A stretch of DNA of 64,000 nt, taken from Phyllobacterium bourgognense (lineage in GTDB: Bacteria > Pseudomonadota > Alphaproteobacteria > Rhizobiales > Rhizobiaceae). Each line of letters begins with the position of its first letter. The stretch's first letter is position 1. Where the stretch lies: the NCBI RefSeq assembly GCF_003337575.1, contig NZ_QPJM01000011.1:1-64000 (forward strand), in the 5' to 3' direction. The notes beneath the pieces were generated by a model. It did no database searches and was not told the DNA's origin. It was given only the letters and a program-made list of their open reading frames with translations. This document shows, piece after piece, positions 1 through 64,000 of the stretch. Position numbers and translations under genes: made by a program.

Positions 1-253
1 CCTTTCACACTTCGGCAGTTGATGACATCGAAGCGATTTGCTCCCAACTTTAGCAGAAATGCGATCAGAGACACCGACCGATTGCCATGCTGCCGTGCGG
101 CAATGCGCCTTCATGCCGGTCATAGAGGCAGTCGTTAGTCCTGCCCCAAAGCGGCCATAGCTTTTGCTCGTCGGGACGACATCTGTTCGCCAGATCGGCC
201 ACGTCAGGTCTTGATAAGGATGGAACTGTTGGCGCGAAAATAGTCAACCGTTC

Positions 254-370
254 TCATAGTGCCGCCGCCTTCTTGTGGCGACTTGCCGCGTCCCGCGCCG
301 CAGCCACGATGTGCGGATAGACACCGCATCGGCAGAGATTCTCCGCTCATGTATTCGCGGATTTCGTCTC
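254..370 (-). pseudogene. C-terminal remnant of a 2Fe-2S molybdopterin-dehydrogenase small subunit
   Basis: Read on the minus strand, one frame gives EIREYMSG and the next gives ENLCRCGVYPHIVAAAR, ending in a stop at 254-256. This is the C-terminal cluster motif (LCRCG) of xanthine/isoquinoline/aldehyde dehydrogenase iron-sulfur subunits, split by a one-base frame change near 345. An ATG at 257 overlaps the stop as ATGA and reads MRTVDYFRAN before stopping, which resembles the start of the FAD subunit that normally follows. Both genes are therefore only vestiges. The rest of the operon is not visible to the left edge. Confidence 0.55.
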
Positions 371-815
371 ATTCCCAGCGTGACCTTCGTGAATGCTGGC
401 GGCCGATATGATCTTCAACGCCCCGATCGCTCGAGTTCATATTTCGAACCCTTTAAATTTGGAATTGGGCAGCAAGCGCGAGACGAGCCTGAATTTTCCG
501 CTATCCAGCCAAAAGCTGCACGTCCTTCCGGACGCATCTCGGCCATTCAAGGACACTAGCTCAGTCATTGTTCAAGAGCCGCAATGCTGGAACATGCATT
601 ATGCTCTTTGCTTTAGTGACGGTGCCAGAGATCAGCTGGAACTATTGGTTGGTGGCTCATGAGAATCTCACTTCGAATGCCCGCCTTGAACGGATACGGA
701 CCTTCGGCTCCTGCGCTTCTGCTGTTAGTGGCTTGAATTAAAGAGCATTTCCCATGAGACCGATCTTAAACAGCAAACTGTCCCATAGCAGTGGACAGAA
801 ATCTTGGGTGCCGAC
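371..815. other. Gene-free stretch
   Basis: No reading frame here resembles a known family, has a plausible ribosome binding site and is conserved in appearance. It separates the dehydrogenase remnant from the convergent-facing LysR gene and may be further decayed sequence. Confidence 0.4.
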
Positions 816-1727
816 TCAATAAAGCTTTTGGGAAACGCGCTCGGCCATGAAATCAATGAAGGCGCGAACTTTGGGCGCTCGTGCCGACATAGGGGGCCAG
901 ACGAGCGAAACGCTGCCACGTTCGTCCGTGTAATCTGCGAGGACGGCTTGGAGACGTCCCGCCGCAATGTCTTCGCTTACGAGATAACTTGGCGCCTGAA
1001 TAATCCCCAACCCACCCAGTGCGGCGGATGCAAGTGACTCGCCGTCGTTCAAAACGACAGAGGGCTTGCTTGGCGTTGCATGGTGTGAATTCTTGAACGC
1101 CCAAACCTCCTGCCGACCGGTGGTGGGGAAACGATAATAAACACAACAATGATCATGGAGATCTGCTGGACTTTTCGGAATGCCGCGGCGGGCAAGATAT
1201 TCGGGTGAGGCGCACGTTATGAATGTGTGTGGTCCGATTCTTCGCGCGCGTAAGGTCGAGTCGTCCAGCTCCCCAAGTCGCAGCACCACGTCATATCCAC
1301 CCTCGATAATATCGACCTTCACATCATCAAGGCTGATATCGGTCGTCACCTCTGGGAAGAGGGTCCGAAAATCGAGGAGCGCCGGCATGATAATCTTGCG
1401 TCCTAAGACTGTGGGCACGCTTACCTTGAGTCGACCTCGGGGTGCCTTCTGGACCAGATGAAGCTCTTGCTCAGCATCTTTCAGTTCTTTCAAGATGCGT
1501 GCGACGTATCGGTATAGAATGTCGCCTTCGCCGGTCACGGCTAGCGATCTGGTCGTACGGTTCAACAACCGTAAACCTATACGCGCTTCAAGTCGCTCTA
1601 CCGCCTTTCCCACGGCGGATGCGGATAGGCCAAGCTTCCTTCCCGCAGCGGCGAAACTTCCGGTTTCGACGGCAACTGAGAACGCGACGAGGCCGCTGAG
1701 GGACTCTATTGAGACGATTGACGACAT
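816..1727 (-). CDS. LysR-family transcriptional regulator
   Basis: A 303-residue protein of normal LysR length. The N-terminal winged helix-turn-helix covers about residues 8-67, including LGLSASAVGKAVERLE and the LLNRTTRSL signature of the CrgA/DsdC-like LysR branch. The rest is the substrate-binding effector domain with the typical YDVVLRLGEL segment and C-terminal VRAFIDFMAER. It stands divergent to the decayed monooxygenase-type gene at 1854 and to the aldehyde dehydrogenase at 2230, so one of those is its likely target. No strong ribosome binding site precedes the ATG at 1727. The effector cannot be deduced. LysR identity is secure; the target is inference. Confidence 0.93.
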   Translation of the reverse strand: MSSIVSIESLSGLVAFSVAVETGSFAAAGRKLGLSASAVGKAVERLEARIGLRLLNRTTRSLAVTGEGDILYRYVARILKELKDAEQELHLVQKAPRGRLKVSVPTVLGRKIIMPALLDFRTLFPEVTTDISLDDVKVDIIEGGYDVVLRLGELDDSTLRARRIGPHTFITCASPEYLARRGIPKSPADLHDHCCVYYRFPTTGRQEVWAFKNSHHATPSKPSVVLNDGESLASAALGGLGIIQAPSYLVSEDIAAGRLQAVLADYTDERGSVSLVWPPMSARAPKVRAFIDFMAERVSQKLY

Positions 1728-1853
1728 TATGTCCGGTATGATGCGACGAGTGCCCCCATTCCGTCAACAGCCGCGATTCTCCAATATCAACACAGCAACT
1801 GTTCGCGCAGACCGCTACTAGAACGTCGAGCTAAGCATTGGGAGGAAGTAATC

Positions 1854-2182
1854 ATGTCTCACACTCATGCACGTGTCCCCCGTCGTTGATCATTCAACGC
1901 GCCAGGTAATGGATCAAGCAAGCAATGACAGGAATGCGGCAGGTAATATTCGAACGCCTGAAAACGACTGCGATGGTGTGGCTCGCCGTCTACCCAAGCG
2001 TCCTTCTGATTATTTGGATTGTAGGCGACTGCATGCAGGATTGGCCAATACCGCTGCGCGTACTGGGCGCAACGCTCATGGTTGTGCCAATTGTCACCAA
2101 CGTTAGCCAACCCGCAGTCAGGACAATTGTCGGCAAAATCGAACAGGTAATGGTGCAGTGGCAATCACGTAACCGGCTCTAG
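1854..2182 (+). pseudogene. Truncated ABM-superfamily membrane protein (C-terminal transmembrane part only)
   Basis: A strong ribosome binding site (GGGAGGAAG, 1840-1848) precedes an ATG at 1854 that reads MSHTHARVPRR and stops after 11 codons. An open frame from 1925 then encodes 85 residues with two membrane helices (AMVWLAVYPSVLLIIWIVG and LRVLGATLMVVPIVTNV). This pattern matches the C-terminal membrane domain that follows the antibiotic-biosynthesis-monooxygenase-like domain in proteins of that superfamily. The soluble monooxygenase-like half is missing. I infer an internal deletion that joined the original start to the tail. The 85-residue frame could still be made from 1925, but no good ribosome binding site is present there. 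Confidence 0.55.
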
Positions 2183-2229
2183 CCTCGTCCTTTCCGGACG
2201 AATACTCGAAAGTGGAAGGATCCACAGAT

Positions 2230-3708
2230 ATGACGATGCCCCTCGACAACATACCGAGCCGCAAAGCCTTCAATTGGATCAGCGGATCTCAATGCCAAGA
2301 AGGTCAGTTGAAACAGTCAATAGACCCAGCGACTTATAACGTAATCGGCCATTACCCCGACTACGGCCTTGAGGCAGCGAAATTTGCGGTGGTAGCAGCC
2401 TCTAAAGCCTTTCGCGAAACAATGTGGGCGCATGATCATGAATTACGGGCTCGTGTGCTCGACCAACTAGCGTGCGCCTTCGAACGCAATCGCGACAGAC
2501 TACTCGAAATTCTGTCGTTGGAGAACGGCAAGGTAAAGGCTGAAGCTGCATTCGAGCTGGACATGGTTGCGAGCAAACTCCGCTACTCGGCAGCCACTGC
2601 CTTGGTCGAAGGTGGACGGGCATTGACACCAAAGCCCGGGAGCATCTCCGTGATCCTTCGGCAACCGATGGGAGTCGCGGCGGTCATTGCACCTTGGAAC
2701 TCTCCGGTTATTCTGACGATCCGATCACTCGCCCCAGCGCTCGCTGCTGGTTGCACCACCGTCATCAAACTCCCGGCACAAGTCGCACAGACGGCGAGCG
2801 TCATGGCCGAGATTATGGCGGAAGCAGAGGATCTTCCGAATGGCGTGATCAATCTGTTTTTCGAAAGCGGTCCTGAGGGCTCCGCTTATCTCGTGGACTC
2901 GCCGGAGGTTCCGGTCGTCAGTTTCACCGGATCTACCCGTACCGGCCGAGCCATTAGCAGCGCCGGCGCGAGGTACCTCAAACGTTTCGGAATGGAGCTC
3001 GGCGGTAAGACGCCGATGATCGTCTTTGACGATGCAGACCTTGGTGCCGCCTTGCCGGTACTGGAAAAGGCGCTGACTGTCTTCAGCGGTCAGTTCTGCA
3101 TGACGGGGTCCCGCTTGCTCGTGCAGGATGGAAAATATGAGGCCGTGCGCAACGGCTTGGCGGAGAGATTGCGCAACGTCAAGGTTGGCCCAGCCGCCGA
3201 CCCCGCCAGCGATATGGGCCCGCTGATCGACCGCGCTAACGTTGCGCGAGTCGATGGTGTGGTCGAGGCCGCTATCGCAGCCGGCGCGAAGGTCGTCGAG
3301 CGTGGCGGCCCCATCAATGTGGGTCCCCTTGCAAACGGCGCTTTCTTTCGCCCGGCCCTTCTGGAAGTCTCCGACAACAGTCTTGCTATCGTACAGGAGG
3401 AGACTTTTGGTCCAGTGCTGACGATTCAGCGGTTCTCTGACGAGGCGGAAGCGATCCGACTTGCCAACGACAATGAGTACGGACTGTCGGCCAGCATCTG
3501 GACACGCGATGTAGATCGATCCTTGCGCGTCGCGCAGGCGCTCGAAGCGGGCTCGGTATGGATCAATGACTGGGCGAAGGTCTACGACGGTACCGAGGAG
3601 GGCGGATTCAAGCAGTCTGGCGTTGGCCGCTTGAACGGTCTGGCCGCGCTGGACGATTTCATCGAACACAAGCACATCGCGCTCAAGCCGGGCTTGGCGC
3701 AACGATGA
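2230..3708 (+). CDS. NAD(P)-dependent aldehyde dehydrogenase
   Basis: A 492-residue member of the aldehyde dehydrogenase superfamily, of the usual length, oxidising an aldehyde to the carboxylic acid with NAD(P). The general-base glutamate lies in MELGGKTP (about residue 256) and the catalytic cysteine in SGQFCMTGSRLL (about residue 290). The cofactor segment PWNSPVILTIRSLAPALAAG and the SFTGSTRTGR loop are intact. I place the start at the ATG at 2230 because GGAAGGA (2214-2220) is well spaced for it; an in-frame GTG at 2212 would lie upstream of that site. An NTF2-like gene follows after 40 bases and is probably co-transcribed. The aldehyde substrate is not evident. Confidence 0.95.
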   Translation: MTMPLDNIPSRKAFNWISGSQCQEGQLKQSIDPATYNVIGHYPDYGLEAAKFAVVAASKAFRETMWAHDHELRARVLDQLACAFERNRDRLLEILSLENGKVKAEAAFELDMVASKLRYSAATALVEGGRALTPKPGSISVILRQPMGVAAVIAPWNSPVILTIRSLAPALAAGCTTVIKLPAQVAQTASVMAEIMAEAEDLPNGVINLFFESGPEGSAYLVDSPEVPVVSFTGSTRTGRAISSAGARYLKRFGMELGGKTPMIVFDDADLGAALPVLEKALTVFSGQFCMTGSRLLVQDGKYEAVRNGLAERLRNVKVGPAADPASDMGPLIDRANVARVDGVVEAAIAAGAKVVERGGPINVGPLANGAFFRPALLEVSDNSLAIVQEETFGPVLTIQRFSDEAEAIRLANDNEYGLSASIWTRDVDRSLRVAQALEAGSVWINDWAKVYDGTEEGGFKQSGVGRLNGLAALDDFIEHKHIALKPGLAQR

Positions 3709-3748
3709 CACCTCAATTCCCAAAGTCACTTAAAAGGAGGAATATACG

Positions 3749-4258
3749 ATGTCTATCAATGCGCACGCTAAGAAGTTGTCTGAAGCCGAGCCTGCATCCC
3801 CGACGTCACCGTTAGGGGTATTGCAGTCGATCCTGTCGAACCCGACTGACCTGGATTTCGTAAAACAATTCACGACGGACGATTTCATTTATGTTTCGCT
3901 GAACTATGAGCACGCGGAGCTGAAGCGGATCATGCCTTGGGCCGGTACCAACGAAGGTACCGAAGGGCTGGTTCAGACTTTTATCGATGTCGGCCGTTAC
4001 TGGACGACAGACAACTTCGAAATTCAGGACAGCTTCGAAAATAAGAACGGAGCAGCGATCTTCGGCACGTTCACCTACACATCAAACGTTTTGGGCAAAA
4101 CGGTGACGTCGCCCTTTTCGGTTCTGGCGCGCGGTGAGAACGGCAAGCTGTCTTATGTGCAGTTTATGGAAGATACTTTCGCAACGGTCCGCAGTTTCAG
4201 AAACGGCGGCGAGTATTCCATCAAAGCGAATCCAGACGGGTCCGAAATCACTGTCTGA
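3749..4258 (+). CDS. NTF2-like (SnoaL-type) protein
   Basis: A 169-residue soluble protein preceded by a very good ribosome binding site (AAAAGGAGGA). The pattern of an early helix (VKQFTTDDFIYVSLN), a mid GTNEGTEGLVQTFIDVGRYW stretch and later beta strands ending in KLSYVQFMEDTFATVRSFR is that of the NTF2/SnoaL cone fold. Such proteins act as small hydrolases, isomerases or binding proteins; the sequence does not identify a ligand. The gene lies 40 bases after the aldehyde dehydrogenase on the same strand, so the two likely form an operon. A function in handling or sensing the same substrate is inference. Confidence 0.8.
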   Translation: MSINAHAKKLSEAEPASPTSPLGVLQSILSNPTDLDFVKQFTTDDFIYVSLNYEHAELKRIMPWAGTNEGTEGLVQTFIDVGRYWTTDNFEIQDSFENKNGAAIFGTFTYTSNVLGKTVTSPFSVLARGENGKLSYVQFMEDTFATVRSFRNGGEYSIKANPDGSEITV

Positions 4259-4393
4259 ATGTAGGTCTGCCTCGCGGCAACGATCACTAACTTGATGTAA
4301 TAGGTTTCGGGCAGCAAGTAATCGCTAGCGAATTGAACGAAACTTCGGTCAGTTTTCGGCAAAACAACGCCGAAAAAACAATCCTGATCCTGC

Positions 4394-4639
4394 ATGCGCT
4401 TGCTCACCTCTCGCAGGAGCGATGGCGCCTATGGCTGCGGCGTGACCGAGGATTCTGCTGATCCGCAAAAGATGGTCGAATGGTTCATGGTCGAGTCCGG
4501 GGCGAAGCACCTGCGCCAGCACAAACGGGTTTCGCAGGCCGATGCCGACCTCCAGGCCAAGGTACTTGCCTACCACTCGGGTCCCGACAGGCCTGTTGTT
4601 CGCCGTTTCCTGGCGATCAACCGGCCGGGCAAAGCCTGA
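4394..4639 (+). pseudogene. C-terminal remnant of an MFS_3-type transporter
   Basis: The frame contains DSADPQKMVEWFMVESGAKH followed by LRQHKRVSQADADLQAKVL and a RPVVRRFLAIN tail. This is the soluble C-terminal extension that follows the twelve-helix domain in MFS_3 (transmembrane secretion effector/enterobactin-exporter-like) permeases. No membrane helices precede it, and sequence upstream has no matching frame. It is therefore a stub left by deletion of the transporter body. It ends with a normal stop, and a perfect stem-loop follows at 4666-4689 that may have been its terminator. Confidence 0.65.
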
Positions 4640-4665
4640 TACGAAGCCGTCTTTGGCAGGATCAA

Positions 4666-4689
4666 GGTCCTCCCAAGAGCGGGAGGACC
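4666..4689. repeat. Perfect 9-bp stem-loop
   Basis: GGTCCTCCC, a six-base loop, then GGGAGGACC. It lies just downstream of the transporter stub and has no T-run, so it is at best a weak terminator. It could equally be a leftover of the deleted region. Confidence 0.5.
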
Positions 4690-4755
4690 GGCAATACGGC
4701 AGTGCAACGTAGTGGCAGTCCTGCAGAGAACTACAGTGACTGGGTTTTTTGACAA

Positions 4756-5564
4756 TTAAATATCGATATCAGGGACCCCGATGCCGCCAGGGTCATGCAG
4801 TTCGTCCACGTAACAGGGATATTCCTGCCGCTGTCGGGCAGAAACCTGCGCATTAATGTCGATTAGCATGATGGAAGAACTGGTTTCTGTCCGCCCAGCC
4901 AGATCGCCCCGGGGGTGATGGCGAAGCCGCCTCCGCCGAAGCGTGGACCATCCGTAGAATGCCCGACCCTGTTCGAACTTACGACGTAACTCCCAGAGAC
5001 GATTGAGGCCATCTTGCCGGCAGTTATCCAGCTTTCGTGGGCAGAACCGGTCGCCCGAGGAACGGCAATCAAATCGGCTCCGCATCGGCCGTATTGTCTG
5101 GCATGTTCGTTGAACATGAGTTCGGTATACAAAAGGACGCCTACACCTAGCCCGCAAATATTCTGGATGTTGAAGCGCCCATCGCCTCGACTGAACCAGG
5201 ACACCTCGGACCAACCAGGCTCCTGCGGAAGGTAGGTCTTCGTATGCAGGGGGCGAACCTCGCCGTTCTCGATGACGATCGCCTCATTGGCAAGGCTGTC
5301 GGCGAGCAGCATTGGACGGCTTGTTATAACAGCCGGAATGTTCAGCGCAGCGAGAGCAGCGGTTCCAGCTTCGTGGATCTCAACACTTTGCTGTGCGTCC
5401 TCGACTACGAAATCATTCTTTCGAGCCAGCCACTGACCGAAAGGCATCTCATTCAGCAACAGTATATCGGGCCTGCACTTGCCAATAGCTTGGGCAAATT
5501 GCTCCCACGCCGGTCCATGCGGCTGCAAGCCATCGGTCATTTCGACGTAAGCACAAACAGGCAT
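4756..5564 (-). pseudogene. Carbon-nitrogen hydrolase (nitrilase family), frameshifted and lacking the catalytic cysteine
   Basis: The ATG at 5564 has GGAGG at good distance. The first frame shows nitrilase landmarks: the glutamate in LLLNEMPFG and the lysine in PLHTKTYLPQEPG. The position of the third catalytic residue reads GVLLYTELMFNE, where family members have a cysteine (as in C-T-E-L-M-F-x-E); here a TAT tyrosine codon replaces it. The frame then breaks in the run CCCCCGGGG near 4910: the continuing protein PRGDLAGRTETSSSIMLIDI is in another frame and ends at 4756. One missing base explains this. The two defects together argue for true loss of function. Family assignment is firm; the former substrate is unknown. 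Confidence 0.75.
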
Positions 5565-5699
5565 TATTATCCTCCACCTCAAGGGATTGAGCTTAGTACT
5601 TGGCGTAGGGTCAAGTTCCAGGGCTGCCATGAGCTTCCCGATGGACGGACGGGTATTCTCAATGCGGTAGCGGATACGGTAACCGGCACGGCTTAGGCG

Positions 5700-6266
5700 T
5701 TATCGGCTAGGCATTGACTTCGCAGCGGCTGCATTTTTAGCTTCTTCGATGGAAAGGCGAACCGCTCGTTTCATGGCATCCTTCTCGCCGAATATCGCAA
5801 CAAAGGCCGTGGCACCTTCCAAACGGGCTAACGTGTCAGTCGCAATATCGCGAGCTACATCGACAGGCATGGCGCGGGACAGGATGCTCGACAGATGATC
5901 GCGATGCGCTTGAAAAAATGCTCGAACGGCATGCTTCGCAATCGGGGTCTCGTCACTTGTGCCGTAGGCTAGATGCAGACCTACGCATCTGCCGCGATCA
6001 GTGAGAGTGGTCGCGATAAATTCGATGACCTCGACGAATTCATCATCCCATTGCCCGGAGGCTGAGACTCTTTGACCGAATGTCTCTTGCAAAGTGAGAT
6101 CAAGTACCGCCGGAACGAGAGCTTCCTTATTGGGGAAGCGGACGTACAGCGATGATTTCTTCAGGCCCACGGCATCCGCGAGGTCATTCATCGACGCGCC
6201 TGCATACCCTCTTGATCGAAACAACTCCCTCGCAGTCGATACGATCGTTTCTCTCATGACTTTCAT
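5700..6266 (-). CDS. TetR/AcrR-family repressor
   Basis: A 188-residue TetR-type regulator. The N-terminal helix-turn-helix is clear (TARELFRSRGYAGASMNDLA, then VGLKKSSLYVRFPNKEALV, residues about 8-48). The remainder is the all-helical ligand-binding domain. GGGAGAAG precedes the ATG at 6266. The gene is divergent from the hydrolase at 6401, and the 134-base gap contains a promoter with a TetR-like dyad between its -35 and -10 boxes. Autoregulation and repression of the hydrolase/SDR/RidA set are therefore likely. The inducer is unknown. Confidence 0.93.
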   Translation of the reverse strand: MKVMRETIVSTARELFRSRGYAGASMNDLADAVGLKKSSLYVRFPNKEALVPAVLDLTLQETFGQRVSASGQWDDEFVEVIEFIATTLTDRGRCVGLHLAYGTSDETPIAKHAVRAFFQAHRDHLSSILSRAMPVDVARDIATDTLARLEGATAFVAIFGEKDAMKRAVRLSIEEAKNAAAAKSMPSR

Positions 6267-6319
6267 ACGTCTTCTCCCGAGCCAGGGTTCTCCGCCCTTG
6301 ATACAGGAAATCTAAAGGG

Positions 6320-6347
6320 TTGACAACCGACCGTTCGGTCGTATTTT
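6320..6347 (+). promoter_or_regulatory. Promoter with embedded TetR-type operator
   Basis: TTGACA (6320-6325) and TATTTT (6342-6347) are separated by 16 bases. The spacer holds the inverted repeat CGACCG-TT-CGGTCG (6328-6341), a form common in TetR operators. Binding there would block polymerase. It drives the hydrolase at 6401; the adjacent tetR gene is the expected regulator. Confidence 0.7.
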
Positions 6348-6400
6348 TACTTTCATTCGCGACTGTTGGTTTATCGAATCCTTTGAGAAGGAGTTCTAAA

Positions 6401-7258
6401 ATGGCCGTAAGCTACAAAACGCAAAAGGTACAAGACGTGGAGGTTTTCTACAGAGAGGCCGGTTCAAAGGAAGCGCCAGTCCTTCTTCTGCTCCACGGTT
6501 TTCCGTCATCCAGCCACATGTTCCGTGATCTGATCCCGCTGTTGGCAGATCGATACCGCGTCATCGCACCAGACCTTCCCGGGTTCGGTCGAACGAATTC
6601 ACCTGCACGAGGAGAATTCCCTTACACATTCGATAAACTCGCCGCTGTCATGACGGGCTTCACAGAGGCACTCGGCCTCATCCGCTATGCACTTTACGTT
6701 TTCGACTACGGTGCACCGATCGGGTTCAGGATGGCGACGGCCAATCCGGACCGAATCTCCGCCATCATCAGCCAGAATGGCAACGCCTACATCGAAGGGT
6801 TCGGCGATGCATGGACTGCGTGGGAGGCATATTGGCGTGACCCCTCCGCTCAAAACAGAGAGGCATGCCGGGCATCTCTGTCTCCTGAGGTGATCGAAAA
6901 CTGGCAATACCGCACCGGGACATCAAAGGAGCGTCTTTCACCCGATGGTTATCAACTTGATATCGCGTTCATGTCGCGGCCGGGTGCTGAAGACATTCAA
7001 CTGGATCTAATCCTCGACTACAGAACAAACATTGACCGGTATCCGGAGTTTCAGGCGTATTTTCGGGATCACCAACCACCGTTCCTGGCGGTCTGGGGCA
7101 GACATGATCCAGCATTCGTACCCGCGGGTGCCGAGGCCTATAAGCGTGACCTGCCCACCGCGGAGGTCCATCTGCTCGATACCGGCCATTTTGCCTTGGA
7201 AACACATGCGGATGAGATCGCTCAGTTCATCCGGAGCTTCCTGATCAGACATTTCTAA
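6401..7258 (+). CDS. Alpha/beta hydrolase, haloalkane dehalogenase/epoxide hydrolase type
   Basis: A 285-residue alpha/beta hydrolase. The oxyanion motif LLLHGFPSSS sits near residue 34. The nucleophile elbow reads VFDYGAPIGFRMA, giving an aspartate (about residue 102) rather than serine, as in haloalkane/haloacetate dehalogenases and epoxide hydrolases. The acid is likely in WGRHDPAFVP and the histidine in DTGHFALETH. The ATG at 6401 is chosen because GAGAAGGAG lies just upstream; the frame extends to 6320 but that would overlap the promoter. It is the first gene after the TetR operator. Dehalogenation or epoxide opening is a family-based suggestion; the substrate is unknown. Confidence 0.88.
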   Translation: MAVSYKTQKVQDVEVFYREAGSKEAPVLLLLHGFPSSSHMFRDLIPLLADRYRVIAPDLPGFGRTNSPARGEFPYTFDKLAAVMTGFTEALGLIRYALYVFDYGAPIGFRMATANPDRISAIISQNGNAYIEGFGDAWTAWEAYWRDPSAQNREACRASLSPEVIENWQYRTGTSKERLSPDGYQLDIAFMSRPGAEDIQLDLILDYRTNIDRYPEFQAYFRDHQPPFLAVWGRHDPAFVPAGAEAYKRDLPTAEVHLLDTGHFALETHADEIAQFIRSFLIRHF

Positions 7259-7523
7259 GCTCGATACGACGCTGTCGTCGTCGGGCTTGGCTCAAGTGGC
7301 CACTGAAAAGGGACAATCGCGAAGCTTCACGGGGAGGACAGGTACGGGTTTTACGACTTATTCCAAGTGTTCCTGTTCAAGCAACGGAGTTTTGCACGCC
7401 TGGCACCTACAGGATGCCAGCAATCCCCGCGAAATAGTATTCGCTTGTTCGGTTGGATCCGACGGTGTCCTTCGAAAATAACTTGAAACACATCAACTTA
7501 TCCTGGTGGAAAGGAACGGATAC

Positions 7524-8264
7524 ATGATCAATCTTGAAGGCAAACGCGCACTGGTAACTGGCGGGTCGCGAGGCATTGGTGCTGCGATCGCATTGGCGCT
7601 GGCAGAAAACGGCGCAGATGTCGCGTTCACCTACCAACGCTCCGCCGAAAAGGCCTCGAAGGTAACCGAAGCGATAAAAAAGATGGGGCGTCGCGTGGCT
7701 GCAATCCAAGCGGACAGCGCCGACCCCGAGGCAATTGCTAGCTCAGTAAGCGAGGCCGTCTCCGCTTTGGGCGGGCTGGACATCCTCGTGAACAGCGCCG
7801 CGATTGGCCACAACGGCATGATCGTCGACCTGGATGTCTCAGCGTATCAGACCTTGATGGATGTCAATGTACGAGCTCCGGTCCTGTTCGCGAAAGCCGT
7901 CATCCCGCATCTCGGCAAAGGCAGCCGCATCGTCACAATCGGCTCGGCTCTGGGCGAGCGGGTACCGTTTCCCGGCATAACACCCTATGCAATGTCCAAA
8001 GCAGCACTCACATCCTTCACACGCGGTCTTTCGCGTGAACTTGGTCCAAGTGGTATCACCGTCAATCTCGTGCAACCCGGAGCAACCGATACTGAAAGCA
8101 ACCCGGCGGACGGCCCGGCTGCAGACTTGCAGAAAAGCTTGACCTCCTTGGGACGCTACGGCGAACCGCGGGAGATTGCCAACGCTGTGGTATTTCTCGC
8201 AAGCCCGGCCGCGAGTGTCATCACGGGCGCTATTCTCACCGCAGACGGCGGTGCAATCGCCTGA
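7524..8264 (+). CDS. Short-chain dehydrogenase/reductase (FabG-like)
   Basis: A 246-residue classical SDR using NAD(P). The cofactor motif TGGSRGIG is near residues 10-17, DILVNSA follows, and the catalytic pair is Y155/K159 in YAMSK, with the serine in TIGSALGERVPF. AAAGGA lies eight to nine bases before the ATG at 7524. It follows the dehalogenase-like hydrolase on the same strand and probably belongs to the same TetR regulon. A clear paralogue lies at 45378-46115, also beside a TetR gene and sharing long identical stretches such as LDVNVRAP-type and SLTSLGR(Y/F)GEPRE. The substrate is not determined by the sequence. Confidence 0.92.
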   Translation: MINLEGKRALVTGGSRGIGAAIALALAENGADVAFTYQRSAEKASKVTEAIKKMGRRVAAIQADSADPEAIASSVSEAVSALGGLDILVNSAAIGHNGMIVDLDVSAYQTLMDVNVRAPVLFAKAVIPHLGKGSRIVTIGSALGERVPFPGITPYAMSKAALTSFTRGLSRELGPSGITVNLVQPGATDTESNPADGPAADLQKSLTSLGRYGEPREIANAVVFLASPAASVITGAILTADGGAIA

Positions 8265-8391
8265 CTTGCTCGTGCAAGATTCTGATGGAGCGATGGTGCC
8301 CACCTTTTCGATCGCCCGGACTAACCGGCAACACACCATTTCGGTGGGCGCCATCTCCATGCTTATACCTTCCTCACAATAGGAGACCTCA

Positions 8392-8793
8392 ATGGCAAAG
8401 CCTGAACTTTTCGTCACGCCCGGGTACGGGCAGAAATTCCATGAGCTTTTGCACTTTTCACAAGCGCTCAAGATTGGTGATCGCATCGAGATCTCCGGCC
8501 AGGGCGGATGGAACGATGAACTCGAAATTCCGGAGTCAATCGTGACCGAGATCGAGAGAGCATTTGAGAATGTCCGGCGAACCTTGGCCACTGCTGGCGC
8601 GGACTGGAAGGATGTCGTCCATGTCAACTCTTATCACGTCGGAGGCTTTCCACCGATCGTGAACGAAACGATTGCCGGTCTTTTCCGTGAGTACATGCCC
8701 GATCGAGCCCCGATCTGGACGCAGACCGGTGTGGAAGCCCTTGGGCTCCCCGCCATGCGAATTGAGATCCGTGTCACTGCCATCCTGGAATGA
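8392..8793 (+). CDS. RidA (YjgF/UK114) family protein
   Basis: A 133-residue member of the RidA family, which hydrolyses reactive enamine/imine intermediates or performs related chemistry. The family layout is present: GDRIEISGQGGW, the helix ESIVTEIERAFENVRRTLATA, VNSYHVG and the C-terminal ALGLPAMRIEIRVTAI strand with the conserved arginine near residue 123. AGGAGA precedes the ATG. It is the third gene of the putative TetR-controlled set. RidA relatives accompany many catabolic operons, so a supporting role for the neighbouring SDR and hydrolase is plausible but inferred. Confidence 0.92.
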   Translation: MAKPELFVTPGYGQKFHELLHFSQALKIGDRIEISGQGGWNDELEIPESIVTEIERAFENVRRTLATAGADWKDVVHVNSYHVGGFPPIVNETIAGLFREYMPDRAPIWTQTGVEALGLPAMRIEIRVTAILE

Positions 8794-8918
8794 CTCTGGC
8801 GCCTACCACGGCTGCATTACGATGCAAAGGCTAGTCGCGTTTAGCAACGACCGCCCCATGGCCAAAGCCTGTGACCGCCTTAAAGCGATCAGAATCTCAG
8901 CCTCCCAAGGAGAATGTA

Positions 8919-9263
8919 ATGAACACCGACAGTTGCCCCATTCCCATACCGCAGGAGCGCTCCTTCCTAGCCATCCAGCAAGCGGCCGAACAGACCATGC
9001 TTGAGAAGGTGTCGCGCGCCATCTCCGATGCGACAGCCGAAGTCACGAGGAACGTGCAAGACGCTGGTTTGGAATTTGAACCGACCAGTGAAGGCTACTT
9101 CATGTTTGCGGTTCAGCAGGCAACATTCGTGCGCCTTTGCGGAGGCAATCCGGATACGCTGCGGGGAGGAAACTCGGAGGTTGGCGAACATGTCATTCGG
9201 AACTGTCGCAACATCATTGACACCTATTGGAAGAGCCACACAGCACAGGCCAGGGTGCCCTGA
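8919..9263 (+). CDS. Conserved-looking protein of unknown function
   Basis: I do not recognise this 114-residue protein. AAGGAGA lies five bases before the ATG at 8919, a better start than the upstream in-frame methionine. It is soluble, with two predicted long helices (LAIQQAAEQTMLEKVSRAIS and NCRNIIDTYWKSH) and no membrane segment or zinc motif. It follows ridA on the same strand by 125 bases and precedes a DUF4177 miniprotein by about 50 bases, so the three may be co-transcribed. Confidence 0.65.
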   Translation: MNTDSCPIPIPQERSFLAIQQAAEQTMLEKVSRAISDATAEVTRNVQDAGLEFEPTSEGYFMFAVQQATFVRLCGGNPDTLRGGNSEVGEHVIRNCRNIIDTYWKSHTAQARVP

Positions 9264-9315
9264 AAAGCACTTCCCTGTCCCAGGCAATCGGTCACAGCAA
9301 TAAACGAGGTCCATC

Positions 9316-9465
9316 ATGAAATGGGAATATCTGACAGTCGACAAGACACTCGATAGGCAGCAGATGAACGAACTTGGTGACGCCGGGTGGGAATTAGTTG
9401 CGGTCGTTTCACCAGCGCATTTCGTCTTTCATTATTTCTTCAAGCGGGAAGCTCAGCCGCTATAG
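9316..9465 (+). CDS. DUF4177 miniprotein
   Basis: A 49-residue frame beginning MKWEYLTVDKTLD and containing LNELG-type sequence (MNELGDAGWELVAVV) and the terminal FFKRE. This is the complete DUF4177 pattern (KWEY, then GxxGWELVAV, then FKR). AGG precedes the ATG by a short spacer. It is the last intact gene of the run that begins at 6401. Function of the family is unknown; small size and position suggest an accessory or binding role. Confidence 0.75.
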   Translation: MKWEYLTVDKTLDRQQMNELGDAGWELVAVVSPAHFVFHYFFKREAQPL

Positions 9466-9663
9466 CAACTATCGAAGGACTGAAGCGTTTACAGGCGTCT
9501 TGCCTTTTAGCAATGCAAATGGCGCCCGGTAGCACGGGCGGGACGACCGCGATCTGGCCCCGCAATCACTGGGCAATCCATTCAGCAGATTGGGCTGAGC
9601 GCTGCAAATTGGGTTCATCGGTGAATGACAGTTAGCCCGTGCAGTTACGGAAAAGGAAGAACA

Positions 9664-9813
9664 ATGAAGGCTGCAGTCTATGGCAACCCTGGTGTTCCGG
9701 CCGTTCTTGAATATGTCGGTATGCCGGATCCTGCCTGCGGGCCGGGCGCTGTGCTCATTGCCGTCGAGGCTATTTCCATTGAGGGAGGCGACCTCATTGG
9801 TGAATTGCACTGA
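9664..9813 (+). pseudogene. N-terminal stub of a zinc/MDR-type quinone oxidoreductase
   Basis: A good ribosome binding site (GGAAAAGGAAG) leads into MKAAVYGNPGVPAVLEYV and GPGAVLIAVEAISIEGGDL, the start of a medium-chain dehydrogenase/quinone reductase. The frame stops after 49 residues; full-length relatives have about 330. No continuing domain is found downstream, where a different gene fragment begins. A second, independent fragment of this superfamily lies at 20187-20441. Confidence 0.7.
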
Positions 9814-9865
9814 GAGCTGACCAGCCTTCACCCGCTTCATGTTCCGGACATGGTTCCGCAACACC

Positions 9866-10076
9866 ATGTGCATGGGCGCTGCCATCCACGAGACGGGCGG
9901 CGCGCGGATGGGAGAGACTCCGGAGACATCCATCAGTGCTCAATCGCTACAACCAAGTTTGGGACGCGCCTAACCTCATCGTCACCGACGCCAGCGCCTT
10001 CCCCGGCAGTGGAGTTGCCGGCACCACCCTCACCGTCATGGCCCTGACCCTTTTGCGCCTGCCGTCATCTCGTTGA
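9866..10076 (+). pseudogene. C-terminal stub of a GMC-type oxidoreductase, frameshifted
   Basis: One frame reads MGAAIHETGGARMGETPETS and the next reads VLNRYNQVWDAPNLIVTDAS followed by FPGSGVAGTTLTVMALTL, ending at 10074-10076. Together these are the C-terminal block of GMC/gluconate-dehydrogenase-like flavoproteins (H-E-x-G-x-x-R-M-G, then N-L-x-V-T-D-A-S). A one-base frame change lies near 9930. Only about 70 of some 550 residues remain. It abuts the quinone-oxidoreductase stub, so a deletion probably fused two gene ends. Confidence 0.7.
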
Positions 10077-10262
10077 TGGAGAAGAGCATTCCTCTTAAAA
10101 TGGCTCTAACACAGATGAGCAACTGCCCGATTAGTAAGGTATTTTCTGGCTTTTCACAGCCACGTCTCCGACGTCGATTACACCAGGTCTTGATTGGAAT
10201 TGGACACACGACCTATGAATTACGGCTTCGTATAGTCAGGGAAGTTGTCAGCAACCCTTCCT

Positions 10263-10324
10263 TTGAAAATGCCGATAATAGGGAAATTCCGGGCATGTTT
10301 GATTGTAGCTTAAAAGTCTACAAT
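10263..10324. repeat. Dispersed 60-bp element, copy A
   Basis: TTGAAAATGCCGATAATAG begins at 10263 and AGTCTACAAT at 10315, 52 bases apart. The same two blocks with 51-base spacing occur at 25195 and 35483. Read on the minus strand it begins TGTAGACT, reminiscent of an insertion-sequence end, but no transposase is attached. See the finding on the three copies. Confidence 0.6.
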
Positions 10325-10760
10325 CTACGTCGATACTTCATTCTCCACCGAAAGGGAGCCAAACGAACGGCTGCTTTGCGCCTTCATGTCGGCCGTTGAG
10401 GTCAGTTTTGCCACCGCCTGCAAGCAGACATTGCTGACGACCACCCTGGAGGTCGCGGTTGCGCCAAAAGCAGGCGTCTGGCCGGCGCAACCAAGCGGTT
10501 TTAGCGTCTAGTTCTAGGGCCAGGGACGGAACGGGTGCCACGCGATCTGACTCCTTCAACGGTATTGCCGCGGTTTTCGTTCTGCAGCTTTTGCCAGCCG
10601 TTTCGAGGAGCACAAGTGATCGTCAATCCCATTCAAGCCGGCCGAGTCGCCGGAGGCAGGGCACGACGGCCCGCTGTATGAAGTGCCCCGACATCGTCGC
10701 TCTGCAGGTCGTGCGGTCGATTGAGAAGGCTTGCCGGACTGGGGTATAGCCTAACGATGG
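10325..10760. other. Gene-free stretch
   Basis: No family-like frame, RNA gene or clear hairpin was recognised between repeat copy A and the end of the transporter operon. Confidence 0.4.
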
Positions 10761-11549
10761 CTATTCATTCGCCCGGTTGGTACCTCGCGAAAAGTTCACA
10801 ACGATCGCAATCAAGACCGTGCCGACAATGAAAACGAAGGCCGCGGCGGCGATCGCCGGGCTGATGTTTTCCCGTATCGTGGAGAACATTTGCCGTGCGA
10901 GCGTCCGCTGGTTTGGGCCGGCCACAAACAGTGTCAGCACGACCTCGTCCAACGACGTCGCAAAGGCGAAAACAGCCCCAGATACGATACCGGGGAGCGC
11001 CAGCGGCAAGGTTACTTGTTTCAGCACCGTAACGGGTGCTGCACCGAGGCTGGCTGCCGCCTGCTCCAGCCGGCGATCAATTCCCTGCAATACCGCCAGC
11101 ACGTTGACAACAACAAAGGGCACCGCCACCACAGTGTGGGCAATGATCACCCCAAGATAGGTGTTGGTCAAAGCATATCGAGCAAACATGAGCTGCATGC
11201 CGACGCCCAGCACCACCGCCGGCACCACCATCGGCAAAAGAAAAATCGTCTTGATGGTCGTAAGGACAAGCGAAAGCTGCTTGTCCCGCAGTCCGAGGGC
11301 ACCAACGGTTCCCAGGAATGTCGCAAGCACGGTGGTGCCGCAACCGATGATGAGGCTGTTGATGATGGACCGCTGCCACACACCGGCGGTGAACAGCTCA
11401 ACGAACCATCGGGTTGAGTAACCTGGAATGGGATAGTTGAGGAAGACACTGTCGGTGAAAGCGAGCGGCAGGATCGCAATCAGCGGTGCGATCAGAAAGA
11501 AGACGGTCGCAGAACCGAAAATCAGTTTCGAAAAACGCAACACGCTCAC
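10761..11549 (-). CDS. ABC transporter permease, PotC-like
   Basis: A 262-residue inner-membrane permease with six predicted helices and the cytoplasmic EAA loop QAAASLGAAPVTVLKQVTLP, the hallmark of binding-protein-dependent permeases. It ends in the LARQMFSTIRENISPAI region usual for the spermidine/putrescine (PotC) group. The start is a GTG at 11549 that overlaps the stop of the preceding permease by four bases (GTGA), indicating translational coupling. It is the last gene of the minus-strand transporter operon. Substrate class is inferred from family: polyamines or other small cationic or polar organic molecules. Confidence 0.92.
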   Translation of the reverse strand: MSVLRFSKLIFGSATVFFLIAPLIAILPLAFTDSVFLNYPIPGYSTRWFVELFTAGVWQRSIINSLIIGCGTTVLATFLGTVGALGLRDKQLSLVLTTIKTIFLLPMVVPAVVLGVGMQLMFARYALTNTYLGVIIAHTVVAVPFVVVNVLAVLQGIDRRLEQAAASLGAAPVTVLKQVTLPLALPGIVSGAVFAFATSLDEVVLTLFVAGPNQRTLARQMFSTIRENISPAIAAAAFVFIVGTVLIAIVVNFSRGTNRANE

Positions 11550-12727
11550 GGACTGGTTTCCCGTTCTGACGAAAGCCTGAGATATATCGCATAGAGGATC
11601 ATCGTGGCCGCTAGAAGGACCAGTCCAAGCGCTCCTGCCATGCCCCAGTTGGCTGCGCCCGTGGCGTAGTAGGCGATTACCGAACTAATCATCTGATCCT
11701 TCGCACCGCCGATCAAGGCCGGCGTGATGTAGTAACCGAGCGCGCTCATGAATACCAGAAGCGAACCGGAAACGACGCCGCGCAGCCCAAGCGGTAGCAA
11801 GACATTCAAGAATGCCCTGACGGGATGAGCGCCCAACGACGCCGCGGCCGGCATCAGGTTTTTGGGGATACCGATCAGCACACTGAAGATCGGAAGCACC
11901 ATGAAGGGAAGTAGGACGTGGGTCATGGCGATGATGACGCCGGCTCGGTTGAAGATCAGCGGTATCGGACTTGACGTTACGCCCGATTGCATCAAGACCG
12001 AATTGATCAGCCCCCTGTCCTGCAACAAGATGAACCATGCCGCGGTTCGCACCAGCAATGACGTCCAGAGTGGGAGCAGCACCGCACCCAGCAACAATTG
12101 CCGCTTCCAGCCATCGACCGAGGCGGCGATCATGGCAAAGGGAAAACCGATCAAAATGCACGCCCCTGTCACCGTCAAAGCCATCACAAACGTCCGCAGC
12201 ATTATGGCCTTGTTCGCCGAAGCATCAGCCGGAAGAGAGGCAATTGCACCGGACGCGTCCCGTTGCAGGTCAACTGCTGCCAAAAGATTCCGGTCTGTGA
12301 TTCTCGAAGATGCTGCCACGCTGACGGCCTGCCAGTAGGAAATGTCACCCCATCGCTTGTCCAGCGCAACAAGATCAATGCTTCCGGCAGTGTCCAAAGC
12401 AGCCTTACGCGTTTTGGGCATTAAGGTGCGAAAGCCGGATTTGGCACTGTTCAGCCGCCGGACAAGATCCCCGAACAATTGGTCGTCGCTGATCTGGCGC
12501 AGGTCGGCAACGAAAGCAGCTTGCATTTCGACGGTTGGGGGGCTGGTGCGATCCCAGCTCGAAACCGATCTCGCCGTGGCGGGGAGCGTGCGTGCCGCCA
12601 CAGGGTCGGACACAGCGGACTTGATCATCGTAACGAGCGGCAACGCAAAAAAAACAATAAGAAACAGCAACAGCGGCGCGACAAGCGCCAGGGAAATCAG
12701 CTGTTTGCCGAGCCTTGGCTGATTCAT
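11546..12727 (-). CDS. ABC transporter permease, PotB-like, with extended periplasmic segment
   Basis: A 393-residue permease. After the first helix (ISLALVAPLLLFLIVFFALP) comes a loop of about 130 residues before the next membrane segment, longer than the usual PotB (about 280 residues total) and typical of a subgroup with a large periplasmic insertion. The EAA loop is AAASLGAHPVRAFLNVLLPL. The ATG at 12727 overlaps the ATPase stop as ATGA. It pairs with the PotC-like permease downstream to form the channel. Role and location are secure; substrate is not. Confidence 0.92.
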   Translation of the reverse strand: MNQPRLGKQLISLALVAPLLLFLIVFFALPLVTMIKSAVSDPVAARTLPATARSVSSWDRTSPPTVEMQAAFVADLRQISDDQLFGDLVRRLNSAKSGFRTLMPKTRKAALDTAGSIDLVALDKRWGDISYWQAVSVAASSRITDRNLLAAVDLQRDASGAIASLPADASANKAIMLRTFVMALTVTGACILIGFPFAMIAASVDGWKRQLLLGAVLLPLWTSLLVRTAAWFILLQDRGLINSVLMQSGVTSSPIPLIFNRAGVIIAMTHVLLPFMVLPIFSVLIGIPKNLMPAAASLGAHPVRAFLNVLLPLGLRGVVSGSLLVFMSALGYYITPALIGGAKDQMISSVIAYYATGAANWGMAGALGLVLLAATMILYAIYLRLSSERETSP

Positions 12728-13791
12728 GCACTGACCACCCAGCAATCGGACGACAGGAAGGAAAGTTGCACCTCATCACCAATCGAAAGCGTGGGCTGGC
12801 TGCGGTCCGTCTTGATGGTCAGCGACTGGCTGTCGCTTCGTGCAACCAGCCGCAAATGATCCCCGTGATAGACGATATCGGACACGGCGGCGGTGATGTT
12901 GTTGCCCGCAGCCTCCCGGCGTCCCACCTTTATCCGCTCGGGTCTTATCGACAGGCAAACACTGCTGTTTGGGCGAAGGTCCGTGGCTGTCTCAACGAAA
13001 ACCTCCTGGCCGCCGGGCAACTGGACACGGGCCGTACCGCCTTCGACGCTTTGTACGCAACCCCGGACCAGATTTGTCTCGCCAATGAACTCCGCGACGA
13101 ATTGCGTGCTCGGATGGTCGTAGATATCCGAGGGTTTGCCAATCTGTTCTATTTTTCCGCGATTGAAAATCGCGATGCGATCCGACATCGTCAACGCCTC
13201 CGATTGATCGTGCGTGACAAAGACGATCGTCAGCTCGAGCCGCCGATGCAGGTCCCTGATGTCCAATTGCATTTGTTCGCGCAGTTGCTTGTCCAGTGCG
13301 CCGAGCGGCTCGTCCATCAAGACCACTTCTGGCTCGAAGATCAGTGCACGTGCCAATGCAACCCGCTGCTGCTGTCCGCCCGACAGCTGTGACGGACGCC
13401 GCTCGGCAAGTGAACCAAGCTGCACCATATCGAGCGCCTTTCCCACGCGCTCCTTGACCTTCGCACGCGGGACGTTGCGCATTTTCAAGGGGAAGGCAAC
13501 GTTCTCCGAAACCGTCATGTGCGGGAAGAGCGCATAATTCTGGAAGACGACACCCATATTGCGTCTGTGCGGCGGCAAACTGTCAATTCGTTTGCCGCCC
13601 GCCCAGATTGCGCCGCTTGTCGGATTCTCGAAACCCGCAAGCATCATAAGTATCGTCGTTTTGCCAGAACCGGAGGGACCAAGCAGGCTGATAAACTCCC
13701 CCTTGCCGATCTCAAGATTCAGTCCCTCGACAACGGTGAGGAGCCCGAAGGACTTGCTGACCTCCTCCAAGCGGATGAATGGATTGTTCAA
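12724..13791 (-). CDS. ABC transporter ATPase, PotA-like
   Basis: A 355-residue ATPase that energises the transporter. Walker A is GPSGSGKTT (about residues 38-46), the signature is LSGGQQQR, Walker B is VVLMDEPLGALD and the switch histidine is in VFVTHDQSEA. The C-terminal 110 residues form the TOBE regulatory domain (VCLSIRPERIKVG). These are the features of the PotA/FbpC/MalK type. The stop overlaps the permease start by four bases, and the substrate-binding protein gene lies 123 bases upstream. Confidence 0.95.
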   Translation of the reverse strand: MNNPFIRLEEVSKSFGLLTVVEGLNLEIGKGEFISLLGPSGSGKTTILMMLAGFENPTSGAIWAGGKRIDSLPPHRRNMGVVFQNYALFPHMTVSENVAFPLKMRNVPRAKVKERVGKALDMVQLGSLAERRPSQLSGGQQQRVALARALIFEPEVVLMDEPLGALDKQLREQMQLDIRDLHRRLELTIVFVTHDQSEALTMSDRIAIFNRGKIEQIGKPSDIYDHPSTQFVAEFIGETNLVRGCVQSVEGGTARVQLPGGQEVFVETATDLRPNSSVCLSIRPERIKVGRREAAGNNITAAVSDIVYHGDHLRLVARSDSQSLTIKTDRSQPTLSIGDEVQLSFLSSDCWVVSA

Positions 13792-13914
13792 CGTCGATCA
13801 CCTCGGCTCTCGGAAAGCAACGCGCAATGGCGACGGCTCTGACAAACCGCGGGCCTGTCCGTCACAACGGCGAAGGCAGGACCGCGTATGTCTCGGCGCT
13901 CACGCAGGACAAAG

Positions 13915-14955
13915 TCATTGCGCGAGCCAGGCATTGAACCGCTGCGTCAGAGCCTCGGAATTGTCGGTCCAGAAATCAACATCCAGGGAAATCGCTCCCT
14001 TGAGATTGTCGGGTGAAGTCGGAAGCTCGGTCTGGAATTTTGCAGGCACGAGTTTGCCCGCCTCGATGTTGGGAAGTCCGTAGGCGATGTATTCGGGCAA
14101 TTTAGACTGGTTGTCCGCCTTGCTTGCATAGGCTATGAAGTCCATCGCCGTGTCCTTGTTGGGACTGTCCTTCAGCACTACCCAACTGTCGATAGCATAG
14201 ATGCTGCCCGGAAACACAAAGCCGAAGTGCTTGCCTTCGGACCTGTTCAAACCGCTGATACGGCCGTTATAAGCAGTCGTCATGACCACCTCTCCCGAGG
14301 AGAGCAACTGAAGCGGCTGCGCTCCGGCCTCCCACCAGACAATGTTCGACTTCAGCTCATCGAGTTTTTTGAAGGCTCTGTCGACGCCTTCCGGGGTAGC
14401 AAGGACGGAGTAGACTTCATCGGCGGCCACACCGTCCGCCATCAAGGCGAATTCAAGCGCGTATTTCGCTCCTTTGCGCAAGCCCCGCTTGCCGGGAATC
14501 TTCTTCGTGTCCCAAAAGTCGGCCCAAGAGGCCGGTGCTTGTTTCAACTTGTCGCCATCGTAGGAAATTCCAGTTGACCAAACGATCGCGCCAACGCCGC
14601 AATCGCTGACGGCAGCGGGTAAGAACTTGGACTTGCCACCCAACTTGTCCCAGTCGACCTTTTCGTAAATGCCGTCCGCGCAGCCAAGCGCAAGTTCCTC
14701 GGCCTCAACCTGGACAGCATCCCAGTTTGGAACGCCCGCTTTCACCTTGGCCTGAAGCACGCCGTATCCGCCGTCCCAACTCTCATCGAGCACCGGCTTT
14801 CCGGCCTGCTTTGCGAAAGGCTCGAAATAGATTTTGCGCTGGGCGTCTTGGTAGTTACCGCCCCAAGACACGACTGTCAGATCACGGGCTTCAGCGGTCG
14901 CTGTTCCGATGGTCGCCAACGCGCATACAATCAACGTTGCGTTCAGAATTTTCAT
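13915..14955 (-). CDS. Periplasmic substrate-binding protein, PotD-like
   Basis: A 346-residue extracellular solute-binding protein. It has a signal peptide (KILNATLIVCALATIGTATA, cleaved near AEA) and the PotD-type opening DLTVVSWGGNYQDAQRKIYF, then the central YNGRISGL segment that lines the ligand site. AAGGGG (14963-14968) is seven bases before the ATG at 14955, so I prefer it over the ATG at 14961. It delivers the ligand to the permease pair at 10761-12727. The divergent catabolic dehydrogenase at 15777 hints that the ligand is a carbon source, not only a polyamine. Confidence 0.93.
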   Translation of the reverse strand: MKILNATLIVCALATIGTATAEARDLTVVSWGGNYQDAQRKIYFEPFAKQAGKPVLDESWDGGYGVLQAKVKAGVPNWDAVQVEAEELALGCADGIYEKVDWDKLGGKSKFLPAAVSDCGVGAIVWSTGISYDGDKLKQAPASWADFWDTKKIPGKRGLRKGAKYALEFALMADGVAADEVYSVLATPEGVDRAFKKLDELKSNIVWWEAGAQPLQLLSSGEVVMTTAYNGRISGLNRSEGKHFGFVFPGSIYAIDSWVVLKDSPNKDTAMDFIAYASKADNQSKLPEYIAYGLPNIEAGKLVPAKFQTELPTSPDNLKGAISLDVDFWTDNSEALTQRFNAWLAQ

Positions 14956-15057
14956 CGTCATTCCCCTTGTTTTTCTATGACTAAGCTAAGAAACCACAGT
15001 TTGACTTGATTGAAAGCCCGATAAAGCGCCGCGGTGATTAAAATCACCATTACCAAG

Positions 15058-15606
15058 TCAATATGTCGGCGGGGTTATCGCGCTTAAGATCTCGCTCTGT
15101 TGCTCGCCGACGTTGCGGAAGCGATGGGGGAGTCGGCTATCGAAGTAGTACCCATCGCCCTTGTTCAAGATCTTTTTCTGGCCGCCAACGGTCACTTCCA
15201 CTGCACCTTTAATCACCATTCCCGCCTCCTGCGCGGCATGCGCGAAGGCTTCTCCGGTGTCAGCGCCGACCGCGTAGGTCTCGTGCAGCATAAGAAGTTG
15301 CCGGTTGGGATGGTTGAGCCCGATGACACGGTATGAGATGGTGTCGACCTTGCCGATCTCCACCAATTCCTCCCCTCCGTAGAACGGTGTGTAGGGCAGG
15401 CTCGACTGAAGATCGCTGAAGAACCCGGGGAGCGTCGTCCCGAGCGCGTCCAGCACCGCACTCAACGTGTCGATTGACGGACTCATCTTGTCCCGCTCGA
15501 TCAGGGAAATGGTGGAATGGGAGATTCCGGACCTCACCGCCAGCTCTCGCACGCCCAAATCGCGCCTGCGCCGCATCTCTTTCAATTTGACGCCTATTTT
15601 CGGCAT
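15058..15606 (-). CDS. XRE-family regulator with C-terminal cupin domain
   Basis: A 182-residue regulator. The helix-turn-helix spans about residues 4-60 (LGVRELAVRSGISHSTISLI) and a cupin beta-barrel occupies the C-terminal half (GEAFAHAAQEAGMVIKGAVE, GDGYYFDSRLPHRFRNVG). This is the PuuR-like layout, in which the cupin senses a small metabolite. I use the ATG at 15606, giving the family's usual length; the frame stays open upstream to 15759 without a better start. It lies between the transporter operon, same strand, and the divergent dehydrogenase, and most likely controls both. Confidence 0.92.
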   Translation of the reverse strand: MPKIGVKLKEMRRRRDLGVRELAVRSGISHSTISLIERDKMSPSIDTLSAVLDALGTTLPGFFSDLQSSLPYTPFYGGEELVEIGKVDTISYRVIGLNHPNRQLLMLHETYAVGADTGEAFAHAAQEAGMVIKGAVEVTVGGQKKILNKGDGYYFDSRLPHRFRNVGEQQSEILSAITPPTY

Positions 15607-15776
15607 TGGATTTTCCCAAGATTGGAGTGCCTCATCGAAATAGCCTGTCACCGCACGACGTGCATAACGCGCTGCCTTGGTGAATATACTGAACAGATGC
15701 TCCGCCAGGAATTGCAGTAAACCGGCGGGTGCACGATTGTGACGACATTCCTCCAACAAGCAACCCGGAGATTCAA

Positions 15777-17060
15777 ATGGCCAACCGCTCCCGCCAATTG
15801 GGTGACAAGATAAATCATCTCAAGCAGCCAAACGTTCTCTCGATTTCGGATACTGCTGCAATTGAGGCCGTGGTCAAGGACATCATTGCGAATGTGCGGG
15901 CACGCGGAGACGATGCCGTCGGAGAATATGCGCGCACCTATGACCGGTCCGATCTAGTCACATTCGAAGTGAGCCTCGAGGATCGCCTGGAAGCCGTTGC
16001 CAATCTCGATCCCCAGACCAGAAAAGACACTGAGTTTGCCATTGAGCGCGTCAAGACGTTCGCCGAAGCGCAACTCCGAACCATACTTCCGCTCGAATTC
16101 GACGCCCTTCCGGGACTGCACCTCGGACACCGCGTCATTCCGATTGAGGTTGTTGGAGCCTATGTGCCCGGTGGTCGATATCCGATCCTATCTGCACCCG
16201 TCATGACTATCGTGCCGGCAAAGGTCGCCGGCTGCGATCATGTCATCGCCTGCCTGCCGCCCAACGCCCATCCGGCCATGATTGCCGGCTGCCATTTGTC
16301 GGGCGCCGACAGGATCTTCAAAGTGGGCGGTGCGCAGGCCATTGCCGCCATGGCGTTCGGCACCGAAACCATTCCCGCCGTCGACAAGATCGTTGGACCC
16401 GGCAACGCTTACGTCAATGAGGCCAAGCGGCAGGTGTTCGGCCAGGTGGGCATCGACCAACTAGCAGGCCCTAGCGAAATTTATATCGTTGCCGACGAAA
16501 CAGGCGACGCGGAGATGATCGCCACCGACCTTCTGGCGCAAGCCGAGCACGATGTCAGGACCCGCGTTGGTCTTATCACAACCGATCTAAAACTCGCCAA
16601 GTCTGCACTGGAGGCGGTCGAACGCCAGCTGGCAACACTGCCCACGGCCGACGTCGCCGGCGTCGCCTGGCGCGACTATGGTGAGATCACCGTTTGTGCT
16701 GATGAAGCCGCAATGATCGAGTATTCGGACCATATCGCGGCGGAACACCTTGAGGTTCACACACGCGATGCCCATGCCACGGCAGGAAAATTGCGCAACT
16801 ATGGGTCTCTCTTCATCGGGAAACTCGCGAGCGTAGTGTACTCTGACAAGTGCTGCGGCACTAATCACACACTCCCGACCATGGCCGCAGGACGTTACAC
16901 CGGAGGTCTCTGGGTAGGTTCCTACGTCAAGGTGTGCACCCACCAATGGCTCGACGAGCGCGGTGTAGCCGCGGTCGCTCCCCCCTCGGTTCGGCAAAGT
17001 CGCACAGAGGGTATGGAGGGCCATCGCCGGGCAGCGGCGCTTCGACTGAGCCGGCAATAA
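15777..17060 (+). CDS. Histidinol-dehydrogenase-family enzyme, probably catabolic (HpsN-like)
   Basis: A 427-residue HisD-superfamily dehydrogenase that oxidises an alcohol to an acid with NAD and zinc. Landmarks are VGAYVPGGRYPI, DQLAGPSEIYIVAD, LLAQAEHDVRTR, the catalytic Glu-His of AAEHLEVH (about residues 323-324), CGTNHTLPTMAAGR and the C-terminal zinc histidine in GMEGHRRAA. CGGAG precedes the ATG at 15777. There are no other histidine-biosynthesis genes nearby, and the gene faces an ABC importer and a PuuR-like regulator. That context, and the resemblance to sulfopropanediol 3-dehydrogenase (HpsN), point to breakdown of an imported diol or amino alcohol. True HisD activity is the less likely alternative. 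Confidence 0.85.
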   Translation: MANRSRQLGDKINHLKQPNVLSISDTAAIEAVVKDIIANVRARGDDAVGEYARTYDRSDLVTFEVSLEDRLEAVANLDPQTRKDTEFAIERVKTFAEAQLRTILPLEFDALPGLHLGHRVIPIEVVGAYVPGGRYPILSAPVMTIVPAKVAGCDHVIACLPPNAHPAMIAGCHLSGADRIFKVGGAQAIAAMAFGTETIPAVDKIVGPGNAYVNEAKRQVFGQVGIDQLAGPSEIYIVADETGDAEMIATDLLAQAEHDVRTRVGLITTDLKLAKSALEAVERQLATLPTADVAGVAWRDYGEITVCADEAAMIEYSDHIAAEHLEVHTRDAHATAGKLRNYGSLFIGKLASVVYSDKCCGTNHTLPTMAAGRYTGGLWVGSYVKVCTHQWLDERGVAAVAPPSVRQSRTEGMEGHRRAAALRLSRQ

Positions 17061-17352
17061 TGGCTTCCATCTAAGGATCGAGCATCGAGTCGCCCCAGCT
17101 CATTAGCCGAGCAGGCCTTTGCAACTTCACACTCCTTCAAAGATCGACCAGTGACATTCGGTCCTTCAACTAGCCGGCATCAGGTTTTTGTTCGAATTCG
17201 GTAAACGCGTCCGCAACGGCCCGGATCACACGACTTCCGCTTCTGGCCAGATCCAGACATCACGGCAGCCGATTTAAACGTCTGCTTTCGCAGGGCGCTT
17301 CTTGAAAGCTGCCTGACCGGAATCGGCCCCTTCAATACTTGCGCCCGTGCGT
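17061..17352. other. Gene-free stretch
   Basis: No coding frame or RNA gene recognised between the dehydrogenase and the integrase remnant. Confidence 0.4.
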
Positions 17353-17383
17353 TCTCCTAACGGCCAATGTTGGCCTAAGGAGA
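17353..17383. repeat. Imperfect inverted repeat before integrase remnant
   Basis: TCTCCTAACGGCCAA and TTGGCCTAAGGAGA face each other across two bases, with one small mismatch. The right arm carries the AAGGAG ribosome binding site of the remnant integrase at 17390, so folding of the transcript would hide that site. It may have been a translational control element or recombination-related. Confidence 0.55.
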
Positions 17384-17389
17384 CCTGAA

Positions 17390-17571
17390 ATGGGTATTGC
17401 ACAATATGATCCTGCCGCACTCGGCCGTCCGGCGTGGAACGCCGGCCGAAAGATCGGTGTCAAGAAGCCGCTGAAACAGCGCCAGATTTGGGCGATCCGC
17501 TTCTTCCTTGATAGGGAGGGACGCGCATGAGAGATCGTGCGTTGTTTGATCTCGCAATCAGTGCGCCCTAG
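17390..17571 (+). pseudogene. N-terminal remnant of a tyrosine-recombinase (phage-type integrase)
   Basis: The first frame reads MGIAQYDPA, then WNAGRKIGVKKPLKQRQIWA and IRFFLDREGRA, then stops at 17528-17530. An overlapping frame continues with RDRALFDLAISA and stops at 17569-17571. This is the N-terminus of a rhizobial integrase family (WNAGR-xxG-KKxLKxxQxWAIRF-LDREGRxRDRALFDLAIDS). The catalytic domain with its R-H-R-Y residues is absent. The remnant marks a former integrative or transposon-like element. Confidence 0.7.
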
Positions 17572-17909
17572 GGTAGCTGATCGAATTCGTCTTCGCCTTC
17601 TTCATCATCGCCATAGCTCAAATGGTCGGATATCGCCGCCTCCAGCATGGTGCGCCGTTCTTTGAAGTCTTCGAGATCCTCATAGTGCGCTTTTAGCTCG
17701 TGGAGCACTGTGAGCTTGCGGCGATCAAACTTTAGTGCGGAAAGGTAGTCACTTCCCAATGCCGGGTCGAAAGGCAGCGGTCTGACAAAGTCAAGGATAA
17801 ATTTGGCGTTAGAGCCAGAGGCTTCCCGGTTCGCACTGAATGGCGCTCCATTAATGGCGATAGCAGGAATATGGCGCCAAGGCGCGGGTAACCATCCGCC
17901 GGCGTTCAC
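17568..17909 (-). CDS. Hypothetical protein with acidic tail
   Basis: I do not recognise this 113-residue frame. It has a helical middle (KLTVLHELKAHYEDLEDFKE) and a very acidic C-terminus (DDEEGEDEFDQLP). It is convergent with the integrase remnant and overlaps its last bases. Lack of a clear ribosome binding site and its position beside decayed genes mean it may be a C-terminal fragment of a longer lost protein. Confidence 0.3.
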   Translation of the reverse strand: MNAGGWLPAPWRHIPAIAINGAPFSANREASGSNAKFILDFVRPLPFDPALGSDYLSALKFDRRKLTVLHELKAHYEDLEDFKERRTMLEAAISDHLSYGDDEEGEDEFDQLP

Positions 17910-18087
17910 GATGCTGACGACAGAACCCGGGTCGGATGTGAAGCCGTACCTCGATCGCCAAATTGTAGTCCTTCAACCCCAAGATTGCCCCATCTATCGT
18001 GGATAGTGAGGTCAACAATCGAGTAGCGAGTGACGGTCCCAATCGCAAAATTCCACCTATCATTCCTCGTAAATCGGTAGCCGACTT

Positions 18088-18966
18088 TCAGGGCAGCACC
18101 GCGCCGTGTGCAAGAAAGTCGGCTACAACGCCACGGAATTTCTCTGGCTCCTCCGAGAAGAGAAAATGGCCAGAATTGTCAAATAGGATCATCTTGCTCT
18201 GCGAAATGCTCCTCGCGATCACGCGGCTCGCCCGCGGTGGGCAGACCCAATCATAAGCACCGACGAGAACCAGGGTTGGAATGGTAATCAGATGAAGTTG
18301 CGAGGTTAAATTATATTGCGGAGCAAGCTTTGTCATGAAATGTTTCATCATGTCTATATTCGGTGAGGTTGCTCGCAAAAGAATTGCGGTCAGCCCCATG
18401 TTCCCAGGGGCGGCGTAATACGGGCCGACCTCTTCGAAAAATTCCGTCACACTCTCCGCGCTGATGTCTCCTGAAAAAATGCGTGCGGCCACTGCGATCG
18501 TCTTGGGCAGGGCTCGGTCGGCGAGAGCGGGCGTCGGCTCATTCGCCTCATCTCGTATCGGAGCGACAGTTGGCGAAGTTCCCGTTAAAATAAGCCCAGC
18601 AACCGATCCCGGATGTCTTAGCGCGAGATGCATGGCTACGAAACCACCGGCCGAATGACCAAAGATGTACGGCATACGGATCCCAAGCATACTGATTAGT
18701 TCCGCAACGTCATCGGCCATTTGCTCCAACGTGGCTGTTTCAAGCGGCGGGCGCCCCGATCTGCCTTGGCACCGCAAATCCACATAGATGATTTGGGCGA
18801 TATCCTGAAGACGTCCGAGTCCATCCCTTAAGTAGCCGTGATCGAAGCCGAGGCCGCCATGCAGAGCTATTATTGTGGGTACTTCGAACATCTGTCCTTC
18901 GATCTTCCGCAACTTACTGCCTTCTACGTCAAAGAAGATGTCTGTGTCATTGATTGTTGCTTGCAT
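18088..18966 (-). CDS. Alpha/beta hydrolase, proline-iminopeptidase-like
   Basis: A 292-residue serine hydrolase. IIALHGGLGFDHGYL provides the oxyanion region, GHSAGGFVAMHLALRHPG the nucleophile elbow (serine near residue 114), VGAYDWVCPP the acid and DNSGHFLF the histidine. An ATG at 18966 and an in-frame TTG at 18984 are both possible; neither has a good ribosome binding site. No operon partner is evident: the next gene on this strand, an ene-reductase, lies 84 bases upstream in the transcript sense. Whether the substrate is a peptide, lactone or ester is not shown by the sequence. Confidence 0.82.
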   Translation of the reverse strand: MQATINDTDIFFDVEGSKLRKIEGQMFEVPTIIALHGGLGFDHGYLRDGLGRLQDIAQIIYVDLRCQGRSGRPPLETATLEQMADDVAELISMLGIRMPYIFGHSAGGFVAMHLALRHPGSVAGLILTGTSPTVAPIRDEANEPTPALADRALPKTIAVAARIFSGDISAESVTEFFEEVGPYYAAPGNMGLTAILLRATSPNIDMMKHFMTKLAPQYNLTSQLHLITIPTLVLVGAYDWVCPPRASRVIARSISQSKMILFDNSGHFLFSEEPEKFRGVVADFLAHGAVLP

Positions 18967-19050
18967 TGTCCAGGGGGCTTTCAATGGAGGAGGAAGCGCA
19001 TTGCCGTCGTAGGGTGTCGATCACTGCGCAGCGACCTGCGGGCGCGGCGC

Positions 19051-20121
19051 CTATTCCGCTGCTTCGCCGAGCAGCGGATAGTCGTTGTATCCGGTCTCAT
19101 CGTCCGTGTAGATCGTCTCGGACTTGATCGCGTTGAGCGCCGCACCACGCCGGAAGCGCTCCACAAGGTCGGGATTGGCGATAAACAAGCGACCGAAGGC
19201 GGCGGCATCTGCCTCGCCACGTTCGATGGCCTGTTGCGCGCTGTCCTTCGTGAGGCCCTCGTTGACGATGTAGGCGCCCTTGAAGAGCCGTCTCACCTCC
19301 CGGCCGATCAGATGGTCGCCGCGATCGAGTGCCTCGCGGGCGAAGATGAACGCGATCTTCCGTGCGCCAAGCTGGTCGGCGACGTAGCTGAAGAGCGCGC
19401 GAGGGTCGGTGTCGCTCATCGAATAGCTGCTTGACATGAGATTGAGGTGCACGCCGATCCGGCCCGCAGGCCATACGGTCAGTAGCGCGTCCACCGTTTC
19501 CATGAGAAAGCGGGCCCGGTTCTGGATGGGGCCGCCGTAGCGGTCGGTTCGCTTGTTCGAGCCATCATGCAGGAACTGGTCGAAGAGGTAGCCATTGGCG
19601 GCGTGAAGTGCCGCTCCGTCGAAACCGGCACGCAGCGCGTTTTCGGCTGCGACCCGGAAGTCCTCTACGAGGCCCGGGATTTCGTCGGTTTCCAACCGCC
19701 GCGGCACCGGATATGGGCGCTTCGGATTGAGGCGGTTCACCTGACCCTCCGGTGCGATCGCGCTTGGAGCGACGGGGAGCCTGCCGCCATGATAGACCGG
19801 GTCTGAGACCCGGCCGACGTGCCAGAGCTGGGCGACGACGAGGCCGCCGGCGTCATGAACGGCCGAGGTCACGCTCCTCCAGCCGGAGATCTGCGCGTCC
19901 GACCAGAGGCCGGGAGTGTCGGGGTAGCCAACGCCCTGCGGTGTCACCGAGGTCGCCTCTGTGATGATCAGGCCGGCGCTTGCCCGCTGGACATAGTGTT
20001 TCACGTTGATGGGCCCGGGACTGCGCTCGTTGAAATTGCGCATCCGTGTCAGTGGTGCCATCACGATCCGGTTCTTTAGCTGCAGGTCGCCGATCTGGAC
20101 GGGGTCGAAGAGAGTGGCCAT
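19051..20121 (-). CDS. Old Yellow Enzyme-type flavin ene-reductase (NemA-like)
   Basis: A 356-residue FMN-dependent oxidoreductase reducing activated C=C bonds or nitro compounds with NAD(P)H. The N-terminus LFDPVQIGDLQLKNRIVMAP and the active-site stretch DGAALHAANGYLFDQFLHDG with the His-Asn pair, followed by KRTDRYGG, identify the family. The tail RLFIANPDLVERFRRGA is also typical. The ATG at 20121 is preceded by AAAGG at eight bases. Upstream lies a wrecked quinone oxidoreductase, then a hydrolase and an enoyl-CoA hydratase on the same strand. Together they may once have been a reductive degradation set. Confidence 0.93.
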   Translation of the reverse strand: MATLFDPVQIGDLQLKNRIVMAPLTRMRNFNERSPGPINVKHYVQRASAGLIITEATSVTPQGVGYPDTPGLWSDAQISGWRSVTSAVHDAGGLVVAQLWHVGRVSDPVYHGGRLPVAPSAIAPEGQVNRLNPKRPYPVPRRLETDEIPGLVEDFRVAAENALRAGFDGAALHAANGYLFDQFLHDGSNKRTDRYGGPIQNRARFLMETVDALLTVWPAGRIGVHLNLMSSSYSMSDTDPRALFSYVADQLGARKIAFIFAREALDRGDHLIGREVRRLFKGAYIVNEGLTKDSAQQAIERGEADAAAFGRLFIANPDLVERFRRGAALNAIKSETIYTDDETGYNDYPLLGEAAE

Positions 20122-20186
20122 TGGTTTGCCTTTCATATCTATGGTAGAGTGGCAGCGCCAGGAGCGGCGGCGCGGTCATCAACAGT

Positions 20187-20441
20187 AATCACGTGGTGAG
20201 AATGATCTTGCCTACATGCTCACCTGCTTCGCCGCGATCTCTCCCGACACCTCAAGGCCGAGCGTTGTGGAAGCACCTGGCGGCGGCGGGTACAGGCCTA
20301 TGCGCTGGAAGAGATCAGGTCGTTAACACCCGGCGCGGACCTTGATCAGCACTTCTCTCGACTGGGTACGGGGACTGGTATCTTAACCAGCTCCAAGGCC
20401 CCGGCAGTCCCAGTGCCACCCGCGACCGCGACCGCTTCCAT
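20187..20441 (-). pseudogene. Internally deleted quinone oxidoreductase (MDR superfamily)
   Basis: From an ATG at 20441 the minus strand reads MEAVAVAGGTGTAGALELVK, then VLIKVRAG, then after a frame change DLFQRIGLYPPPPGAST and TLGLEVSGEIAA. These are consecutive blocks of the N-terminal domain of NADPH:quinone oxidoreductases. Immediately afterwards another frame gives GEHVGKIILTT and a stop at 20187-20189, which is the family's C-terminus. About 230 middle residues are gone and at least two frame changes are present. No product is expected. Confidence 0.72.
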
Positions 20442-20452
20442 CGAACTTGATA

Positions 20453-21391
20453 TCATGGGCTCATTACTTCCTTGCTTGACCGAAATTCGGCATTCGAAAC
20501 AAGATGTTGCCTGAACCAGGCGATTGACGCCTGTGCCCCTTTTTCAGCCTCGCCAAGGTACTGGTCGTAGTGGCCGCCCTTCGTGATGATGAGCCTCTTT
20601 GGTTCGAGGGCGCGCTCGTATGCCCGCAGAGCTACGTCGGTCGCGGCCGTGTGGTCGCGCTCGGCTACCAGCATCAGGAGCGGCGTTGGAGAGACCCTTT
20701 CGATCCATTCGCCGGGAGAGTACATCCGAGTCCAGCGAGTTGAGCGGACTGTAACCTTGTTCTCCCATATGCCCTCCGGCAGAGGCTGGAGATAGAATTT
20801 TACCGCATCAGCGTCGTAATACGAGGAGTTCTGTGTCGGCTCCTCGCTTACTATCGCTTGCGTCGCCGGAGGCTCCCCGCGAAGCTGCGCGCGTTCGTCA
20901 GCCGCAAAGAGAGCCTCTAATGCCGCGACCTTTTGCGGAGCCACGCGCCGCAACCCTGTGGCGTATCCGTCTATCGTGGGTCCTTGCGACACAACTGCCT
21001 TCAGCCTCCGGTCGGTGGCACCCAAGACGATTGCGTGGCCGCCAGCAAAGCTTGTGCCCCAGACACCGATCCTCGCCTCGTCCACTTCGGGCCGGTCCTG
21101 AAGGTATGAGATTGCGCGCCGCCAGTCCGTGATCTGCTGCCAAGGATTGACGTCCTGTCGGGGGTCCCCGCCGCTGTCTCCGAACCCGCGGTGATCATGA
21201 AGAAGGATCGCGAAGCCCGCTTCCGCAAATGCTACTGCAGTCTGTTCTAGCCCATGGTATCTGGTGCCCGCATAGCCGTGGGCCATGGTGATGCCCGGTG
21301 CTTTTCCATCTGACCGTTCGGGTAGGAATAGCCATGCTGCCAGTTCTATCCCTCCCTCTGCCGGAAAGGTGACGTCGTACTTCGTAAACAT
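20453..21391 (-). CDS. Alpha/beta hydrolase, dienelactone-hydrolase/X-Pro-peptidase-like
   Basis: A 312-residue alpha/beta hydrolase. It opens with the beta-sandwich-like FPAEGGIELAAWLFLPE, then ITMAHGYAGTRYHGL and LLHDHRGFGDSGG. The nucleophile serine is in VWGTSFAGGHAIVLG, the acid in VAERDHTAATD and the histidine in TKGGHYDQYLG. AGGAG lies nine bases before the ATG. The enoyl-CoA hydratase gene ends 12 bases upstream, so the two are almost certainly one operon. Relatives act on esters, lactones or cephalosporin-like bonds; the real substrate is unknown. Confidence 0.87.
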   Translation of the reverse strand: MFTKYDVTFPAEGGIELAAWLFLPERSDGKAPGITMAHGYAGTRYHGLEQTAVAFAEAGFAILLHDHRGFGDSGGDPRQDVNPWQQITDWRRAISYLQDRPEVDEARIGVWGTSFAGGHAIVLGATDRRLKAVVSQGPTIDGYATGLRRVAPQKVAALEALFAADERAQLRGEPPATQAIVSEEPTQNSSYYDADAVKFYLQPLPEGIWENKVTVRSTRWTRMYSPGEWIERVSPTPLLMLVAERDHTAATDVALRAYERALEPKRLIITKGGHYDQYLGEAEKGAQASIAWFRQHLVSNAEFRSSKEVMSP

Positions 21392-21403
21392 GGATGCTGC
21401 TCC

Positions 21404-22228
21404 TCAATGATTGCCAAGAACGCGGATGATGCCCTCTATGGAGAGCTCGGCATCGCGGGTCTGAAGTCCAGCCTGCATGGCGGCACGAACCCTCGCCTGT
21501 GTTTCGGGGCGCGCCACGCCCAGACCGAACAGGTCTGAGTCCTTGCGGTATGCTTCAGCGCTACCAAGCGTGATGGCGTTACAGCTTTCCCGGATGTCGT
21601 TGAGCCCCTCGACGGGAAAGCTCGCGATCCGCTGCGCAAGGTTGGACACGAAACGTCCGAGCTCTGTTTTCGGAAGCGAGCGGTTGATCCAGCCATATCG
21701 TTCAGCAAGGTCGGCGCTATAATCCTGCGCTCCGAGCATAGCCTCCAAGGCGCGGCCGCGCCCCATCAAACGAGAGAGGTGCTGGACCGCCCCGGCTCCT
21801 GGGATCAACCCGAAGGCCGCTTCGATTTGGGAGAAGACTGCCGTCTCCCTCGCTGCGAAGCGCATATCGCATGCGAGGATGAATTCGCTGCCTGCTCCGC
21901 GGACGCGGCCTTCGACCTGCGCGATTGTAACGAACTTCGCTTTACTCATGTAGCGGAACAGGAGACCTATGGACGCGTCGCCTGCGAGCTTGGCCGCTGC
22001 CTCGCGGTACTCTCGGACTTTCGTCATGTCCACGTGGGGAATGAAGTAGTCGCGATTGGCACTTGAGAACACCACGACACGACAGTCTGAGTTCTCTGCG
22101 TATTCGATCAACCTGACCAAATCGGAAATCAACTCCGGCCCGATCAGGTTGATGGGAGGGGCATCGATGACGGCGTGGATAACGCGGTTGGTGTGCGTAA
22201 CGTGCAGGGTGGTAAATGACGTGCTCAT
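21404..22228 (-). CDS. Enoyl-CoA hydratase/isomerase family protein
   Basis: A 274-residue crotonase-fold protein. The oxyanion-hole segments are DYFIPHVDM and AQVEGRVRGAGSEFILACDM, and the GLIPGAGAVQHLSRLMGRG stretch matches the region carrying the second catalytic carboxylate in hydratases. The order of helices and length are normal. It is the first gene of a two-gene operon with the hydrolase at 20453. In crotonase enzymes the glutamates at E144/E164 positions decide hydratase versus other activities; the sequence around GLIPGAG has no obvious second glutamate, so the exact reaction is uncertain. Confidence 0.85.
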   Translation of the reverse strand: MSTSFTTLHVTHTNRVIHAVIDAPPINLIGPELISDLVRLIEYAENSDCRVVVFSSANRDYFIPHVDMTKVREYREAAAKLAGDASIGLLFRYMSKAKFVTIAQVEGRVRGAGSEFILACDMRFAARETAVFSQIEAAFGLIPGAGAVQHLSRLMGRGRALEAMLGAQDYSADLAERYGWINRSLPKTELGRFVSNLAQRIASFPVEGLNDIRESCNAITLGSAEAYRKDSDLFGLGVARPETQARVRAAMQAGLQTRDAELSIEGIIRVLGNH

Positions 22229-22429
22229 CTCTCGACCATGGTTTTATTATTGCCCCGATCGACGTTTAGGGTGGCTCGATGATCGCAGGGCGTCGAAGGT
22301 TACGGGCGGGCTGTAATCCGTGGGAATCCCGGTGCCTCGGCTGACCGCCTGGACCCGGTTCTGGCATAGGATGCAGCGCGCGTATTCCATCTACGGAAGG
22401 CGCACGCATGCGGAATTTGCGGGCAGCAC

Positions 22430-22780
22430 TCAGCCGCCCCGAATCGCGCGGCGAACCTCGCTGGCAAAGCCCTTGATGGTGAAGTCCTCGGGAATCTGGT
22501 CAATTAGAATGAGGTCCGAAATCGCGTTCTTCAGGCGGAGCGGCAGGATCGCCTGATATGCAGGGGAATTGTACCAGGACGTCGCGGCATCGCGGCTGGG
22601 GAATTCCATCAACACGACCGAGCCTGGCCAAGCGCCCTCCACGACGTCGGCAGAACCTTGGGCCAGCCACCTGCCGCCGAAAGGTGCGACCGTTGCTTCG
22701 ACCTGTTCGAGGTAGGTTAGTCCCGCGTCGTTCGGAATGTCGCCGGGAATGCGCAGATGATTAATGAGATAGGTCTTCAT
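22430..22780 (-). CDS. DUF1330 protein
   Basis: A 116-residue ferredoxin-like-fold protein. The DUF1330 features are YLEQVEATVAPFGGRWLAQG and VVLMEFPSRDAATSWYNSPA followed by YQAILPLR. AAGGAGCACTATC leads into the ATG. It lies upstream of the crotonase/hydrolase pair on the same strand but 200 bases away, and just downstream of a broken AraC gene that may have regulated it. A second DUF1330 gene lies at 43145, likewise beside an AraC gene. The family has no established reaction. Confidence 0.9.
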   Translation of the reverse strand: MKTYLINHLRIPGDIPNDAGLTYLEQVEATVAPFGGRWLAQGSADVVEGAWPGSVVLMEFPSRDAATSWYNSPAYQAILPLRLKNAISDLILIDQIPEDFTIKGFASEVRRAIRGG

Positions 22781-22847
22781 GATAGTGCTCCTTGTGTGTT
22801 GGGGGGAGAATCGTTCGTCCTATATCAGGGAGGCGAGCTGTTCCTTC

Positions 22848-23275
22848 TCATGAGGCCTGAGTTCGGCGAGCCGAGGACGATGATGACAGACAAGCAAGCG
22901 CATCTTGCCGGGATACGTCGAATATGTGATGAGCAGTGCCCGCATTGTCGCTTTGCGCCATTTGCCATTCGAGCCAATTATTGGGTGGCTCGCCAACTAG
23001 CCGAGTGAACAGACGCGTCATGTGCGACTGGTCGGAGAAACCGCAAGCGAGAGCGATCTCCGCAAAATTTAGCTGCTGCGACGGCATTATGTTTTTTGCG
23101 CGCTCGATACGCCGTTTGATAAGATACATATGTGTCGTCTCACCGAAGCTCTGCTTAAAAAGCACGCTGAAACTGACTGGAGCTCAGGCCTCCCAGGGAA
23201 GCGAGTCCGGAGATCAAGATTCGTTGGTCCAGATTGGCGTCGATGAATTTCTCGACCTTTTCATCGCGCGGCTAT
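22848..23275 (-). pseudogene. AraC-family regulator, truncated and frameshifted
   Basis: One frame gives DEKVEKFIDANLDQRILISG and LASLGGLSSSQFQRAF then a stop; the next frame continues KQSFGETTHMYLIKRRIERA and FAEIALACGFSDQSHMTRLF. These are the two helix-turn-helix units of an AraC DNA-binding domain. The break falls in a run of five T (near 23158), one base too long. An in-frame stop just upstream of DEKVEK means the N-terminal domain is also missing. The single-T change alone might be a sequencing error, but the missing N-terminus indicates real loss. Confidence 0.7.
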
Positions 23276-23633
23276 CGGAGCGGATTGGACGGTCAGGGAT
23301 TGCACGTAAAGTCATGATCACTACTCTTTTTGCAACTTTCCAGATGAGGTTATCGATGCAACGGCGGGTGATCCATCATACAAACGTGCGGGCGCGTAAT
23401 GCGTTGGTTGCCCGGTATCATACTTTGGTTTGCGAACCTCACTGCTATTAATTCGGTGATTCCGGAATTTGACCCGCGTTCCTCATGCATTCGGCTTGGC
23501 AGGGACGCGCAGCTCATCTGTTCCAGATCCACGACTGCTGTTCAGGATTTCCGACCGGGACGTCCGAGAAGTCGTGCTGAAATCGGGAAACGTCGAAATC
23601 GATCCCCCGCGGTTCATCCTCAATTTCTGTGAT

Positions 23634-23755
23634 TCAGCGGCAGCATTCTTGCCCAGTTCTGGGCCGGCGCGACCGTACATTGCTCGCTTCAGCATCTTGA
23701 GGCGGTTGATCTGCCCTTCGGCTTGACCGTTGCTCCAAGGGAGTTCAATGCATTT
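23634..23755 (-). mobile_element. ISL3-type transposase C-terminal remnant
   Basis: The minus strand reads ELPWSNGQAEGQINRLKMLK and RAMYGRAGPELGKNAA, the conserved end of ISL3-family transposases. Nothing of the catalytic DDE domain precedes it, and no terminal repeats were found. The frame runs on into unrelated residues to 23483. It is a relic in a gene-free region. Confidence 0.65.
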
Positions 23756-24102
23756 TTGACGGCATCAATAGATCGCCGTGAGTTCGGTGATCGCAAATAA
23801 CTGCCCAGACAATCTACCGTCTGTTTCGAACGCAAACGCCTGTCTGCTTCCTGGCCACGCTTTCGGGAAGCCGCCAGTCCGCTCCCGGCCCAAACTGGAA
23901 CAGCTATATAAGGCTCAAGCGAGAACCGGGCAATGCGTCATTCCCAGCAGACACACCAATGACGCAAGCGCGGACAGAAGTGGACATTGATCCAGTTAGT
24001 CGCTCGGTGTTATGTCGCTTAGGCAACAGGTTCTTGTCAGCGGTTGGTTTGATCTGTGTCAGCGACAGGTTGCGGGCCTTTCTGGTTTGGAGTCACAGCA
24101 GC

Positions 24103-24909
24103 ATGGAATCACACGACGACGACCTTAAAAATTTCGAGGCGCATGGCGCTGCGCCTCTGCCCGTTACGAGCGATCAGGGCTTCGTGGATCACGACGGCGC
24201 TCGAATTTGGTACGCGACATACGGGTCCGGCTCTCCCGTGATCCTACTGCATGGTGGCCTCGGCCATAGCGGTAATTGGGGCTATCAAGTTTCAACGCTG
24301 GTCAGCTCCGGCTATCGCGCCGTGCTCATTGATAGCCGCGGCCACGGCCGCAGCACGCGCGATCGGCGGCCTTTTACATACGAGTTGATGGCATCCGACG
24401 TGCTCGCCGTGATGGGCGCGCTGCAGTTGGAAAAGACGGCCGTTGTGGGCTGGAGCGACGGCGCGTGCATCGCTTTAATCCTCGCAATGAAAGCACCCGA
24501 GCGGGTTGCCGGTGTATTCTTCTTTGGCTGCAACATGGACCCCAGCGGCACAAAGGAATTCGAGCCCACTCCGATCGTGGACCGGTGTTTCAGACGGCAC
24601 GCCAAGGACTATGTCGCCCTATCGGCCACGCCGGACCAATTCAATGTATTTGTGGAAGCGGTCGGCCAGATGATGAAGAGCGAACCTAACTATTCTGCAG
24701 GCGACTTGACCCATATCCATGTGCCCGTTGCGATCGTGCAAAGCGAGTACGACGAGTTCATCAAGCCCGAACATGCCGAATATCTCGCGCGGAGCATTCC
24801 GGCAGCGGAATTGATCATCCTGTCCGGCGTGAGCCACTTCGCACCCCTGCAAAGGCCAGAGCAATTCAACGGCGTGATGCGTGCGTTCCTCGGCAAGGTT
24901 CTTTCTTGA
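24103..24909 (+). CDS. Alpha/beta hydrolase
   Basis: A 268-residue serine hydrolase. VILLHGGLGHSGNWGYQ, LIDSRGHGRSTRDRRPFTY and the nucleophile elbow VVGWSDGACIALILAMKAPE are diagnostic; the acid is probably in SEYDEFIKPEH and the histidine in SGVSHFAPLQRPEQF. I start at 24103, where TGGAG lies about ten bases upstream and the protein opens at normal length; the frame extends to 23959 but the added residues look non-family. No partner gene lies on the same strand. Substrate unknown; the sequence resembles peroxidase-like and ester hydrolases of this fold. Confidence 0.85.
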   Translation: MESHDDDLKNFEAHGAAPLPVTSDQGFVDHDGARIWYATYGSGSPVILLHGGLGHSGNWGYQVSTLVSSGYRAVLIDSRGHGRSTRDRRPFTYELMASDVLAVMGALQLEKTAVVGWSDGACIALILAMKAPERVAGVFFFGCNMDPSGTKEFEPTPIVDRCFRRHAKDYVALSATPDQFNVFVEAVGQMMKSEPNYSAGDLTHIHVPVAIVQSEYDEFIKPEHAEYLARSIPAAELIILSGVSHFAPLQRPEQFNGVMRAFLGKVLS

Positions 24910-25194
24910 GGGAAGATGACGCTCGGCGGCGGCTCGCAAGTCCGCTTTCGGGTCACGGCTTGCCGTAGGACTGCTCCGTAGGAGGGGCAGAGAAGGGTCG
25001 TCAGCGGAATGGCCGCTTTCTGACGAGCCAGCACCAAGAGCAGACCGTCAACTTCTACGGCCCATCTCGGTCATTCAAGTGCTCTAGAAGAGCCCCTTTG
25101 AATCCCTCACCTTGAAAGGAATCGAACTCCAGTCACCATGATCAAAATTCCTTAGGCCGACCGTTCACAGTCGAAGGCTATTGATAAACCTTCG
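24910..25194. other. Gene-free stretch before repeat copy B
   Basis: No family-like frame. A GGAATCGAACTCC string near 25118 resembles a tRNA T-loop in reverse but does not form a T-stem, so no tRNA is called. Confidence 0.4.
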
Positions 25195-25252
25195 TTGAAA
25201 ATGCCGATAGTAGCGATATTCTAGTGGACTTTATTAGTGCTTCAAAGTCTAC
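25195..25252. repeat. Dispersed 60-bp element, copy B
   Basis: TTGAAAATGCCGATAGTAGC starts at 25195 and AGTCTAC at 25246, 51 bases apart as in the other two copies. TTAGTGCTTCA just before AGTCTAC corresponds to TTGGTGCCTGA in copy C. It sits in the gap beyond the 3' end of the selO gene. Confidence 0.6.
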
Positions 25253-25340
25253 GACGACCTTAGTATCAACTGGCTTGTCAGCTGATCCATCCAATTTCCG
25301 ACCGCGCCTAGCCCTCAATTTCTTTTGAATAAATGAGATA

Positions 25341-26816
25341 TCACGTACCACAAAACGTTTCGAGAACGCGCTCGTGGATTTCCGGCGGCTTTGCATAATG
25401 CGCGAATTCCGCCTGGTCCTCGAAAGGTTCGCCGAGAACCGTCAGTAGTTCTTCAAGCGGGCGAAAATTATTATTCTGGACCGCTGCAGCTATGACCGCT
25501 TCGACACGGTGATTCCGCGGGATAAAAAGCGGATTGACGTGGAGCATAGCAGTCCGGCGCTCAAAACCTGTTTGTGGTTCACGAGAGATCCGGGACCGCC
25601 AGCGTGCCAGCCATTCCCTGAATGCGCTAGGTTCTGTAAACAGGTTGAGCACTTTCTCATCGTCGTTGATGGTCTCGGCAGAGTGGCTCAGATATCTGAA
25701 CGTCAGAGTAAAGTCCGCCTGGCTCTTCGTCATTGTGTCGAGCAGTTCTTTGATAAGTGTCAGGTCGTTTTCTTCCTCGGTGAACAGGCCAAGCTTCCGC
25801 CTCATCCCGGTGATAAACACCGTTTGGAATTGGGCGTCGAAAGTGGCTAGCGCGTTTTGAGCCAAGGACACCGCCCTGTCCTGATCGTCCGCAAGCAACG
25901 GGAGCAGGCTCTCCGCCAGACGCACCAGGTTCCACAAAGCGACCGGTCCTTGGTTGCCATACGCATAGCGGCCCGCATGATCGATAGAACTGAAAACCGT
26001 CGCTGGATCGTAATTGTCCAGGAATGCACATGGACCATAGTCAATGGTCTCGCCGGCGATGGACATGTTGTCTGTATTCATCACACCGTGGATAAATCCG
26101 GCCAACATCCACTGCGCAACCAGCGAGGCCTGGGCTTCGATCACTGCCGCCAAGAGCGACAGGTAGGGCATCTCACCTTCTGCCGCCTCGGGATAATGCC
26201 GGGCAATGACATGGTCTGCGAGAGCACGGACGCCCTCAATGTCACCGCGTGCGGCAAAAAATTGAAACGTGCCAATTCTTATGTGACTGGAGGCAACGCG
26301 GGTGATAACGGCGCCAGGGAGAGACGTCTCACGCGCCACAGTTTCTCCGGTCAGTACGGCAGCGAGCGCACGGGTCGTTGGAATCCGCAGGGCATTCATT
26401 GCTTCACTTAGGATATATTCGCGCAGCACGGGACCCAACGCCGCGCGTCCATCTCCGCCACGCGAAAAAGGCGTCGGTCCCGCCCCCTTTAACTGTATAT
26501 CACGTCGGACACCGTCTCGATCAATGACTTCACCGAGCAAGATCGCCCTGCCATCGCCCAGTCGCGGGACGAAATAACCAAACTGATGTCCTGCATATGC
26601 GGTGGCAATAGGGTTAGCGCCCCTCGGGACATTGTTTCCCGCGAGCATGTGGATACCCTCGGCGCTGTTCAACCACCGATCATCTAGCCCCAGCTGGTAG
26701 ACGAGGTCCAAGTTCAGCTTGATCAATCTCGGAGATGCAACAGGGGTAGGCATTGTCCGAATGAAGAATTTGTCCGGCAGCCGGCTATAACTATGGTCGA
26801 ATGCGATCTCGGTCAT
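25341..26816 (-). CDS. selO: SelO/YdiU protein adenylyltransferase
   Basis: A 491-residue SelO-family pseudokinase-fold enzyme that transfers AMP from ATP onto protein hydroxyls and is linked to redox stress. Recognisable blocks are FDHSYSRLPDKFF at the N-terminus, AGHQFGYFVPRLGDGRAILLG, LKGAGPTPFSRGGDGRA (nucleotide binding), HGVMNTDNMSIAGETIDYGP with the metal-binding Asn/Asp, and CAFLDNYDP. The C-terminus FCGT keeps the cysteine third from the end that replaces selenocysteine of animal SelO. I take the ATG at 26816 because family proteins begin just before FDxSYxRLP; the frame extends to 27008. It appears monocistronic. It cannot be told whether this is the only copy in the genome. Confidence 0.93.
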   Translation of the reverse strand: MTEIAFDHSYSRLPDKFFIRTMPTPVASPRLIKLNLDLVYQLGLDDRWLNSAEGIHMLAGNNVPRGANPIATAYAGHQFGYFVPRLGDGRAILLGEVIDRDGVRRDIQLKGAGPTPFSRGGDGRAALGPVLREYILSEAMNALRIPTTRALAAVLTGETVARETSLPGAVITRVASSHIRIGTFQFFAARGDIEGVRALADHVIARHYPEAAEGEMPYLSLLAAVIEAQASLVAQWMLAGFIHGVMNTDNMSIAGETIDYGPCAFLDNYDPATVFSSIDHAGRYAYGNQGPVALWNLVRLAESLLPLLADDQDRAVSLAQNALATFDAQFQTVFITGMRRKLGLFTEEENDLTLIKELLDTMTKSQADFTLTFRYLSHSAETINDDEKVLNLFTEPSAFREWLARWRSRISREPQTGFERRTAMLHVNPLFIPRNHRVEAVIAAAVQNNNFRPLEELLTVLGEPFEDQAEFAHYAKPPEIHERVLETFCGT

Positions 26817-27059
26817 TCCAAACCTGCTTTCAGTTGTATCACCGTAGCCAAGCGTTTGCCGGAGCACAAGTTGGCGCCGATCGTGACAAGAACGCACGTT
26901 CTGCTCAATGGGCAGCAAAGCCGTAACGAGTGACCGGACTATTGTCTTTGGTGCGCAGGACGACAACAGACGTCGTGTTGTGTGAGTCCCAAGCGAGCCG
27001 ACCACCATTGATAGGTCACTCTCGGGAATTCGGTAAATGCGGAGTAATAGCGTCAGGCC

Positions 27060-27329
27060 GCAGCACCAATGCGATCAACATGGTCGATACGCCGGCTTCT
27101 ACCGGATGCCCTGCTCCTGCTCGCGGGCCCAAGCCACTTCAAGGCAAACAGCATGGCAACAATACGGTCACCGCCGCGAAACTCAGAACCCCGCCAACGA
27201 TCGCCGGTACTGCCCAAATGGTCGAGGCCGGGCACCACGCGTTTGCAAGGCCTGCCCGAGCACAATCCCGAAGAATGACGCTGGTACCTGGGGCAGACGC
27301 GTTGCGGACGGAGATATCTTGTCTTGCAT
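27060..27329 (-). pseudogene. N-terminal remnant of a SLAC1/TehA-type transporter
   Basis: From an ATG at 27329 the minus strand gives SATRLPQVPASFFGIVLG, then in a second frame ANAWCPASTIWAVPAIVGGV followed by LSFAAVTVLL, then in the first frame again LFALKWLGP. The VPASFFGIVLG opening and following helices are those of tellurite-resistance/dicarboxylate (SLAC1) channels. At least two frame changes occur and the remaining eight helices are missing. Confidence 0.5.
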
Positions 27330-27424
27330 ATTCGTCCTAAGTTGATGTGCTGGCGCAGCTGACTTCAGGCATCCAGAATGACCGGAAGCCGTTCGCTAAG
27401 ACGCAGAAATCAGGAGACCAGGAA

Positions 27425-27633
27425 ATGCTCAAGTTCATGTCCGCCGCAGGGCAGCCAGTTTACGTGAACCCGCATACGATTGTGGCGATCCAGAAATATC
27501 CTGACGCACAACACACAACCATTCATACTCTGGGACCACAAGCCCTAGTCACTTCTGCATTTTGGTCAACGAAGAGCCGGAGGCAGTCGCAACGCGGTGG
27601 CGGGAAGCGGTCAAACAGATTTCATCTTTATAA
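27425..27633 (+). pseudogene. Small FlbD-like protein, frameshifted
   Basis: After a CAGGAGACCAGGAA leader the ATG at 27425 reads MLKFMSAAGQPVYVNPHTIV and HTTIHTLGPQALV. The evident continuation, LVNEEPEAVATRWREAVKQI ending SSL-stop at 27631-27633, is in another frame. One inserted or two deleted bases near 27560, where TTTT occurs, would restore a protein of about 69 residues. The opening resembles FlbD-type proteins of rhizobia, whose function outside flagellar control is unknown. Confidence 0.5.
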
Positions 27634-27661
27634 CGATCACCTATACAACTTCATCCACTTT

Positions 27662-28639
27662 CTAAGCGTCGGCTTGGAAGCCTTCAAGCTGCGCCAATAT
27701 AGTGCAATTCAATCCATCAGATGCATAAGTCAGATCAACCTTCGTCAGCGTGCCGGCGACGCCACTTTTTATAAGTCTCGTGCCCAATCCCTCGACCGTA
27801 GGTGGTACCACAGGTGGACCGTTTTTCTCTCGCCAATCCAGTTTAAATGCCGCCTCCTCATCCATTTCGGCAATTCCCCATTCAATGATGATCTGGCCAT
27901 CCGTCTGGGAGAGCGCGCCATACTTGAAAGCATTGGTCGTGAGTTCATGCAGCAGCATAGCCAGGGACAATGCGGACTGAGGACCGACCTGCAATTCTGG
28001 ACCGGTCAAAATGAACTGACTGCTGCGCTTGTCCTCGTCCAGATTGATTGCCTTTTCGACCAGGCTACGAACATCAATCCGCTCGCCATAACCGGTCAAA
28101 AGCAAGTCATGCGCTTGTCCCAGGACACGAAGTCTCTGGCTGATCGAAAGGCGCGCACTCTCGATATTATCCGCACGGCGCAACGACTGATTGACCAGAC
28201 CCTGGACCATGGAAAGCTGGTTTTTCAACCGGTGACTTAGCTCCTGGCTCAACATCGACTGTAGCTCTTCCGCCCGCTTTTGCTGCGTCCGGTCTCGAAC
28301 AATCTTGAGGAAGCCTTCAGCGGCACCATTGTTCTGAAGCGGCATCATTTCACCGCTGGCCCAAAATCTTGATCCATCCTTGCGCATATGCCAGCGTTCG
28401 TCTGTAGCACGACCGTTTTTAAGGGCATTGGCCATTTCCTTGCGCGGGACGTCGTGCGCACGGTCGTCGCCTGTGAAAATGATGTCGGCGGCAAGGCCCA
28501 CCACCTCATCCTCGGTCCAGCCGAAGATATTTTCGGCCCCGATGCTCCATGACGTGACATTGCCGGAAAGGTCAGAGGTCAGAATGGCGTAGTCGATCGC
28601 GCTTTCAAGAACCATTTCTGCGATACGTGGGTTTGTCAT
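27662..28639 (-). CDS. PAS-domain HWE-type sensor histidine kinase
   Basis: A 325-residue cytoplasmic kinase. Residues about 8-120 form a PAS domain with PAC motif (YAILTSDLSGNVTSWSIGAE, RWHMRKDGSRFWASGEM, FLKIVRDRTQQKRAEE). The phosphoacceptor is H136 in QELSHRLKNQLSMVQGLVNQ, and the ATP-binding part carries LHELTTNAFKYGALS and GLGTRLI. This is the HWE/HisKA_2 class common in Rhizobiales. There are no membrane segments, so it senses an internal or diffusible signal such as light, redox or a ligand; PAS residues do not tell which (no LOV-type NCRFLQ motif). No response regulator gene is adjacent. Confidence 0.93.
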   Translation of the reverse strand: MTNPRIAEMVLESAIDYAILTSDLSGNVTSWSIGAENIFGWTEDEVVGLAADIIFTGDDRAHDVPRKEMANALKNGRATDERWHMRKDGSRFWASGEMMPLQNNGAAEGFLKIVRDRTQQKRAEELQSMLSQELSHRLKNQLSMVQGLVNQSLRRADNIESARLSISQRLRVLGQAHDLLLTGYGERIDVRSLVEKAINLDEDKRSSQFILTGPELQVGPQSALSLAMLLHELTTNAFKYGALSQTDGQIIIEWGIAEMDEEAAFKLDWREKNGPPVVPPTVEGLGTRLIKSGVAGTLTKVDLTYASDGLNCTILAQLEGFQADA

Positions 28640-28861
28640 TTGGATCCTTCGCCTTGCAGTGGAAGATCAAAAAGGTATGCCACCCCATACACGATGCAAT
28701 TGCAAGTACTGGTTCAGTTGTTTCTGAGCATCGAGTAAAACGACTTGGAACCTCCTACCTTGGCGCTGCGTCAATCGCGAACTGCGCAGCACTCGACAAG
28801 GCACACAGTGGGAGGGCATCGGCTACTCGTTTATGTGCCATCCATCCGTCCTCGTAGGATC

Positions 28862-29308
28862 TCAGTCCTGCTTCGGCTCCTTTTTCAACGGCAGCATCAG
28901 GCGCAATGTGAGAAAGGTGAAGAGTGAGATGATGAACGCCACGTCATAACTCTCAAGTCCGACCGCTATACCAATTGCGCCGGTTGACCAGATGCTTGCA
29001 GCTGTTGCGGTACCTCGCACAGAATTCTTGAGTTGCAGGATTGCACCGCCGCCTATAAAGCCAACGCCGGTGATCAATCCCTCGATAATACGGGCCGTAG
29101 CTTCTGGATTGCCGGCCGTAAGATTTTCGGTCCCTTGAATCAGTCCGCAGCTTGCCAACGCCACAATGGGAAAAGTCCGCACTCCCGCACTGCGTTCCTC
29201 GCGTTCTCGATCCAGACCAATCGGAAACGCAAAGATATAGGCGACCGCCAGAGCAAACACATGCGGAAAAAACGGTAAGGAATTGAGGTAGTGAAACGTT
29301 TCGAGCAA
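28862..29308 (-). CDS. MgtC/SapB family membrane protein
   Basis: About 148 residues with four predicted membrane helices and the MgtC hallmarks: AFPIGLDREREERSAGVRTF, the Gly-rich EGLITGVGFIGGGAIL, and VRGTATAASIWSTGAIGIAVG. MgtC proteins help survival in low magnesium or acid, partly by modulating ATP synthase. A TTG at 29308 is the likely start, as GGGGGA lies six bases before it; an upstream TTG at 29326 is possible. The C-terminal ACT-like domain of longer MgtC proteins is absent, placing it in the short SapB group. Confidence 0.88.
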   Translation of the reverse strand: MLETFHYLNSLPFFPHVFALAVAYIFAFPIGLDREREERSAGVRTFPIVALASCGLIQGTENLTAGNPEATARIIEGLITGVGFIGGGAILQLKNSVRGTATAASIWSTGAIGIAVGLESYDVAFIISLFTFLTLRLMLPLKKEPKQD

Positions 29309-29516
29309 TGAATTTCCCCCAGACAATCGGTTAAGTTTGCAATTTAAGCGCTGACGAATCGGTACAGTTTTCCGCTAAATCCATCTAGCGAAGCGCACCA
29401 GACGATATAGAGCAAAGTTTGGAAGCTCTTGAAGGGCATCCCTTGCCTAGCCGCTCGCTAGTTTCTGGTCACAGATGCCGTATCCTTTAACATTCTTAGT
29501 GCCCAGATTGCACGTA

Positions 29517-29696
29517 TCACCTCTGTCTCGCGCTCCAGCCGGCCGCCATGGCGTCGTTCCGCAATTGAATAGTTTTATCGTCTCGCATATCTACCCAATT
29601 GATCATGTTGAACCGCGGCTTAATGGCCTTTTCACATTCGTCCCATCGATTGGGATCTCCAGACTCTAGTGTTGGCCCCGCTACACGTGCAGCCAT
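29517..29696 (-). CDS. Small protein, paralogue of its upstream neighbour
   Basis: A 59-residue frame beginning MAARVAGPTLESGDPNRWDE and containing KAIKPRFNMI. The segment PTLxSxDPNRWxECExAxxxRF matches the protein encoded at 29681-29929, so the two are tandem paralogues. Their genes overlap by 16 bases in different frames, implying translational coupling. It ends shorter than its sister, lacking the GWSEGEVRRALSDMI region except NDAMAAGWSARQ. I do not recognise the family. Confidence 0.5.
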   Translation of the reverse strand: MAARVAGPTLESGDPNRWDECEKAIKPRFNMINWVDMRDDKTIQLRNDAMAAGWSARQR

Positions 29697-29929
29697 AGGT
29701 CGCCCTCTTCGCCAGTAATCCCCCTTGCTCGTATCATGTCCGAAAGAGCACGCCTTACCTCCCCCTCGCTCCAACCGGCGTTAACTGCCTCTACAATCAA
29801 ATCTTTCAGGACTTCGGGAGACCGATCCTCGCTTTCGGCAATCACCGTAAAGCGCTCTAGCAAGGCCCGCTCGCACTCAAGCCAACGATTGGGATCGATT
29901 GAAGGTAATGTCGGGGCTATTACTGTCAT
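29681..29929 (-). CDS. Small protein of unknown function
   Basis: An 82-residue protein, MTVIAPTLPSIDPNRWLECE then RALLERFTVIAESEDRSPEV and AVNAGWSEGEVRRALSDMIR. GGGAGATCCGA precedes the ATG at 29929. It is helical and acidic, with no membrane or metal motif. A paralogous shorter protein overlaps its 3' end. The GWSExEVxxAL pattern recurs in short rhizobial proteins of unknown role. It begins a block of very small genes. Confidence 0.6.
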   Translation of the reverse strand: MTVIAPTLPSIDPNRWLECERALLERFTVIAESEDRSPEVLKDLIVEAVNAGWSEGEVRRALSDMIRARGITGEEGDLWLHV

Positions 29930-30001
29930 TCGGATCTCCCAGTTCAATCTGTCATGCGTCGCGAAGAGTCTTTTGCAGAACCCCCACCGTTAAAATCTAT
30001 C

Positions 30002-30184
30002 TCATAAAGAGTGTGTGAGTTCAGCCTCGACGTTTTTGCGACTGCCTCCGTGTTTAATTATCAGCTCTAGGGCGCGCTTCTTGCTTATGTCGAACTTGAA
30101 CATCAGATACTCGACTTCATGATCCTCGCTGGCTGAGACTTTCGACCGATCCCGATTAGCTTGTTTCTGCCTGTTGTCGGCCAT
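30002..30184 (-). CDS. DUF3606 protein
   Basis: A 60-residue protein. The pattern DRSKVSASEDHEVEYLMFKF then ISKKRALELIIKHGGSRKNVEAEL matches DUF3606, a short helical family abundant in rhizobia. Its function is unknown. The gene lies just downstream of the tandem paralogues on the same strand. Confidence 0.85.
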   Translation of the reverse strand: MADNRQKQANRDRSKVSASEDHEVEYLMFKFDISKKRALELIIKHGGSRKNVEAELTHSL

Positions 30185-30362
30185 TGCATTTACTTCCGCC
30201 TGCGAATTACACAGCTAACAGTATTGAGCGGAAATCGTTCCACGCCTGGCGTACGTGACCTAATAAGGTGTCGCGCTGATGCCAAGCTTCTTTTATCCGC
30301 ACCAGAGCAACTGAAGGCGACCCGCAAGAGCCGCCTTCAAATGTCCTAACGAAAAGTTGAGT

Positions 30363-30698
30363 TTACAGACGGAATATCGCCAATGGGTACCAGTATCCGT
30401 CATTATGACGACGATATCCGCGGCGTTGTTCGCGATAGCCACGGTGGCCATTCCAGTAGCCGCGACGGTCGCGACGGTTCTCAAAACGATCATTGCGGCG
30501 ATCATAGCGCTCCCAGCGCTTCTTTCTATCATTCCGCTGTTCATATCGACGATCATCTTTGTGCTGTACCCGCACGATATTGGGGGCGGCAGGAACAGCT
30601 TGCACTGCGACCGGGGCTGCCGAGGCTGTAACAAGTGATGTCAGGCCCATGAAGATGGCCAAAAATCCTGCAGTTAATAGCGAAACAATATTTTTCAT
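30363..30698 (-). CDS. Secreted Arg/Tyr-rich protein, BA14K-like
   Basis: A 111-residue protein starting at the ATG at 30698 with AGGAG well placed. A signal peptide (IVSLLTAGFLAIFMGLTSLV, cleaved near ASA-AP) is followed by a highly basic, low-complexity stretch of repeated R-R-D-R/R-G-Y units. The end, RRHNDGYWYPLAIF, is the motif that in BA14K-type rhizobial proteins precedes a membrane-spanning glycine-rich tail; here that tail is absent and the protein stops. It is probably an envelope or periplasmic protein of unknown role. The frame upstream of 30698 is not part of the gene. Confidence 0.65.
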   Translation of the reverse strand: MKNIVSLLTAGFLAIFMGLTSLVTASAAPVAVQAVPAAPNIVRVQHKDDRRYEQRNDRKKRWERYDRRNDRFENRRDRRGYWNGHRGYREQRRGYRRHNDGYWYPLAIFRL

Positions 30699-30945
30699 AG
30701 TATCTCCTGTTAAACGAGATACGACAGGTGCGCCTTTACTTCTTAACGGGGGATGAATGGAAAACGCATTGGTCCGTGCTTTCGAGCTTCGGTATTGTTC
30801 CCCAAGACGGAAAGGTCTTTGGTCCATACAGAACTGGCCAAATCGGGAGTATTTTGGGGCCGCCGGTAGCCCCCACGTCGGTTTTGGCCTGAAGAACACT
30901 TCTTTTCCTAAAAGGCCTTCGGGAGGGTCGGGCTTTGCGGTGATG

Positions 30946-31119
30946 TCATTTTGTTTGATCGCGCTCAGCTTCTTCAAGGCGTCGCAGAAATTCTCTGAAT
31001 CTCTCATCTTCGGCTAAAGGCTTGTGATACGACCGCAATGCTTCACCGTACTCCGGCCGCTTTAGTTGCCAGTCAATAATTCGCGCACCTTTGGGCTTTT
31101 CTTCGTCACTCAAATTCAT
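30946..31119 (-). CDS. Small helical protein, paralogue of 31676-31846
   Basis: A 57-residue frame beginning MNLSDEEKPKGARIIDWQLK and ending EDERFREFLRRLEEAERDQT-K. The C-terminal E-(D/N)-(E/D)-RFxExLxRLxEAExxQ block is shared with the protein at 31676-31846, so both belong to one unnamed family. The ribosome binding site is weak. An ATG further upstream would add basic residues with no match to the sister protein. Confidence 0.5.
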   Translation of the reverse strand: MNLSDEEKPKGARIIDWQLKRPEYGEALRSYHKPLAEDERFREFLRRLEEAERDQTK

Positions 31120-31317
31120 TGTCCGTTGGTCTCTCAACCGTTGTGTGGCGCGTTGGTTCCAGTGCCGAAACTGCAACCATCGGGATGGGTTCATGAAATC
31201 GCGTTGCATTGACTTGCTCCGTCTTCTGGCGGACATTATCAAGTCGCCAGGCATGTAACGGCCACTGGCGTTTGAGAGATGGAACGTGCTCCCGCCTAAA
31301 CGTATGGAGGGGCTTCC

Positions 31318-31614
31318 ATGCTGTATTCAAGCATCGATCATATTTCTTCTGAAAATGACTGGCACATCCTGGAAAAGGCCCATCAACGAGCCTGCCAGAT
31401 TCTTGGCCGTGATCCGAAATACCATCCTCTCGCAGAACAGGTGGCACGTACGGTGATCATGTTTTTTGCGCGAGGCGAAAGAGACTACGGGAGACTGGCT
31501 AGTATGACCGCAAAACGGGAGATCAATTTGTTTGAGTTCGAGACAGAGACGATGGGAACCAACGTCCGCGACATGTCCATCATAGTAGCAAGCCGTCCCA
31601 AGTACTTCCACTGA
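31318..31614 (+). CDS. Conserved-looking small protein
   Basis: A 98-residue protein with GGAGGGG a few bases before the ATG. It is soluble and helical in the first 60 residues (SENDWHILEKAHQRACQILG, ARTVIMFFARGERDYGRLAS). I do not recognise a family. It is the only plus-strand gene within the minus-strand small-gene block and separates the two paralogues at 30946 and 31676. Confidence 0.6.
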   Translation: MLYSSIDHISSENDWHILEKAHQRACQILGRDPKYHPLAEQVARTVIMFFARGERDYGRLASMTAKREINLFEFETETMGTNVRDMSIIVASRPKYFH

Positions 31615-31675
31615 CTCGCGACTTGGTCCCACCCCCGCCGGGATCAGCAGGGCCCGACTGTGATAGGTAGTAAAA

Positions 31676-31846
31676 CTATGTCTTTTGCTCTTTCTCGGCT
31701 TCATCAAGCCGGTCTAAAAGCTCCTGAAATCTATCGTCATTCTCGGGCACACTATGCCCGGTTTGCAAATGCTCCGCAAAGTCCTTGCGGCGGCTACCAC
31801 GCTTGAACACCTCGGCGGGTGCTCGGATTTGTCCCTTTTTGGTCAT
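31676..31846 (-). CDS. Small helical protein, paralogue of 30946-31119
   Basis: A 56-residue frame, MTKKGQIRAPAEVFKRGSRR then KDFAEHLQTGHSVPENDDRF and QELLDRLDEAEKEQKT. The C-terminal amphipathic helix matches the sister protein 550 bases away. It is too short for standard gene callers. Function unknown; the charged helix suggests a protein-interaction or coiled-coil role. Confidence 0.5.
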   Translation of the reverse strand: MTKKGQIRAPAEVFKRGSRRKDFAEHLQTGHSVPENDDRFQELLDRLDEAEKEQKT

Positions 31847-32216
31847 CCCAATCCGCCTGAATTTGGCTATTAGCTCTCAACAGATCCGCGAGGGGATCGT
31901 TCCGCTCTGTCCTCCCGTGGACGCACGACGGGTGGGAGTGCCCTCAGAAATAAAACAAACAAAAAGGCGCGCTTACAACACCGTCAGAGTTTGATGGAAT
32001 ACTTTTAGCTGCTATGGTCCGAACGGTTTCGCCTAATCATTACACTCCATTAGATTGCAAATTCTATGACGACTATTTCAGCTGACATGCTTCAACTAGT
32101 TGAACTTGTACGCTTTGGCGGTAATTGCCGTCATCGTAGCGATTTGGCTGTTGTTTATAGCGCGGCAACGGATGCGATGACATCGCTTGCCACGACTAGG
32201 AAGTCCGGAGCGTACC
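31847..32216. other. Mostly gene-free stretch with a possible membrane peptide
   Basis: The segment up to 32179 contains one frame encoding LYALAVIAVIVAIWLLFIAR, a perfect membrane helix ending in a stop. Its nearest starts are a TTG or, one base out of frame, an ATG at 32066 (MTTISADMLQLVE). It may be a tiny membrane protein or its frameshifted relic. Nothing else is recognisable. Confidence 0.35.
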
Positions 32217-32417
32217 ATGACTGAAGATGACAGGCGGCTCATGACGGAGATTTGCGCGCAGGCCGATATCGCTTATCAGTCCCGTCCGAAGAGAACGAAT
32301 GCTATGGAGCTTGCCAAAGCACTCGCTACGGATTTTCCTCATCGAAAAATTGAGGAAATTCATCAGAAAATCAACAATGTATGGAGGCTAAGAGGGTTAC
32401 TTTGTTGCGACCATTAA
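32217..32417 (+). CDS. Small protein, paralogue of 34006-34203
   Basis: A 66-residue protein. MTEDDRRLMTEICAQADIAY, RPKRTNAMELAKALATDFPH and EEIHQKINNVWRLRGL align along their whole length with the protein at 34006 (MTDDDRxxLExxAQA, PKRTxxxxLxxALAxxFPHR, ILxKMKHVWKDSGLYW). CCGGAG precedes the ATG. The family is unknown to me. Each copy is close to a CxxC zinc-ribbon gene, so a two-gene module may have been duplicated. Confidence 0.6.
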   Translation: MTEDDRRLMTEICAQADIAYQSRPKRTNAMELAKALATDFPHRKIEEIHQKINNVWRLRGLLCCDH

Positions 32418-32464
32418 AAACACGCAGTCCATAGTGGTGACTTGGCGCGCCCGGAGGAAGCTTC

Positions 32465-32689
32465 ATGACTATCGATATATGCCCTATCTCAGGTGATCCG
32501 GTCGCATCTTTGCCGACCACCGGGGATTACATCGAGTTCGACTGCCCAACTTGCGGACGTTTTCGTATTTCGGGCTCAGCACTGGAGGCCATGACCGAAT
32601 TGCCTCGTCAAGATAAAGAGGCGTTTCTAAATAAGGCCAGGAGTAACGCCCAAGGCGGTGACAGCATACCCTTTATCAGAGATGTATGA
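32465..32689 (+). CDS. Small zinc-ribbon-like protein
   Basis: A 74-residue protein after an excellent ribosome binding site (GGAGGAAG). Cysteines at 6, 27 and 30 (CPISGDP, FDCPTCGRF) suggest half of a zinc ribbon, with the C6/C-x-x-C set as ligands. The rest (ISGSALEAM) is a short helix. It lies between the 32217 gene and a one-helix membrane peptide, all on the plus strand. Function unknown. Confidence 0.65.
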   Translation: MTIDICPISGDPVASLPTTGDYIEFDCPTCGRFRISGSALEAMTELPRQDKEAFLNKARSNAQGGDSIPFIRDV

Positions 32690-32719
32690 GACTGTGTGTC
32701 CAATCGGAGGCCGCTCGCG

Positions 32720-32836
32720 TTGAATGACAAACTCGAACGGCGCAAATACAGAACACCGTGGTGGCTTAAGGTCTGCATCTTCATCAGTGGTGTGGCCATC
32801 GCACTGATCATAGCGAGCATTCTAACCCGGTTGTGA
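32720..32836 (+). CDS. One-helix membrane miniprotein
   Basis: A 38-residue frame starting at a TTG with CGGAGG nine bases upstream. It reads KLERRKYRTPWWLKV then CIFISGVAIALIIASILTRL, a basic N-terminus followed by one membrane helix, so an N-in orientation is expected. It follows the zinc-ribbon gene by 30 bases and is likely co-transcribed. Too short for standard gene finding, but ribosome binding site plus topology make it credible. Confidence 0.5.
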   Translation: MNDKLERRKYRTPWWLKVCIFISGVAIALIIASILTRL

Positions 32837-32964
32837 AGGGCTGCGGGCCTGCGACTGCTCGGCAGCAACACTAGGGGGTGAAGAACGTTCCATCGTACTC
32901 CTCTGGACAGCGCAATAATGCATGCCATAATTAGACTACGGTGGGTTCTGACGGGGGGCGTCAC

Positions 32965-33177
32965 ATGGAGCGCCTGGATCACAAGCTGGACTGCAAAGCC
33001 TGTGGGACTATCTATCTGGATATTCCCGACGACGTGCGCAATGTGACGCCTATCCATTGCTCGTCATGCGGTCAGTTCATTGGTTATTGGGGCGAGCTCA
33101 ATCGCGATTTCGACGGACAGGGCGGCCAGGACGGTGTCTTCGAATTGAAGGATGGTCAGATACTGCGCAAGGCGTAG
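32965..33177 (+). CDS. Zinc-ribbon protein, paralogue of 33645-34016
   Basis: A 70-residue protein with GGGGGGCG just upstream of the ATG. LDHKLDCKACGTIYLDIPDD, then TPIHCSSCGQFIGYWGEL and QGGQDGVFELKDGQ. Two CxxC pairs make a classical zinc ribbon. The protein at 33645 repeats this plan residue by residue over its first 70 positions. Such ribbons bind nucleic acid or partner proteins; which applies here is unknown. Confidence 0.65.
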   Translation: MERLDHKLDCKACGTIYLDIPDDVRNVTPIHCSSCGQFIGYWGELNRDFDGQGGQDGVFELKDGQILRKA

Positions 33178-33259
33178 TAAGAATTGCCTATCTTCTACGC
33201 GGAACTGAATCCCCAAGGACCCGTTTCGCGCTGATGGACGAAAGACACTTCAAAACATC

Positions 33260-33535
33260 ATGACCAGCCACCCTGGAAGAATGCGCGTGGTCACATCAAC
33301 CCTTGAAGCTGCAGAGCAAATCCTGACTGACTGGCCGGTTGAAGAGGTCGAGTCCCTGTCCGCTGCGAAATACGCTCTCCTAGCGTGCCTTGAGGGAAAC
33401 CGCTCACCCGGTGCCGCACGTTTCGCATTCATTCAGGCTGCCAGGGAAGCTGGCAACTATGTGGATGAGCCGGTACGCGGACCTCCCACGGGCAAATCCT
33501 TTCGGTGGCATAAGGGCAAGCCAAGACGTGTCTGA
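33260..33535 (+). CDS. DUF982 protein
   Basis: A 91-residue protein of the DUF982 family, common and multi-copy in Rhizobiaceae. The pattern is EAAEQILTDWPVEEVESLSA, YALLACLEGNRSPGAARFAF and IQAAREAGNYVDEP. The function of the family is unknown. It sits between the two zinc-ribbon paralogues on the same strand. Confidence 0.85.
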   Translation: MTSHPGRMRVVTSTLEAAEQILTDWPVEEVESLSAAKYALLACLEGNRSPGAARFAFIQAAREAGNYVDEPVRGPPTGKSFRWHKGKPRRV

Positions 33536-33644
33536 TTTCCGCTTGACCTGAGGTTGGGTTTCGTCTGCTGGCAGACATGGTTGCAAACTGAAATTTTTAT
33601 AATATTCGTATGCAGGTCAGTGCCTCTTTCATGGGATCGCGAAG

Positions 33645-34016
33645 ATGTCTCAGGAACTGGACCACAAGCTGGACTGCCCGAACTGCAAGACCATCTACCT
33701 TAGAATTCCCAAGGATGTATCGGGCCACACACCCATTAACTGCACTAGCTGCGGCGAGTACCTTGGATATTGGGGAGAGTTGGAAGCCGACTTCTTCAAG
33801 CAAGGCGGAATGAACGGCGCGTTCCGGCTCGACAAGGGCCAGTTTGTCCGGATCGACCAAAATGCAGTTCACGCGCATGAGTTGGCGAGCGGTGGCCAAG
33901 AACAGTTGCGGGTGGCACTAATCGAGTCTGAGAGACCGGAAGCGCCGGCAAGTTTAGGGCTAGACCGGGCGATTGAGCCTCTTGGTGTAAAGCCTAGACC
34001 CATCCATGACCGATGA
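33645..34016 (+). CDS. Zinc-ribbon protein with C-terminal extension
   Basis: A 123-residue protein. Residues 1-71 carry two CxxC pairs (LDCPNCKTIYLRIPKD, INCTSCGEYLGYWGEL) and match the 32965 protein. The final 50 residues have no counterpart there and look disordered (ESERPEAPASLGLDRAIEPL). The stop at 34014-34016 overlaps the ATG of the next gene at 34006, pointing to coupled translation. The extension may be a read-through of lost non-coding sequence after a stop was destroyed. Confidence 0.6.
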   Translation: MSQELDHKLDCPNCKTIYLRIPKDVSGHTPINCTSCGEYLGYWGELEADFFKQGGMNGAFRLDKGQFVRIDQNAVHAHELASGGQEQLRVALIESERPEAPASLGLDRAIEPLGVKPRPIHDR

Positions 34017-34203
34017 CGACAGGCTCAATCTTGAAATCAATGCGCAGGCCAAATTTGCCAGCGATGCGTTGCCGAAAAGGACAGACGTGTCAAAGCTCGT
34101 TCCTGCGCTCGCCCGAGAATTCCCACATCGAAGCTCGGAACAGATATTGTTGAAAATGAAACATGTCTGGAAGGATAGCGGGCTGTACTGGAACGCCGAC
34201 TGA
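34006..34203 (+). CDS. Small protein, paralogue of 32217-32417
   Basis: A 65-residue protein, MTDDDRLNLEINAQAKFASD, PKRTDVSKLVPALAREFPHR, ILLKMKHVWKDSGLYWNAD. It is homologous end to end with the protein at 32217. Its start overlaps the upstream zinc-ribbon gene by 11 bases. The pairing of this family with zinc ribbons in both places supports a functional link. Unknown function. Confidence 0.6.
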   Translation: MTDDDRLNLEINAQAKFASDALPKRTDVSKLVPALAREFPHRSSEQILLKMKHVWKDSGLYWNAD

Positions 34204-34223
34204 GAAAATGGGCTCTGGCGGCC

Positions 34224-34278
34224 TCAGAACTTCACCTTGAAGCAAGTTGCTAGGCTGACACCTCGCCATAGAGCGCGT
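34224..34278 (-). pseudogene. Duplicate scrap of an autotransporter C-terminus
   Basis: An 18-base string TCAGAACTTCACCTTGAA (34224-34241) and CGCCATAGAGCGCGT (34264-34278) recur in the same order at 34573-34590 and 34610-34624. On the minus strand these encode ALYGEV and FKVKF-stop, the end of an outer-membrane beta-barrel. Only this scrap remains here. Confidence 0.55.
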
Positions 34279-34572
34279 GCTGAGGTCGCTGACCATGCTG
34301 AGGTTTTCGACCTAGAGGAATTGAAGGCTGGGAATTGGCGCTTTTATTTCTGAGGAACATTCCCGCTCGTCCTGGTGTTGTTAGCTAAGTTGAGGGGGCT
34401 TGGCACTCTTCAGCAAGAGGCTCGGCGTCGGACGGTTACCACGATATCGGGCCTCACCTTTTGTTAACCATACAGGCGCACGCTTTGAGTGCTGACCATA
34501 GTGCCACTGGGTCGGCACCCGGCCTGCTTTCGTATTGTGTATCCGGCAGGTCGGGCAGACGCTTACTAGTGG

Positions 34573-34910
34573 TCAGAACTTCACCTTGAATCCGGTCGTT
34601 CCGACACTTCGCCATAGAGCGCGTATTTGTCATCGGCCCAGCTGTATGACCCGCCAGCGCCGACGCCGCCCCAGGTGCGATCGCTCTCATTGGCGAAATT
34701 GACGCCGGCAAGGTCAACCTGCGAACCATCGAGGAATTCATGATAGAGGTTGGCGAGCCCGTAGACATTGCTCCGGGCCATCCTGCCCGAAGCGTCCTGC
34801 CATGCATTCTGGTAGTCGGCGGAGACGCCAAGGCGTCCCTTCAGACTGTCGCTCTTGTCCAGCGAAACGTCCGCGCCGAAGGGATCGGTGAAGTCATCAA
34901 AATCGACATT
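34573..34910 (-). pseudogene. Autotransporter beta-barrel domain remnant
   Basis: The minus strand reads FTDPFGADVSLDKSDSLKGR, LGVSADYQNAWQDASGRMAR, SNVYGLANLYHEFLDGSQVD and RTWGGVGAGGSYSWADDKYA then LYGEVSE. This is the C-terminal autotransporter barrel. A frame change after LYGEVS separates the terminal GTTGFKVKF-stop, with loss of about 15 residues. The upstream end is cut at about 34910 where an unrelated, opposite-strand fragment begins. No passenger domain is present. Confidence 0.7.
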
Positions 34911-34911
34911 G

Positions 34912-35297
34912 GAATAACGGATGCACTGTTTCGCACCTTCCTCATTTATGTCGCCAGCTCGGGCCAACCGCCGCACGAGCTTATCAAGCCGTTTTTCTCC
35001 GAACTCGCGTTCATCACGGCGTTTGAAAGCATGACCGTGGTGCCTGTCAGCTTGGGCGAACTGAAGGATGCACGCGTGCGTCTTACCGACGACTTGCTCA
35101 CACGGCTGGATGATAACGCTATGCGTTTCTTGCTTTCACTGCATGATACCGAGCCGGATTTTGAAGCCATCGGCATCCCGCAGGCGGCAAACCTGCCCGC
35201 CGTCAGATGGAAACTGCTCAACCTCACGAAACTGAAAGAGCAGAACCCGGAGAAACACGCCCAGCAGGGCCAAGAGATTGAGAACATATTGTCTTAG
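34912..35297 (+). pseudogene. C-terminal remnant of an AbiEii-type nucleotidyltransferase toxin
   Basis: The frame reads ITDALFRTFLIYVASSGQPP, HELIKPFFSE, FESMTVVPVSLGELKDARVR, RLDDNAMRFLLSLHDTEPDF and LPAVRWKLLNLTKLKEQNPE. This is the C-terminal half of AbiEii/AbiGii-family proteins, toxins of type IV toxin-antitoxin systems. The nucleotidyltransferase core with its GS-x10-DxD motif is missing: upstream of 34912 the sequence is antisense autotransporter. No AbiEi-like antitoxin gene is adjacent. Confidence 0.65.
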
Positions 35298-35482
35298 CGC
35301 CCGAACGACGGTTCCAGCCCGCTCCAGCACACCTAAATCCTAAAACGTTTATCGCGGTGTTTGCATCGCGACGATGAGGAGCGTGCAGCGGCTCGATCTG
35401 TGATGGTCCGGCGGACGCGATAGCACTTCTTCGAAAACTTACACGACAAAAATACCGCAAAGGTTACGAGCAACTGTTCGTT

Positions 35483-35544
35483 TGAAAATGCCGACAATAG
35501 CAGATTTTTCCCATTTTTGATTGGTGCCTGAGAGTCTACAATTG
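35483..35544. repeat. Dispersed 60-bp element, copy C
   Basis: TTGAAAATGCCGACAATAGC begins at 35483 and AGTCTACAATT at 35534, 51 bases apart. Upstream GAGCAACTGTTCG also resembles copy A (CAGCAACCCTTCC). It lies just beyond the AbiEii remnant and six bases before a 26-bp palindrome. Confidence 0.6.
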
Positions 35545-35550
35545 CAGCTA

Positions 35551-35576
35551 ATATACTGAGAAGTCTCAGTATATTG
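35551..35576. repeat. Perfect 12-bp inverted repeat
   Basis: AATATACTGAGA and TCTCAGTATATT flank two bases. The arms are perfect and AT-rich, with no T-run, so it does not look like a terminator. It lies between repeat copy C and the 3' end of the AraC gene and could be a protein-binding site or a recombination target. Confidence 0.7.
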
Positions 35577-35621
35577 TTCTACCAAGCTCGGCTGGGTCGT
35601 TGCAAACTCTTTTTGATGCGA

Positions 35622-36656
35622 TTACGCGGATCGTACGGTGCGGCTGGCGTACACAGTGTGGAGACGCTGTTGGTTCAGAGCATCCTGTTTGGGCGCGACG
35701 CCAAAGGTTCTTGAGTATTCTCGGCTGAATTGCGACGCGCTCTCGTACCCGACCTTGTAGGCGGCTTCGGCAACGTTGGCAGCCTGCGTGACCATGAGGC
35801 GGCGCGCCTCCAGCAGGCGGAGTTGCTTCTGAAACTGAAGTGGGGTCATCGAGGTCAGCGCCTTGAAATGCTGATGAAACGACGACGGGCTCATCCGCGC
35901 AACATCAGCGAGCTGATCGACGCGTAAAGTATCCGCGAAGTTGGTATGAAGCACTGAAACAGCCCTTACCACACGTTCAATGTTTGATTCGGGGCAGGCA
36001 AGTTTGCAGATCTCACCGCCATGCGGGCCGTTCAGCAGCCAATAGCAAATCTCGCGCACGATCGAAGGCGCCAGAATCGGTATCGCCTTTGGGGTCGCCA
36101 GCAGTCGAACCAAGCGGAGAATACAATCGGCTAGTGGTTGGTCCACTTTAGCGACAAAAGCGCAAGGACCGGTCGCGTCCGACTGCGCTGGTGGTGTATC
36201 CAATTGTTCGAGAACTTCCCGCACAGTTGCTACGTCGAAGTCGACCATGACGCCGACATAAGGCGTTGCAGCACTGGCCTCCACGATCCTTCCGGTTGCC
36301 GGAACCCCGACACTGACGACCAAGCACTCCATGGTGCGGTAGTTGAGATGTTCGTCGCCAAACTGCAACTCCTTCGCACCCTCCAGCACCACGCATAGCG
36401 ATGGCCGATAGATGTTTCGCATGGGCATCATCGACTGAAACGAGCGGACGATGTTGAAGCCTTCTATGGCCGTCGGGAACAGGCCCTGCCCGCCACCCTG
36501 GTCTTCGATGTAGGCCGTTACGGCAGAGAGCAATGGCATATTCAAGCGGGGATCCGGTTTTTTCAGGGGCCACGGCAATATGTGGCTCTTCGCCGGCATC
36601 ATCGCCTCTTCTGCAGGAATAGGCAAGTTTCTTGAAGGTTCGGGCATTCTGGTCAT
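35622..36656 (-). CDS. AraC-family regulator with AraC_N domain
   Basis: A 344-residue regulator. The N-terminal AraC_N ligand domain is seen in YRPSLCVVLEGAKELQFGDE and MECLVVSVGVPATGRI. The C-terminal DNA-binding domain has RVDQLADVARMSPSSFHQHF and VAEAAYKVGYESASQFSREY followed by the typical GVAP. GGAG lies seven bases before the ATG at 36656, preferred over 36668. It is divergent from the MFS exporter at 36708 with a 51-base shared promoter, and is its probable regulator. Relatives often control aldehyde or alcohol dehydrogenase genes; SDR genes follow the transporter here. Confidence 0.93.
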   Translation of the reverse strand: MTRMPEPSRNLPIPAEEAMMPAKSHILPWPLKKPDPRLNMPLLSAVTAYIEDQGGGQGLFPTAIEGFNIVRSFQSMMPMRNIYRPSLCVVLEGAKELQFGDEHLNYRTMECLVVSVGVPATGRIVEASAATPYVGVMVDFDVATVREVLEQLDTPPAQSDATGPCAFVAKVDQPLADCILRLVRLLATPKAIPILAPSIVREICYWLLNGPHGGEICKLACPESNIERVVRAVSVLHTNFADTLRVDQLADVARMSPSSFHQHFKALTSMTPLQFQKQLRLLEARRLMVTQAANVAEAAYKVGYESASQFSREYSRTFGVAPKQDALNQQRLHTVYASRTVRSA

Positions 36657-36707
36657 TGGACACTCCATCTAGCTTAAGGGTGCAACCAAGCGAGGAGTGA
36701 CCTCAAG

Positions 36708-38021
36708 ATGACAGAAATTGCTGCCCGGTCAATAGCCCCTGCGCAGACACGCGCGCCGCCCGCTGCGTCCGGCGGGGAACACGTAAAAGGCCTGCGCATG
36801 GCCGCAATATGCATGGTCCTTCTGCTGATCAACGCGTTTTCGCAGATCGATCGAATACTGCCGTTCATCCTGGCAGAAAAGATCAAAGCCGACCTGTCGC
36901 TGACCGACACCCAGATGGGGCTCCTCACTGGCCCTGCGTTTGCGGTTTGCTACGCACTTCTCTCATTACCGCTTGCCCGTGCGGCAGATCGGGGATCTCC
37001 CCGACTCGTACTGGTGTCTTGCGTCCTGATCTGGAGCGTCATGACGACGCTCGGCGGTTTTGCCGCCAGTTTCATGTTCCTGGCACTCACACGCTTCGGC
37101 GTCGCATTCGGCGAGGCTGGCGCAGTCCCGGCAGGCCATGCTCTCATCGTCCGCAAAATTGGGCTCGAGCGCCGCGGTCTTGCAATCGGCCTATTCGCAA
37201 TGGGCATCCCGCTAGGCACGATGGTGGGGTTTGCGGCAGGCGGCGCGACTGCAGACGTATTTGGCTGGCGTATCGTTTTGATGGGTGCTGGAGCCATCGG
37301 CGTCTTGATCGGGTTATTGATCATTCTTGTTTCCGGCCCCACTCCTCCTCTTCCAACAACAGCCGCTCGCGACGAACCCTTCCTGCGAACCAGCCTTGAC
37401 CTGTTATCGTCTCCAGTGTTCCGCTGGTTGTTCACGGGCACCATTTTCCTGGGCTTCGCAGGCGCGCCTTTCTATGCCTTCTCCATACCGTTTCTGATCC
37501 GCACCTACCGTTTTACCGCGACAGAGGTCGGCGTCTCGTTCGGCATGTTACAAGGGTTGATGGGGATCATCGGTACATTGGGCGGTGGACGCTGGTTTGA
37601 TTTTGCTGTCCGCTCCGGGAAAGGCAGGGTGCTCGGCCCTCCGGCAATTCTCTTCCTGATCGCGAGTGCAACAACGACTGCGGCGTTGTTTGCTCCGACC
37701 GGCTGGATGTCCATTGCACTCTTTGTGCCCGGTATGCTGTCATTTTCGTTCATGTTGCCATGGGGCTTCGGAGCAGCGCATCTGATCGCCGGTCCTGGAC
37801 GTCAGGCGCAGGCGACCAGTCTCGTCATGATCGGAAGCGGCCTCCTCGGGCCTGCGCTAGGCCCTCTGATCGTTGGCATTGTCAGCGATGCTGCAAGCGC
37901 CGCCGATATTCCAAACGGCCTCGGCCTCGGCTTGTTGATTGTGCCTTTGTCGACCGTCCTTGCCGGCATCACTCTCCTGATCGCAAACCAAAGGATTGGC
38001 GCCTTCCTTCGCCAACGCTGA
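36708..38021 (+). CDS. Major facilitator superfamily transporter
   Basis: A 437-residue inner-membrane transporter with about twelve helices. The spinster-like MFS motifs are NAFSQIDRILPFILAEKIKA, LSLTDTQMGLLTGPAFAVCY, LPLARAADRGSPRLVLV (motif A) and FGEAGAVPAGHALI. AGGAG precedes the ATG at 36708. It is divergent from the AraC gene, and a Tat-signal SDR gene follows after 54 bases, so they may be co-transcribed. Direction of transport and substrate are unknown. Confidence 0.93.
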   Translation: MTEIAARSIAPAQTRAPPAASGGEHVKGLRMAAICMVLLLINAFSQIDRILPFILAEKIKADLSLTDTQMGLLTGPAFAVCYALLSLPLARAADRGSPRLVLVSCVLIWSVMTTLGGFAASFMFLALTRFGVAFGEAGAVPAGHALIVRKIGLERRGLAIGLFAMGIPLGTMVGFAAGGATADVFGWRIVLMGAGAIGVLIGLLIILVSGPTPPLPTTAARDEPFLRTSLDLLSSPVFRWLFTGTIFLGFAGAPFYAFSIPFLIRTYRFTATEVGVSFGMLQGLMGIIGTLGGGRWFDFAVRSGKGRVLGPPAILFLIASATTTAALFAPTGWMSIALFVPGMLSFSFMLPWGFGAAHLIAGPGRQAQATSLVMIGSGLLGPALGPLIVGIVSDAASAADIPNGLGLGLLIVPLSTVLAGITLLIANQRIGAFLRQR

Positions 38022-38075
38022 CCGCAAACCGCCGTTGCAGGCTGAAACATTCGAAACTTCTTAGGAGACATTCCA

Positions 38076-38927
38076 ATGTCAAACACAGACAATTCCCGAC
38101 GCACGTTCCTCGCCCTCGCGGCGGCCGTGCCATCCGCTATTGCCATGAGCGGCATTGCATCGGCCCAGTCGTCCGATACTGGCGCTGTCGCCAAACCGGG
38201 TGACAAACGCGGCGCGGTCGTCACTGGATCTTCCCGCGGCATTGGCGCGGCCACCGCCCGGCGTCTGGCGCGGGACGGTTTCGCCGTGACCGTGAACTAC
38301 CTTACCAATCGCGAGTTGGCCGAGCAGGTCGTTCGCGATATCGAGGCCGCCGGCGGCCGTGCCATCGTTCGCCAGGCAGATGTGGCGGATCCGGCCGCGG
38401 TCAAAGCTCTTTTCGACGCCAATGACGAAGCCTTCGGCGGCGTCGACATCGTGGTCAATAACGCCGGCATCATGAACGTCGGTCCTTTCAGTCGGATGAC
38501 CGACGAGGCCTTTGACCGGATGATGGCTACCAACGTCAAAGGGAGTTTCAATGTGCTACGCGAGGCGTCACGACGCGTTCGCGACGGTGGTCGGATCATC
38601 AGCCTAAGTTCAAGCATTATCAAAATGAGCCCTTCCGGCACGGCAGCCTACGCTGCAACCAAGGCGGCGCAGGAGATCTACTCAAACGTTCTTGCCAAGG
38701 AGTTGGGCGGTCGCAACATTTCGGTCAATGCGATATCGCCAGGCGCCGTCGATACCCAACTCTTGCGTCAGCACGGGGAAGAGGCGCTTCGCGGCATACC
38801 GGAAGCGACCCCGCTTCGTCGGCTGGGCCAACCAGAAGATATCGCCAATGTCATAGGCCTTCTCTGCTCACAGGACGGGGCGTGGATCGATGGTCAAAAC
38901 GTCTTCGCGAATGGCGGTATCGCCTGA
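38076..38927 (+). CDS. Tat-signal short-chain dehydrogenase/reductase
   Basis: A 283-residue SDR with an N-terminal twin-arginine signal (SRRTFLALAAAVPSAIAM then ASA-QS), unusual for a family that is normally cytoplasmic. The SDR core has VVTGSSRGIGAATARRLA, DIVVNNAGIMNVGP, the catalytic serine in SLSSSIIKM and YAATK. If exported, it would need its nucleotide cofactor bound before Tat transport, as for other folded cofactor enzymes. It follows the MFS gene and ends in a perfect 30-base hairpin. Classification is firm; periplasmic location is inference. Confidence 0.9.
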   Translation: MSNTDNSRRTFLALAAAVPSAIAMSGIASAQSSDTGAVAKPGDKRGAVVTGSSRGIGAATARRLARDGFAVTVNYLTNRELAEQVVRDIEAAGGRAIVRQADVADPAAVKALFDANDEAFGGVDIVVNNAGIMNVGPFSRMTDEAFDRMMATNVKGSFNVLREASRRVRDGGRIISLSSSIIKMSPSGTAAYAATKAAQEIYSNVLAKELGGRNISVNAISPGAVDTQLLRQHGEEALRGIPEATPLRRLGQPEDIANVIGLLCSQDGAWIDGQNVFANGGIA

Positions 38928-38933
38928 CGGATA

Positions 38934-38963
38934 CCTGCTGCGGCGCACATGCGCCGCAGCAGG
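38934..38963. terminator. Very strong stem-loop after the Tat-SDR gene
   Basis: CCTGCTGCGGCGCA and TGCGCCGCAGCAGG are perfect 14-base arms separated by CA. It begins seven bases after the stop codon. There is no following T-run, so it may act as an mRNA-stabilising or rho-assisted end rather than a classical intrinsic terminator. Confidence 0.65.
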
Positions 38964-38997
38964 TTCGCAACCAGACTCTTTCAGGATACCCTTGCCA

Positions 38998-39282
38998 TGA
39001 AATACAACACACTGGGCGCCGACAAAGGTGCCAGCGTTGCAAGGAATTGCGCTGGCATGGCTGCTGCATCAGCCGCACGTCGCAAGCGTCATCGTCGGTG
39101 CGAAGATGGTCGCGCGGTTCGACGACAGCCTCGGGGCGTCAGAGATCATGCTCAGTCCGGATGAGGTCGCCCAATTGGAAGCCGCCAGCAGGATCGCTCC
39201 CGAATATCCGGCGTGGATGCAGCGAACGCGCGAGGTCGCGGCAAAGCCGCCCCTCGGCAAGCCGATCAACGCAATCGAATAG
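38998..39282 (+). pseudogene. Aldo/keto reductase with internal deletion
   Basis: MKYNTLGADKGASVA opens the first frame at 38998; a second frame carries GIALAWLLHQPHVASVIVGA, ARFDDSLGASEIMLSPDEVA and PEYPAWMQR to a stop at 39282. These are the very start and the last quarter of an aldo/keto reductase. The catalytic D-Y-K-H tetrad region is missing. The join is near 39030. Confidence 0.7.
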
Positions 39283-39319
39283 GCTCGGATCCGGAACCGC
39301 CCGGTGTCGGATCCTTGAA

Positions 39320-39390
39320 AAGGTCGCCTCACCCCACGGCGACCTTCCGTCCGCCGAAGATGTGCCCCGAACAATGTGTCTTCGGCGGAC
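39320..39390. repeat. Two tandem perfect stem-loops
   Basis: AAGGTCGCC (39320-39328) pairs with GGCGACCTT (39338-39346), and GTCCGCCGAAGA (39349-39360) with TCTTCGGCGGAC (39379-39390). They lie between the AKR remnant and the SDR start at 39425. The pair could terminate upstream transcripts or regulate leader RNA of the SDR gene. Confidence 0.65.
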
Positions 39391-39424
39391 AATTGCGCCC
39401 CAACAGAAACAGAAAGGACTGCCG

Positions 39425-40408
39425 ATGACGAAATCCTGGACACTCGATGATATGCCGTCTCAAAAGGGCCGGACGATCCTGATCACCGGAACAGGCGGTC
39501 TGGCCGTCGAAGATGCACTTGCGCTGGCCCAAGCCGGTGGCGACGTGATCATCGCAGGGCGCAATCCGATAAAGGGTGCCGACGCTGTCCGGCGCATCAA
39601 GGAAAAGGCGCCGCAGGCATCGGTCACTCTAGAAGTGGTCGACCTCGCCAGCCTCGTATCGATCGAGGCGCTTGGAAAACGACTAAAAGAAACTCGCGAC
39701 CATATCGACGTACTCATCAACAACGCCGGCGTCATGACGCCACCAACGCGCGAGACGACCAAAGACGGTTTTGAACTGCAGTTCGGCACCAACTATCTCG
39801 GCCACTTTGCCCTGACGGGCCACCTCCTGCCGCTGTTAATGCGGGCACAAGGCTCACGCGTCGTGACCCTTTCCAGCATTGCTGTGCGAAGCGCCAACGT
39901 AGCCATCAACTTCGATGATCTGCAAGCGGAACGGAGCTACAAGCCCATGCCTGTCTATAGTCAGTCAAAGCTGGCGTGTCTGATGTTGGCTTTCGAACTG
40001 CAACGGCGGAGCGAAGCAGCGGGTTGGGGTGTCACGAGTATCGCAGCGCATCCGGGGATATCGCGCACGGATCTGCTTCACAACGGGCCAGGTCGCCGCA
40101 GCGCTCAGGGCTTTCTAAGGTCGTTCATGTGGTTTCTGTTCCAGCCTGTTGCGCAAGGCGCGCTGCCGACCTTGTTCGCGGCCACATCTCCAAAAGCCCG
40201 AGGCGGTGGCTATTATGGCCCCGATAAACTTGGCGAGACCCGTGGACACCCGGCCGAAGCGCAGATCCCGCGACAGGCGATGGAGAAGCAGGCGGCGCAC
40301 AGGCTGTGGGAGATTTCTGAAACACTGACGGAGATCTCGTTCAATGCGCAGGTTTCCCCGTCTGAGCTTACCGGTCTGAACTCGACAACCGTCAGACGGG
40401 AGGGTTGA
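39425..40408 (+). CDS. Short-chain dehydrogenase/reductase, WWOX/protochlorophyllide-reductase-like
   Basis: A 327-residue SDR. The cofactor motif is ITGTGGLAVEDALALAQAGG (a variant of TGxxxGIG with an Ala-Val), then IIAGRNP, VLINNAGVMTPPTRET, FGTNYLGHFALTGHLLP, the serine in TLSSIAVR and YSQSKLA. AAAGGAC lies before the ATG at 39425. The downstream DedA-like gene begins three bases after the stop, so an operon continues into the lipid-related genes. The broken glycine motif may weaken cofactor binding. Confidence 0.88.
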   Translation: MTKSWTLDDMPSQKGRTILITGTGGLAVEDALALAQAGGDVIIAGRNPIKGADAVRRIKEKAPQASVTLEVVDLASLVSIEALGKRLKETRDHIDVLINNAGVMTPPTRETTKDGFELQFGTNYLGHFALTGHLLPLLMRAQGSRVVTLSSIAVRSANVAINFDDLQAERSYKPMPVYSQSKLACLMLAFELQRRSEAAGWGVTSIAAHPGISRTDLLHNGPGRRSAQGFLRSFMWFLFQPVAQGALPTLFAATSPKARGGGYYGPDKLGETRGHPAEAQIPRQAMEKQAAHRLWEISETLTEISFNAQVSPSELTGLNSTTVRREG

Positions 40409-40411
40409 GGT

Positions 40412-41047
40412 TTGGACCCACTTGGAAACCTTGTCGACTGGATTGCGGTATACGGCATATTCGGTTTGTTTGCGATCGGGCTGGCGGAGCGCTTCGTGCC
40501 TGCCCTGCCCTCCTATGGTGTTCTCGTTGCCATAGGTATTGCGGCCGACGACGAGGTTTGGTCGCTCCACACCGCTATCATCGGTACTGCGGTTGGAAGT
40601 TTCCTCGGAGCCCTCGGACTCTATCTTCTCGTACGTGCAGTCGGAGAAAAGCGATCTACAGCGTTTCTCTACTCGGTCGGTGGATGGGTGGGTCTATCGC
40701 AACCACGTATCGACTGGACATTATCCTCCCTACGTGCCCGGGAACGCGCGCTCACTATCCTGTCACAACTCATTCCTACCGTGCGGTTGATCTCGCCCAT
40801 AGCGGCTGGGCTTTTAGGTACTAATGCGCTGCGGTTTGTATCCGGCATAACAGTCGGCATCGTTCTGTGGAACGGCCTGTTCATCGCAGCAGGTTACCTA
40901 GCCGTGCTGGCGATTCCCGGCATCAATTCATCTGCGCTCGCGCTGAAGATACTGGCCCTGCTTGTTGTCGCCGAAGTACTCACGGCCTTGGTGTGGCGGC
41001 TTCAGCGACGATATTCGATGCGCCTGAATCCCGGAGCAAGCAAGTGA
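40412..41047 (+). CDS. DedA-family (SNARE-associated) membrane protein
   Basis: A 211-residue inner-membrane protein starting at a TTG with GGGAGGG seven bases upstream. The DedA core is visible in ERFVPALPSYGVLVAIGIAA, GSFLGALGLYLLVRAVGEK and RLISPIAAGLLGTNALRFV, with five or six helices. DedA proteins flip or transport lipids such as undecaprenyl phosphate or phosphatidylethanolamine. The methyltransferase gene starts inside its stop codon (TGATG), so the two are translationally coupled. A joint role in phospholipid handling is a reasonable inference. Confidence 0.88.
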   Translation: MDPLGNLVDWIAVYGIFGLFAIGLAERFVPALPSYGVLVAIGIAADDEVWSLHTAIIGTAVGSFLGALGLYLLVRAVGEKRSTAFLYSVGGWVGLSQPRIDWTLSSLRARERALTILSQLIPTVRLISPIAAGLLGTNALRFVSGITVGIVLWNGLFIAAGYLAVLAIPGINSSALALKILALLVVAEVLTALVWRLQRRYSMRLNPGASK

Positions 41048-41664
41048 TGACAAATAAAACTGCTGATGCGCTTTTGTTTTTTCGGGCGTGGCTTTCCGCT
41101 CCCCTCCGGGTCGCCTCCGTTACACCGTCGGGGCGCGCGTTGTCTTCTCTTATGACAGCCGAGATTTCCGCCAAGACGGGCACAGTCATCGAATTAGGTC
41201 CGGGGACGGGCGTTTTTACAGAAGCATTGCTGCAGCAAGGTGTCGCTGAAGAAAATCTTGTGCTGATCGAATATGGCGCGGACTTCGCGTCGCAGCTTAG
41301 CCTTCGTTTTCCAACTGCAAGAACCATCCAGATGGATGCTGCCAAATTGAGCAAGTTGCCGCTTCAAGCATCTGCTCCCGTCGGCGCCGTCGTAAGTGGC
41401 CTTCCTCTTTTGTCGATGCCGACGCGTAAAGTGCATGCCATTCTGGAGGGCGCATTTTCGCATCTTCGCCCTAATGGGGCATTCTACCAGTTCACCTACG
41501 GTCCACGGTGCCCGATCGCCAGACCCTTGCTCGACCGTCTCGGCCTGAAGGCGAAATACATCGGCTACACCCTCGCCAATATCCCACCCGCGGCCGTCTA
41601 TCGCATCAGTCGACGACGACCGCGGAGGGTTTCCGATCGGACGCATCAGGATCTGTCGTTCTAG
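41047..41664 (+). CDS. Phospholipid N-methyltransferase-like SAM enzyme
   Basis: A 205-residue class I SAM-dependent methyltransferase. APLRVASVTPSGRALSSLMT followed by TVIELGPGTGVFTEALL (SAM motif I) is the opening of the Rhodobacter/rhizobial phosphatidylethanolamine methyltransferase group; QMDAAKLSKLP and VVSGLPLLSM follow. It overlaps the DedA stop by one base. Members of this group methylate phosphatidylethanolamine toward phosphatidylcholine, or rRNA adenine in distant relatives. Membrane-lipid modification is favoured here because of the DedA partner. Confidence 0.83.
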   Translation: MTNKTADALLFFRAWLSAPLRVASVTPSGRALSSLMTAEISAKTGTVIELGPGTGVFTEALLQQGVAEENLVLIEYGADFASQLSLRFPTARTIQMDAAKLSKLPLQASAPVGAVVSGLPLLSMPTRKVHAILEGAFSHLRPNGAFYQFTYGPRCPIARPLLDRLGLKAKYIGYTLANIPPAAVYRISRRRPRRVSDRTHQDLSF

Positions 41665-41785
41665 TCAGCATCAGTCCGACCCGCATGGCTACTTTTGTTC
41701 CGGGTGAGGCCTTTAGTCCGGGACATGCCATCGCAGCCCGACGAAGTCCTTCAGCACCCGGCCAAGCTGATTTGAGAGATCGAAC

Positions 41786-42347
41786 ATGCATCAAGCATTT
41801 TCGGTCGTTCTGCTTGCCGCTGTTTCGTCGGTGTGCCTTTCGCTGTTGTTTTTCCACGCATTGACGAGGGTATCGTCATGGCCGCTTGCAAAATCGGAAG
41901 CAGCCGATGTTGTTCCTCTCTTGAGCGATGCGAACCTTTCTCGCTTCGGTGTGATTTACGATCTTGGCTGTGGATGGGGCTCGCTTCTGATCACTCACCA
42001 AGGCTTTTCCACACGCGCACGGGAAAGGCGTGGAGGTCTCGCCTTTCCCGTGCTTGCTTGCCAGGCTGCGAACCAGGCACCTCCGCAACGTCTCGATAGC
42101 GGGAAAGAACTTTTACAAATGCGATCTGGCGGATGCCGATGCGGTGACGTGTTTTCTCATGCCCAGCGCTATGCCCAGATTATCAAAATTCCTGGACGAG
42201 ACCGTGCGCCCGGGCACCGCCGTCGTCACAGTCACATTCTGGTTTCGGGGCCGGTCGCCCAAGACGATAAAGGACGGTCCTGGTTTGCGCGGGGCTGTTG
42301 CCTTGTACGTCTGGCCAGCGATGTCTGCTCCAGGGCACACCGGGTAA
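41786..42347 (+). pseudogene. Second class I methyltransferase, single frameshift
   Basis: From the ATG at 41786 a membrane-anchor helix (FSVVLLAAVSSVCLSLLFF) precedes GVIYDLGCGWGSLLI, SAM motif I. The expected continuation, KAFPHAHGKGVEVSPFPCLL then NFYKCDLADADAVTCFLMPS and VTFWFRGRSP, is in a second frame that ends at 42347. A one-base change near 41995 joins them. A perfect 14-bp inverted repeat (42017-42053) lies inside the second part. With one base corrected it would be a membrane-tethered methyltransferase of about 186 residues, downstream of the DedA/methyltransferase pair. Confidence 0.68.
42017..42053. repeat. 14-bp perfect inverted repeat within a coding remnant
   Basis: GCACGGGAAAGGCG and CGCCTTTCCCGTGC flank nine bases. 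The repeat is part of the codons for HGKGVEVSPFPC, so it may be coincidental with conserved coding sequence, but its perfection is unusual. Confidence 0.6.
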
Positions 42348-42542
42348 ATTTCCCCAAGCTTTGGCTCCGCAACGTCCGGGCAGCGCAGCCCCTGATACGG
42401 ACAAGAAGCCGACGATGCCCAGCGACGCGCTATAGAGAAGTATCAGCCTTGGAGGATCAGGCACATAATTTGAGGTTTTCGACATTCAACACCGGGCGCT
42501 CTGGCCGTAGTTTTTCTTCATACGCGAAAAAAGGACGTCGAT

Positions 42543-43016
42543 ATGCTGAAATCGAAAATCAGGAAGTTCTCGCTGGCAGTCATGTTTACGGCTGGATTGA
42601 CCGGACTACAGCTCACCTCGGCTCTGGCTCAAGCTTCGTCGCCAAGCGAAATCGAGGGCGTTTGGGAAACACAGGAAGGCAACTTCAAGTTCGAAGTATT
42701 CGAAGCCGGCGGCAGCTTTGCGGCGCGGGTCATTTATGGCGATCGGCTTATGGAAGCGGACGGCAAGACTTTCAAGAAAGACATCCACAATCCTGACCCC
42801 AAGCTTAGAAGCCGGTCCCTCGAGGGCATCACCTTCCTCACCGATCTGAAATGGGATCCACAAGATCGCCGTTGGGAAGACGGCAACTTCTACGATGGAT
42901 CGTCGGGGCGCACCTATTCAGGGCGGGCATCGATTCGAGATGGTGCGCTCGAACTGCGAGGATATGCGGGGACGCCACTCCTCGGACAGACTATGGTTTT
43001 GTATCGCGTACAATGA
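42543..43016 (+). CDS. Secreted DUF2147 protein
   Basis: A 157-residue exported protein. The signal peptide is FSLAVMFTAGLTGLQLTSAL, cleaved near ALA-QA. The mature part has the DUF2147 pattern: EGVWETQEGNFKFEVFEAGG, FKKDIHNPDPKLRSRSLEG, LTDLKWDPQDRRWEDGNFYD and GRTYSGRASIRDGALELRGY. AAGGA precedes the ATG. The family is periplasmic, lipocalin-like and of unknown ligand. It stands alone after the methyltransferase remnant. Confidence 0.88.
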   Translation: MLKSKIRKFSLAVMFTAGLTGLQLTSALAQASSPSEIEGVWETQEGNFKFEVFEAGGSFAARVIYGDRLMEADGKTFKKDIHNPDPKLRSRSLEGITFLTDLKWDPQDRRWEDGNFYDGSSGRTYSGRASIRDGALELRGYAGTPLLGQTMVLYRVQ

Positions 43017-43144
43017 CGGCCGTCCCCAGCGACAGTCGCAGTTTTCACAGTCTGGCTGCGAGCTGGAGTGTGGGATTGCTTGTGGCGGTGAGTTGGCTGA
43101 GCGGCGTTATTTGCCACTCACAGAATGCGGGTGTGCCTCTGCCC

Positions 43145-43510
43145 TCAGAGCCTCATGATGCCGATGGGCTGCAGTACCGCTTCTTCCAGTGCCGACATCC
43201 GGATCGGATCGGCAACGGCGTAGGCAGGGTCGGCGATCATGTCGACGAAGGATTTCCGTTTCGGGTAGCGCACCAGCGCCACCGCGTCCCAGGCTTGACC
43301 GGGTTCGGCGCAGAGCGCTGGCGCGCCGTCGCCAGCAAAAAGAATTTCCGCGCCATACCGGGCGACGATCGGTCCCGCCATGGTGAGGTAGTCGAGATAG
43401 CGCTGACGGCCCCCATCCGCCTTGAACCGAAGGAGATTGAGCATAACGATGGGCTCGTCGTCATCTTCGGCAAGAAAGCGGTCAATATCAGCGGCGGTGA
43501 CTTTAATCAT
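43145..43510 (-). CDS. DUF1330 protein
   Basis: A 121-residue DUF1330 family protein: DEPIVMLNLLRFKADGGRQR, YLTMAGPIVARYGAEILFAG and DAVALVRYPKRKSFVDMIAD. GGAG is seven bases before the ATG at 43510 and four before a second ATG at 43513; I prefer 43510. It is divergent from the AraC gene at 43625, which is its probable regulator. The 22430 DUF1330 gene has a similar AraC neighbour. The role of the family is unknown. Confidence 0.88.
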   Translation of the reverse strand: MIKVTAADIDRFLAEDDDEPIVMLNLLRFKADGGRQRYLDYLTMAGPIVARYGAEILFAGDGAPALCAEPGQAWDAVALVRYPKRKSFVDMIADPAYAVADPIRMSALEEAVLQPIGIMRL

Positions 43511-43624
43511 CATAATTCTCCAGTGATGGGGGCCTAAGCCTCGTTCAGTCTTCCGGCAAATTATGCTATCGCCTTTGCACGTTCTATAATTCAAACCCCA
43601 GGATACTTTATCTAAAGCCCAAGA

Positions 43625-44575
43625 ATGGATCCCTTCCTTGACCTTATCCGACTGCTGCGGCCACGTGCCGCCCTTCTGGCTCGCGGCATGGACGCCGCCG
43701 GTGACTGGGGCCTGAGTTTTCCAGCGCTGGGAGACCTGTTGTTTTTCTGGATAGAAGACGGCAATTGCCAGTTGATACGACCTGATTGCGACCCGCTGTG
43801 GCTGGAAAAGGGAGACTTCGTGCTGCTGCGGACAACGCTTTCCTTTACGCTGACCTCAAATATGGAAGTAGAGCCGTTGGATAGCGTCGCGGCGGTGGCC
43901 GCCAAGCAGGAGGGACGCTTGAAATTGGGCTCCGGTCAGGAAAGACCGATTTCGCTTCACATGGGAAAATTTCTGTTCTCGACAGCCAACGAGGATCTCC
44001 TGACTGGGCTTCTCCCGCCCATCGTTCAGATCCCCTCTCGTTCGCCCAAACTCCACCGGCTTCACAACCTGCTCACGCTGATGGAATCCGAAGGCCGCGA
44101 CCCTGGACCGGCCAGCGAGTTCATCATCGTCCGTCTCGTCGAGCTGGCGCTGGTCGAAATTCTCAGGATGCCGGCGTCGGGTCTTCCGGAACAAAGTGTC
44201 GACCCCGCCAGCAGCGGTCTGCTCTCCGGCCTTCGTGATCCCGTCACCGCCAAAGCAATTCGAGCCATGCACAAAAATGTCGGGCAAGAATGGACGGTCG
44301 AATCTCTGGCGAGGCTTTGCGGTGTCTCGCGATCCGCGTTCGCCACGCGCTTTCGTGCCGTCGTTGGGATCGGTCCGATCTCGTACCTGTTGCGGTGGCG
44401 CATGGCTTTCGCCAAGGAGGCGCTCAAGTCCGGGACGGCAAGGATGGAGGAGATCGCCTTCTCGATTGGCTACAAGTCGGCGAGCGCATTCAGCACGGCC
44501 TTCACACGTGCTGTCGGCTGCTCGCCGAGCCGGTTCACAGAAAGCTCGGCCCGCATCGCAAGGGAGTGGCCTTGA
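43625..44575 (+). CDS. AraC-family regulator with cupin-type sensor
   Basis: A 316-residue regulator. The N-terminal half is a cupin_6 sensor (GDLLFFWIEDGNCQLI, LWLEKGDFVLLRTTLSFTLT, VGxxx-like HMGKFLFS and LLTGLLPPIVQIP). The C-terminal domain has the two AraC helix-turn-helices EWTVESLARLCGVSRSAFAT and MEEIAFSIGYKSASAFSTAF followed by VGCSPSRF. It faces the DUF1330 gene and is tail to tail with the TetR gene at 44615. No inducer can be proposed. Confidence 0.93.
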   Translation: MDPFLDLIRLLRPRAALLARGMDAAGDWGLSFPALGDLLFFWIEDGNCQLIRPDCDPLWLEKGDFVLLRTTLSFTLTSNMEVEPLDSVAAVAAKQEGRLKLGSGQERPISLHMGKFLFSTANEDLLTGLLPPIVQIPSRSPKLHRLHNLLTLMESEGRDPGPASEFIIVRLVELALVEILRMPASGLPEQSVDPASSGLLSGLRDPVTAKAIRAMHKNVGQEWTVESLARLCGVSRSAFATRFRAVVGIGPISYLLRWRMAFAKEALKSGTARMEEIAFSIGYKSASAFSTAFTRAVGCSPSRFTESSARIAREWP

Positions 44576-44614
44576 ATCCCGTTACCACTCTGATCGGCCT
44601 TCACGCCACAACGC

Positions 44615-45307
44615 TTAAGCCTTCCCCTGCATCCTGCGATCGATGTTGCCGGTGATATTGTCCCAGCCGGAAAGCGCAATTTCCGCCACAGCATGCAGTT
44701 CGGCGCGATCGGCTCCATCACGGGCGCGAATTGCCATGCCGCTTTGGACGATCTGCACGAACCTCGCAAGTTTGGTCGTGTCTGCCGTGGCCTCAAGGTC
44801 ACCGTCGCTCTTTGCTCTGTCGAAGCGCACCTTGAGGAGATCAAAGCCGCCCGCGCGAGTCGCTCGCATGAGTTCACCCAGTTCGGAGTGTCCTTCGCTC
44901 CCAACAGTGGCGAGCGTCGCCATGCATCCATGCGGTAAATGGCAATCTCCACCGGTCATGGCGATCGCGGAATCCTGAAGAAATGCCAGCGCGGCTTCCC
45001 TTGCGGTCGAAGCTTTCCGAAACCGGGTCCAGACCAACCCCTCGTAGGTCGTGTAGTAGTATTTAAGTGCTTCCGCATAGAGCGCATCTTTTGAGCCGAA
45101 GGCCGCATAAAGGCTTTTGGTTCCGATCCCCATTGCCTCCGTCAGGTCGGCGATCGAGGTCGCCTCGTATCCCCTGATCCAAAACAGCCGTGTCGCCGCG
45201 GCAAGCGCAACCTGGCAATCGAACTCCCGCGGCCGCCCGCGTGGAGGACGAGGCGACGGTGAGCTGGCTGGAGGTGTCGAAACATCATTTTGCATCGACC
45301 ACTGCAT
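44615..45307 (-). CDS. TetR/AcrR-family repressor
   Basis: A 230-residue TetR-type repressor. After a proline-rich basic leader ([12 protein letters not shown]) comes the helix-turn-helix [20 protein letters not shown] with [20 protein letters not shown], and then a ligand-binding domain with [11 protein letters not shown]. ATGs at 45307 and 45295 are both possible; the upstream start lies within the first operator copy. It is divergent from the SDR at 45378, with two similar operator-like dyads between them. It probably represses itself and the SDR. Confidence 0.93.
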
Positions 45308-45367
45308 AAATCAGTTGACGGCGGTTTGCAATGGGCCTACCGATTTATACATCGATCACTGCATAAA
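45288..45367. promoter_or_regulatory. Duplicated TetR operator between tetR and SDR genes
   Basis: CATCGA-C/T-CACTGCATAAA occurs at 45293-45310 and 45350-45367 with one mismatch in 18 bases. Each is part of a larger imperfect dyad; the second has TTTAT at 45344-45348 mirrored by ATAAA at 45363-45367 around a central GATC. One copy covers the tetR start and the other the SDR ribosome binding region, so one regulator can shut off both. Confidence 0.7.
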
Positions 45368-45377
45368 AGGAAAGATT

Positions 45378-46115
45378 ATGGAATTGCTTGGAAAGCGGGC
45401 CTTGGTGAACGGCGGCTCCCGCGGAATAGGGGCCGCGATCGCCACTGCGCTGGCCGAAAAGGGCGCCGATGTCGCACTAACCTATCGGCGCTCGGTAGAC
45501 CGGGCTGCATCGGTGGTTCGGACTATCGAAGAAAAAGGCCGGCGCGGGCTTGCCATCCAGGCCGACAGTGCCGATCCGGACGCCATCCGTCGCGCCGTCA
45601 GCCTGACGGTCGAAACACTTGGTGGGCTTGATATTCTGGTCAACAGCGCAGGCATCGGAACCGCCGGCATGACTGCGGATCTGGCACTCGCCGACCTGCA
45701 GGCCATGCTTGATGTGAACGTTCGCGCGCCCCTCCTGTTCGCACAGGCGGCGATCCCGCATCTCTCATCGGAGGGCCGGATCATCTCTATCGGCTCCTCC
45801 CTGGCAGAGCGTGTGCCTTTCCCGGGTGTCACGGCTTACGCCATGTCGAAGTCAGCACTTCTGTCGCTCACGCGAGGCCTTTCGCGCGAACTCGGGCCTC
45901 AAGGCATCACCGTCAATCTCGTTCTCCCCGGTTCAACCGACACGGAGATGAACCCGGCCAATGGCGAGAATGCCGATTATCAGCGGAGCCTCACATCGCT
46001 CGGCCGATTTGGCGAACCCCGTGAAGTTGCCAGCGCGGTCGCGTTTCTGGCAGGTCCGGCTGCAAGTCTGATTACAGGCGCAGTTCTCAGTGTAGACGCC
46101 GGCTTCAACGCCTGA
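45378..46115 (+). CDS. Short-chain dehydrogenase/reductase with altered cofactor motif
   Basis: A 245-residue SDR and close paralogue of the one at 7524: GADVALTYRRS, IQADSADPDAI, GGLDILVNSAGIG, LDVNVRAPLLFAQAAIPHL, YAMSKSALLSLTRGLSRELG. The cofactor motif reads VNGGSRGIG where the family has VTGGSRGIG; the Thr to Asn change touches a residue that stabilises the cofactor loop. Catalytic Tyr and Lys are present. AGGAAAG precedes the ATG at 45378. It lies under the duplicated TetR operator. A wrecked second tetR gene follows. Confidence 0.9.
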   Translation: MELLGKRALVNGGSRGIGAAIATALAEKGADVALTYRRSVDRAASVVRTIEEKGRRGLAIQADSADPDAIRRAVSLTVETLGGLDILVNSAGIGTAGMTADLALADLQAMLDVNVRAPLLFAQAAIPHLSSEGRIISIGSSLAERVPFPGVTAYAMSKSALLSLTRGLSRELGPQGITVNLVLPGSTDTEMNPANGENADYQRSLTSLGRFGEPREVASAVAFLAGPAASLITGAVLSVDAGFNA

Positions 46116-46259
46116 TTTGGTTGGCAAGCAGACGTCAAGGTCGGAGGGAAAAGTAGCTTCCCGCCCATCGATCGAACGGCGTCGCGGCGCGTCTCCTCAT
46201 CGCGGCCAGGATGACACGCGCTATCAATCAATCCTTATGCCACAGCGCTCCCCCTTCAA

Positions 46260-46809
46260 GCTGACATCGCCGACAGGGAGGCAGATAACCGCGCCCACGA
46301 TCTATTCAGCATTCGGGTCGAAGGAGGAGCTGTATTGTAAAGCCCTTTGCCATTACCAGCGACGGGAAGCTCGCATAAGCGCGCCAGCTCTCTCGGACAA
46401 CCCGCCTGTTCGGAATGATGGAAGCGTTTCTGCGCGCATCTGCTGTCCGCTTCACCGCGTCAGAGACCGGGCGGGGCTGCATGATCGTGATCGGCGCGCT
46501 TCAATGCGGCCCCCAGATGCACACGGCGTGGCCCAAGCGACAAGGGCTGCTCGCGCCGAAGCTCTGGCGCAATTCGTTGCTCTTCTCGATGTTGCGAAGG
46601 AGAATGGCGACGTTCCGGGAGAGGCCGACAACTTAGCACTGGCAAGGTTTTACATGGCCGTTGTGCAAGGGATGGCGGTACAGGCAAGAGATGGCGCCGA
46701 CGTTGACACACTTGGTACGCTTGTAGACTCCTATAGGCCTGGCCTTCACATTGGCCCGCCTGCGACTGATCCCGGTTGTGCAGACTACGACGCCCGGTTC
46801 CTTCACTAA
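46260..46809 (+). pseudogene. TetR-family regulator wrecked by frameshifts
   Basis: Pieces of a TetR protein occur in different frames: APTIYSAFGSKEELYCKAL (end of the helix-turn-helix), MMEAFLRASAVRFTASETGR then GCMIVIGALQCGP in a second frame, and LDVAKENGDVPGEADNLALA then RFYMAVVQGMAVQARDGADV in the first. At least two frame changes and a missing N-terminus are evident. The order matches a TetR relative of the repressor at 44615. It follows the SDR gene on the same strand. Confidence 0.68.
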
Positions 46810-46947
46810 GCGCGAGCAGGGATTGCGGTCGCACCGATGATCCGATTTGTGCGCCGACGGTGAGCATTCCATTCCGGTCGGGAGGGCCGCGGGTGGGCAA
46901 CGTATCTGACTAGCGCCCAGACCTATGTTCAAACAGTGGGCCACGAC

Positions 46948-47532
46948 CTAAACCACGAAGTCGTACTGCCCAAATTGTCCGTCATCCGTTTTCCTCAGGT
47001 CAAGAAGAAGTGTCTCGTGAAACAGCCTGTCTCCGGCATTTCTGGCCTCTGCGGGAAAGTAGAGTTGCGTGGTGAGGACGCGCCCACCGGGGCGTTGGAC
47101 CTTGAAATGGAAATGACGCGTTCGGCCGGGATAAAGCGCGGGCACGATGGTGTTGAACCACCAGCGCCCTTGGGCGTCGGTGAACTGGTGGCCCCGCAGG
47201 CGGAAACCCACGCTGTCATAGTCGCCGTTTTCGTCCGCATGCCAAATCTCGACGAGGCTGCCGCCAAGAGGCCGGCAGCGATTGTCGAGCACGGAACCGG
47301 CGAGCGTTATTCGCTCGCCTCCGGGCGCGTAGGGATAGAGATCGCGTTCGAGCGGGGAGTTAGGCCTGAAGAAGGGGCCGGCTTCCCGTTCGAGGGTTAG
47401 TTCGTCTCCATCGTCACATGCAAGGGTCAGCGACAGGTCGGGAGCGGCCTGCGCAGACGCCTTCATTCTCGCCACGTCGATGAGAGGCAGCGTCAGAAAG
47501 GCCGTCAGAAGCGAACGTCTGGTGGAGGGCAA
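46948..47532 (-). CDS. Exported intradiol ring-cleavage dioxygenase-like protein
   Basis: A 194-residue protein of the protocatechuate/catechol dioxygenase fold with a twin-arginine-like leader (STRRSLLTAFLTLPLIDVAR, cleaved near ASA-QA). The four ferric iron ligands are conserved: Tyr105 (ENGDYDSVG), Tyr134 (PALYPGR), His140 and His142 (RHFHFKV). AGPFFRPNSP matches the EGPFYRP motif. It lacks the N-terminal linker of catechol dioxygenases and is shorter, like exported intradiol-like proteins of unknown substrate. An AKR gene lies upstream on the same strand. Catalytic competence is likely; the substrate is unknown. Confidence 0.88.
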   Translation of the reverse strand: MPSTRRSLLTAFLTLPLIDVARMKASAQAAPDLSLTLACDDGDELTLEREAGPFFRPNSPLERDLYPYAPGGERITLAGSVLDNRCRPLGGSLVEIWHADENGDYDSVGFRLRGHQFTDAQGRWWFNTIVPALYPGRTRHFHFKVQRPGGRVLTTQLYFPAEARNAGDRLFHETLLLDLRKTDDGQFGQYDFVV

Positions 47533-47585
47533 AGTCAGTCTCCCAGTGATTTGTTCTACGGTGACTACGAGGTAGTCGAGGGGCC

Positions 47586-48667
47586 TTACCGCAGGCGCTG
47601 TGCCGCATTCGCCTGCGCCTCCCGGATAAGGCCGGAATACATATTCTCTTTGCCGGGATACCAGGGCATCGTGCCGATGGAGCCGAAGCCGGGAATCGTT
47701 TCCATATGTGCAAGCATGCGGGCGCGCATGCGCTCTTCCGGAAGCGAGCCTGTCATCGCCTGGACATTATCACTCATGTGGTCGGGGTTGGAAGTGCCGC
47801 AGAGCACGCTTGTGACGGCCGGGTGCGCCATGACCCATTTCAGGAAGAACTGCGCCCAACTCGTCGCCCCGAACTCCTGCGCAAAGCCGGGGAGCGGCTG
47901 CCCCTCGACCACCTTCATCAGGCGGGCCTTTTCGAGCGGCAGGTTGATGAGTACACCGACGCCCTTGTCGGCCGCCGCCGGAAGAAGGCGGCGCTCGGCA
48001 TCCCGGTTGAAGATCGAGTAATTCGTCTGGATGAAATCGACATCGTTGCGTTGAACGATCGCCAGCAACTGGTCCTGCGCCGCCGACTCGTGATGGGTCA
48101 CGCCGACATGGCGTATGAGGCCTTCCTTCTTCCATGCCTTCATCAACGGAATGACGACCGGCGCGTTGGTAATGCTGTGGCATTGCATGAGATTGATCGT
48201 TTCACGCCATGTCCGCATGCGCGATTGCCGGAAGCTTTCAACGGCGTGGCTTTCGTCTCCGAGATACTCTCCTGTCGACCAGACCTTGTTGGCGAGGAAC
48301 ATCTCGTCGGATCCTTGAAACTCTCCCATGAACTGGCCGACACTGACTTCCGCCGAGCCGTAGAGGGGCGACGTATCGACCACGCCGCCGCCTGCGGCCA
48401 CGTACCGTTCGAAGACCTGGCGCAGAGCGTCGCGGCGATCCCCCGGCTTCAGGTCGAACGTCAGGAAAGTGCCGAGCCCCAGGGCTGTAACCCTTTCGCC
48501 GGTACGTGGCAAGGTGCGGGTCAGTACGTCCGGGCTTGATCCAGTGGCTGGCGACGCAGCATTCGTCCCCGGGTCTGCGCCGTAGCGTTGGTGGCGAGTG
48601 CCAGCCCTGTTGCCGCCGCGCCCATCGTGCCGAGGAAACCGCGTCTGTTGATTTTTGACTGGTCCAT
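47586..48667 (-). pseudogene. Tat-exported aldo/keto reductase, frameshifted after the signal region
   Basis: AGGAGA leads to an ATG at 48667 and a twin-arginine signal (KINRRGFLGTMGAAATGLAL, cleaved near ATA-QT), then GRMLRRQPLDQARTY and a stop at 48521. The body of an aldo/keto reductase continues in another frame: VLTRTLPRTGERVTALGLGT and, later, DTSPLYGSAE, NLMQCHSITNAP, HVGVTHHESA and VTSVLCGTSNP, ending at 47586. The body has no ATG start (only a TTG at 48512), supporting a one-base loss near 48525. Either this is an inactivated gene or a sequence error in an otherwise intact periplasmic reductase. Confidence 0.75.
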
Positions 48668-48693
48668 GAGATCTCTCCTTTTTTCCTTGACCG

Positions 48694-49686
48694 TCAGAAC
48701 TGCCAGTTGGCGGGTACCCAGGCGTAGCCGCCGTCGGTCTTCAGCATCCGGCCGAGACCGGGGAAGGGATAGTGGAAGCCAAGCACGGGCATTCGCTCGG
48801 CAGCCGCCCTGTCGAAAATGCGACGGCGTGAGGAGAGAGCCGTCTCCTTGTCGCGGTCGGGTCCCGGCAGCCACGGATTGTCGACGTTGACAACAGGGTG
48901 ATAGGCAAGGTCTGCCGTCAGCAGCAACTGGTCGTTCCCGGAATGGACAAGGAAGGTCGCCATGCCCGGCGTGTGACCGGATGCGACGATCGTCGTCAGA
49001 CCCGGCACGATCTCGGCGCCGGCTTCATAAAGCTCGACATCGTTCATAAATGGCGCGAGGCTGTTCTTGATGTTTGCCACAAAGCGCATACGGAATTCCT
49101 CCGGGACCGGCATGTAAGAGAGGTCCGGATCGGTTCGGACGAAGAAATCCCAGTCTGCCTTCGGAACGAAAACAGTGGCGCGGGGAAAGGCCTTGCCGCC
49201 GTCTGCGGTTCTTAGATTGCCGACATGGTCGGGGTGGGTGTGGGAGATGACGATCATGTCAATGTCCACAGGTTCTATACCGATCGCCGCGAGGTTATCG
49301 AAGATGCGCCCGCCATTCGGGCCCATGGTCTTGCCGGCTCCAGCCTCGATCAGAATCCGCCGGCCGCCGGTCTCGATCAGCAGCGTGTTGAGGTTGAGCG
49401 TCATGTGGTCGGTCGGCAGAAATGCTTCGCGCAGGACCTCCTGAAGCTCAGCCTCGGGTGCGTCGCTTGCATAGACGCGGGGCGGGCCACCGATCACGCC
49501 GTCGCTCAAGACAGTCGCACTTATTTCGCCGACGCGGAAACGGTAGTGACCAGCATTGCCGGTCACCGAGGACGCGGCCTGGGCCTTGGCGCTGCCAGAG
49601 GCACCCAGGCTTGGGATGAACATACTTGATGCGCCCGCGACAGCGGACAGCATGATAGCGCGTCGGCTGAGAGTGAAGGCATTCAT
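48694..49686 (-). CDS. Exported metallo-beta-lactamase-fold hydrolase
   Basis: A 330-residue MBL-fold protein with a twin-arginine signal (TLSRRAIMLSAVAGASSMFI, cleaved near AKA-QA). The metal site is complete: H149-x-H151-x-D153-H154 (SHTHPDHVGN), the GHTPG histidine, and ADLAYHP. AAGGA precedes the ATG at 49686. It is divergent from the LysR gene at 49857, which probably controls it and the AKR and dioxygenase genes downstream. Such proteins hydrolyse lactones, thioesters or similar bonds; the substrate is unknown. A degenerate paralogue lies at 50780. Confidence 0.9.
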   Translation of the reverse strand: MNAFTLSRRAIMLSAVAGASSMFIPSLGASGSAKAQAASSVTGNAGHYRFRVGEISATVLSDGVIGGPPRVYASDAPEAELQEVLREAFLPTDHMTLNLNTLLIETGGRRILIEAGAGKTMGPNGGRIFDNLAAIGIEPVDIDMIVISHTHPDHVGNLRTADGGKAFPRATVFVPKADWDFFVRTDPDLSYMPVPEEFRMRFVANIKNSLAPFMNDVELYEAGAEIVPGLTTIVASGHTPGMATFLVHSGNDQLLLTADLAYHPVVNVDNPWLPGPDRDKETALSSRRRIFDRAAAERMPVLGFHYPFPGLGRMLKTDGGYAWVPANWQF

Positions 49687-49810
49687 CGGTCTTTCCTTCT
49701 GCATTGGACACTCTTTTGCTTCAGCGGTTTGACGGGTCGAAGTGCCCGGCAAAGGAAGCAGATCGGGCGGCATTAAGCTCCGGGCTAAGCATGACATGGG
49801 CCGATTGATC

Positions 49811-49834
49811 TGATAAGCTGCGTTAAGTTTATCA
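49811..49834. promoter_or_regulatory. Dyad in the LysR/MBL divergent promoter
   Basis: TGATAA and TTATCA are separated by 12 bases, 22 bases before the LysR ATG. LysR regulators bind such interrupted dyads in divergent promoters. Confidence 0.5.
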
Positions 49835-49856
49835 CCTTGATTAGAAATACTTCTCA

Positions 49857-50762
49857 ATGGATTCGATCCGACTGGACAGCTTCGATGTATTCGTGGCCAT
49901 CGTGCGCTGTGGCGGTTTTCGTGCAGCAGCACTCGAGCGAGGGGTCTCTTCATCTGCCTTGAGCCAGACGATGAACACCCTGGAGGAGGCCCTCGGCATC
50001 CGGCTCCTCAATCGAACGACGAGGAGCGTGTTTCCTACGGAGGCAGGACAGCGCCTTCTTGAACGTCTGGCGCCTGCGTTGAGCGACATCAGGCTCGCGA
50101 TCGCAGAGGTCGATGAATTGCGCGATAGCCCATCCGGAACTCTCAGGATCAACGCGCCGGCACCGGCTGTCGATCATTTTCTCTGCCCGCTGGCGTTCGA
50201 TTTTATGGATGCCTATCGCGAGGTGAAGATCGAGATCATCAGCGATGCGGCGGTCATCGATATCGTGGGACAAGGTTTCGACGCCGGCGTCAGGTTCGGC
50301 AAGCAGCTGGCGCAGGACATGATTGCGCTGCCGCTTGGACCCGCACTTCGTTATGTAATCGTAGCTTCACCTGACTATATCGAGAGGTGCGGGCAGCCGC
50401 AGACGCCGCACGAACTCGTTGGACACGACTGTATAAGACGTCGTTTCCCCGGTGGCGCCCTCGTCACCTGGCGGTTTGCCGAGGGAAGCGAAAACATCGA
50501 AGTCACTCCAACGGGCCGCCTGACGGTCAGTTCTGCGCACAACGAACTGCAAGCTGCACTGGCGGGCAGAGGAATCGCCCATGTCTTCGACGACTACGCC
50601 AAACCATATGTCCAAAGCGGCCGGCTGGTAGAACTTCTCTCTGACTGGAGCCCCACCTTGCCACACTGGTTTTTATACTACCCCAGCCGCCGCCTTCCGA
50701 GCGCCGCCATGCGTGCGTTTCTTGATTACATGAGGAGCTACGATTGGCAGGCCAGGGACTGA
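49857..50762 (+). CDS. LysR-family transcriptional regulator
   Basis: A 301-residue LysR protein. The helix-turn-helix occupies residues about 5-64 (FRAAALERGVSSSALSQTMN then LGIRLLNRTTRSVFPTEAGQ). The effector domain contains DIVGQGFDAGVRFGKQLAQD and GRGIAHVFDDYAKPYVQSGR, as in the CrgA-like branch. It is divergent from the intact MBL gene and tail to tail with the second MBL gene at 50780. It likely regulates the 46948-49686 minus-strand set. Confidence 0.94.
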   Translation: MDSIRLDSFDVFVAIVRCGGFRAAALERGVSSSALSQTMNTLEEALGIRLLNRTTRSVFPTEAGQRLLERLAPALSDIRLAIAEVDELRDSPSGTLRINAPAPAVDHFLCPLAFDFMDAYREVKIEIISDAAVIDIVGQGFDAGVRFGKQLAQDMIALPLGPALRYVIVASPDYIERCGQPQTPHELVGHDCIRRRFPGGALVTWRFAEGSENIEVTPTGRLTVSSAHNELQAALAGRGIAHVFDDYAKPYVQSGRLVELLSDWSPTLPHWFLYYPSRRLPSAAMRAFLDYMRSYDWQARD

Positions 50763-50779
50763 CGCCGTCCCGGCGGGCG

Positions 50780-51754
50780 TCAGATCAGGAATTGATAGCT
50801 CACCGGCACGAAGCGAAAGCCCGTATCCAACGTCTCGACATAGCCGGCCGACGGATGAGGCATGTGATAGCCGATAAACGGGATTTTCTCGGCAGCCAGC
50901 ATATCGAATATCCTTCTGCGACTGCTGGCAGCGGCGCCTTTGTCCATGTGGAAATAAACTTCCCAATCCGGTTTGCCGGGAAGCAACAAAATGGTTGCCG
51001 TATCGCCGGTCAGCAGCAGGCTGCGCCCTGCCGGTTCCAGTAGGAACGCCATGTGACCGGGTGTGGGTCCGGCGGCCACCATGCTTGTCACGCCCGGCGC
51101 AATCGATGCAGCGGCGCTGATGAAGGCCAATTTCTCCCTGAGAGGCAGGACCTTTCTCTGAATAGCCGCCGCATGCATGGCGGCCGGCGTTCCTGTAAAA
51201 TCAGTTGAAGTCCAGAAGGCCCATTCGGCTTGGCCAACGACATATCGTGCCTGGCTGAACGCTGGACGATCGCCGTCCATGGGCCCGTTGCTGCGATCGG
51301 CATGCAGATGAGAAATCGCCACGATTGTCACATCGGACGACGCATAACCCGATGCCGCGATGCGGCTCGCCAATTGCCGGGTGCCGAACTCCCTGCCCTC
51401 CGGCCCGTTGCCGGTGTCGAAGAGGATGAGGTCCGTCCCCGTGTTTACAAGCACCGGGTTGAATTGCCCGATCATCCGATCCGACGGCAAAAAGTTGGCC
51501 TCCATCAGAGACTGGACCTTGCCGGCATCCCGATCCGCGCCGAAGGTTGGATGTGGCCCATCGAATACACGCATGCCATCGAGAACGACGGTGATCTCAA
51601 ATTCACCCAGCATGAAGCGGTAAAAACCGGTGTTGATGATTTCCAATTTCGGTGGAGCGGCCGCAAGGGCAGCGCGTGTCATGATCTGAGGTGTTGAAAA
51701 GGCCAGCGCAGTTGCGGCTCCTGCCCTGAACATGGAACGACAATTGAAACGCAT
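50780..51754 (-). CDS. MBL-fold protein lacking two metal ligands
   Basis: A 324-residue exported MBL-fold protein, homologous to the 48694 protein. The metal motif is H149-x-H151-x-D153-R154 (SHLHADRSNG), with arginine where the family has histidine, and the second site reads AAGPTPGHMAF, with proline in place of the histidine of GHTPG. Two ligands are therefore missing while the fold, length and signal peptide (FRAGAATALAFSTPQIM then ALA-AA) are intact. CGGAGG precedes the ATG at 51754. The protein may bind one metal ion, or have become a non-catalytic binding protein. An exported lipocalin-like gene lies 100 bases upstream. Confidence 0.85.
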   Translation of the reverse strand: MRFNCRSMFRAGAATALAFSTPQIMTRAALAAAPPKLEIINTGFYRFMLGEFEITVVLDGMRVFDGPHPTFGADRDAGKVQSLMEANFLPSDRMIGQFNPVLVNTGTDLILFDTGNGPEGREFGTRQLASRIAASGYASSDVTIVAISHLHADRSNGPMDGDRPAFSQARYVVGQAEWAFWTSTDFTGTPAAMHAAAIQRKVLPLREKLAFISAAASIAPGVTSMVAAGPTPGHMAFLLEPAGRSLLLTGDTATILLLPGKPDWEVYFHMDKGAAASSRRRIFDMLAAEKIPFIGYHMPHPSAGYVETLDTGFRFVPVSYQFLI

Positions 51755-51854
51755 GGCTCTTGCCTCCGGATAACTCAACTTTATTTTGGTCATCGTCGAA
51801 GGGCTGAGGCTCGGCAAGGTCGAGAACTTAAGCAGTAGACCGCCCTTACGCGCC

Positions 51855-52349
51855 TCATTTGACGCGCTGAAATTCGATCCTGATTTCAGTGCCTTCCGGC
51901 CTGCGGAATTGTTCGGTCATGCGGTCGCCGTCAACCACCAGCCTCAGATCATCACGCGTTCGCACACTGCCAACCCAGTTCGGAAATGTCGCCCCTTCGA
52001 CACGGTTTCCACTGAATTCGCCCTTCTCATCAACGGTGTAGGTTCCGAAAAAACCGATACTGCGTGACATGGCCATGCGATTTTCATCATCCGTTCCCTC
52101 ACCGCGAGCGTTAGAAGCAAACCGAGGAATGTCGGCATCGGTAAGAACTTCAACGAAATGCATGTCGGGGGTGAAGACGAGAAGACCGTCGGGGTTTTCT
52201 CCATAGGCGGGAATATTTTTGCCGCCGGGATCGATCGTCGCCGAAATCATCCGCCAAGTGCCCACTACCTGGTTTTGTGCGGCGGTCTGCGCAAAGGCAG
52301 AAGATGAAAAGCTAAGGGCGAAGGCCAATATGATTGGTCGAATGGACAT
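51855..52349 (-). CDS. Exported lipocalin-like domain protein
   Basis: A 164-residue periplasmic protein. Signal peptide PIILAFALSFSSSAFA-QT. The mature part follows the lipocalin-like family pattern: VVGTWRMISATIDPGG, GLLVFTPDMHFVEVLTDADI, GFFGTYTVDEKGEFSGNRVE and a final RPEGTEIRIEFQRVK strand. GGAAAGGAA precedes the ATG. It lies between an SDR gene and the degenerate MBL gene, all on the minus strand, so the three may be one transcript. The ligand is unknown. Confidence 0.85.
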   Translation of the reverse strand: MSIRPIILAFALSFSSSAFAQTAAQNQVVGTWRMISATIDPGGKNIPAYGENPDGLLVFTPDMHFVEVLTDADIPRFASNARGEGTDDENRMAMSRSIGFFGTYTVDEKGEFSGNRVEGATFPNWVGSVRTRDDLRLVVDGDRMTEQFRRPEGTEIRIEFQRVK

Positions 52350-52403
52350 GTTGTTTCCTTTCCTGTTCCTTAGGTCTGTGTTTCCAGGCCGCTCTCGCGC
52401 GGT

Positions 52404-53237
52404 TCACAGATCCTGCCTGTCGGCGGAATTCGCCACTCCCCGCTGCGCCTCAAGGGCAGCGAGGCGTGCGGAAAGCGCCTGTGAGATGGAGGAATAGGCC
52501 GTGCTGCCCAGCGCCAGCCGCAATGGCGGTGTTTCGCTCTCGGCGGCTGATATGATTGCGGCTACGGTGCGCGCCGCATCTCCCTTGATCTCGAAGCTGC
52601 CCTCAGTGATCGCCCGGCGGACGGCGCCGGCAGGGGTTTCATCGTAGGCATCCATCGGTTTCGCGCGGACGAGATTGGCTCCGAAATTCGTGCCGGTCGG
52701 TCCCGGCTCGGCGATAATGAAGTCGATGCCGAAGGGAGCCACTTCCTGTGCGACGGATTCGACGAAGCCTTCGATACCCCACTTGGTTGCGTGATAGAGG
52801 CTGAAGCCCGGATGGGTGATCTGCCCTCCTTCGGACGAGACCTGGACGATCCGCCCGCCGCCTTGCTTTCGAAGAAGGGGCAGAGTTGCACGGATCAGAT
52901 GGATGGATCCGGTAAGGTTGGTGGCGATTTGCCGGTCAATCTCTTCGTTTGTGAGCTCTTCCGCAGCACCGAACAGGCCATAGCCCGCATTGCTGACGAT
53001 CACGTCGATCCGGTCGTGTCGTTGGAACGTGCCGTTAACGGTCGAGGCAATGCTCTCCGGTTCGGCCAGATCGAACTGAACGATATCGAGACGATCGCCG
53101 TATTCCTGCGCAAGTTTCGCCAGCACCCCTGGGCGGCGGTTTGTTGCGACCACCTTGTGTCCCTGGATGAGCAGCTGTTGCGTCATCTCAAGGCCAAGCC
53201 CCGAGGAAGCGCCGGTGATGAACCAAGTCTTTGGCAT
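52404..53237 (-). CDS. Short-chain dehydrogenase/reductase
   Basis: A 277-residue SDR of the KR-type subgroup. FITGASSGLGLEMTQQLLIQ, then VATNRRP, IVQFDLAEPESI, DVIVSNAGYGLFGAAEELTN, the serine in VSSEGGQITHPG and YHATKWGIEGFVESVAQEVA. AGGAG precedes the ATG at 53237. It is divergent from the LysR at 53331, and a perfect 15-bp palindrome lies between them. Substrate is unknown. Confidence 0.92.
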   Translation of the reverse strand: MPKTWFITGASSGLGLEMTQQLLIQGHKVVATNRRPGVLAKLAQEYGDRLDIVQFDLAEPESIASTVNGTFQRHDRIDVIVSNAGYGLFGAAEELTNEEIDRQIATNLTGSIHLIRATLPLLRKQGGGRIVQVSSEGGQITHPGFSLYHATKWGIEGFVESVAQEVAPFGIDFIIAEPGPTGTNFGANLVRAKPMDAYDETPAGAVRRAITEGSFEIKGDAARTVAAIISAAESETPPLRLALGSTAYSSISQALSARLAALEAQRGVANSADRQDL

Positions 53238-53271
53238 GTAAACTCCTGTTTTGCTCATACGAATGTAAACC

Positions 53272-53286
53272 ATCACCATTGGTGAT
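53272..53286. promoter_or_regulatory. Palindrome in the SDR/LysR divergent promoter
   Basis: ATCACCA-T-TGGTGAT is a perfect dyad 45 bases before the LysR ATG and 35 bases upstream of the SDR ATG. It is the best candidate binding site for the adjacent LysR protein. Confidence 0.65.
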
Positions 53287-53330
53287 ATAAGGTCTTCAAT
53301 CTGAAATGAGATGGTGAGGATATTTCACGA

Positions 53331-54230
53331 ATGATACGCCCCAGTTTGAACGATCTTGCCGCCTTTGCGGCGGTGGCCAGTCACCAGAGCTTTCGCAGAG
53401 CGGCCGACATCATGGGCGTTTCGCGCTCGGCTCTCAGCCACGCGATCATCGCTCTGGAGGCAAAGCTGGGCGTGCGGCTCTTCAACCGGACGACACGCAG
53501 CGTATCGCTGACCCAGGCTGGCGCACGCCTGCTCGCGCGGCTCGACCCGGTTCTTCAGGAACTCGATCAGGCGCTTGATACCTTGTCGGAGGAACGCGGC
53601 ACCCCGAGCGGCACACTGCGGATCAATGCAAACAAGAGCGGCGCGCGCATTCTCCTCGCAAAGGTCGTGCCGCGCTTTCTGGATCTCTATCCCGACGTCG
53701 AGCTTGATCTTGTTTCGGAAGGTCGGCTCGTCGATATCGTGGAACAGGGTTTCGATGCCGGCATACGCCTGCTGGAAACCGTCCCGAAAGACATGGTCGC
53801 GGTAAAGCTCGGTGGCGACGTGCGTTTCATCGCCGTGGCGGCGCCTTCCTATCTGGACGGGAAAGCAAGACCGCACACGCCCGACGATCTTCATGCGCAT
53901 TGCTGCGTCCGCCAACGTTTGCCGAGCGGAAAGCGCTATCGCTGGGAGTTTTCCAAACGCGGCGCCGACGTCGCGATCGATGTGCCGGGCAACCTCACAC
54001 TCGATGACAATGATCTTCTCGTGCAGGCGGCGGCGGACGGGCGCGGTATCGCCTATGTCCCGGAATACTTCGCCCAGCCGTTTCTGGGGTCCGGCCTGCT
54101 GGTGACCGTGCTTGATGACTGGTGCCCGCCGATGCCTGGTCTGGCCCTCTATTACCCGCGCAGCCGGCACGTCCCATCCCCGCTTCGGGCCTTCATCGAC
54201 CTCTTGCGAGAGGTGGACAGAACACGATGA
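53331..54230 (+). CDS. LysR-family transcriptional regulator
   Basis: A 299-residue LysR protein. DNA-binding region: FRRAADIMGVSRSALSHAII and [20 protein letters not shown]. Effector domain: DIVEQGFDAGIRLLETVPKD, DLHAHCCVRQRLPSGKRYRW, GRGIAYVPEYFAQPFLGSG. It is highly similar in layout to the LysR proteins at 49857, 56576 and 63733. It is divergent from the SDR at 52404 and convergent with the Atu4866-domain gene. Confidence 0.94.
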   Translation: MIRPSLNDLAAFAAVASHQSFRRAADIMGVSRSALSHAIIALEAKLGVRLFNRTTRSVSLTQAGARLLARLDPVLQELDQALDTLSEERGTPSGTLRINANKSGARILLAKVVPRFLDLYPDVELDLVSEGRLVDIVEQGFDAGIRLLETVPKDMVAVKLGGDVRFIAVAAPSYLDGKARPHTPDDLHAHCCVRQRLPSGKRYRWEFSKRGADVAIDVPGNLTLDDNDLLVQAAADGRGIAYVPEYFAQPFLGSGLLVTVLDDWCPPMPGLALYYPRSRHVPSPLRAFIDLLREVDRTR

Positions 54231-54332
54231 CGGGGCGACGGTGAATGGCATCCGACGCTGTCGGATGGATGAGGAAGACCTGCGGCACCCTCGCTTCGAG
54301 CTGTTTTCGCATCGCGAATGCCCTCTGGTATG

Positions 54333-54662
54333 TCAGGGCATCGCTGACTTTCGGCGCAAGATCATGCCGCCATGGTGCAAGGTATTGGCATCGACGAAAT
54401 CGCCGTCGGCAGTGAAACCCGTGTCGTCCCAGTACTCGATATGCGTCCCGTCGACTTCGTAGCGGCCTTCATAGGCTCGCTCGCGCTGGCCGCGGGCCTC
54501 GACATAACGTCCGTTCGGCAGAAGTTCATGGCGAACACGGTTGTCGTCAGTGACCCACATGCCAACATAGGGATGGTTCGGCTGCAAATTGGTCTCCTGT
54601 GCTTCTGCGGGTTGGATCGAAAGCGTGGCCGCTGTGATGAGTGCTGCAAATGCCTGTCGCAT
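54333..54662 (-). CDS. Exported Atu4866-domain protein
   Basis: A 109-residue secreted protein: signal AFAALITAATLSIQPAEA, then HPYVGMWVTDDNRVRHELLP, NGRYVEARGQRERAYEGRYE and YWDDTGFTADGDFVDANTLH-HGGM. This is the complete Atu4866 domain first described as an Agrobacterium structural-genomics family, a small beta-sandwich of unknown function. In other genomes the domain is often near SDR and MBL genes, as it is here. It precedes no obvious partner closer than 100 bases. Confidence 0.88.
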   Translation of the reverse strand: MRQAFAALITAATLSIQPAEAQETNLQPNHPYVGMWVTDDNRVRHELLPNGRYVEARGQRERAYEGRYEVDGTHIEYWDDTGFTADGDFVDANTLHHGGMILRRKSAMP

Positions 54663-54769
54663 GGTCGAGCTCCGTTAAGCGTTGCTGTTCTCGGTTTGAA
54701 GGCGATCGCGCAGGGGCGCGCGATGTCGGTTCGGCAGACACTCAGTTCTGCCGAAACCGCAGGCGTCGG

Positions 54770-55324
54770 TCATTGGGAACGCTGGGCGTTGTTGTCGACG
54801 ACCTGCTGATAGGCAACGAGGTCCAGGAAGGCCTCCGCATTGACGACGAGGCCGTCCTTCATCTTGAATATCCAGACAAACTGGTTGCGATAAGGCGCGC
54901 CCGACGTCGTGGTCGCCGTTCCGTCGAAGCGGATGATGATCGTATCGCCGTCGGCAAAGATGTCATGCACCTCCGGCACGACCGGCGTCGCAAGGCGGCT
55001 GGTCAGGGGACGTGATGCCTGTTCGATAAAATCCTTCTGGTTGCGATAGGTGCCGGCAACCGGCCCGGAGCCATGGATCGTCCAGACGACGTCGGGGGCG
55101 AGAAGTGCCGCGAAGACGTAGGTACCTCCGCGCCATTTTTCGAAGGCGGCTTCAACGATCGCCCTGTTCTGTCGTTCGATCGCGGCACTGTCCGGAGCCT
55201 GCACCTGCGTTGCCGCGGTGGTGGCAATGGCTGCGCCCGGCAGGGCGAGCGAGAGCAATGCCAGTGTGATCAGAGCTGTTCGGCTCGCGCCGGCGACCCG
55301 CCTGCGTGTCGGAAGAATGGTCAT
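54770..55324 (-). CDS. Exported NTF2-like (SnoaL/ketosteroid-isomerase-type) protein
   Basis: A 184-residue exported protein. A signal sequence (SRTALITLALLSLALPGAAI, after TRRR) precedes an NTF2 fold: IERQNRAIVEAAFEKWRGGT, LLAPDVVWTIHGSGPVAGTY, RNQKDFIEQA and VHDIFADGDTIIIRFDGTAT then YRNQFVWIFKMKDGLVVNAE. AAGGACC precedes the ATG at 55324. It is downstream of an AKR gene on the same strand, 98 bases away, and likely co-transcribed. Many such proteins act as isomerases or dehydratases; catalytic residues cannot be assigned. Confidence 0.85.
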   Translation of the reverse strand: MTILPTRRRVAGASRTALITLALLSLALPGAAIATTAATQVQAPDSAAIERQNRAIVEAAFEKWRGGTYVFAALLAPDVVWTIHGSGPVAGTYRNQKDFIEQASRPLTSRLATPVVPEVHDIFADGDTIIIRFDGTATTTSGAPYRNQFVWIFKMKDGLVVNAEAFLDLVAYQQVVDNNAQRSQ

Positions 55325-55421
55325 GGTATCGGTCCTTTCCTGGTTGTTGAGGGCTTGTTGGTGCCTATCGACCGGCAATGAAGATCGTCCACCGTCGAGA
55401 GGCGTCACGTCGTTTGAACGG

Positions 55422-56480
55422 TCAGTCCCGGCGTTCGACAGCGGCGCCGCCGAATATCAGTTGCTGGACGAGGGGGCGTTGCGTAAAGCGAGTGGGAAAG
55501 ATGGGACTCGGTGCGCTGATCCGGTTCAGTCGATCCAGTTGTTCCGGTGCAAGCACCAGATCCAGAGCTCCGAGATTGTCCTCGGCCTGGGCGAGCGTGC
55601 GGGCGCCGATGATGGGAGAGACGACGCTCGGATTGGTCAGTGTCCAGGCAAGCGCCACCCGCGATGGCGTCGAGTTGGCCTCCACCGCGACGGCTCGAAC
55701 CTCGTGCGCAATCTCGATCGCACGTTGGTTCAGATGCCCGGACGAAGCTATGACACCTTTCCGGCTGGCAGACACCGTCGCCTCCTGCGAATCCTCGACG
55801 TCGGCAAGGGAGTATTTGCCCGTGAGCACGCCACCGCCGAGCGGCGACCACGGAAGCACCCCGAGGCCCAAAGCCGCAGCCGCAGGCAGAAGCTCGTGCT
55901 CGACGGTCCGCTCCACGAGGCTGTATTCGATCTGCAGCGCCACGAAAGGAGAAAAGCCGCGGATGTCTGCGAGCGTTTGCATCTGTGCAACCCGCCATGC
56001 GGGTGTGTTGCAGATGCCGAGATAGAGCACTTTACCGGACCGAACGAGGTCGTCGAGCGCTCGCATGACCTCGTCCGGCCGGGTCGTCATGTCCCATGCA
56101 TGGAGATAAAGGAGGTCGATGCGATCGGTGTCGAGCTGCGTCAGGCTCTGCTCGACGGAGCGCACCATGTTCAGGCGGTGGTTGCCTCCGGAGTTCGGGT
56201 TGCCCGGTTCGCGCGCCATTGTGAATTTCGTTGCAAGGACGATCCGCTCGCGCTTGTCGCCGATGAATGTCCCGAGCAGGCGCTCGGCGGCACCGTCGGT
56301 ATAATTTACCGACGTGTCGACGACGTTGCCACCCCGGTCGACATAGAGATCAAAAATGCGGCGGGCCTCATCGCCGTCCGCGCCCCATCCCCAGTCCGAA
56401 CCGAAGGTCATCGTTCCGAGGCTCAAAGGCGAAACTCGCAAGCCCGACCGTCCGAGAAGTTTGTAGTTATCAAGCGTCAT
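55422..56480 (-). CDS. Aldo/keto reductase
   Basis: A 352-residue NADPH-dependent reductase. YKLLGRSGLRVSPLSLGTMT at the N-terminus; catalytic Asp and Tyr in VVDTSVNYTDGAAERLLG; Lys in VLATKFTM; His in LLYLHAWD. The coenzyme end shows SPLGGGVLTGKY and PIIGARTLAQAEDNLGALDL. AGGAG is nine bases before the ATG at 56480. The ATG-to-ATG distance to the divergent LysR is 95 bases. It would reduce aldehydes or ketones, or oxidise the reverse; no specific substrate is indicated. Confidence 0.94.
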   Translation of the reverse strand: MTLDNYKLLGRSGLRVSPLSLGTMTFGSDWGWGADGDEARRIFDLYVDRGGNVVDTSVNYTDGAAERLLGTFIGDKRERIVLATKFTMAREPGNPNSGGNHRLNMVRSVEQSLTQLDTDRIDLLYLHAWDMTTRPDEVMRALDDLVRSGKVLYLGICNTPAWRVAQMQTLADIRGFSPFVALQIEYSLVERTVEHELLPAAAALGLGVLPWSPLGGGVLTGKYSLADVEDSQEATVSASRKGVIASSGHLNQRAIEIAHEVRAVAVEANSTPSRVALAWTLTNPSVVSPIIGARTLAQAEDNLGALDLVLAPEQLDRLNRISAPSPIFPTRFTQRPLVQQLIFGGAAVERRD

Positions 56481-56575
56481 ATCGCTATCTCCTGGTTGTG
56501 AGATCCAAGGTAGACGCGCCAAGGAGAGCGAACAACTTGCCCAATGATGACCACTGCGGTAACTAATTCTAACCA

Positions 56576-57466
56576 ATGGCAGTCGATCTGAATGGCATTT
56601 CTGTTTTCCTGGCAGTCGCCGAGGCGCGGAGCTTTCGCGTGGCCGCCGAGAATTTGGGCGTCACAAGGCCCGCCGTCAGCCAGACCATCCGCCGTCTCGA
56701 AGATCGGCTGGGTGTCGCACTCGTCCAGCGCACCACGCGCAGCGTCAGTCTCACGGAGGCCGGCCAACGACTGTATCAGCGGGTGGCGCCGGCTATTTCC
56801 GAAGTCGGACTGGCGCTCGACGCCACGGCGGACCGCGACAGCGCACCGAGTGGACTGTTGAGGCTGGCGGTGTCATCCATCGCCGAGCAGTTCATCTCCG
56901 GGCCGCTCCTGGCGCGTTTCGCGGACACATTTCCTGCCGTTCTGGTCGACGTGACGGTCACGGACGAGGAATTCGACATTGTCGCGGAAGGCTATGACGC
57001 GGGGGTACGTTTGGGCGAAGTTATCGATCAGGATATGATTGCGATTCCGGTCTCGGGCGAGCAGCGTCAGGGCGCCTTCGCCGCCCCGTCCTACATTGAA
57101 CGTTTCGGCAAGCCCGAGCATCCTTCCGAACTTTCTGCCCATCGGTGCATCGGCTGGCGTCCAGCGCCACACAGCGCCCCCTATCGCTGGGAATTCGGCC
57201 AGCATGGATTCGAGTTCGACGTGGCTGTCGATCCCCAGATAACCACAAACGACATGTGGCTTATGATCAGAACAGCATGTGCCGGCGGCGGCATCACCTT
57301 CGGGATGGAAGACACGTTCAAACCCTATGTCGAATCTGGTCAGTTGGTCCCTCTCCTCCAGGAGTATTGCCCTCCGTTTGCCGGCTTTTTTCTTTATTAC
57401 CCCAGCCGGCGCAATCTCGCTCCGAAACTGCGTGCACTCGTCGACCATGTGAAGCGGTGGCGATAG
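56576..57466 (+). CDS. LysR-family transcriptional regulator
   Basis: A 296-residue LysR protein of the same branch as its neighbours: [60 protein letters not shown] and MEDTFKPYVESGQLVPLLQE. The QRTTRS in place of NRTTRS is the only departure in the signature. It faces the AKR/NTF2 operon and most likely regulates it. Confidence 0.94.
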   Translation: MAVDLNGISVFLAVAEARSFRVAAENLGVTRPAVSQTIRRLEDRLGVALVQRTTRSVSLTEAGQRLYQRVAPAISEVGLALDATADRDSAPSGLLRLAVSSIAEQFISGPLLARFADTFPAVLVDVTVTDEEFDIVAEGYDAGVRLGEVIDQDMIAIPVSGEQRQGAFAAPSYIERFGKPEHPSELSAHRCIGWRPAPHSAPYRWEFGQHGFEFDVAVDPQITTNDMWLMIRTACAGGGITFGMEDTFKPYVESGQLVPLLQEYCPPFAGFFLYYPSRRNLAPKLRALVDHVKRWR

Positions 57467-57678
57467 GGGCCCCCCATGACATCGTTGGCGTGACAGGCAC
57501 TACCGGGCGCGACCGGGTCGATGCTGACGCCCTGAGGACCACCTTAAGGCCATGGCCGCATCGCGGATGGTCACCTGGATTGCCCGCGCAATCGCATCGC
57601 CTTCGTTGAAGACCGCCGTTCAGCTTTCTGGTCCAGCAATCTGAGACCACCCAACCCTAAACCGAACCGTATCAAGCC

Positions 57679-57726
57679 TTGACATTCGTTCGTTACCTTG
57701 CGATTATCGTATGGTAGCGAACGAAT
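57679..57726 (+). promoter_or_regulatory. Promoter and MarR operator
   Basis: TTGACA (57679-57684), 17 bases, then GATTAT (57702-57707) form a plausible promoter. ATTCGTTCGTTACC (57684-57697) and GGTAGCGAACGAAT (57713-57726) are inverted repeats matching in 13 of 14 positions across 15 bases. They straddle the -10 box, fitting autorepression by the MarR protein encoded at 57742. Confidence 0.7.
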
Positions 57727-57741
57727 TGACAGGACTTTTCC

Positions 57742-58191
57742 ATGTGCGATCAGGCGGACACCAAAAATCTCTCGGTGGGAGCATGGACGAAGCGGTGTTA
57801 CTTCGCGGGCCGGGCCCTCATGGACGAGCGTCTGCGGCCCTTCGATCTGGGATCCACGCAATGGTATGTTCTCTGGTATCTCGTCAACAATGGCCCGTCC
57901 GTCCAGCGCGACCTCGGCCGTGCACTCGAACTCGAAAGGGCGACCCTGAGCGGAATCATCGCCACGCTCGTCCGAAAGGACTTGGTCGCACAGACCTCGG
58001 ATGGCGGCGATCAGCGTCAACGTCTGCTGACGCTGACAGCCGCAGGTGAGGCGCTGTGGCGCAGAATTCCTGATCTTTCTTTCATTCACGACGCTGCCTT
58101 CGGCCGGATCGACGAGGCTGATCTCGCCACGACCATCCGCGTCCTCAAATCAGCGACCGAACGATTGCAGACCCTGTTGCGAAAGGATTGA
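57742..58191 (+). CDS. MarR-family regulator
   Basis: A 149-residue MarR protein. STQWYVLWYLVNNGPSVQRD then LGRALELERATLSGIIATLV form the winged helix, and DGGDQRQRLLTLTAAGEALW the wing and following helix. The gene begins 15 bases after its own presumed operator and ends four bases before the epimerase gene, so the two are co-transcribed. It probably senses the substrate or product of that enzyme. It does not carry the OhrR-type N-terminal cysteine. Confidence 0.93.
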   Translation: MCDQADTKNLSVGAWTKRCYFAGRALMDERLRPFDLGSTQWYVLWYLVNNGPSVQRDLGRALELERATLSGIIATLVRKDLVAQTSDGGDQRQRLLTLTAAGEALWRRIPDLSFIHDAAFGRIDEADLATTIRVLKSATERLQTLLRKD

Positions 58192-58195
58192 GTAA

Positions 58196-59005
58196 ATGAC
58201 CGTATTGATCACCGGAGCCACCGGGCTCGTTGGCGTGCGACTTCTGCCGCGGCTGGCAGAGGCCGGTTTTCTCTGCCGTGTCTTGCTCCGGGCGGGCACG
58301 GTGTGCGCAGAGGCAACCGAAGCCGTGACCGGCGATATTCTCGAGCCTTCAAGCCTGATAGACGTCGTTCGCGGAGTTTCCGCTATCGTGCATCTGGCCG
58401 CCGTGTTTCGTACTCAAGACACCGATCTCATCTGGAAGAGCAACCTCCACGGGACACGCAACCTGATTGCCGCCGTAAAGGCCCATGCTCCCGGCGCGCG
58501 GTTCATCATGTCGAGCACCAGCCATGTCTACAATAAGGACAATCCCCATCCGGGAAGGGAAGACGATCCGGTCAATCCACAGCACGCCTATCCCGCAAGC
58601 AAGGTGGCCGCGGAGAAGGAACTGCGCGAAAGCGGTCTGAACTGGTCAATCCTTCGCTTCCCCTTTGTCTATGGCGATGGTGACGGACATCTCGAATCTC
58701 TTCCCAAGCACGTCAGCACCTGGCATCCGGCCCATCGCATGAGCACGATCCACCATCGTGACATCGCACAAGCAGTCATGCTGGCGCTGGAGGGTGCCTT
58801 CGATCGGCACGTGGTAAATTTGGCCGACGAGGCGCCCACCTCCATCTACGAACTCGCGGGCATGGTGGGGTCCCGGTTGGATTCAAGTTCCGAGCCTCTT
58901 GCAAATCCATGGTACGTGCATGTCGACACGTCTCTCGCCCGCAGCCTGGGTTTTCGTCCTAGCGTAGGGACCGTATGCCAGGCCTGGCAGGAGGGGCTTT
59001 CTTAG
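58196..59005 (+). CDS. NAD-dependent epimerase/dehydratase (extended SDR)
   Basis: A 269-residue extended SDR. LITGATGLVGVRLLPRLAEA binds the cofactor; IVHLAAVFRTQD, the serine in FIMSSTSHVYN and YPASKVAAEKELRESGLNWS supply the catalytic triad; RFPFVYGDGDGHLESLPKHV continues the core. The C-terminal substrate domain is short. It is under the control of the upstream marR gene. A nucleotide-sugar or hydroxy-acid substrate is usual for the family; which one is not evident. Confidence 0.92.
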   Translation: MTVLITGATGLVGVRLLPRLAEAGFLCRVLLRAGTVCAEATEAVTGDILEPSSLIDVVRGVSAIVHLAAVFRTQDTDLIWKSNLHGTRNLIAAVKAHAPGARFIMSSTSHVYNKDNPHPGREDDPVNPQHAYPASKVAAEKELRESGLNWSILRFPFVYGDGDGHLESLPKHVSTWHPAHRMSTIHHRDIAQAVMLALEGAFDRHVVNLADEAPTSIYELAGMVGSRLDSSSEPLANPWYVHVDTSLARSLGFRPSVGTVCQAWQEGLS

Positions 59006-59038
59006 GAACTTGGTGTCCCGGCCTGGTTTTTTCGGCCT

Positions 59039-59057
59039 GTAAGCGTCTGTTGCTTAC
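59039..59057. repeat. Small perfect stem-loop after the epimerase gene
   Basis: GTAAGC and GCTTAC flank seven bases. It might serve as a weak terminator. The GTAAGCG string also begins IS66-type ends but nothing else of such an element was found. Confidence 0.4.
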
Positions 59058-59288
59058 TCGGTTCGTATGACTGGTTAATTTTTTGCGTAGTGCCTCTTGA
59101 ACGGATATGAACCCACAACCCGAAAATTGCCGAAATAGCTCAGCGCTGAATACTCGTGATAATGTCCGTGTTATTCATATAGGACTGGGCATCCTATGGC
59201 ACGCTGGCCGCTAAACAACGGTCGCACCTGTGCAGGCGCCGCCGTACTTTTGAAAGCTAGCCTTAGACGGATCGATCAATGCGTCTGC

Positions 59289-60893
59289 TCAAACCATGAG
59301 GCTATGAGATGTCCGGATCAAATCGGCCGCCCGCTCTCCGATGACGACGCAAGGCGCCATCGTATTGCCGGTGGTGATCCGCGGCAAAATCGAAGAGTCG
59401 GCTATGCGAAGACCATCCACACCGTAGACCTTGAGTTCATTATCGACCACCGACATGCTGTCGCGTCCCATCTTGGCTGTGCTCGTCTGATGCCAATAGG
59501 TGACCGCAGACCGCCGGATAAAATCGATCATCCCTGACCTATCGCGCGCGCCCGGAGCTGTCTCGCATGTTACCAAGGGGGCGAAGGCATCGCTATTTCC
59601 GAGCTCGCGACATAATTCCACCGCAACCAGGGCCGCAGCCATGTCTTCCGGCTCACTGAGAGAATTCGGTTCGATCAGCATCGCATCGTTTAGGTCGGGT
59701 CCAGAAAGCCGCAACCGGCCGCGGCTTTTTGGCTGGGCGAGACCGTTGAACATGGTCCAGCCGTGCTCCGGCGTCTGAAGCCCTGTTTCTATCGGCGATG
59801 GTACCGCAAACTCCAATTGGCACTGGAGAATATCCGGTTGGGAAAGCCGTGCGTCGCTCTTCCAGTAGAGTTTTGCTTCGCAGCCGGTCCCGCCTACGGC
59901 TTCCGGTTTTCGATATGCCCATGTGCAGCCGAAGGCGATATGATCCTGATGATTACGACCAACGCCAGGGAGGTGTTGAACCACAGGAATGCCATGGGCT
60001 TTCAGCTCATCCTCCGGGCCGACACCCGATTGCATCAACACTTTTGGCGTGTTGATTGCGCCAAGCGATAATACCGTTTCGCAACGCGCCGTGAACTGGC
60101 GCCTCTGGCCATCGACAAGGACCTCGACCCCCGTCGCGCGCTTGCCATTGAAGATGAGGCGTGTGACCAATGCATCTGTAAGCACTGTCAGGTTGGGCTG
60201 AGACAGGAGCGGACGGACGTAGGATCCAAACACGGATTCACGCTTTCCATCCCGAATCCGCAGCTCAGCTAGCGACGCGCCGCCCGGACCCTCCATCATT
60301 TCACCGTTCGGGCTGTCATAAACAGGAATGCCGATCGTGGATGCCGCACGCAACATAGCCTCTGCGACTGGCTGGGGGGCCGGTGGCTGCGCAACGTAGG
60401 CGGGACCTCCCACTCCTCGGCGGGCTGGGTCCGGTGCTCCCTGCCAATTTTCGATCCGGCGATAGTAGCCGAGAATAGACTGGTACCCCCATGCATCGTC
60501 ACCGGCCTCAGCGGCAAAGTGATCCCAATCGCCCTTATGTCCTCTTGCCCATACCAAGACGTTGATGCTCGAACCACCGCCAAGCCCCTTGCCCATGCTG
60601 AGAGGAAGACGTCGCCCATTCAGGCCAGACGCCGGTTCGCCGACAAATCCCCAATCCCGGCTAGTGCCAAGATTAAGTGGCCACTGCGCAGGGTTTGAAA
60701 CAGTCTCGGCCGCATCGTCGCCCCCGGCCTCAAGCAGGAGAACGCTTGCATTGCCATCTTCCGCCAGTCGCGCAGCAACAACGGAGCCGCTGGAGCCAGA
60801 GCCGCAGACGATGAAGTCAAAAACATCACCAATTTTACCCCGCGGGTTGAGTGAGCTTTCTGGTGCGTATTGGTCATGAGTATCCGGGGTCAA
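59289..60893 (-). CDS. GMC-family FAD-dependent oxidoreductase (choline-dehydrogenase-like)
   Basis: A 534-residue flavoprotein oxidising an alcohol. The FAD-binding motif is FIVCGSGSSGSVVAARLAED, followed by GKGLGGGSSINVLVWARGHK, and the active-site histidine is in VTYWHQTSTAKMG with the second half TTGNTMAPCVVIGERAADLI. The start is a TTG at 60893 with GGAGG seven bases before it; no ATG fits. It is downstream of the hydrolase operon on the same strand but has a separate leader of about 200 bases. The substrate could be choline, a polyethylene glycol or another alcohol. A stub of another GMC gene lies at 9866. Confidence 0.92.
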   Translation of the reverse strand: MTPDTHDQYAPESSLNPRGKIGDVFDFIVCGSGSSGSVVAARLAEDGNASVLLLEAGGDDAAETVSNPAQWPLNLGTSRDWGFVGEPASGLNGRRLPLSMGKGLGGGSSINVLVWARGHKGDWDHFAAEAGDDAWGYQSILGYYRRIENWQGAPDPARRGVGGPAYVAQPPAPQPVAEAMLRAASTIGIPVYDSPNGEMMEGPGGASLAELRIRDGKRESVFGSYVRPLLSQPNLTVLTDALVTRLIFNGKRATGVEVLVDGQRRQFTARCETVLSLGAINTPKVLMQSGVGPEDELKAHGIPVVQHLPGVGRNHQDHIAFGCTWAYRKPEAVGGTGCEAKLYWKSDARLSQPDILQCQLEFAVPSPIETGLQTPEHGWTMFNGLAQPKSRGRLRLSGPDLNDAMLIEPNSLSEPEDMAAALVAVELCRELGNSDAFAPLVTCETAPGARDRSGMIDFIRRSAVTYWHQTSTAKMGRDSMSVVDNELKVYGVDGLRIADSSILPRITTGNTMAPCVVIGERAADLIRTSHSLMV

Positions 60894-61090
60894 ATGATTA
60901 CCTCCATGAAAGGATTTAACAAAAACTAAGAGAGTGCTGCAGAGTCTTGAAACGAAGGTGCGCGGCTGATCTGATACAGCGATCAGTCGGTCCGTTATAG
61001 GCCGCTTCTCTCCTACTCCACCTGGGTCGCAGCAGCGGTTCGCGCCATCGGGACATTGGGGCCGTCCCGATGACCGCGCTGGGTCTCCCA

Positions 61091-61894
61091 CTATTTCTTC
61101 GCCGCTACGCCGCCCTTCGCGGCCTCATCGATCGTGGCTGCGACGACATTTGGCTGTGTCATGAACAGGGCGTGGCTTGCCGACACTTTGGTAACCTTTG
61201 CCTTGATGCGCTCTGCCATGTGGATCAGCATTGCCTGATCAAATGCCTTGTCTTCAGTGGCGATGACTGCCCAGCTCGGCTTGGTGCGCCAGGCAGCGTT
61301 TTCAAGTTTCGTCCCGAACGCCGACATGTTGATCGGCACCTGCGCGTCCCTCATGAACGCAGCATCGGCATCGCTGACGTCATGGGCAAAACCGGCCTTG
61401 AACTTTGCCGGGCTGACATATCCGAAACCATCCTTGGTGGTCTCGATGACGAATTCCGATGCGGGAGCAAATCCCTCGTATTGCTGAGCCGTCGTCTCGC
61501 CTGCATCGGGGGAGAGAGCGGAGACATAAACGAGCCCTGCGACCTTTGCATCGACACCAGCTTCCGTGATGACTGTGCCGCCCCACGAATGCCCGACGAG
61601 AATGACTGGTCCATCTTGCCGCTCCAGCGCACGTTTGGTGGCGGCAACGTCGTCCGCAAGAGAAGTCAGAGGATTTTGGACAATGGTGACGCGATAGCCA
61701 CGCTTCGTGAGGATGTCGTAGACACCCTTCCAGCCCGAGCCGTCTGCGAAAGCGCCATGAACAAGTACGACGTTTCTGACCGACTGGTTCTGAGGAATGA
61801 TATCAGCGGCACTTGCCGGTATTGCGGCAGACAATGCTGCAGCAGCTGCAATGGCGGCAATGGCGGCAACGGTGGTCGTGGTCTTGCGTGTCAT
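61091..61894 (-). CDS. Exported alpha/beta hydrolase
   Basis: A 267-residue exported hydrolase. Signal VAAIAAIAAAAALSAAIPAS then ASA-AD. NVVLVHGAFADGSGWKGVYD, PVILVGHSWGGTVITEAG (serine elbow) and the C-terminal SASHALFMTQPNVVAATIDE (histidine) fit the alpha/beta hydrolase family often annotated as salicylate esterase- or pheophorbidase-like. GAGGAG precedes the ATG at 61894. It is divergent from the OhrR-like gene at 62037, with three overlapping or repeated dyads between them, so organic-hydroperoxide-responsive control is likely. Confidence 0.9.
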   Translation of the reverse strand: MTRKTTTTVAAIAAIAAAAALSAAIPASAADIIPQNQSVRNVVLVHGAFADGSGWKGVYDILTKRGYRVTIVQNPLTSLADDVAATKRALERQDGPVILVGHSWGGTVITEAGVDAKVAGLVYVSALSPDAGETTAQQYEGFAPASEFVIETTKDGFGYVSPAKFKAGFAHDVSDADAAFMRDAQVPINMSAFGTKLENAAWRTKPSWAVIATEDKAFDQAMLIHMAERIKAKVTKVSASHALFMTQPNVVAATIDEAAKGGVAAKK

Positions 61895-61913
61895 AACTTG
61901 CTCCTCTGTCATT

Positions 61914-61987
61914 GCGATAACTCTTATCGCGATATATTTATGCTGGCAGAGTCTGGATTGGACGTCAAGATAATTCTTATCGCGATA
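61914..61987. promoter_or_regulatory. OhrR/MarR operator cluster
   Basis: GCGATAA-CTC-TTATCGC (61914-61930), TATCGCGATA (61925-61934) and a second TATCGCGATA (61978-61987) are perfect dyads in the gap between the hydrolase and OhrR-like genes. The longer context CTTATCGCGATAT is repeated in both places, 53 bases apart. Each gene has one copy near its start. Confidence 0.75.
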
Positions 61988-62036
61988 TTTATTTTTCATT
62001 CTGGATTGATTATATGAAGTTCGACAGGAGCTCAAA

Positions 62037-62504
62037 ATGACCCACCCCCCTAACGACCCGCCTCCCCTGCACGACCAGTTGTGCTACGCAATCTATACGG
62101 CCGGCATCGCTATCCAGCGCGCTTACAAGCCTCTTCTCAACAAGTTGGGCCTAACCTATCCGCAGTATCTCGTGCTCAACGTGTTGTGGAGTAGCGACGG
62201 GCAAACGGTCGGCGCCCTTGCTAATGCCCTTGCCTTGGAATCCAGCACGCTGACGCCGTTGCTGAAGCGGCTCGAGACATGTGGCCTGCTGCGCAGGACC
62301 AGAAACCTGAGCAACGAGCGGCAGGTGGTTATCGGGTTGACTGACAAAGGACGTGCCTTGCAGCACAAGGCCGGCTGTCTTAGCGATACCTTGCTGGCAG
62401 CTTCGACCCAGACGCCGCAGCAATTGGCCACCCTGAACCGCGACGTTCGCTATCTTCGCAATGCGATTTATTCCCAGATCGGCGGGTGGGACACACCCGC
62501 CTGA
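62037..62504 (+). CDS. OhrR-like MarR-family peroxide sensor
   Basis: A 155-residue MarR protein of the OhrR type. LHDQLCYAIYTAGIAIQRAY places the peroxide-sensing cysteine at C16 with the following Tyr, as in OhrR. LTYPQYLVLNVLWSSDGQTV, LALESSTLTPLLKRLETCGL and RRTRNLSNERQVVIGLTDKG form the winged helix. Its usual partner, an Ohr organic-hydroperoxide reductase, is not here; the neighbour is an exported hydrolase. Cysteine-based sensing is inferred from family. Confidence 0.92.
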   Translation: MTHPPNDPPPLHDQLCYAIYTAGIAIQRAYKPLLNKLGLTYPQYLVLNVLWSSDGQTVGALANALALESSTLTPLLKRLETCGLLRRTRNLSNERQVVIGLTDKGRALQHKAGCLSDTLLAASTQTPQQLATLNRDVRYLRNAIYSQIGGWDTPA

Positions 62505-62523
62505 CCAAGATGGTGACGTGATA

Positions 62524-63312
62524 TCAGACCGTCGGAACAGTGCCGCCGTCTATGACGAACTCGGCGCCGTGGATCGCAGCAGCTCGATCCGAGGCCAGGT
62601 AGGCGATGAGGTCGGCGACCTCATCGGGATCGGCTGGACGCCCAATCGGGATACCGCCCAGGCTGTCAAGAACGACTTGCCGCGCGTCCTCGATCGTACC
62701 GCCATTGGCGGCCTGCAGACGTTTGAGCAAGTCCTGGGATGACTCTGTCATGATCCAGCCGGGGGAAACCACATTGACCCGTACGCCTTTCGGCCCAAGC
62801 TCCTTGGAGATGGACTTGCTGTAGGTCTTGAGCGCGGCCTTGGCGGAAGCGTAGGCGGTGGTCGCCTCTGGCAGGGGAAGGACGGACTGAATGGAAGTGA
62901 CGTGCACCACCGCGCCGCTGCCCCGTGCGATCATCTGAGGAATCACCAAACGATCAAGGCGGACCGTGGCCAGAAGGTTTAGGTTCATTTCTGCCAGCCA
63001 GTGGTCATCTGTCAGGGCAACGAAACCGCCGCCCGGTGTCGATGATCCGCCAATAACGTGAGCCAGAATATCGATTCCGCCCAAGCGCTCGAGCGCGGCC
63101 TTGGCAAAATTTTCCCCGCCCTCGGCCGTCGTAAGGTCCGCCTGTACAAACTCGACCCCGTCAATGGGTTTCGGTGCTCCCCGAGCGGCGGTGATTACTT
63201 GGGCGCCGCCAGCCAGGAAACGGTCGACAGTGGCGCGACCAGCACCTTTGGTGCCACCGCTGATAAGCACGCGCTTTCCTGCAAACTCGGTCGGATCAGC
63301 TTTGATGTTCAT
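62524..63312 (-). CDS. Short-chain dehydrogenase/reductase
   Basis: A 262-residue SDR. The cofactor motif reads [20 protein letters not shown]; the TGxxxGIG threonine is serine and the isoleucine is alanine, within the tolerance of the family. The serine is in [12 protein letters not shown] and the Tyr/Lys in [15 protein letters not shown]; the end is [14 protein letters not shown]. The ATG at 63312 overlaps the NTF2-like stop by four bases (ATGA), so they are one operon. Confidence 0.92.
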
Positions 63313-63638
63313 GCAGTGATCTCCAATGCTTTGATGCTGTCGTTCTCGAGCGTGAACCGGTAGGTGAAGCGGATCGGGCTGCCTTTGAAGTCGCCGTGGG
63401 CAGGTCCCTCGACCACGACCTGATCATCCTCGTGACGAACGCCATCCGGCGTAAAGATCGCCTTGGCGGGAATCACTGCCTCTTCGAACAAGGTCCGCAG
63501 CTCGGCGTGGCCTTCGTGACGGCCACCGTTGTCCAGGACCACAGTATCGTTAGCGAAAGGCTTCAGCATGCCGTCCACATTGAGCTGTGCATTAGCCTCG
63601 ACATAGTCCGCTATGGGCTTGGGTAGTCGTAGTGTCAT
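63309..63638 (-). CDS. NTF2-like (SnoaL-type) protein
   Basis: A 109-residue NTF2-fold protein: [55 protein letters not shown] and [26 protein letters not shown] is well placed before the ATG at 63638. The stop overlaps the SDR start. The gene heads a two-gene operon divergent from a LysR gene 95 bases away. The same SDR or AKR plus NTF2 pairing appears at 54770-56480. Function unknown; likely small-molecule binding or isomerisation. Confidence 0.88.
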
Positions 63639-63732
63639 GATCGTCCTCCTTTGCTCGGAATGACATTTAGCACTGGACAATTGTAGGAATAAGGGGGACG
63701 AAACGGTATGACGTGATGAATGGAACGGGACA

Positions 63733-64000
63733 ATGGATCAGGCGACACTGAAAGAACTTGAAGCTGCCATTGCGATCGCACGGCGCGGGACATTCCGCGC
63801 AGCATCCATCGATCTAGGGTTGTCGACCACGGCACTGAGCCACACGATCGGCAGACTCGAGACTGCGCTGGGCGTGCGACTGTTCAATCGCACCACGCGA
63901 AGCGTCTCCCTGACGGACGCTGGACGGCTTTTTATGCAGCAGGTCGCTCCATCGCTTCAGGATCTGCATGCAGCACTGGGGTCGGTGCGCGAGCAACGTG
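63733..64000 (+). CDS. LysR-family regulator, cut by the window end
   Basis: The first 89 residues are visible. [20 protein letters not shown] and [20 protein letters not shown] are the LysR helix-turn-helix with the same signature as the regulators at 53331 and 56576. GGAACGGGAC precedes the ATG at 63733. The frame is open at base 64000. It is divergent from the NTF2-like/SDR operon, its likely target. Confidence 0.9.

Follow-up and report, generated by a model that had tools for sequence, protein, structure and literature searches.

The block of small genes at positions 29517 to 34203 of the window, by which we mean the whole 64,000-nucleotide stretch of Phyllobacterium bourgognense DNA analyzed here, is genuine, and on sequence grounds it is probably a general-stress-response (GSR) accessory island of small dispersed multigene families, in which NepR-like proteins provide feedback and a CRP-type regulon acts as partner. 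Two promoter classes interleave within it, one carrying a sigma-EcfG motif and the other a palindrome, and it is these two systems, together with the NepR resemblance, that make a GSR role probable. A first-pass annotation of the same DNA was right in part and missed both the promoter systems and the resemblance. The small open reading frames lie where it had placed them, its four families are unnamed and duplicated as it had claimed, and its DUF3606 and DUF982 assignments are upheld by Pfam. The genes are listed below.

27662-28639, minus strand: PAS-HWE histidine kinase (Pfam HWE_HK, E 5e-18)
29517-29696, minus strand: A1, 59 aa, DPNRWxECE family, last gene of the DUF3606-A2-A1 run
29681-29929, minus strand: A2, 82 aa, DPNRWxECE family
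30002-30184, minus strand: DUF3606 gene (Pfam PF12244, E 8.4e-11)
30363-30698, minus strand: secreted basic protein gene, 111 aa, absent from the first-pass annotation
30946-31119, minus strand: B1, NepR-like (ERF family), 57 aa
31318-31614, plus strand: P98, 98-aa protein gene, likewise absent
31676-31846, minus strand: B2, NepR-like (ERF family), 56 aa
32217-32417, plus strand: C1, PKRT family
32465-32689, plus strand: P74, 74-aa protein with CxxC, likewise absent
32720-32836, plus strand: membrane peptide, 38 residues from TTG
32965-33177, plus strand: D1, two-CxxC zinc ribbon, 70 aa
33260-33535, plus strand: DUF982 gene (Pfam PF06169, E 3e-12)
33645-34016, plus strand: D2, zinc ribbon with C-terminal extension
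34006-34203, plus strand: C2, PKRT family, predicted three-helix protein

All four families occur as homologous pairs by phmmer (E 1.6e-8 and 3e-9 for A1/A2, 1.7e-5 and 1.2e-4 for B1/B2, 9e-13 and 5e-13 for C1/C2, about 1e-25 for D1/D2). DUF3606, A2 and A1 probably form an operon led by DUF3606; A1, with its start at 29696, shares 16 nt with the end of A2. The start of B1 is most likely 31119 rather than 31254, because the 57-aa form aligns with B2 and an EcfG motif lies just upstream. An alternative GTG start at 32696 would give a membrane peptide of 46 aa, and the C-terminal extension of D2 is shorter in Ca. P. onerii. Neither the secreted basic protein nor P98 matches a Pfam family. The histidine kinase, which has relatives at loci L066 and L069, is by association a candidate stress-response input. 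Most block genes are under purifying selection, with dN/dS below 0.5 for most comparisons with relatives. A1 is an exception with a weak selection signal: two close pairs give 0.90 and 1.52, and a third gives 0.41. For C1 the values are 0.47-0.80 in three close pairs, with 0.16 and 0.40 for the two distant pairs; one DUF3606 comparison gives 0.56.

Inspection of the upstream regions reveals GGAAC-N17-GTT motifs ahead of DUF3606-A2-A1, B1, B2 and DUF982, each beginning 41-59 bp before the start codon, and a fifth copy that faces no clear gene.

30217-30241, minus strand: sigma-EcfG-type motif of the DUF3606 operon, GGAAC-N17-GTT, beginning 57 bp before the ATG
31136-31160, minus strand: sigma-EcfG-type motif of B1, kept in L067 and L068
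31879-31903, minus strand: sigma-EcfG-type motif of B2
32867-32891, minus strand: sigma-EcfG-type motif pointing away from D1, also in L066 and L067, with no clear gene downstream
33201-33225, plus strand: sigma-EcfG motif of DUF982, exactly GGAAC-N16-CGTT

Five of the six motifs in the 64 kb fall within 30217-33225, where 0.22 are expected from the 406 in the 5.6 Mb genome (Poisson P about 3e-6 here, rising to about 0.006 when all stretches of this kind are counted). Genome-wide the pattern is not enriched, with 406 occurrences against 768 for the reversed control, so that only the local cluster and the motif positions are informative. No motif lies close upstream of P98, C1, C2, P74, the membrane peptide, D1, D2, the secreted protein or A alone. 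The DUF3606-operon motif is found at the same position in P. trifolii (L069), and its exact form is missing from L066 and L067. Pfam places PhyR, NepR and an ECF sigma factor in one cluster of the same genome, on contig C14, and the GGAAC-N17-GTT motif upstream of this phyR has TGTT. A Rhizobium etli study gives the sigma-EcfG consensus as GGAAC-N16-CGTT (PMC3892343). The window motifs follow this pattern with the same spacing; they differ in that, of the four found ahead of genes, three have TGTT or GGTT where the consensus has CGTT, and in that their targets are unstudied small families.

NepR is the anti-sigma factor of EcfG, and the predicted B (ERF) proteins resemble it at the profile level, below the Pfam cut-off. 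Aligned by hhalign, B and NepR give a probability of 80 and a score of 31.9, where 60 column shuffles reach at most 18.9 and the reversed control 14.2; a repeat limited to 32 B sequences that B1 and B2 themselves drew in, none of them via the NepR search, gives 86 and 34.0 (shuffles at most 18.6, reversed 10.8). The B profile also matches an intermediate family, M, with a probability of 97, although scores between M and NepR are inflated because the M loci were picked by weak NepR matches. In 4 of 20 genus genomes a profile built from B alone retrieves the canonical NepR (E 0.002-0.006); at E 0.01 it misses this protein in the other 16, P. bourgognense included. Of 16 B members compared with NepR PF18557, six reach E 1 or better, the best being 0.018, and B stays below the Pfam cut-off; the first member scores 12.4 bits against a gathering cut-off of 25.7. 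B proteins are without the EIP stretch and, like the NepR of the same genome, end in RFxxLLxxLDEAE. None of the nine own-genome B matches is on C14, where canonical NepR adjoins ecfG and phyR; B genes often stand beside zinc-ribbon or P98 genes instead. Matches per genome reach 12 at E 0.01 with M-type included, and those in G004, G011, G012, G015 and G017 are of M or NepR type only.

The EcfG motif accompanies the family, lying upstream of 9 of 11 B genes and, in a separate search that overlaps the first in some genes, at 16 of 21 distinct B loci, in all 16 at -46 to -59. These 21 are what remains of 30 loci after leaving out L210 and L211 (their B gene was in the count already), L209 (no B protein), L206 (another genus, motif present) and five M-type loci, none of which has the motif. 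Three of the five motif-less B loci (L196, L214 and L217) have a doubtful start or sit at a contig end. A precedent is the Methylobacterium extorquens NepR paralogue MexAM1_META2p0735, which has a sigma-EcfG-type promoter, binds PhyR and, when overexpressed, regulates the response negatively (PMC4814048). B shares with it the sigma-EcfG-type promoter upstream; set against NepR and that paralogue, B is far more divergent, numerous and below the Pfam cut-off. It is somewhat unlikely that the B proteins are instead ordinary sigma-EcfG-regulated small stress proteins, alike to NepR by chance in an amphipathic RFxxLLxRLDEAE helix, and the block a mere stress-gene cluster. The sub-threshold Pfam scores would fit such a chance likeness, as would the facts that the common stretch is mostly one helix and that B members match other, unrelated Pfam families just as weakly. 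Against it stand the hhalign scores, which in both runs exceed every shuffle as well as the reversed control, the match to M, and the canonical NepR proteins found by the B-only profile.

The first-pass annotation had also noted that zinc ribbons (D) and PKRT proteins (C) lie close together in both places and had proposed one duplicated functional module; the proximity is borne out, and the single module is not supported. A D gene among those listed is found within 5 kb of 14 of 25 C matches, where 0.46 are expected, and D2 and C2, which overlap by 11 nt in the window, are adjacent in three relatives and have paralogues side by side on another contig of the same genome (C24); the pairing is genuine in one subfamily. 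Counted from the other side, on 104 of the 127 D matches, C lies within 5 kb of only 16 (5 of 11 in the own genome), and 88 are without it. D is far more widespread (19 of 99 genomes, against 7 for C) and has P98, DUF982 or the B family as alternative partners. The window's two copies differ in order and promoters, and C1 is separated from D1 by 0.55 kb and two other genes. Thus a zinc ribbon and a PKRT protein forming one duplicated complex is unlikely, the overlap, the adjacencies and the 14 of 25 notwithstanding. The pairs belong instead to multigene families scattered over the genome, whose members turn up together in one island after another. The own genome has 12 zinc-ribbon, 7 PKRT and 9 ERF matches; two of the 12 are pieces of one broken gene, hence 11 D genes. 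P98 adjoins D genes in several other loci, and B lies within 1.5 kb of D in 28 cases for the 53 stronger B matches and in 35 for all 96. Among the titles listed by the literature searches none concerns these small-protein families, a weak negative.

The second promoter class carries the palindrome TGTCYNCYRGNRGACA, found upstream of D2-C2 and of P98.

31220-31235, plus strand: 7-2-7 palindrome CGTCTTCTGGCGGACA, between the divergent genes B1 and P98, upstream of the latter
33562-33577, plus strand: 7-2-7 palindrome CGTCTGCTGGCAGACA, upstream of D2-C2

It begins 83 bp before D2-C2 and 98 bp before P98, the latter distance (92-137 bp) being approximate because the P98 start varies; upstream of D1 only a degenerate form is seen by eye. 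The own genome has 9 core sites against 5 for the control, six at D genes and one at P98. One own-genome core site (C1:187338) lies apparently, by eye, inside a coding region, and another (C5:306272) adjoins a FixJ-type response regulator. Perfect palindromes number 45 in 9 of 20 Phyllobacterium genomes and none in 24 others, the reversed pattern giving 7 in all 44. Among the 41 examined, 10 adjoin D, 11 P98 and 9 a CRP gene, and 7 adjoin none of the listed families; the other four of the 45 lie near a D match by coordinates. These counts are not independent, since related promoters have common ancestry.

A CRP/FNR subfamily regulator probably binds this palindrome, and the putative link between the two is a phylogenetic footprint. 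The regulator carries a Crp-type HTH (PF13545, E 8e-16) with no second Pfam domain, and has a solved relative in the FNR/CRP chain 2zcw (E 8.5e-7). Genes of at least 50% identity (22 of 23 full-length ones sampled) have the palindrome upstream in 17 cases, with 0-1 mismatch and at 97-104 bp (L138 and L155, for example), and lack it in five (among them L149, L154 and the second gene of L156); the 6 sampled of 8 genes at or below 44% identity all lack it. The regulator is present in all nine genomes with perfect sites, and the ten genomes without it have no perfect site, even where D genes occur. CooA is a member of the CRP/FNR family. In the literature searched, exact spellings of the palindrome led only to a paper on CooA, itself a weak negative; the CooA-type operator, TGTC-N8-GACA (PMC7306483), is likewise a 16-bp palindrome with outer TGTC and GACA, and the palindrome here shares with it a place beside a CRP/FNR-family gene. 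The inner letters differ; most regulators here carry the helix RRPWVTE, and the comparison with CooA covers the operator. The putative operator of this CRP-type regulator was not found in the literature searched.

The spacing of the palindrome does not fit sigma-54, and LuxR and NarL/FixJ readings were weighed by eye and set aside; a MerR-type reading is kept, in view of the TTGAC and the possible -10 that flank the P98 palindrome. That the palindrome is a duplication leftover, a mobile-element end or an RNA hairpin rather than a protein operator is quite improbable. Paralogous promoters do share ancestry, and D sites are alike in part of the right flank (57%), but D and CRP-gene sites share the palindrome (77% identity inside, partly by selection) while their left flanks are at background identity (29%). 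Also against a leftover, the palindrome stands ahead of genes that have no relation to each other (D, P98, CRP, DUF982), its distance from them is similar, it lies by eye upstream of the likely -10, and no perfect copy is found in the 24 other genomes or the ten regulator-less genus members.

Returning to the accessory-island reading, under stress PhyR would remove NepR, and sigma-EcfG would transcribe the DUF3606-A2-A1, B1, B2 and DUF982 set. The NepR-like B proteins would then build up and feed back on the switch. Occupation of PhyR is the likeliest route and binding of sigma-EcfG the other, and the effect would be to curb the amplitude or the duration of the response. The CRP-type regulator, whose gene is probably under its own control, would bind the palindrome, which adjoins the -35 element, and would control the zinc-ribbon and P98 genes. 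In several loci palindrome promoters stand back-to-back with a sigma-EcfG promoter, which suggests that such islands combine two inputs. Set against this, an EcfG motif lies within 150 bp of 9 of 32 palindrome sites away from CRP genes and of none of the 9 CRP-gene sites (reversed control 4 of 41). More tentatively, Phyllobacterium may have amplified a NepR-like protein to as many as about ten dispersed genes, most of them driven by the same sigma factor that their products hold back. Their neighbour would often be a zinc-ribbon or P98 gene, controlled in turn by a CRP-type regulator that is separate and autoregulated. That is to say, the genus may possess a distributed two-input brake on the GSR. 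A genus in which promoters of the stress sigma factor itself drive numerous NepR-like genes would open the question to tests by deletion and overexpression. The analysis also names a probable operator for one CRP/FNR subfamily and provides the first regulatory context for several unnamed small-protein families beside DUF982 and DUF3606.

A toxin-antitoxin or phage-defence role for the small genes as pairs, or an origin as phage cargo, is very improbable: the pairs are small and overlapping and D1 is weakly similar to YgiT-type zinc fingers (E 0.022), but D1 has no relative in viral contigs, no toxin-like family exceeds the Pfam or NCBIfam cut-offs among the proteins scanned, and several promoters are of stress type. 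The AlphaFold model of C has three helices (pLDDT 83), and structure comparison assigns it no fold (three Foldseek matches, best E 6.8; VIA-align Z at most 3.7 over 8 chains). For D (pLDDT 74), 82 structures match at E 10 or better, the best being a TFIIB ribbon at E 0.71, and a PDB sequence search with D2 returned only an intein (E 0.09). The ECs_2282 family and LysW-like ribbons are, like the putative ribbon D, small and carry two CxxC; D matches their models weakly (NF047912, E 1.9e-4; NF041070, E 2.1e-3) and below both curated cut-offs, D1 scoring 21.3 bits and D2 17.7 against the 37 of NF047912. Cysteines C10, C13, C32 and C35 of D are invariant in six sequences, and our best guess is that D is a small zinc-ribbon adaptor or chaperone with C as its helical partner.

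The block of about 14 small genes (38-123 codons each) belongs to contig C11 of the 5.6 Mb genome, where it is bordered on the left by a PAS-HWE histidine kinase and an MgtC gene and on the right by an AraC-type regulator. Its G+C content is about 52-53%, compared with 55-60% in the surroundings. Close relatives of the block are found in Phyllobacterium sp. KW56, Ca. Phyllobacterium onerii, P. trifolii CECT 7015 and P. zundukense. Between relatives, changes are mainly silent in most genes, and the signal of selection is weakest for A1 and C1, one member each of the DPNRWxECE and PKRT families. The first-pass annotation had described a small-gene block built of duplicated families, and this description was borne out, with all four claimed pairs being homologous. 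The island is ordinary insofar as it is probably part of a known response; it is unusual in its amplified NepR-like genes and in a putative second regulon with a predicted operator of its own. At 34200-34980 of the window, short repeated stretches look by eye like autotransporter beta-barrel ends, and the annotation of the P. zundukense island also lists fragments of autotransporters.

Inspection of the window for the sigma-EcfG-type promoter pattern GGAAC-N16-17-GTT (EcfG motif) reveals 6 copies, 5 of them inside 3 kb of the block, where 0.22 are expected from the genome-wide count of 406. Genome-wide, the motif is not enriched (406 vs 768 for the reversed control). Four block motifs start 41-59 bp before DUF3606, the two ERF-family genes B1 and B2, and DUF982, each on the correct strand, and the fifth is placed as follows.

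32867-32891, minus strand: fifth EcfG motif, pointing away from the zinc-ribbon gene D1, with no clear gene downstream; present in two relatives.

This fifth motif could serve a small RNA, or one antisense to the genes for the membrane peptide, P74 (74-aa protein) and C1. The published sigma-EcfG consensus is GGAAC-N16-CGTT (PMC3892343); in the block the C of CGTT is present solely in the DUF982 motif. The motif upstream of the genome's own phyR likewise reads TGTT, and the PhyR, NepR and ECF sigma factor genes lie together on contig C14. When motifs were tallied by gene over 21 regions, they were upstream of B in 9/11 cases, DUF3606 in 5/8, DUF982 in 7/25, A in 5/16, D in 2/32, P98 (98-aa protein) in 1/9 and C in 0/17, where D has the motif oftener on the opposite strand (8/32). 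Reversed, complemented and swapped control patterns were rare in the same stretches. A separate search for B found the motif at 16 of 21 distinct loci.

The C-terminal end of B2 is DDRFQELLDRLDEAEKEQKT, and the genome's own NepR has PARFLDLLEKLDEAERNH. Profile comparison of B (36 sequences) with NepR (16) gave probability 80, E 1.4e-5 and a score of 31.9, where 60 column-shuffled NepR alignments reached at most 18.9 and the reversed control 14.2. The first B set had been built over three rounds of searching in which NepR entered the profile, so a second comparison was made with 32 sequences that B1 and B2 recruited by themselves, none out of the NepR search. It gave probability 86, E 5.5e-6 and a score of 34.0, where the shuffles did not exceed 18.6 and the reversed control reached 10.8. 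In the first comparison, NepR-like proteins intermediate between the two families (M-type) matched B with probability 97.6 and NepR with 96, the latter score being favoured by the choice of M loci through weak NepR matches. With a profile of 16 B proteins, M-type proteins were recovered from E 3e-9 upward; among the 20 genus genomes, canonical NepR was found in 4 (E 0.002-0.006) and missed at E 0.01 in the other 16. The Pfam NepR profile did not reach its cut-off on B either, and we therefore call B NepR-like rather than NepR. According to PMC4814048, two of three NepR homologues of M. extorquens co-precipitated PhyR, sigma-EcfG binding was seen for none of the three, and two have putative sigma-EcfG-type promoters; of these two homologues, META2p0735 acted as a negative regulator on overexpression. 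Small M-type proteins (MAAK...VVRDQ...IPKRFLDLLDRLDEAE) occur in many genus genomes (L177-L187, L203-L208), with an EcfG motif at 0 of 5 scored loci, and are possibly undescribed NepR paralogues.

To place these families more widely, 99 genomes (own, genus, family, order) were surveyed. D matches occur in 19, all but one within Phyllobacterium. The own genome has 12 of them, belonging to 11 genes of which one is split into two pieces, and another genome has as many as 17. C matches occur in 7 genomes, the own genome having 7. The B profile matches 20/20 genus genomes and 2/39 others, giving 9 matches for the own genome and at most 12 for any one genome; in five genus genomes the matches are solely M- or NepR-type proteins. 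The C, B and D families recur in each other's company: of 25 C matches, 14 have a listed D no more than 5 kb away (0.46 expected), and a D lies within 1.5 kb of 28 of 53 stronger B matches (0.24 expected) and 35 of all 96, counts that include orthologous loci and hence are not independent. The reverse pairing is weaker, as 16 of 104 listed D matches have C within 5 kb. The duplicated zinc-ribbon/PKRT module proposed earlier is supported in the D2-C2 subfamily alone. Neighbour genes in P. zundukense include those for Dps, GGDEF, DUF982, PRC-barrel, ferritin-like and PAS-kinase proteins. Mesorhizobium and Aminobacter plasmids also carry D; in Mesorhizobium sp. AR02 it stands back-to-back with a DUF982 gene, with an EcfG motif in between facing DUF982, and the two other plasmid loci examined have no such motif at that position.

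The second class of promoters is marked by a 16-bp palindrome, TGTCYNCYRGNRGACA, which occurs with one mismatch at D2 and P98, starting 83 bp before the D2 start codon and 98 bp before P98. Its core has 9 sites in the own genome (control 5), 6 before D and 1 before P98. The perfect 16-mer has 45 sites, spread over 9 of the 20 genus genomes, and none in 24 others; the reversed control has 7 across all 44. Among 41 perfect sites examined, 10 precede D, 11 P98, 3 DUF982 and 1 a gene with a CGPASIANAF stretch, 9 separate a CRP/FNR-family gene from a 92-aa gene, and 7 adjoin none of the D, P98, CRP/FNR, DUF982 or CGPASIANAF genes.

Contig C1:475134: own CRP/FNR-family regulator, with site TGTCCATTGGCGGACA.

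Of 22 regulator genes examined with at least 50% identity, 17 have a site 97-104 bp upstream with 0-1 mismatch; of 6 with at most 44% identity, none has one. The recognition helix RRPWVTE is found in most site-carrying regulators and in two genes without a site. Ten genomes have a regulator of at least 50% identity, including all 9 with perfect sites; in the tenth, G014, the regulator gene has a site with one mismatch, and the 10 genus genomes without the regulator contain no perfect palindrome (hypergeometric P about 6e-5 for the co-occurrence, kinship ignored). The D and regulator promoters are 77% alike over the palindrome, partly by selection, and have TAYNATTG after it in common, where the right flank is 41% alike and the left flank, at 29%, is not alike. 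The palindrome, not found as a known operator in the literature searched, may be an activator site beside the -35 element. CooA is a member of the CRP/FNR family. The CooA consensus is TGTC-N8-GACA (PMC7306483).

From the established genes, motifs, motif positions and co-distribution, we infer that sigma-EcfG would transcribe the genes with EcfG motifs and that B proteins may exert feedback through PhyR or sigma-EcfG. For its part, the CRP-type protein would bind the palindrome and control D and P98, as well as C2 through overlap. Structure models of C and D gave no help toward a biochemical role.

Several palindrome loci have further features. The 92-aa gene (MDRNAxYRRLL...EVEWPENSLT) and the CRP-type regulator are transcribed divergently, with the palindrome common to both (L089, L090, L095, L097, L100), and the L097 copy of the 92-aa gene has no match in Pfam or NCBIfam. 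Beside one core site on contig C5, some 7 kb away from a D gene, is a response regulator of FixJ type (L080, 388-1472; NCBIfam E 5e-56), with a receiver-like protein encoded before it. At L088, L091 and L104 the palindrome is upstream of the CGPASIANAF-containing protein, which resembles phytochelatin synthase; in L091 and at the site in L104, a P98-like gene flanks the palindrome opposite to it. Adjoining the own CRP-type regulator (C1:475134-475826), at L125 1095-1430, nearly identical repeats that encode NKNQQFQEKCEAVFRPELRK units follow one another.
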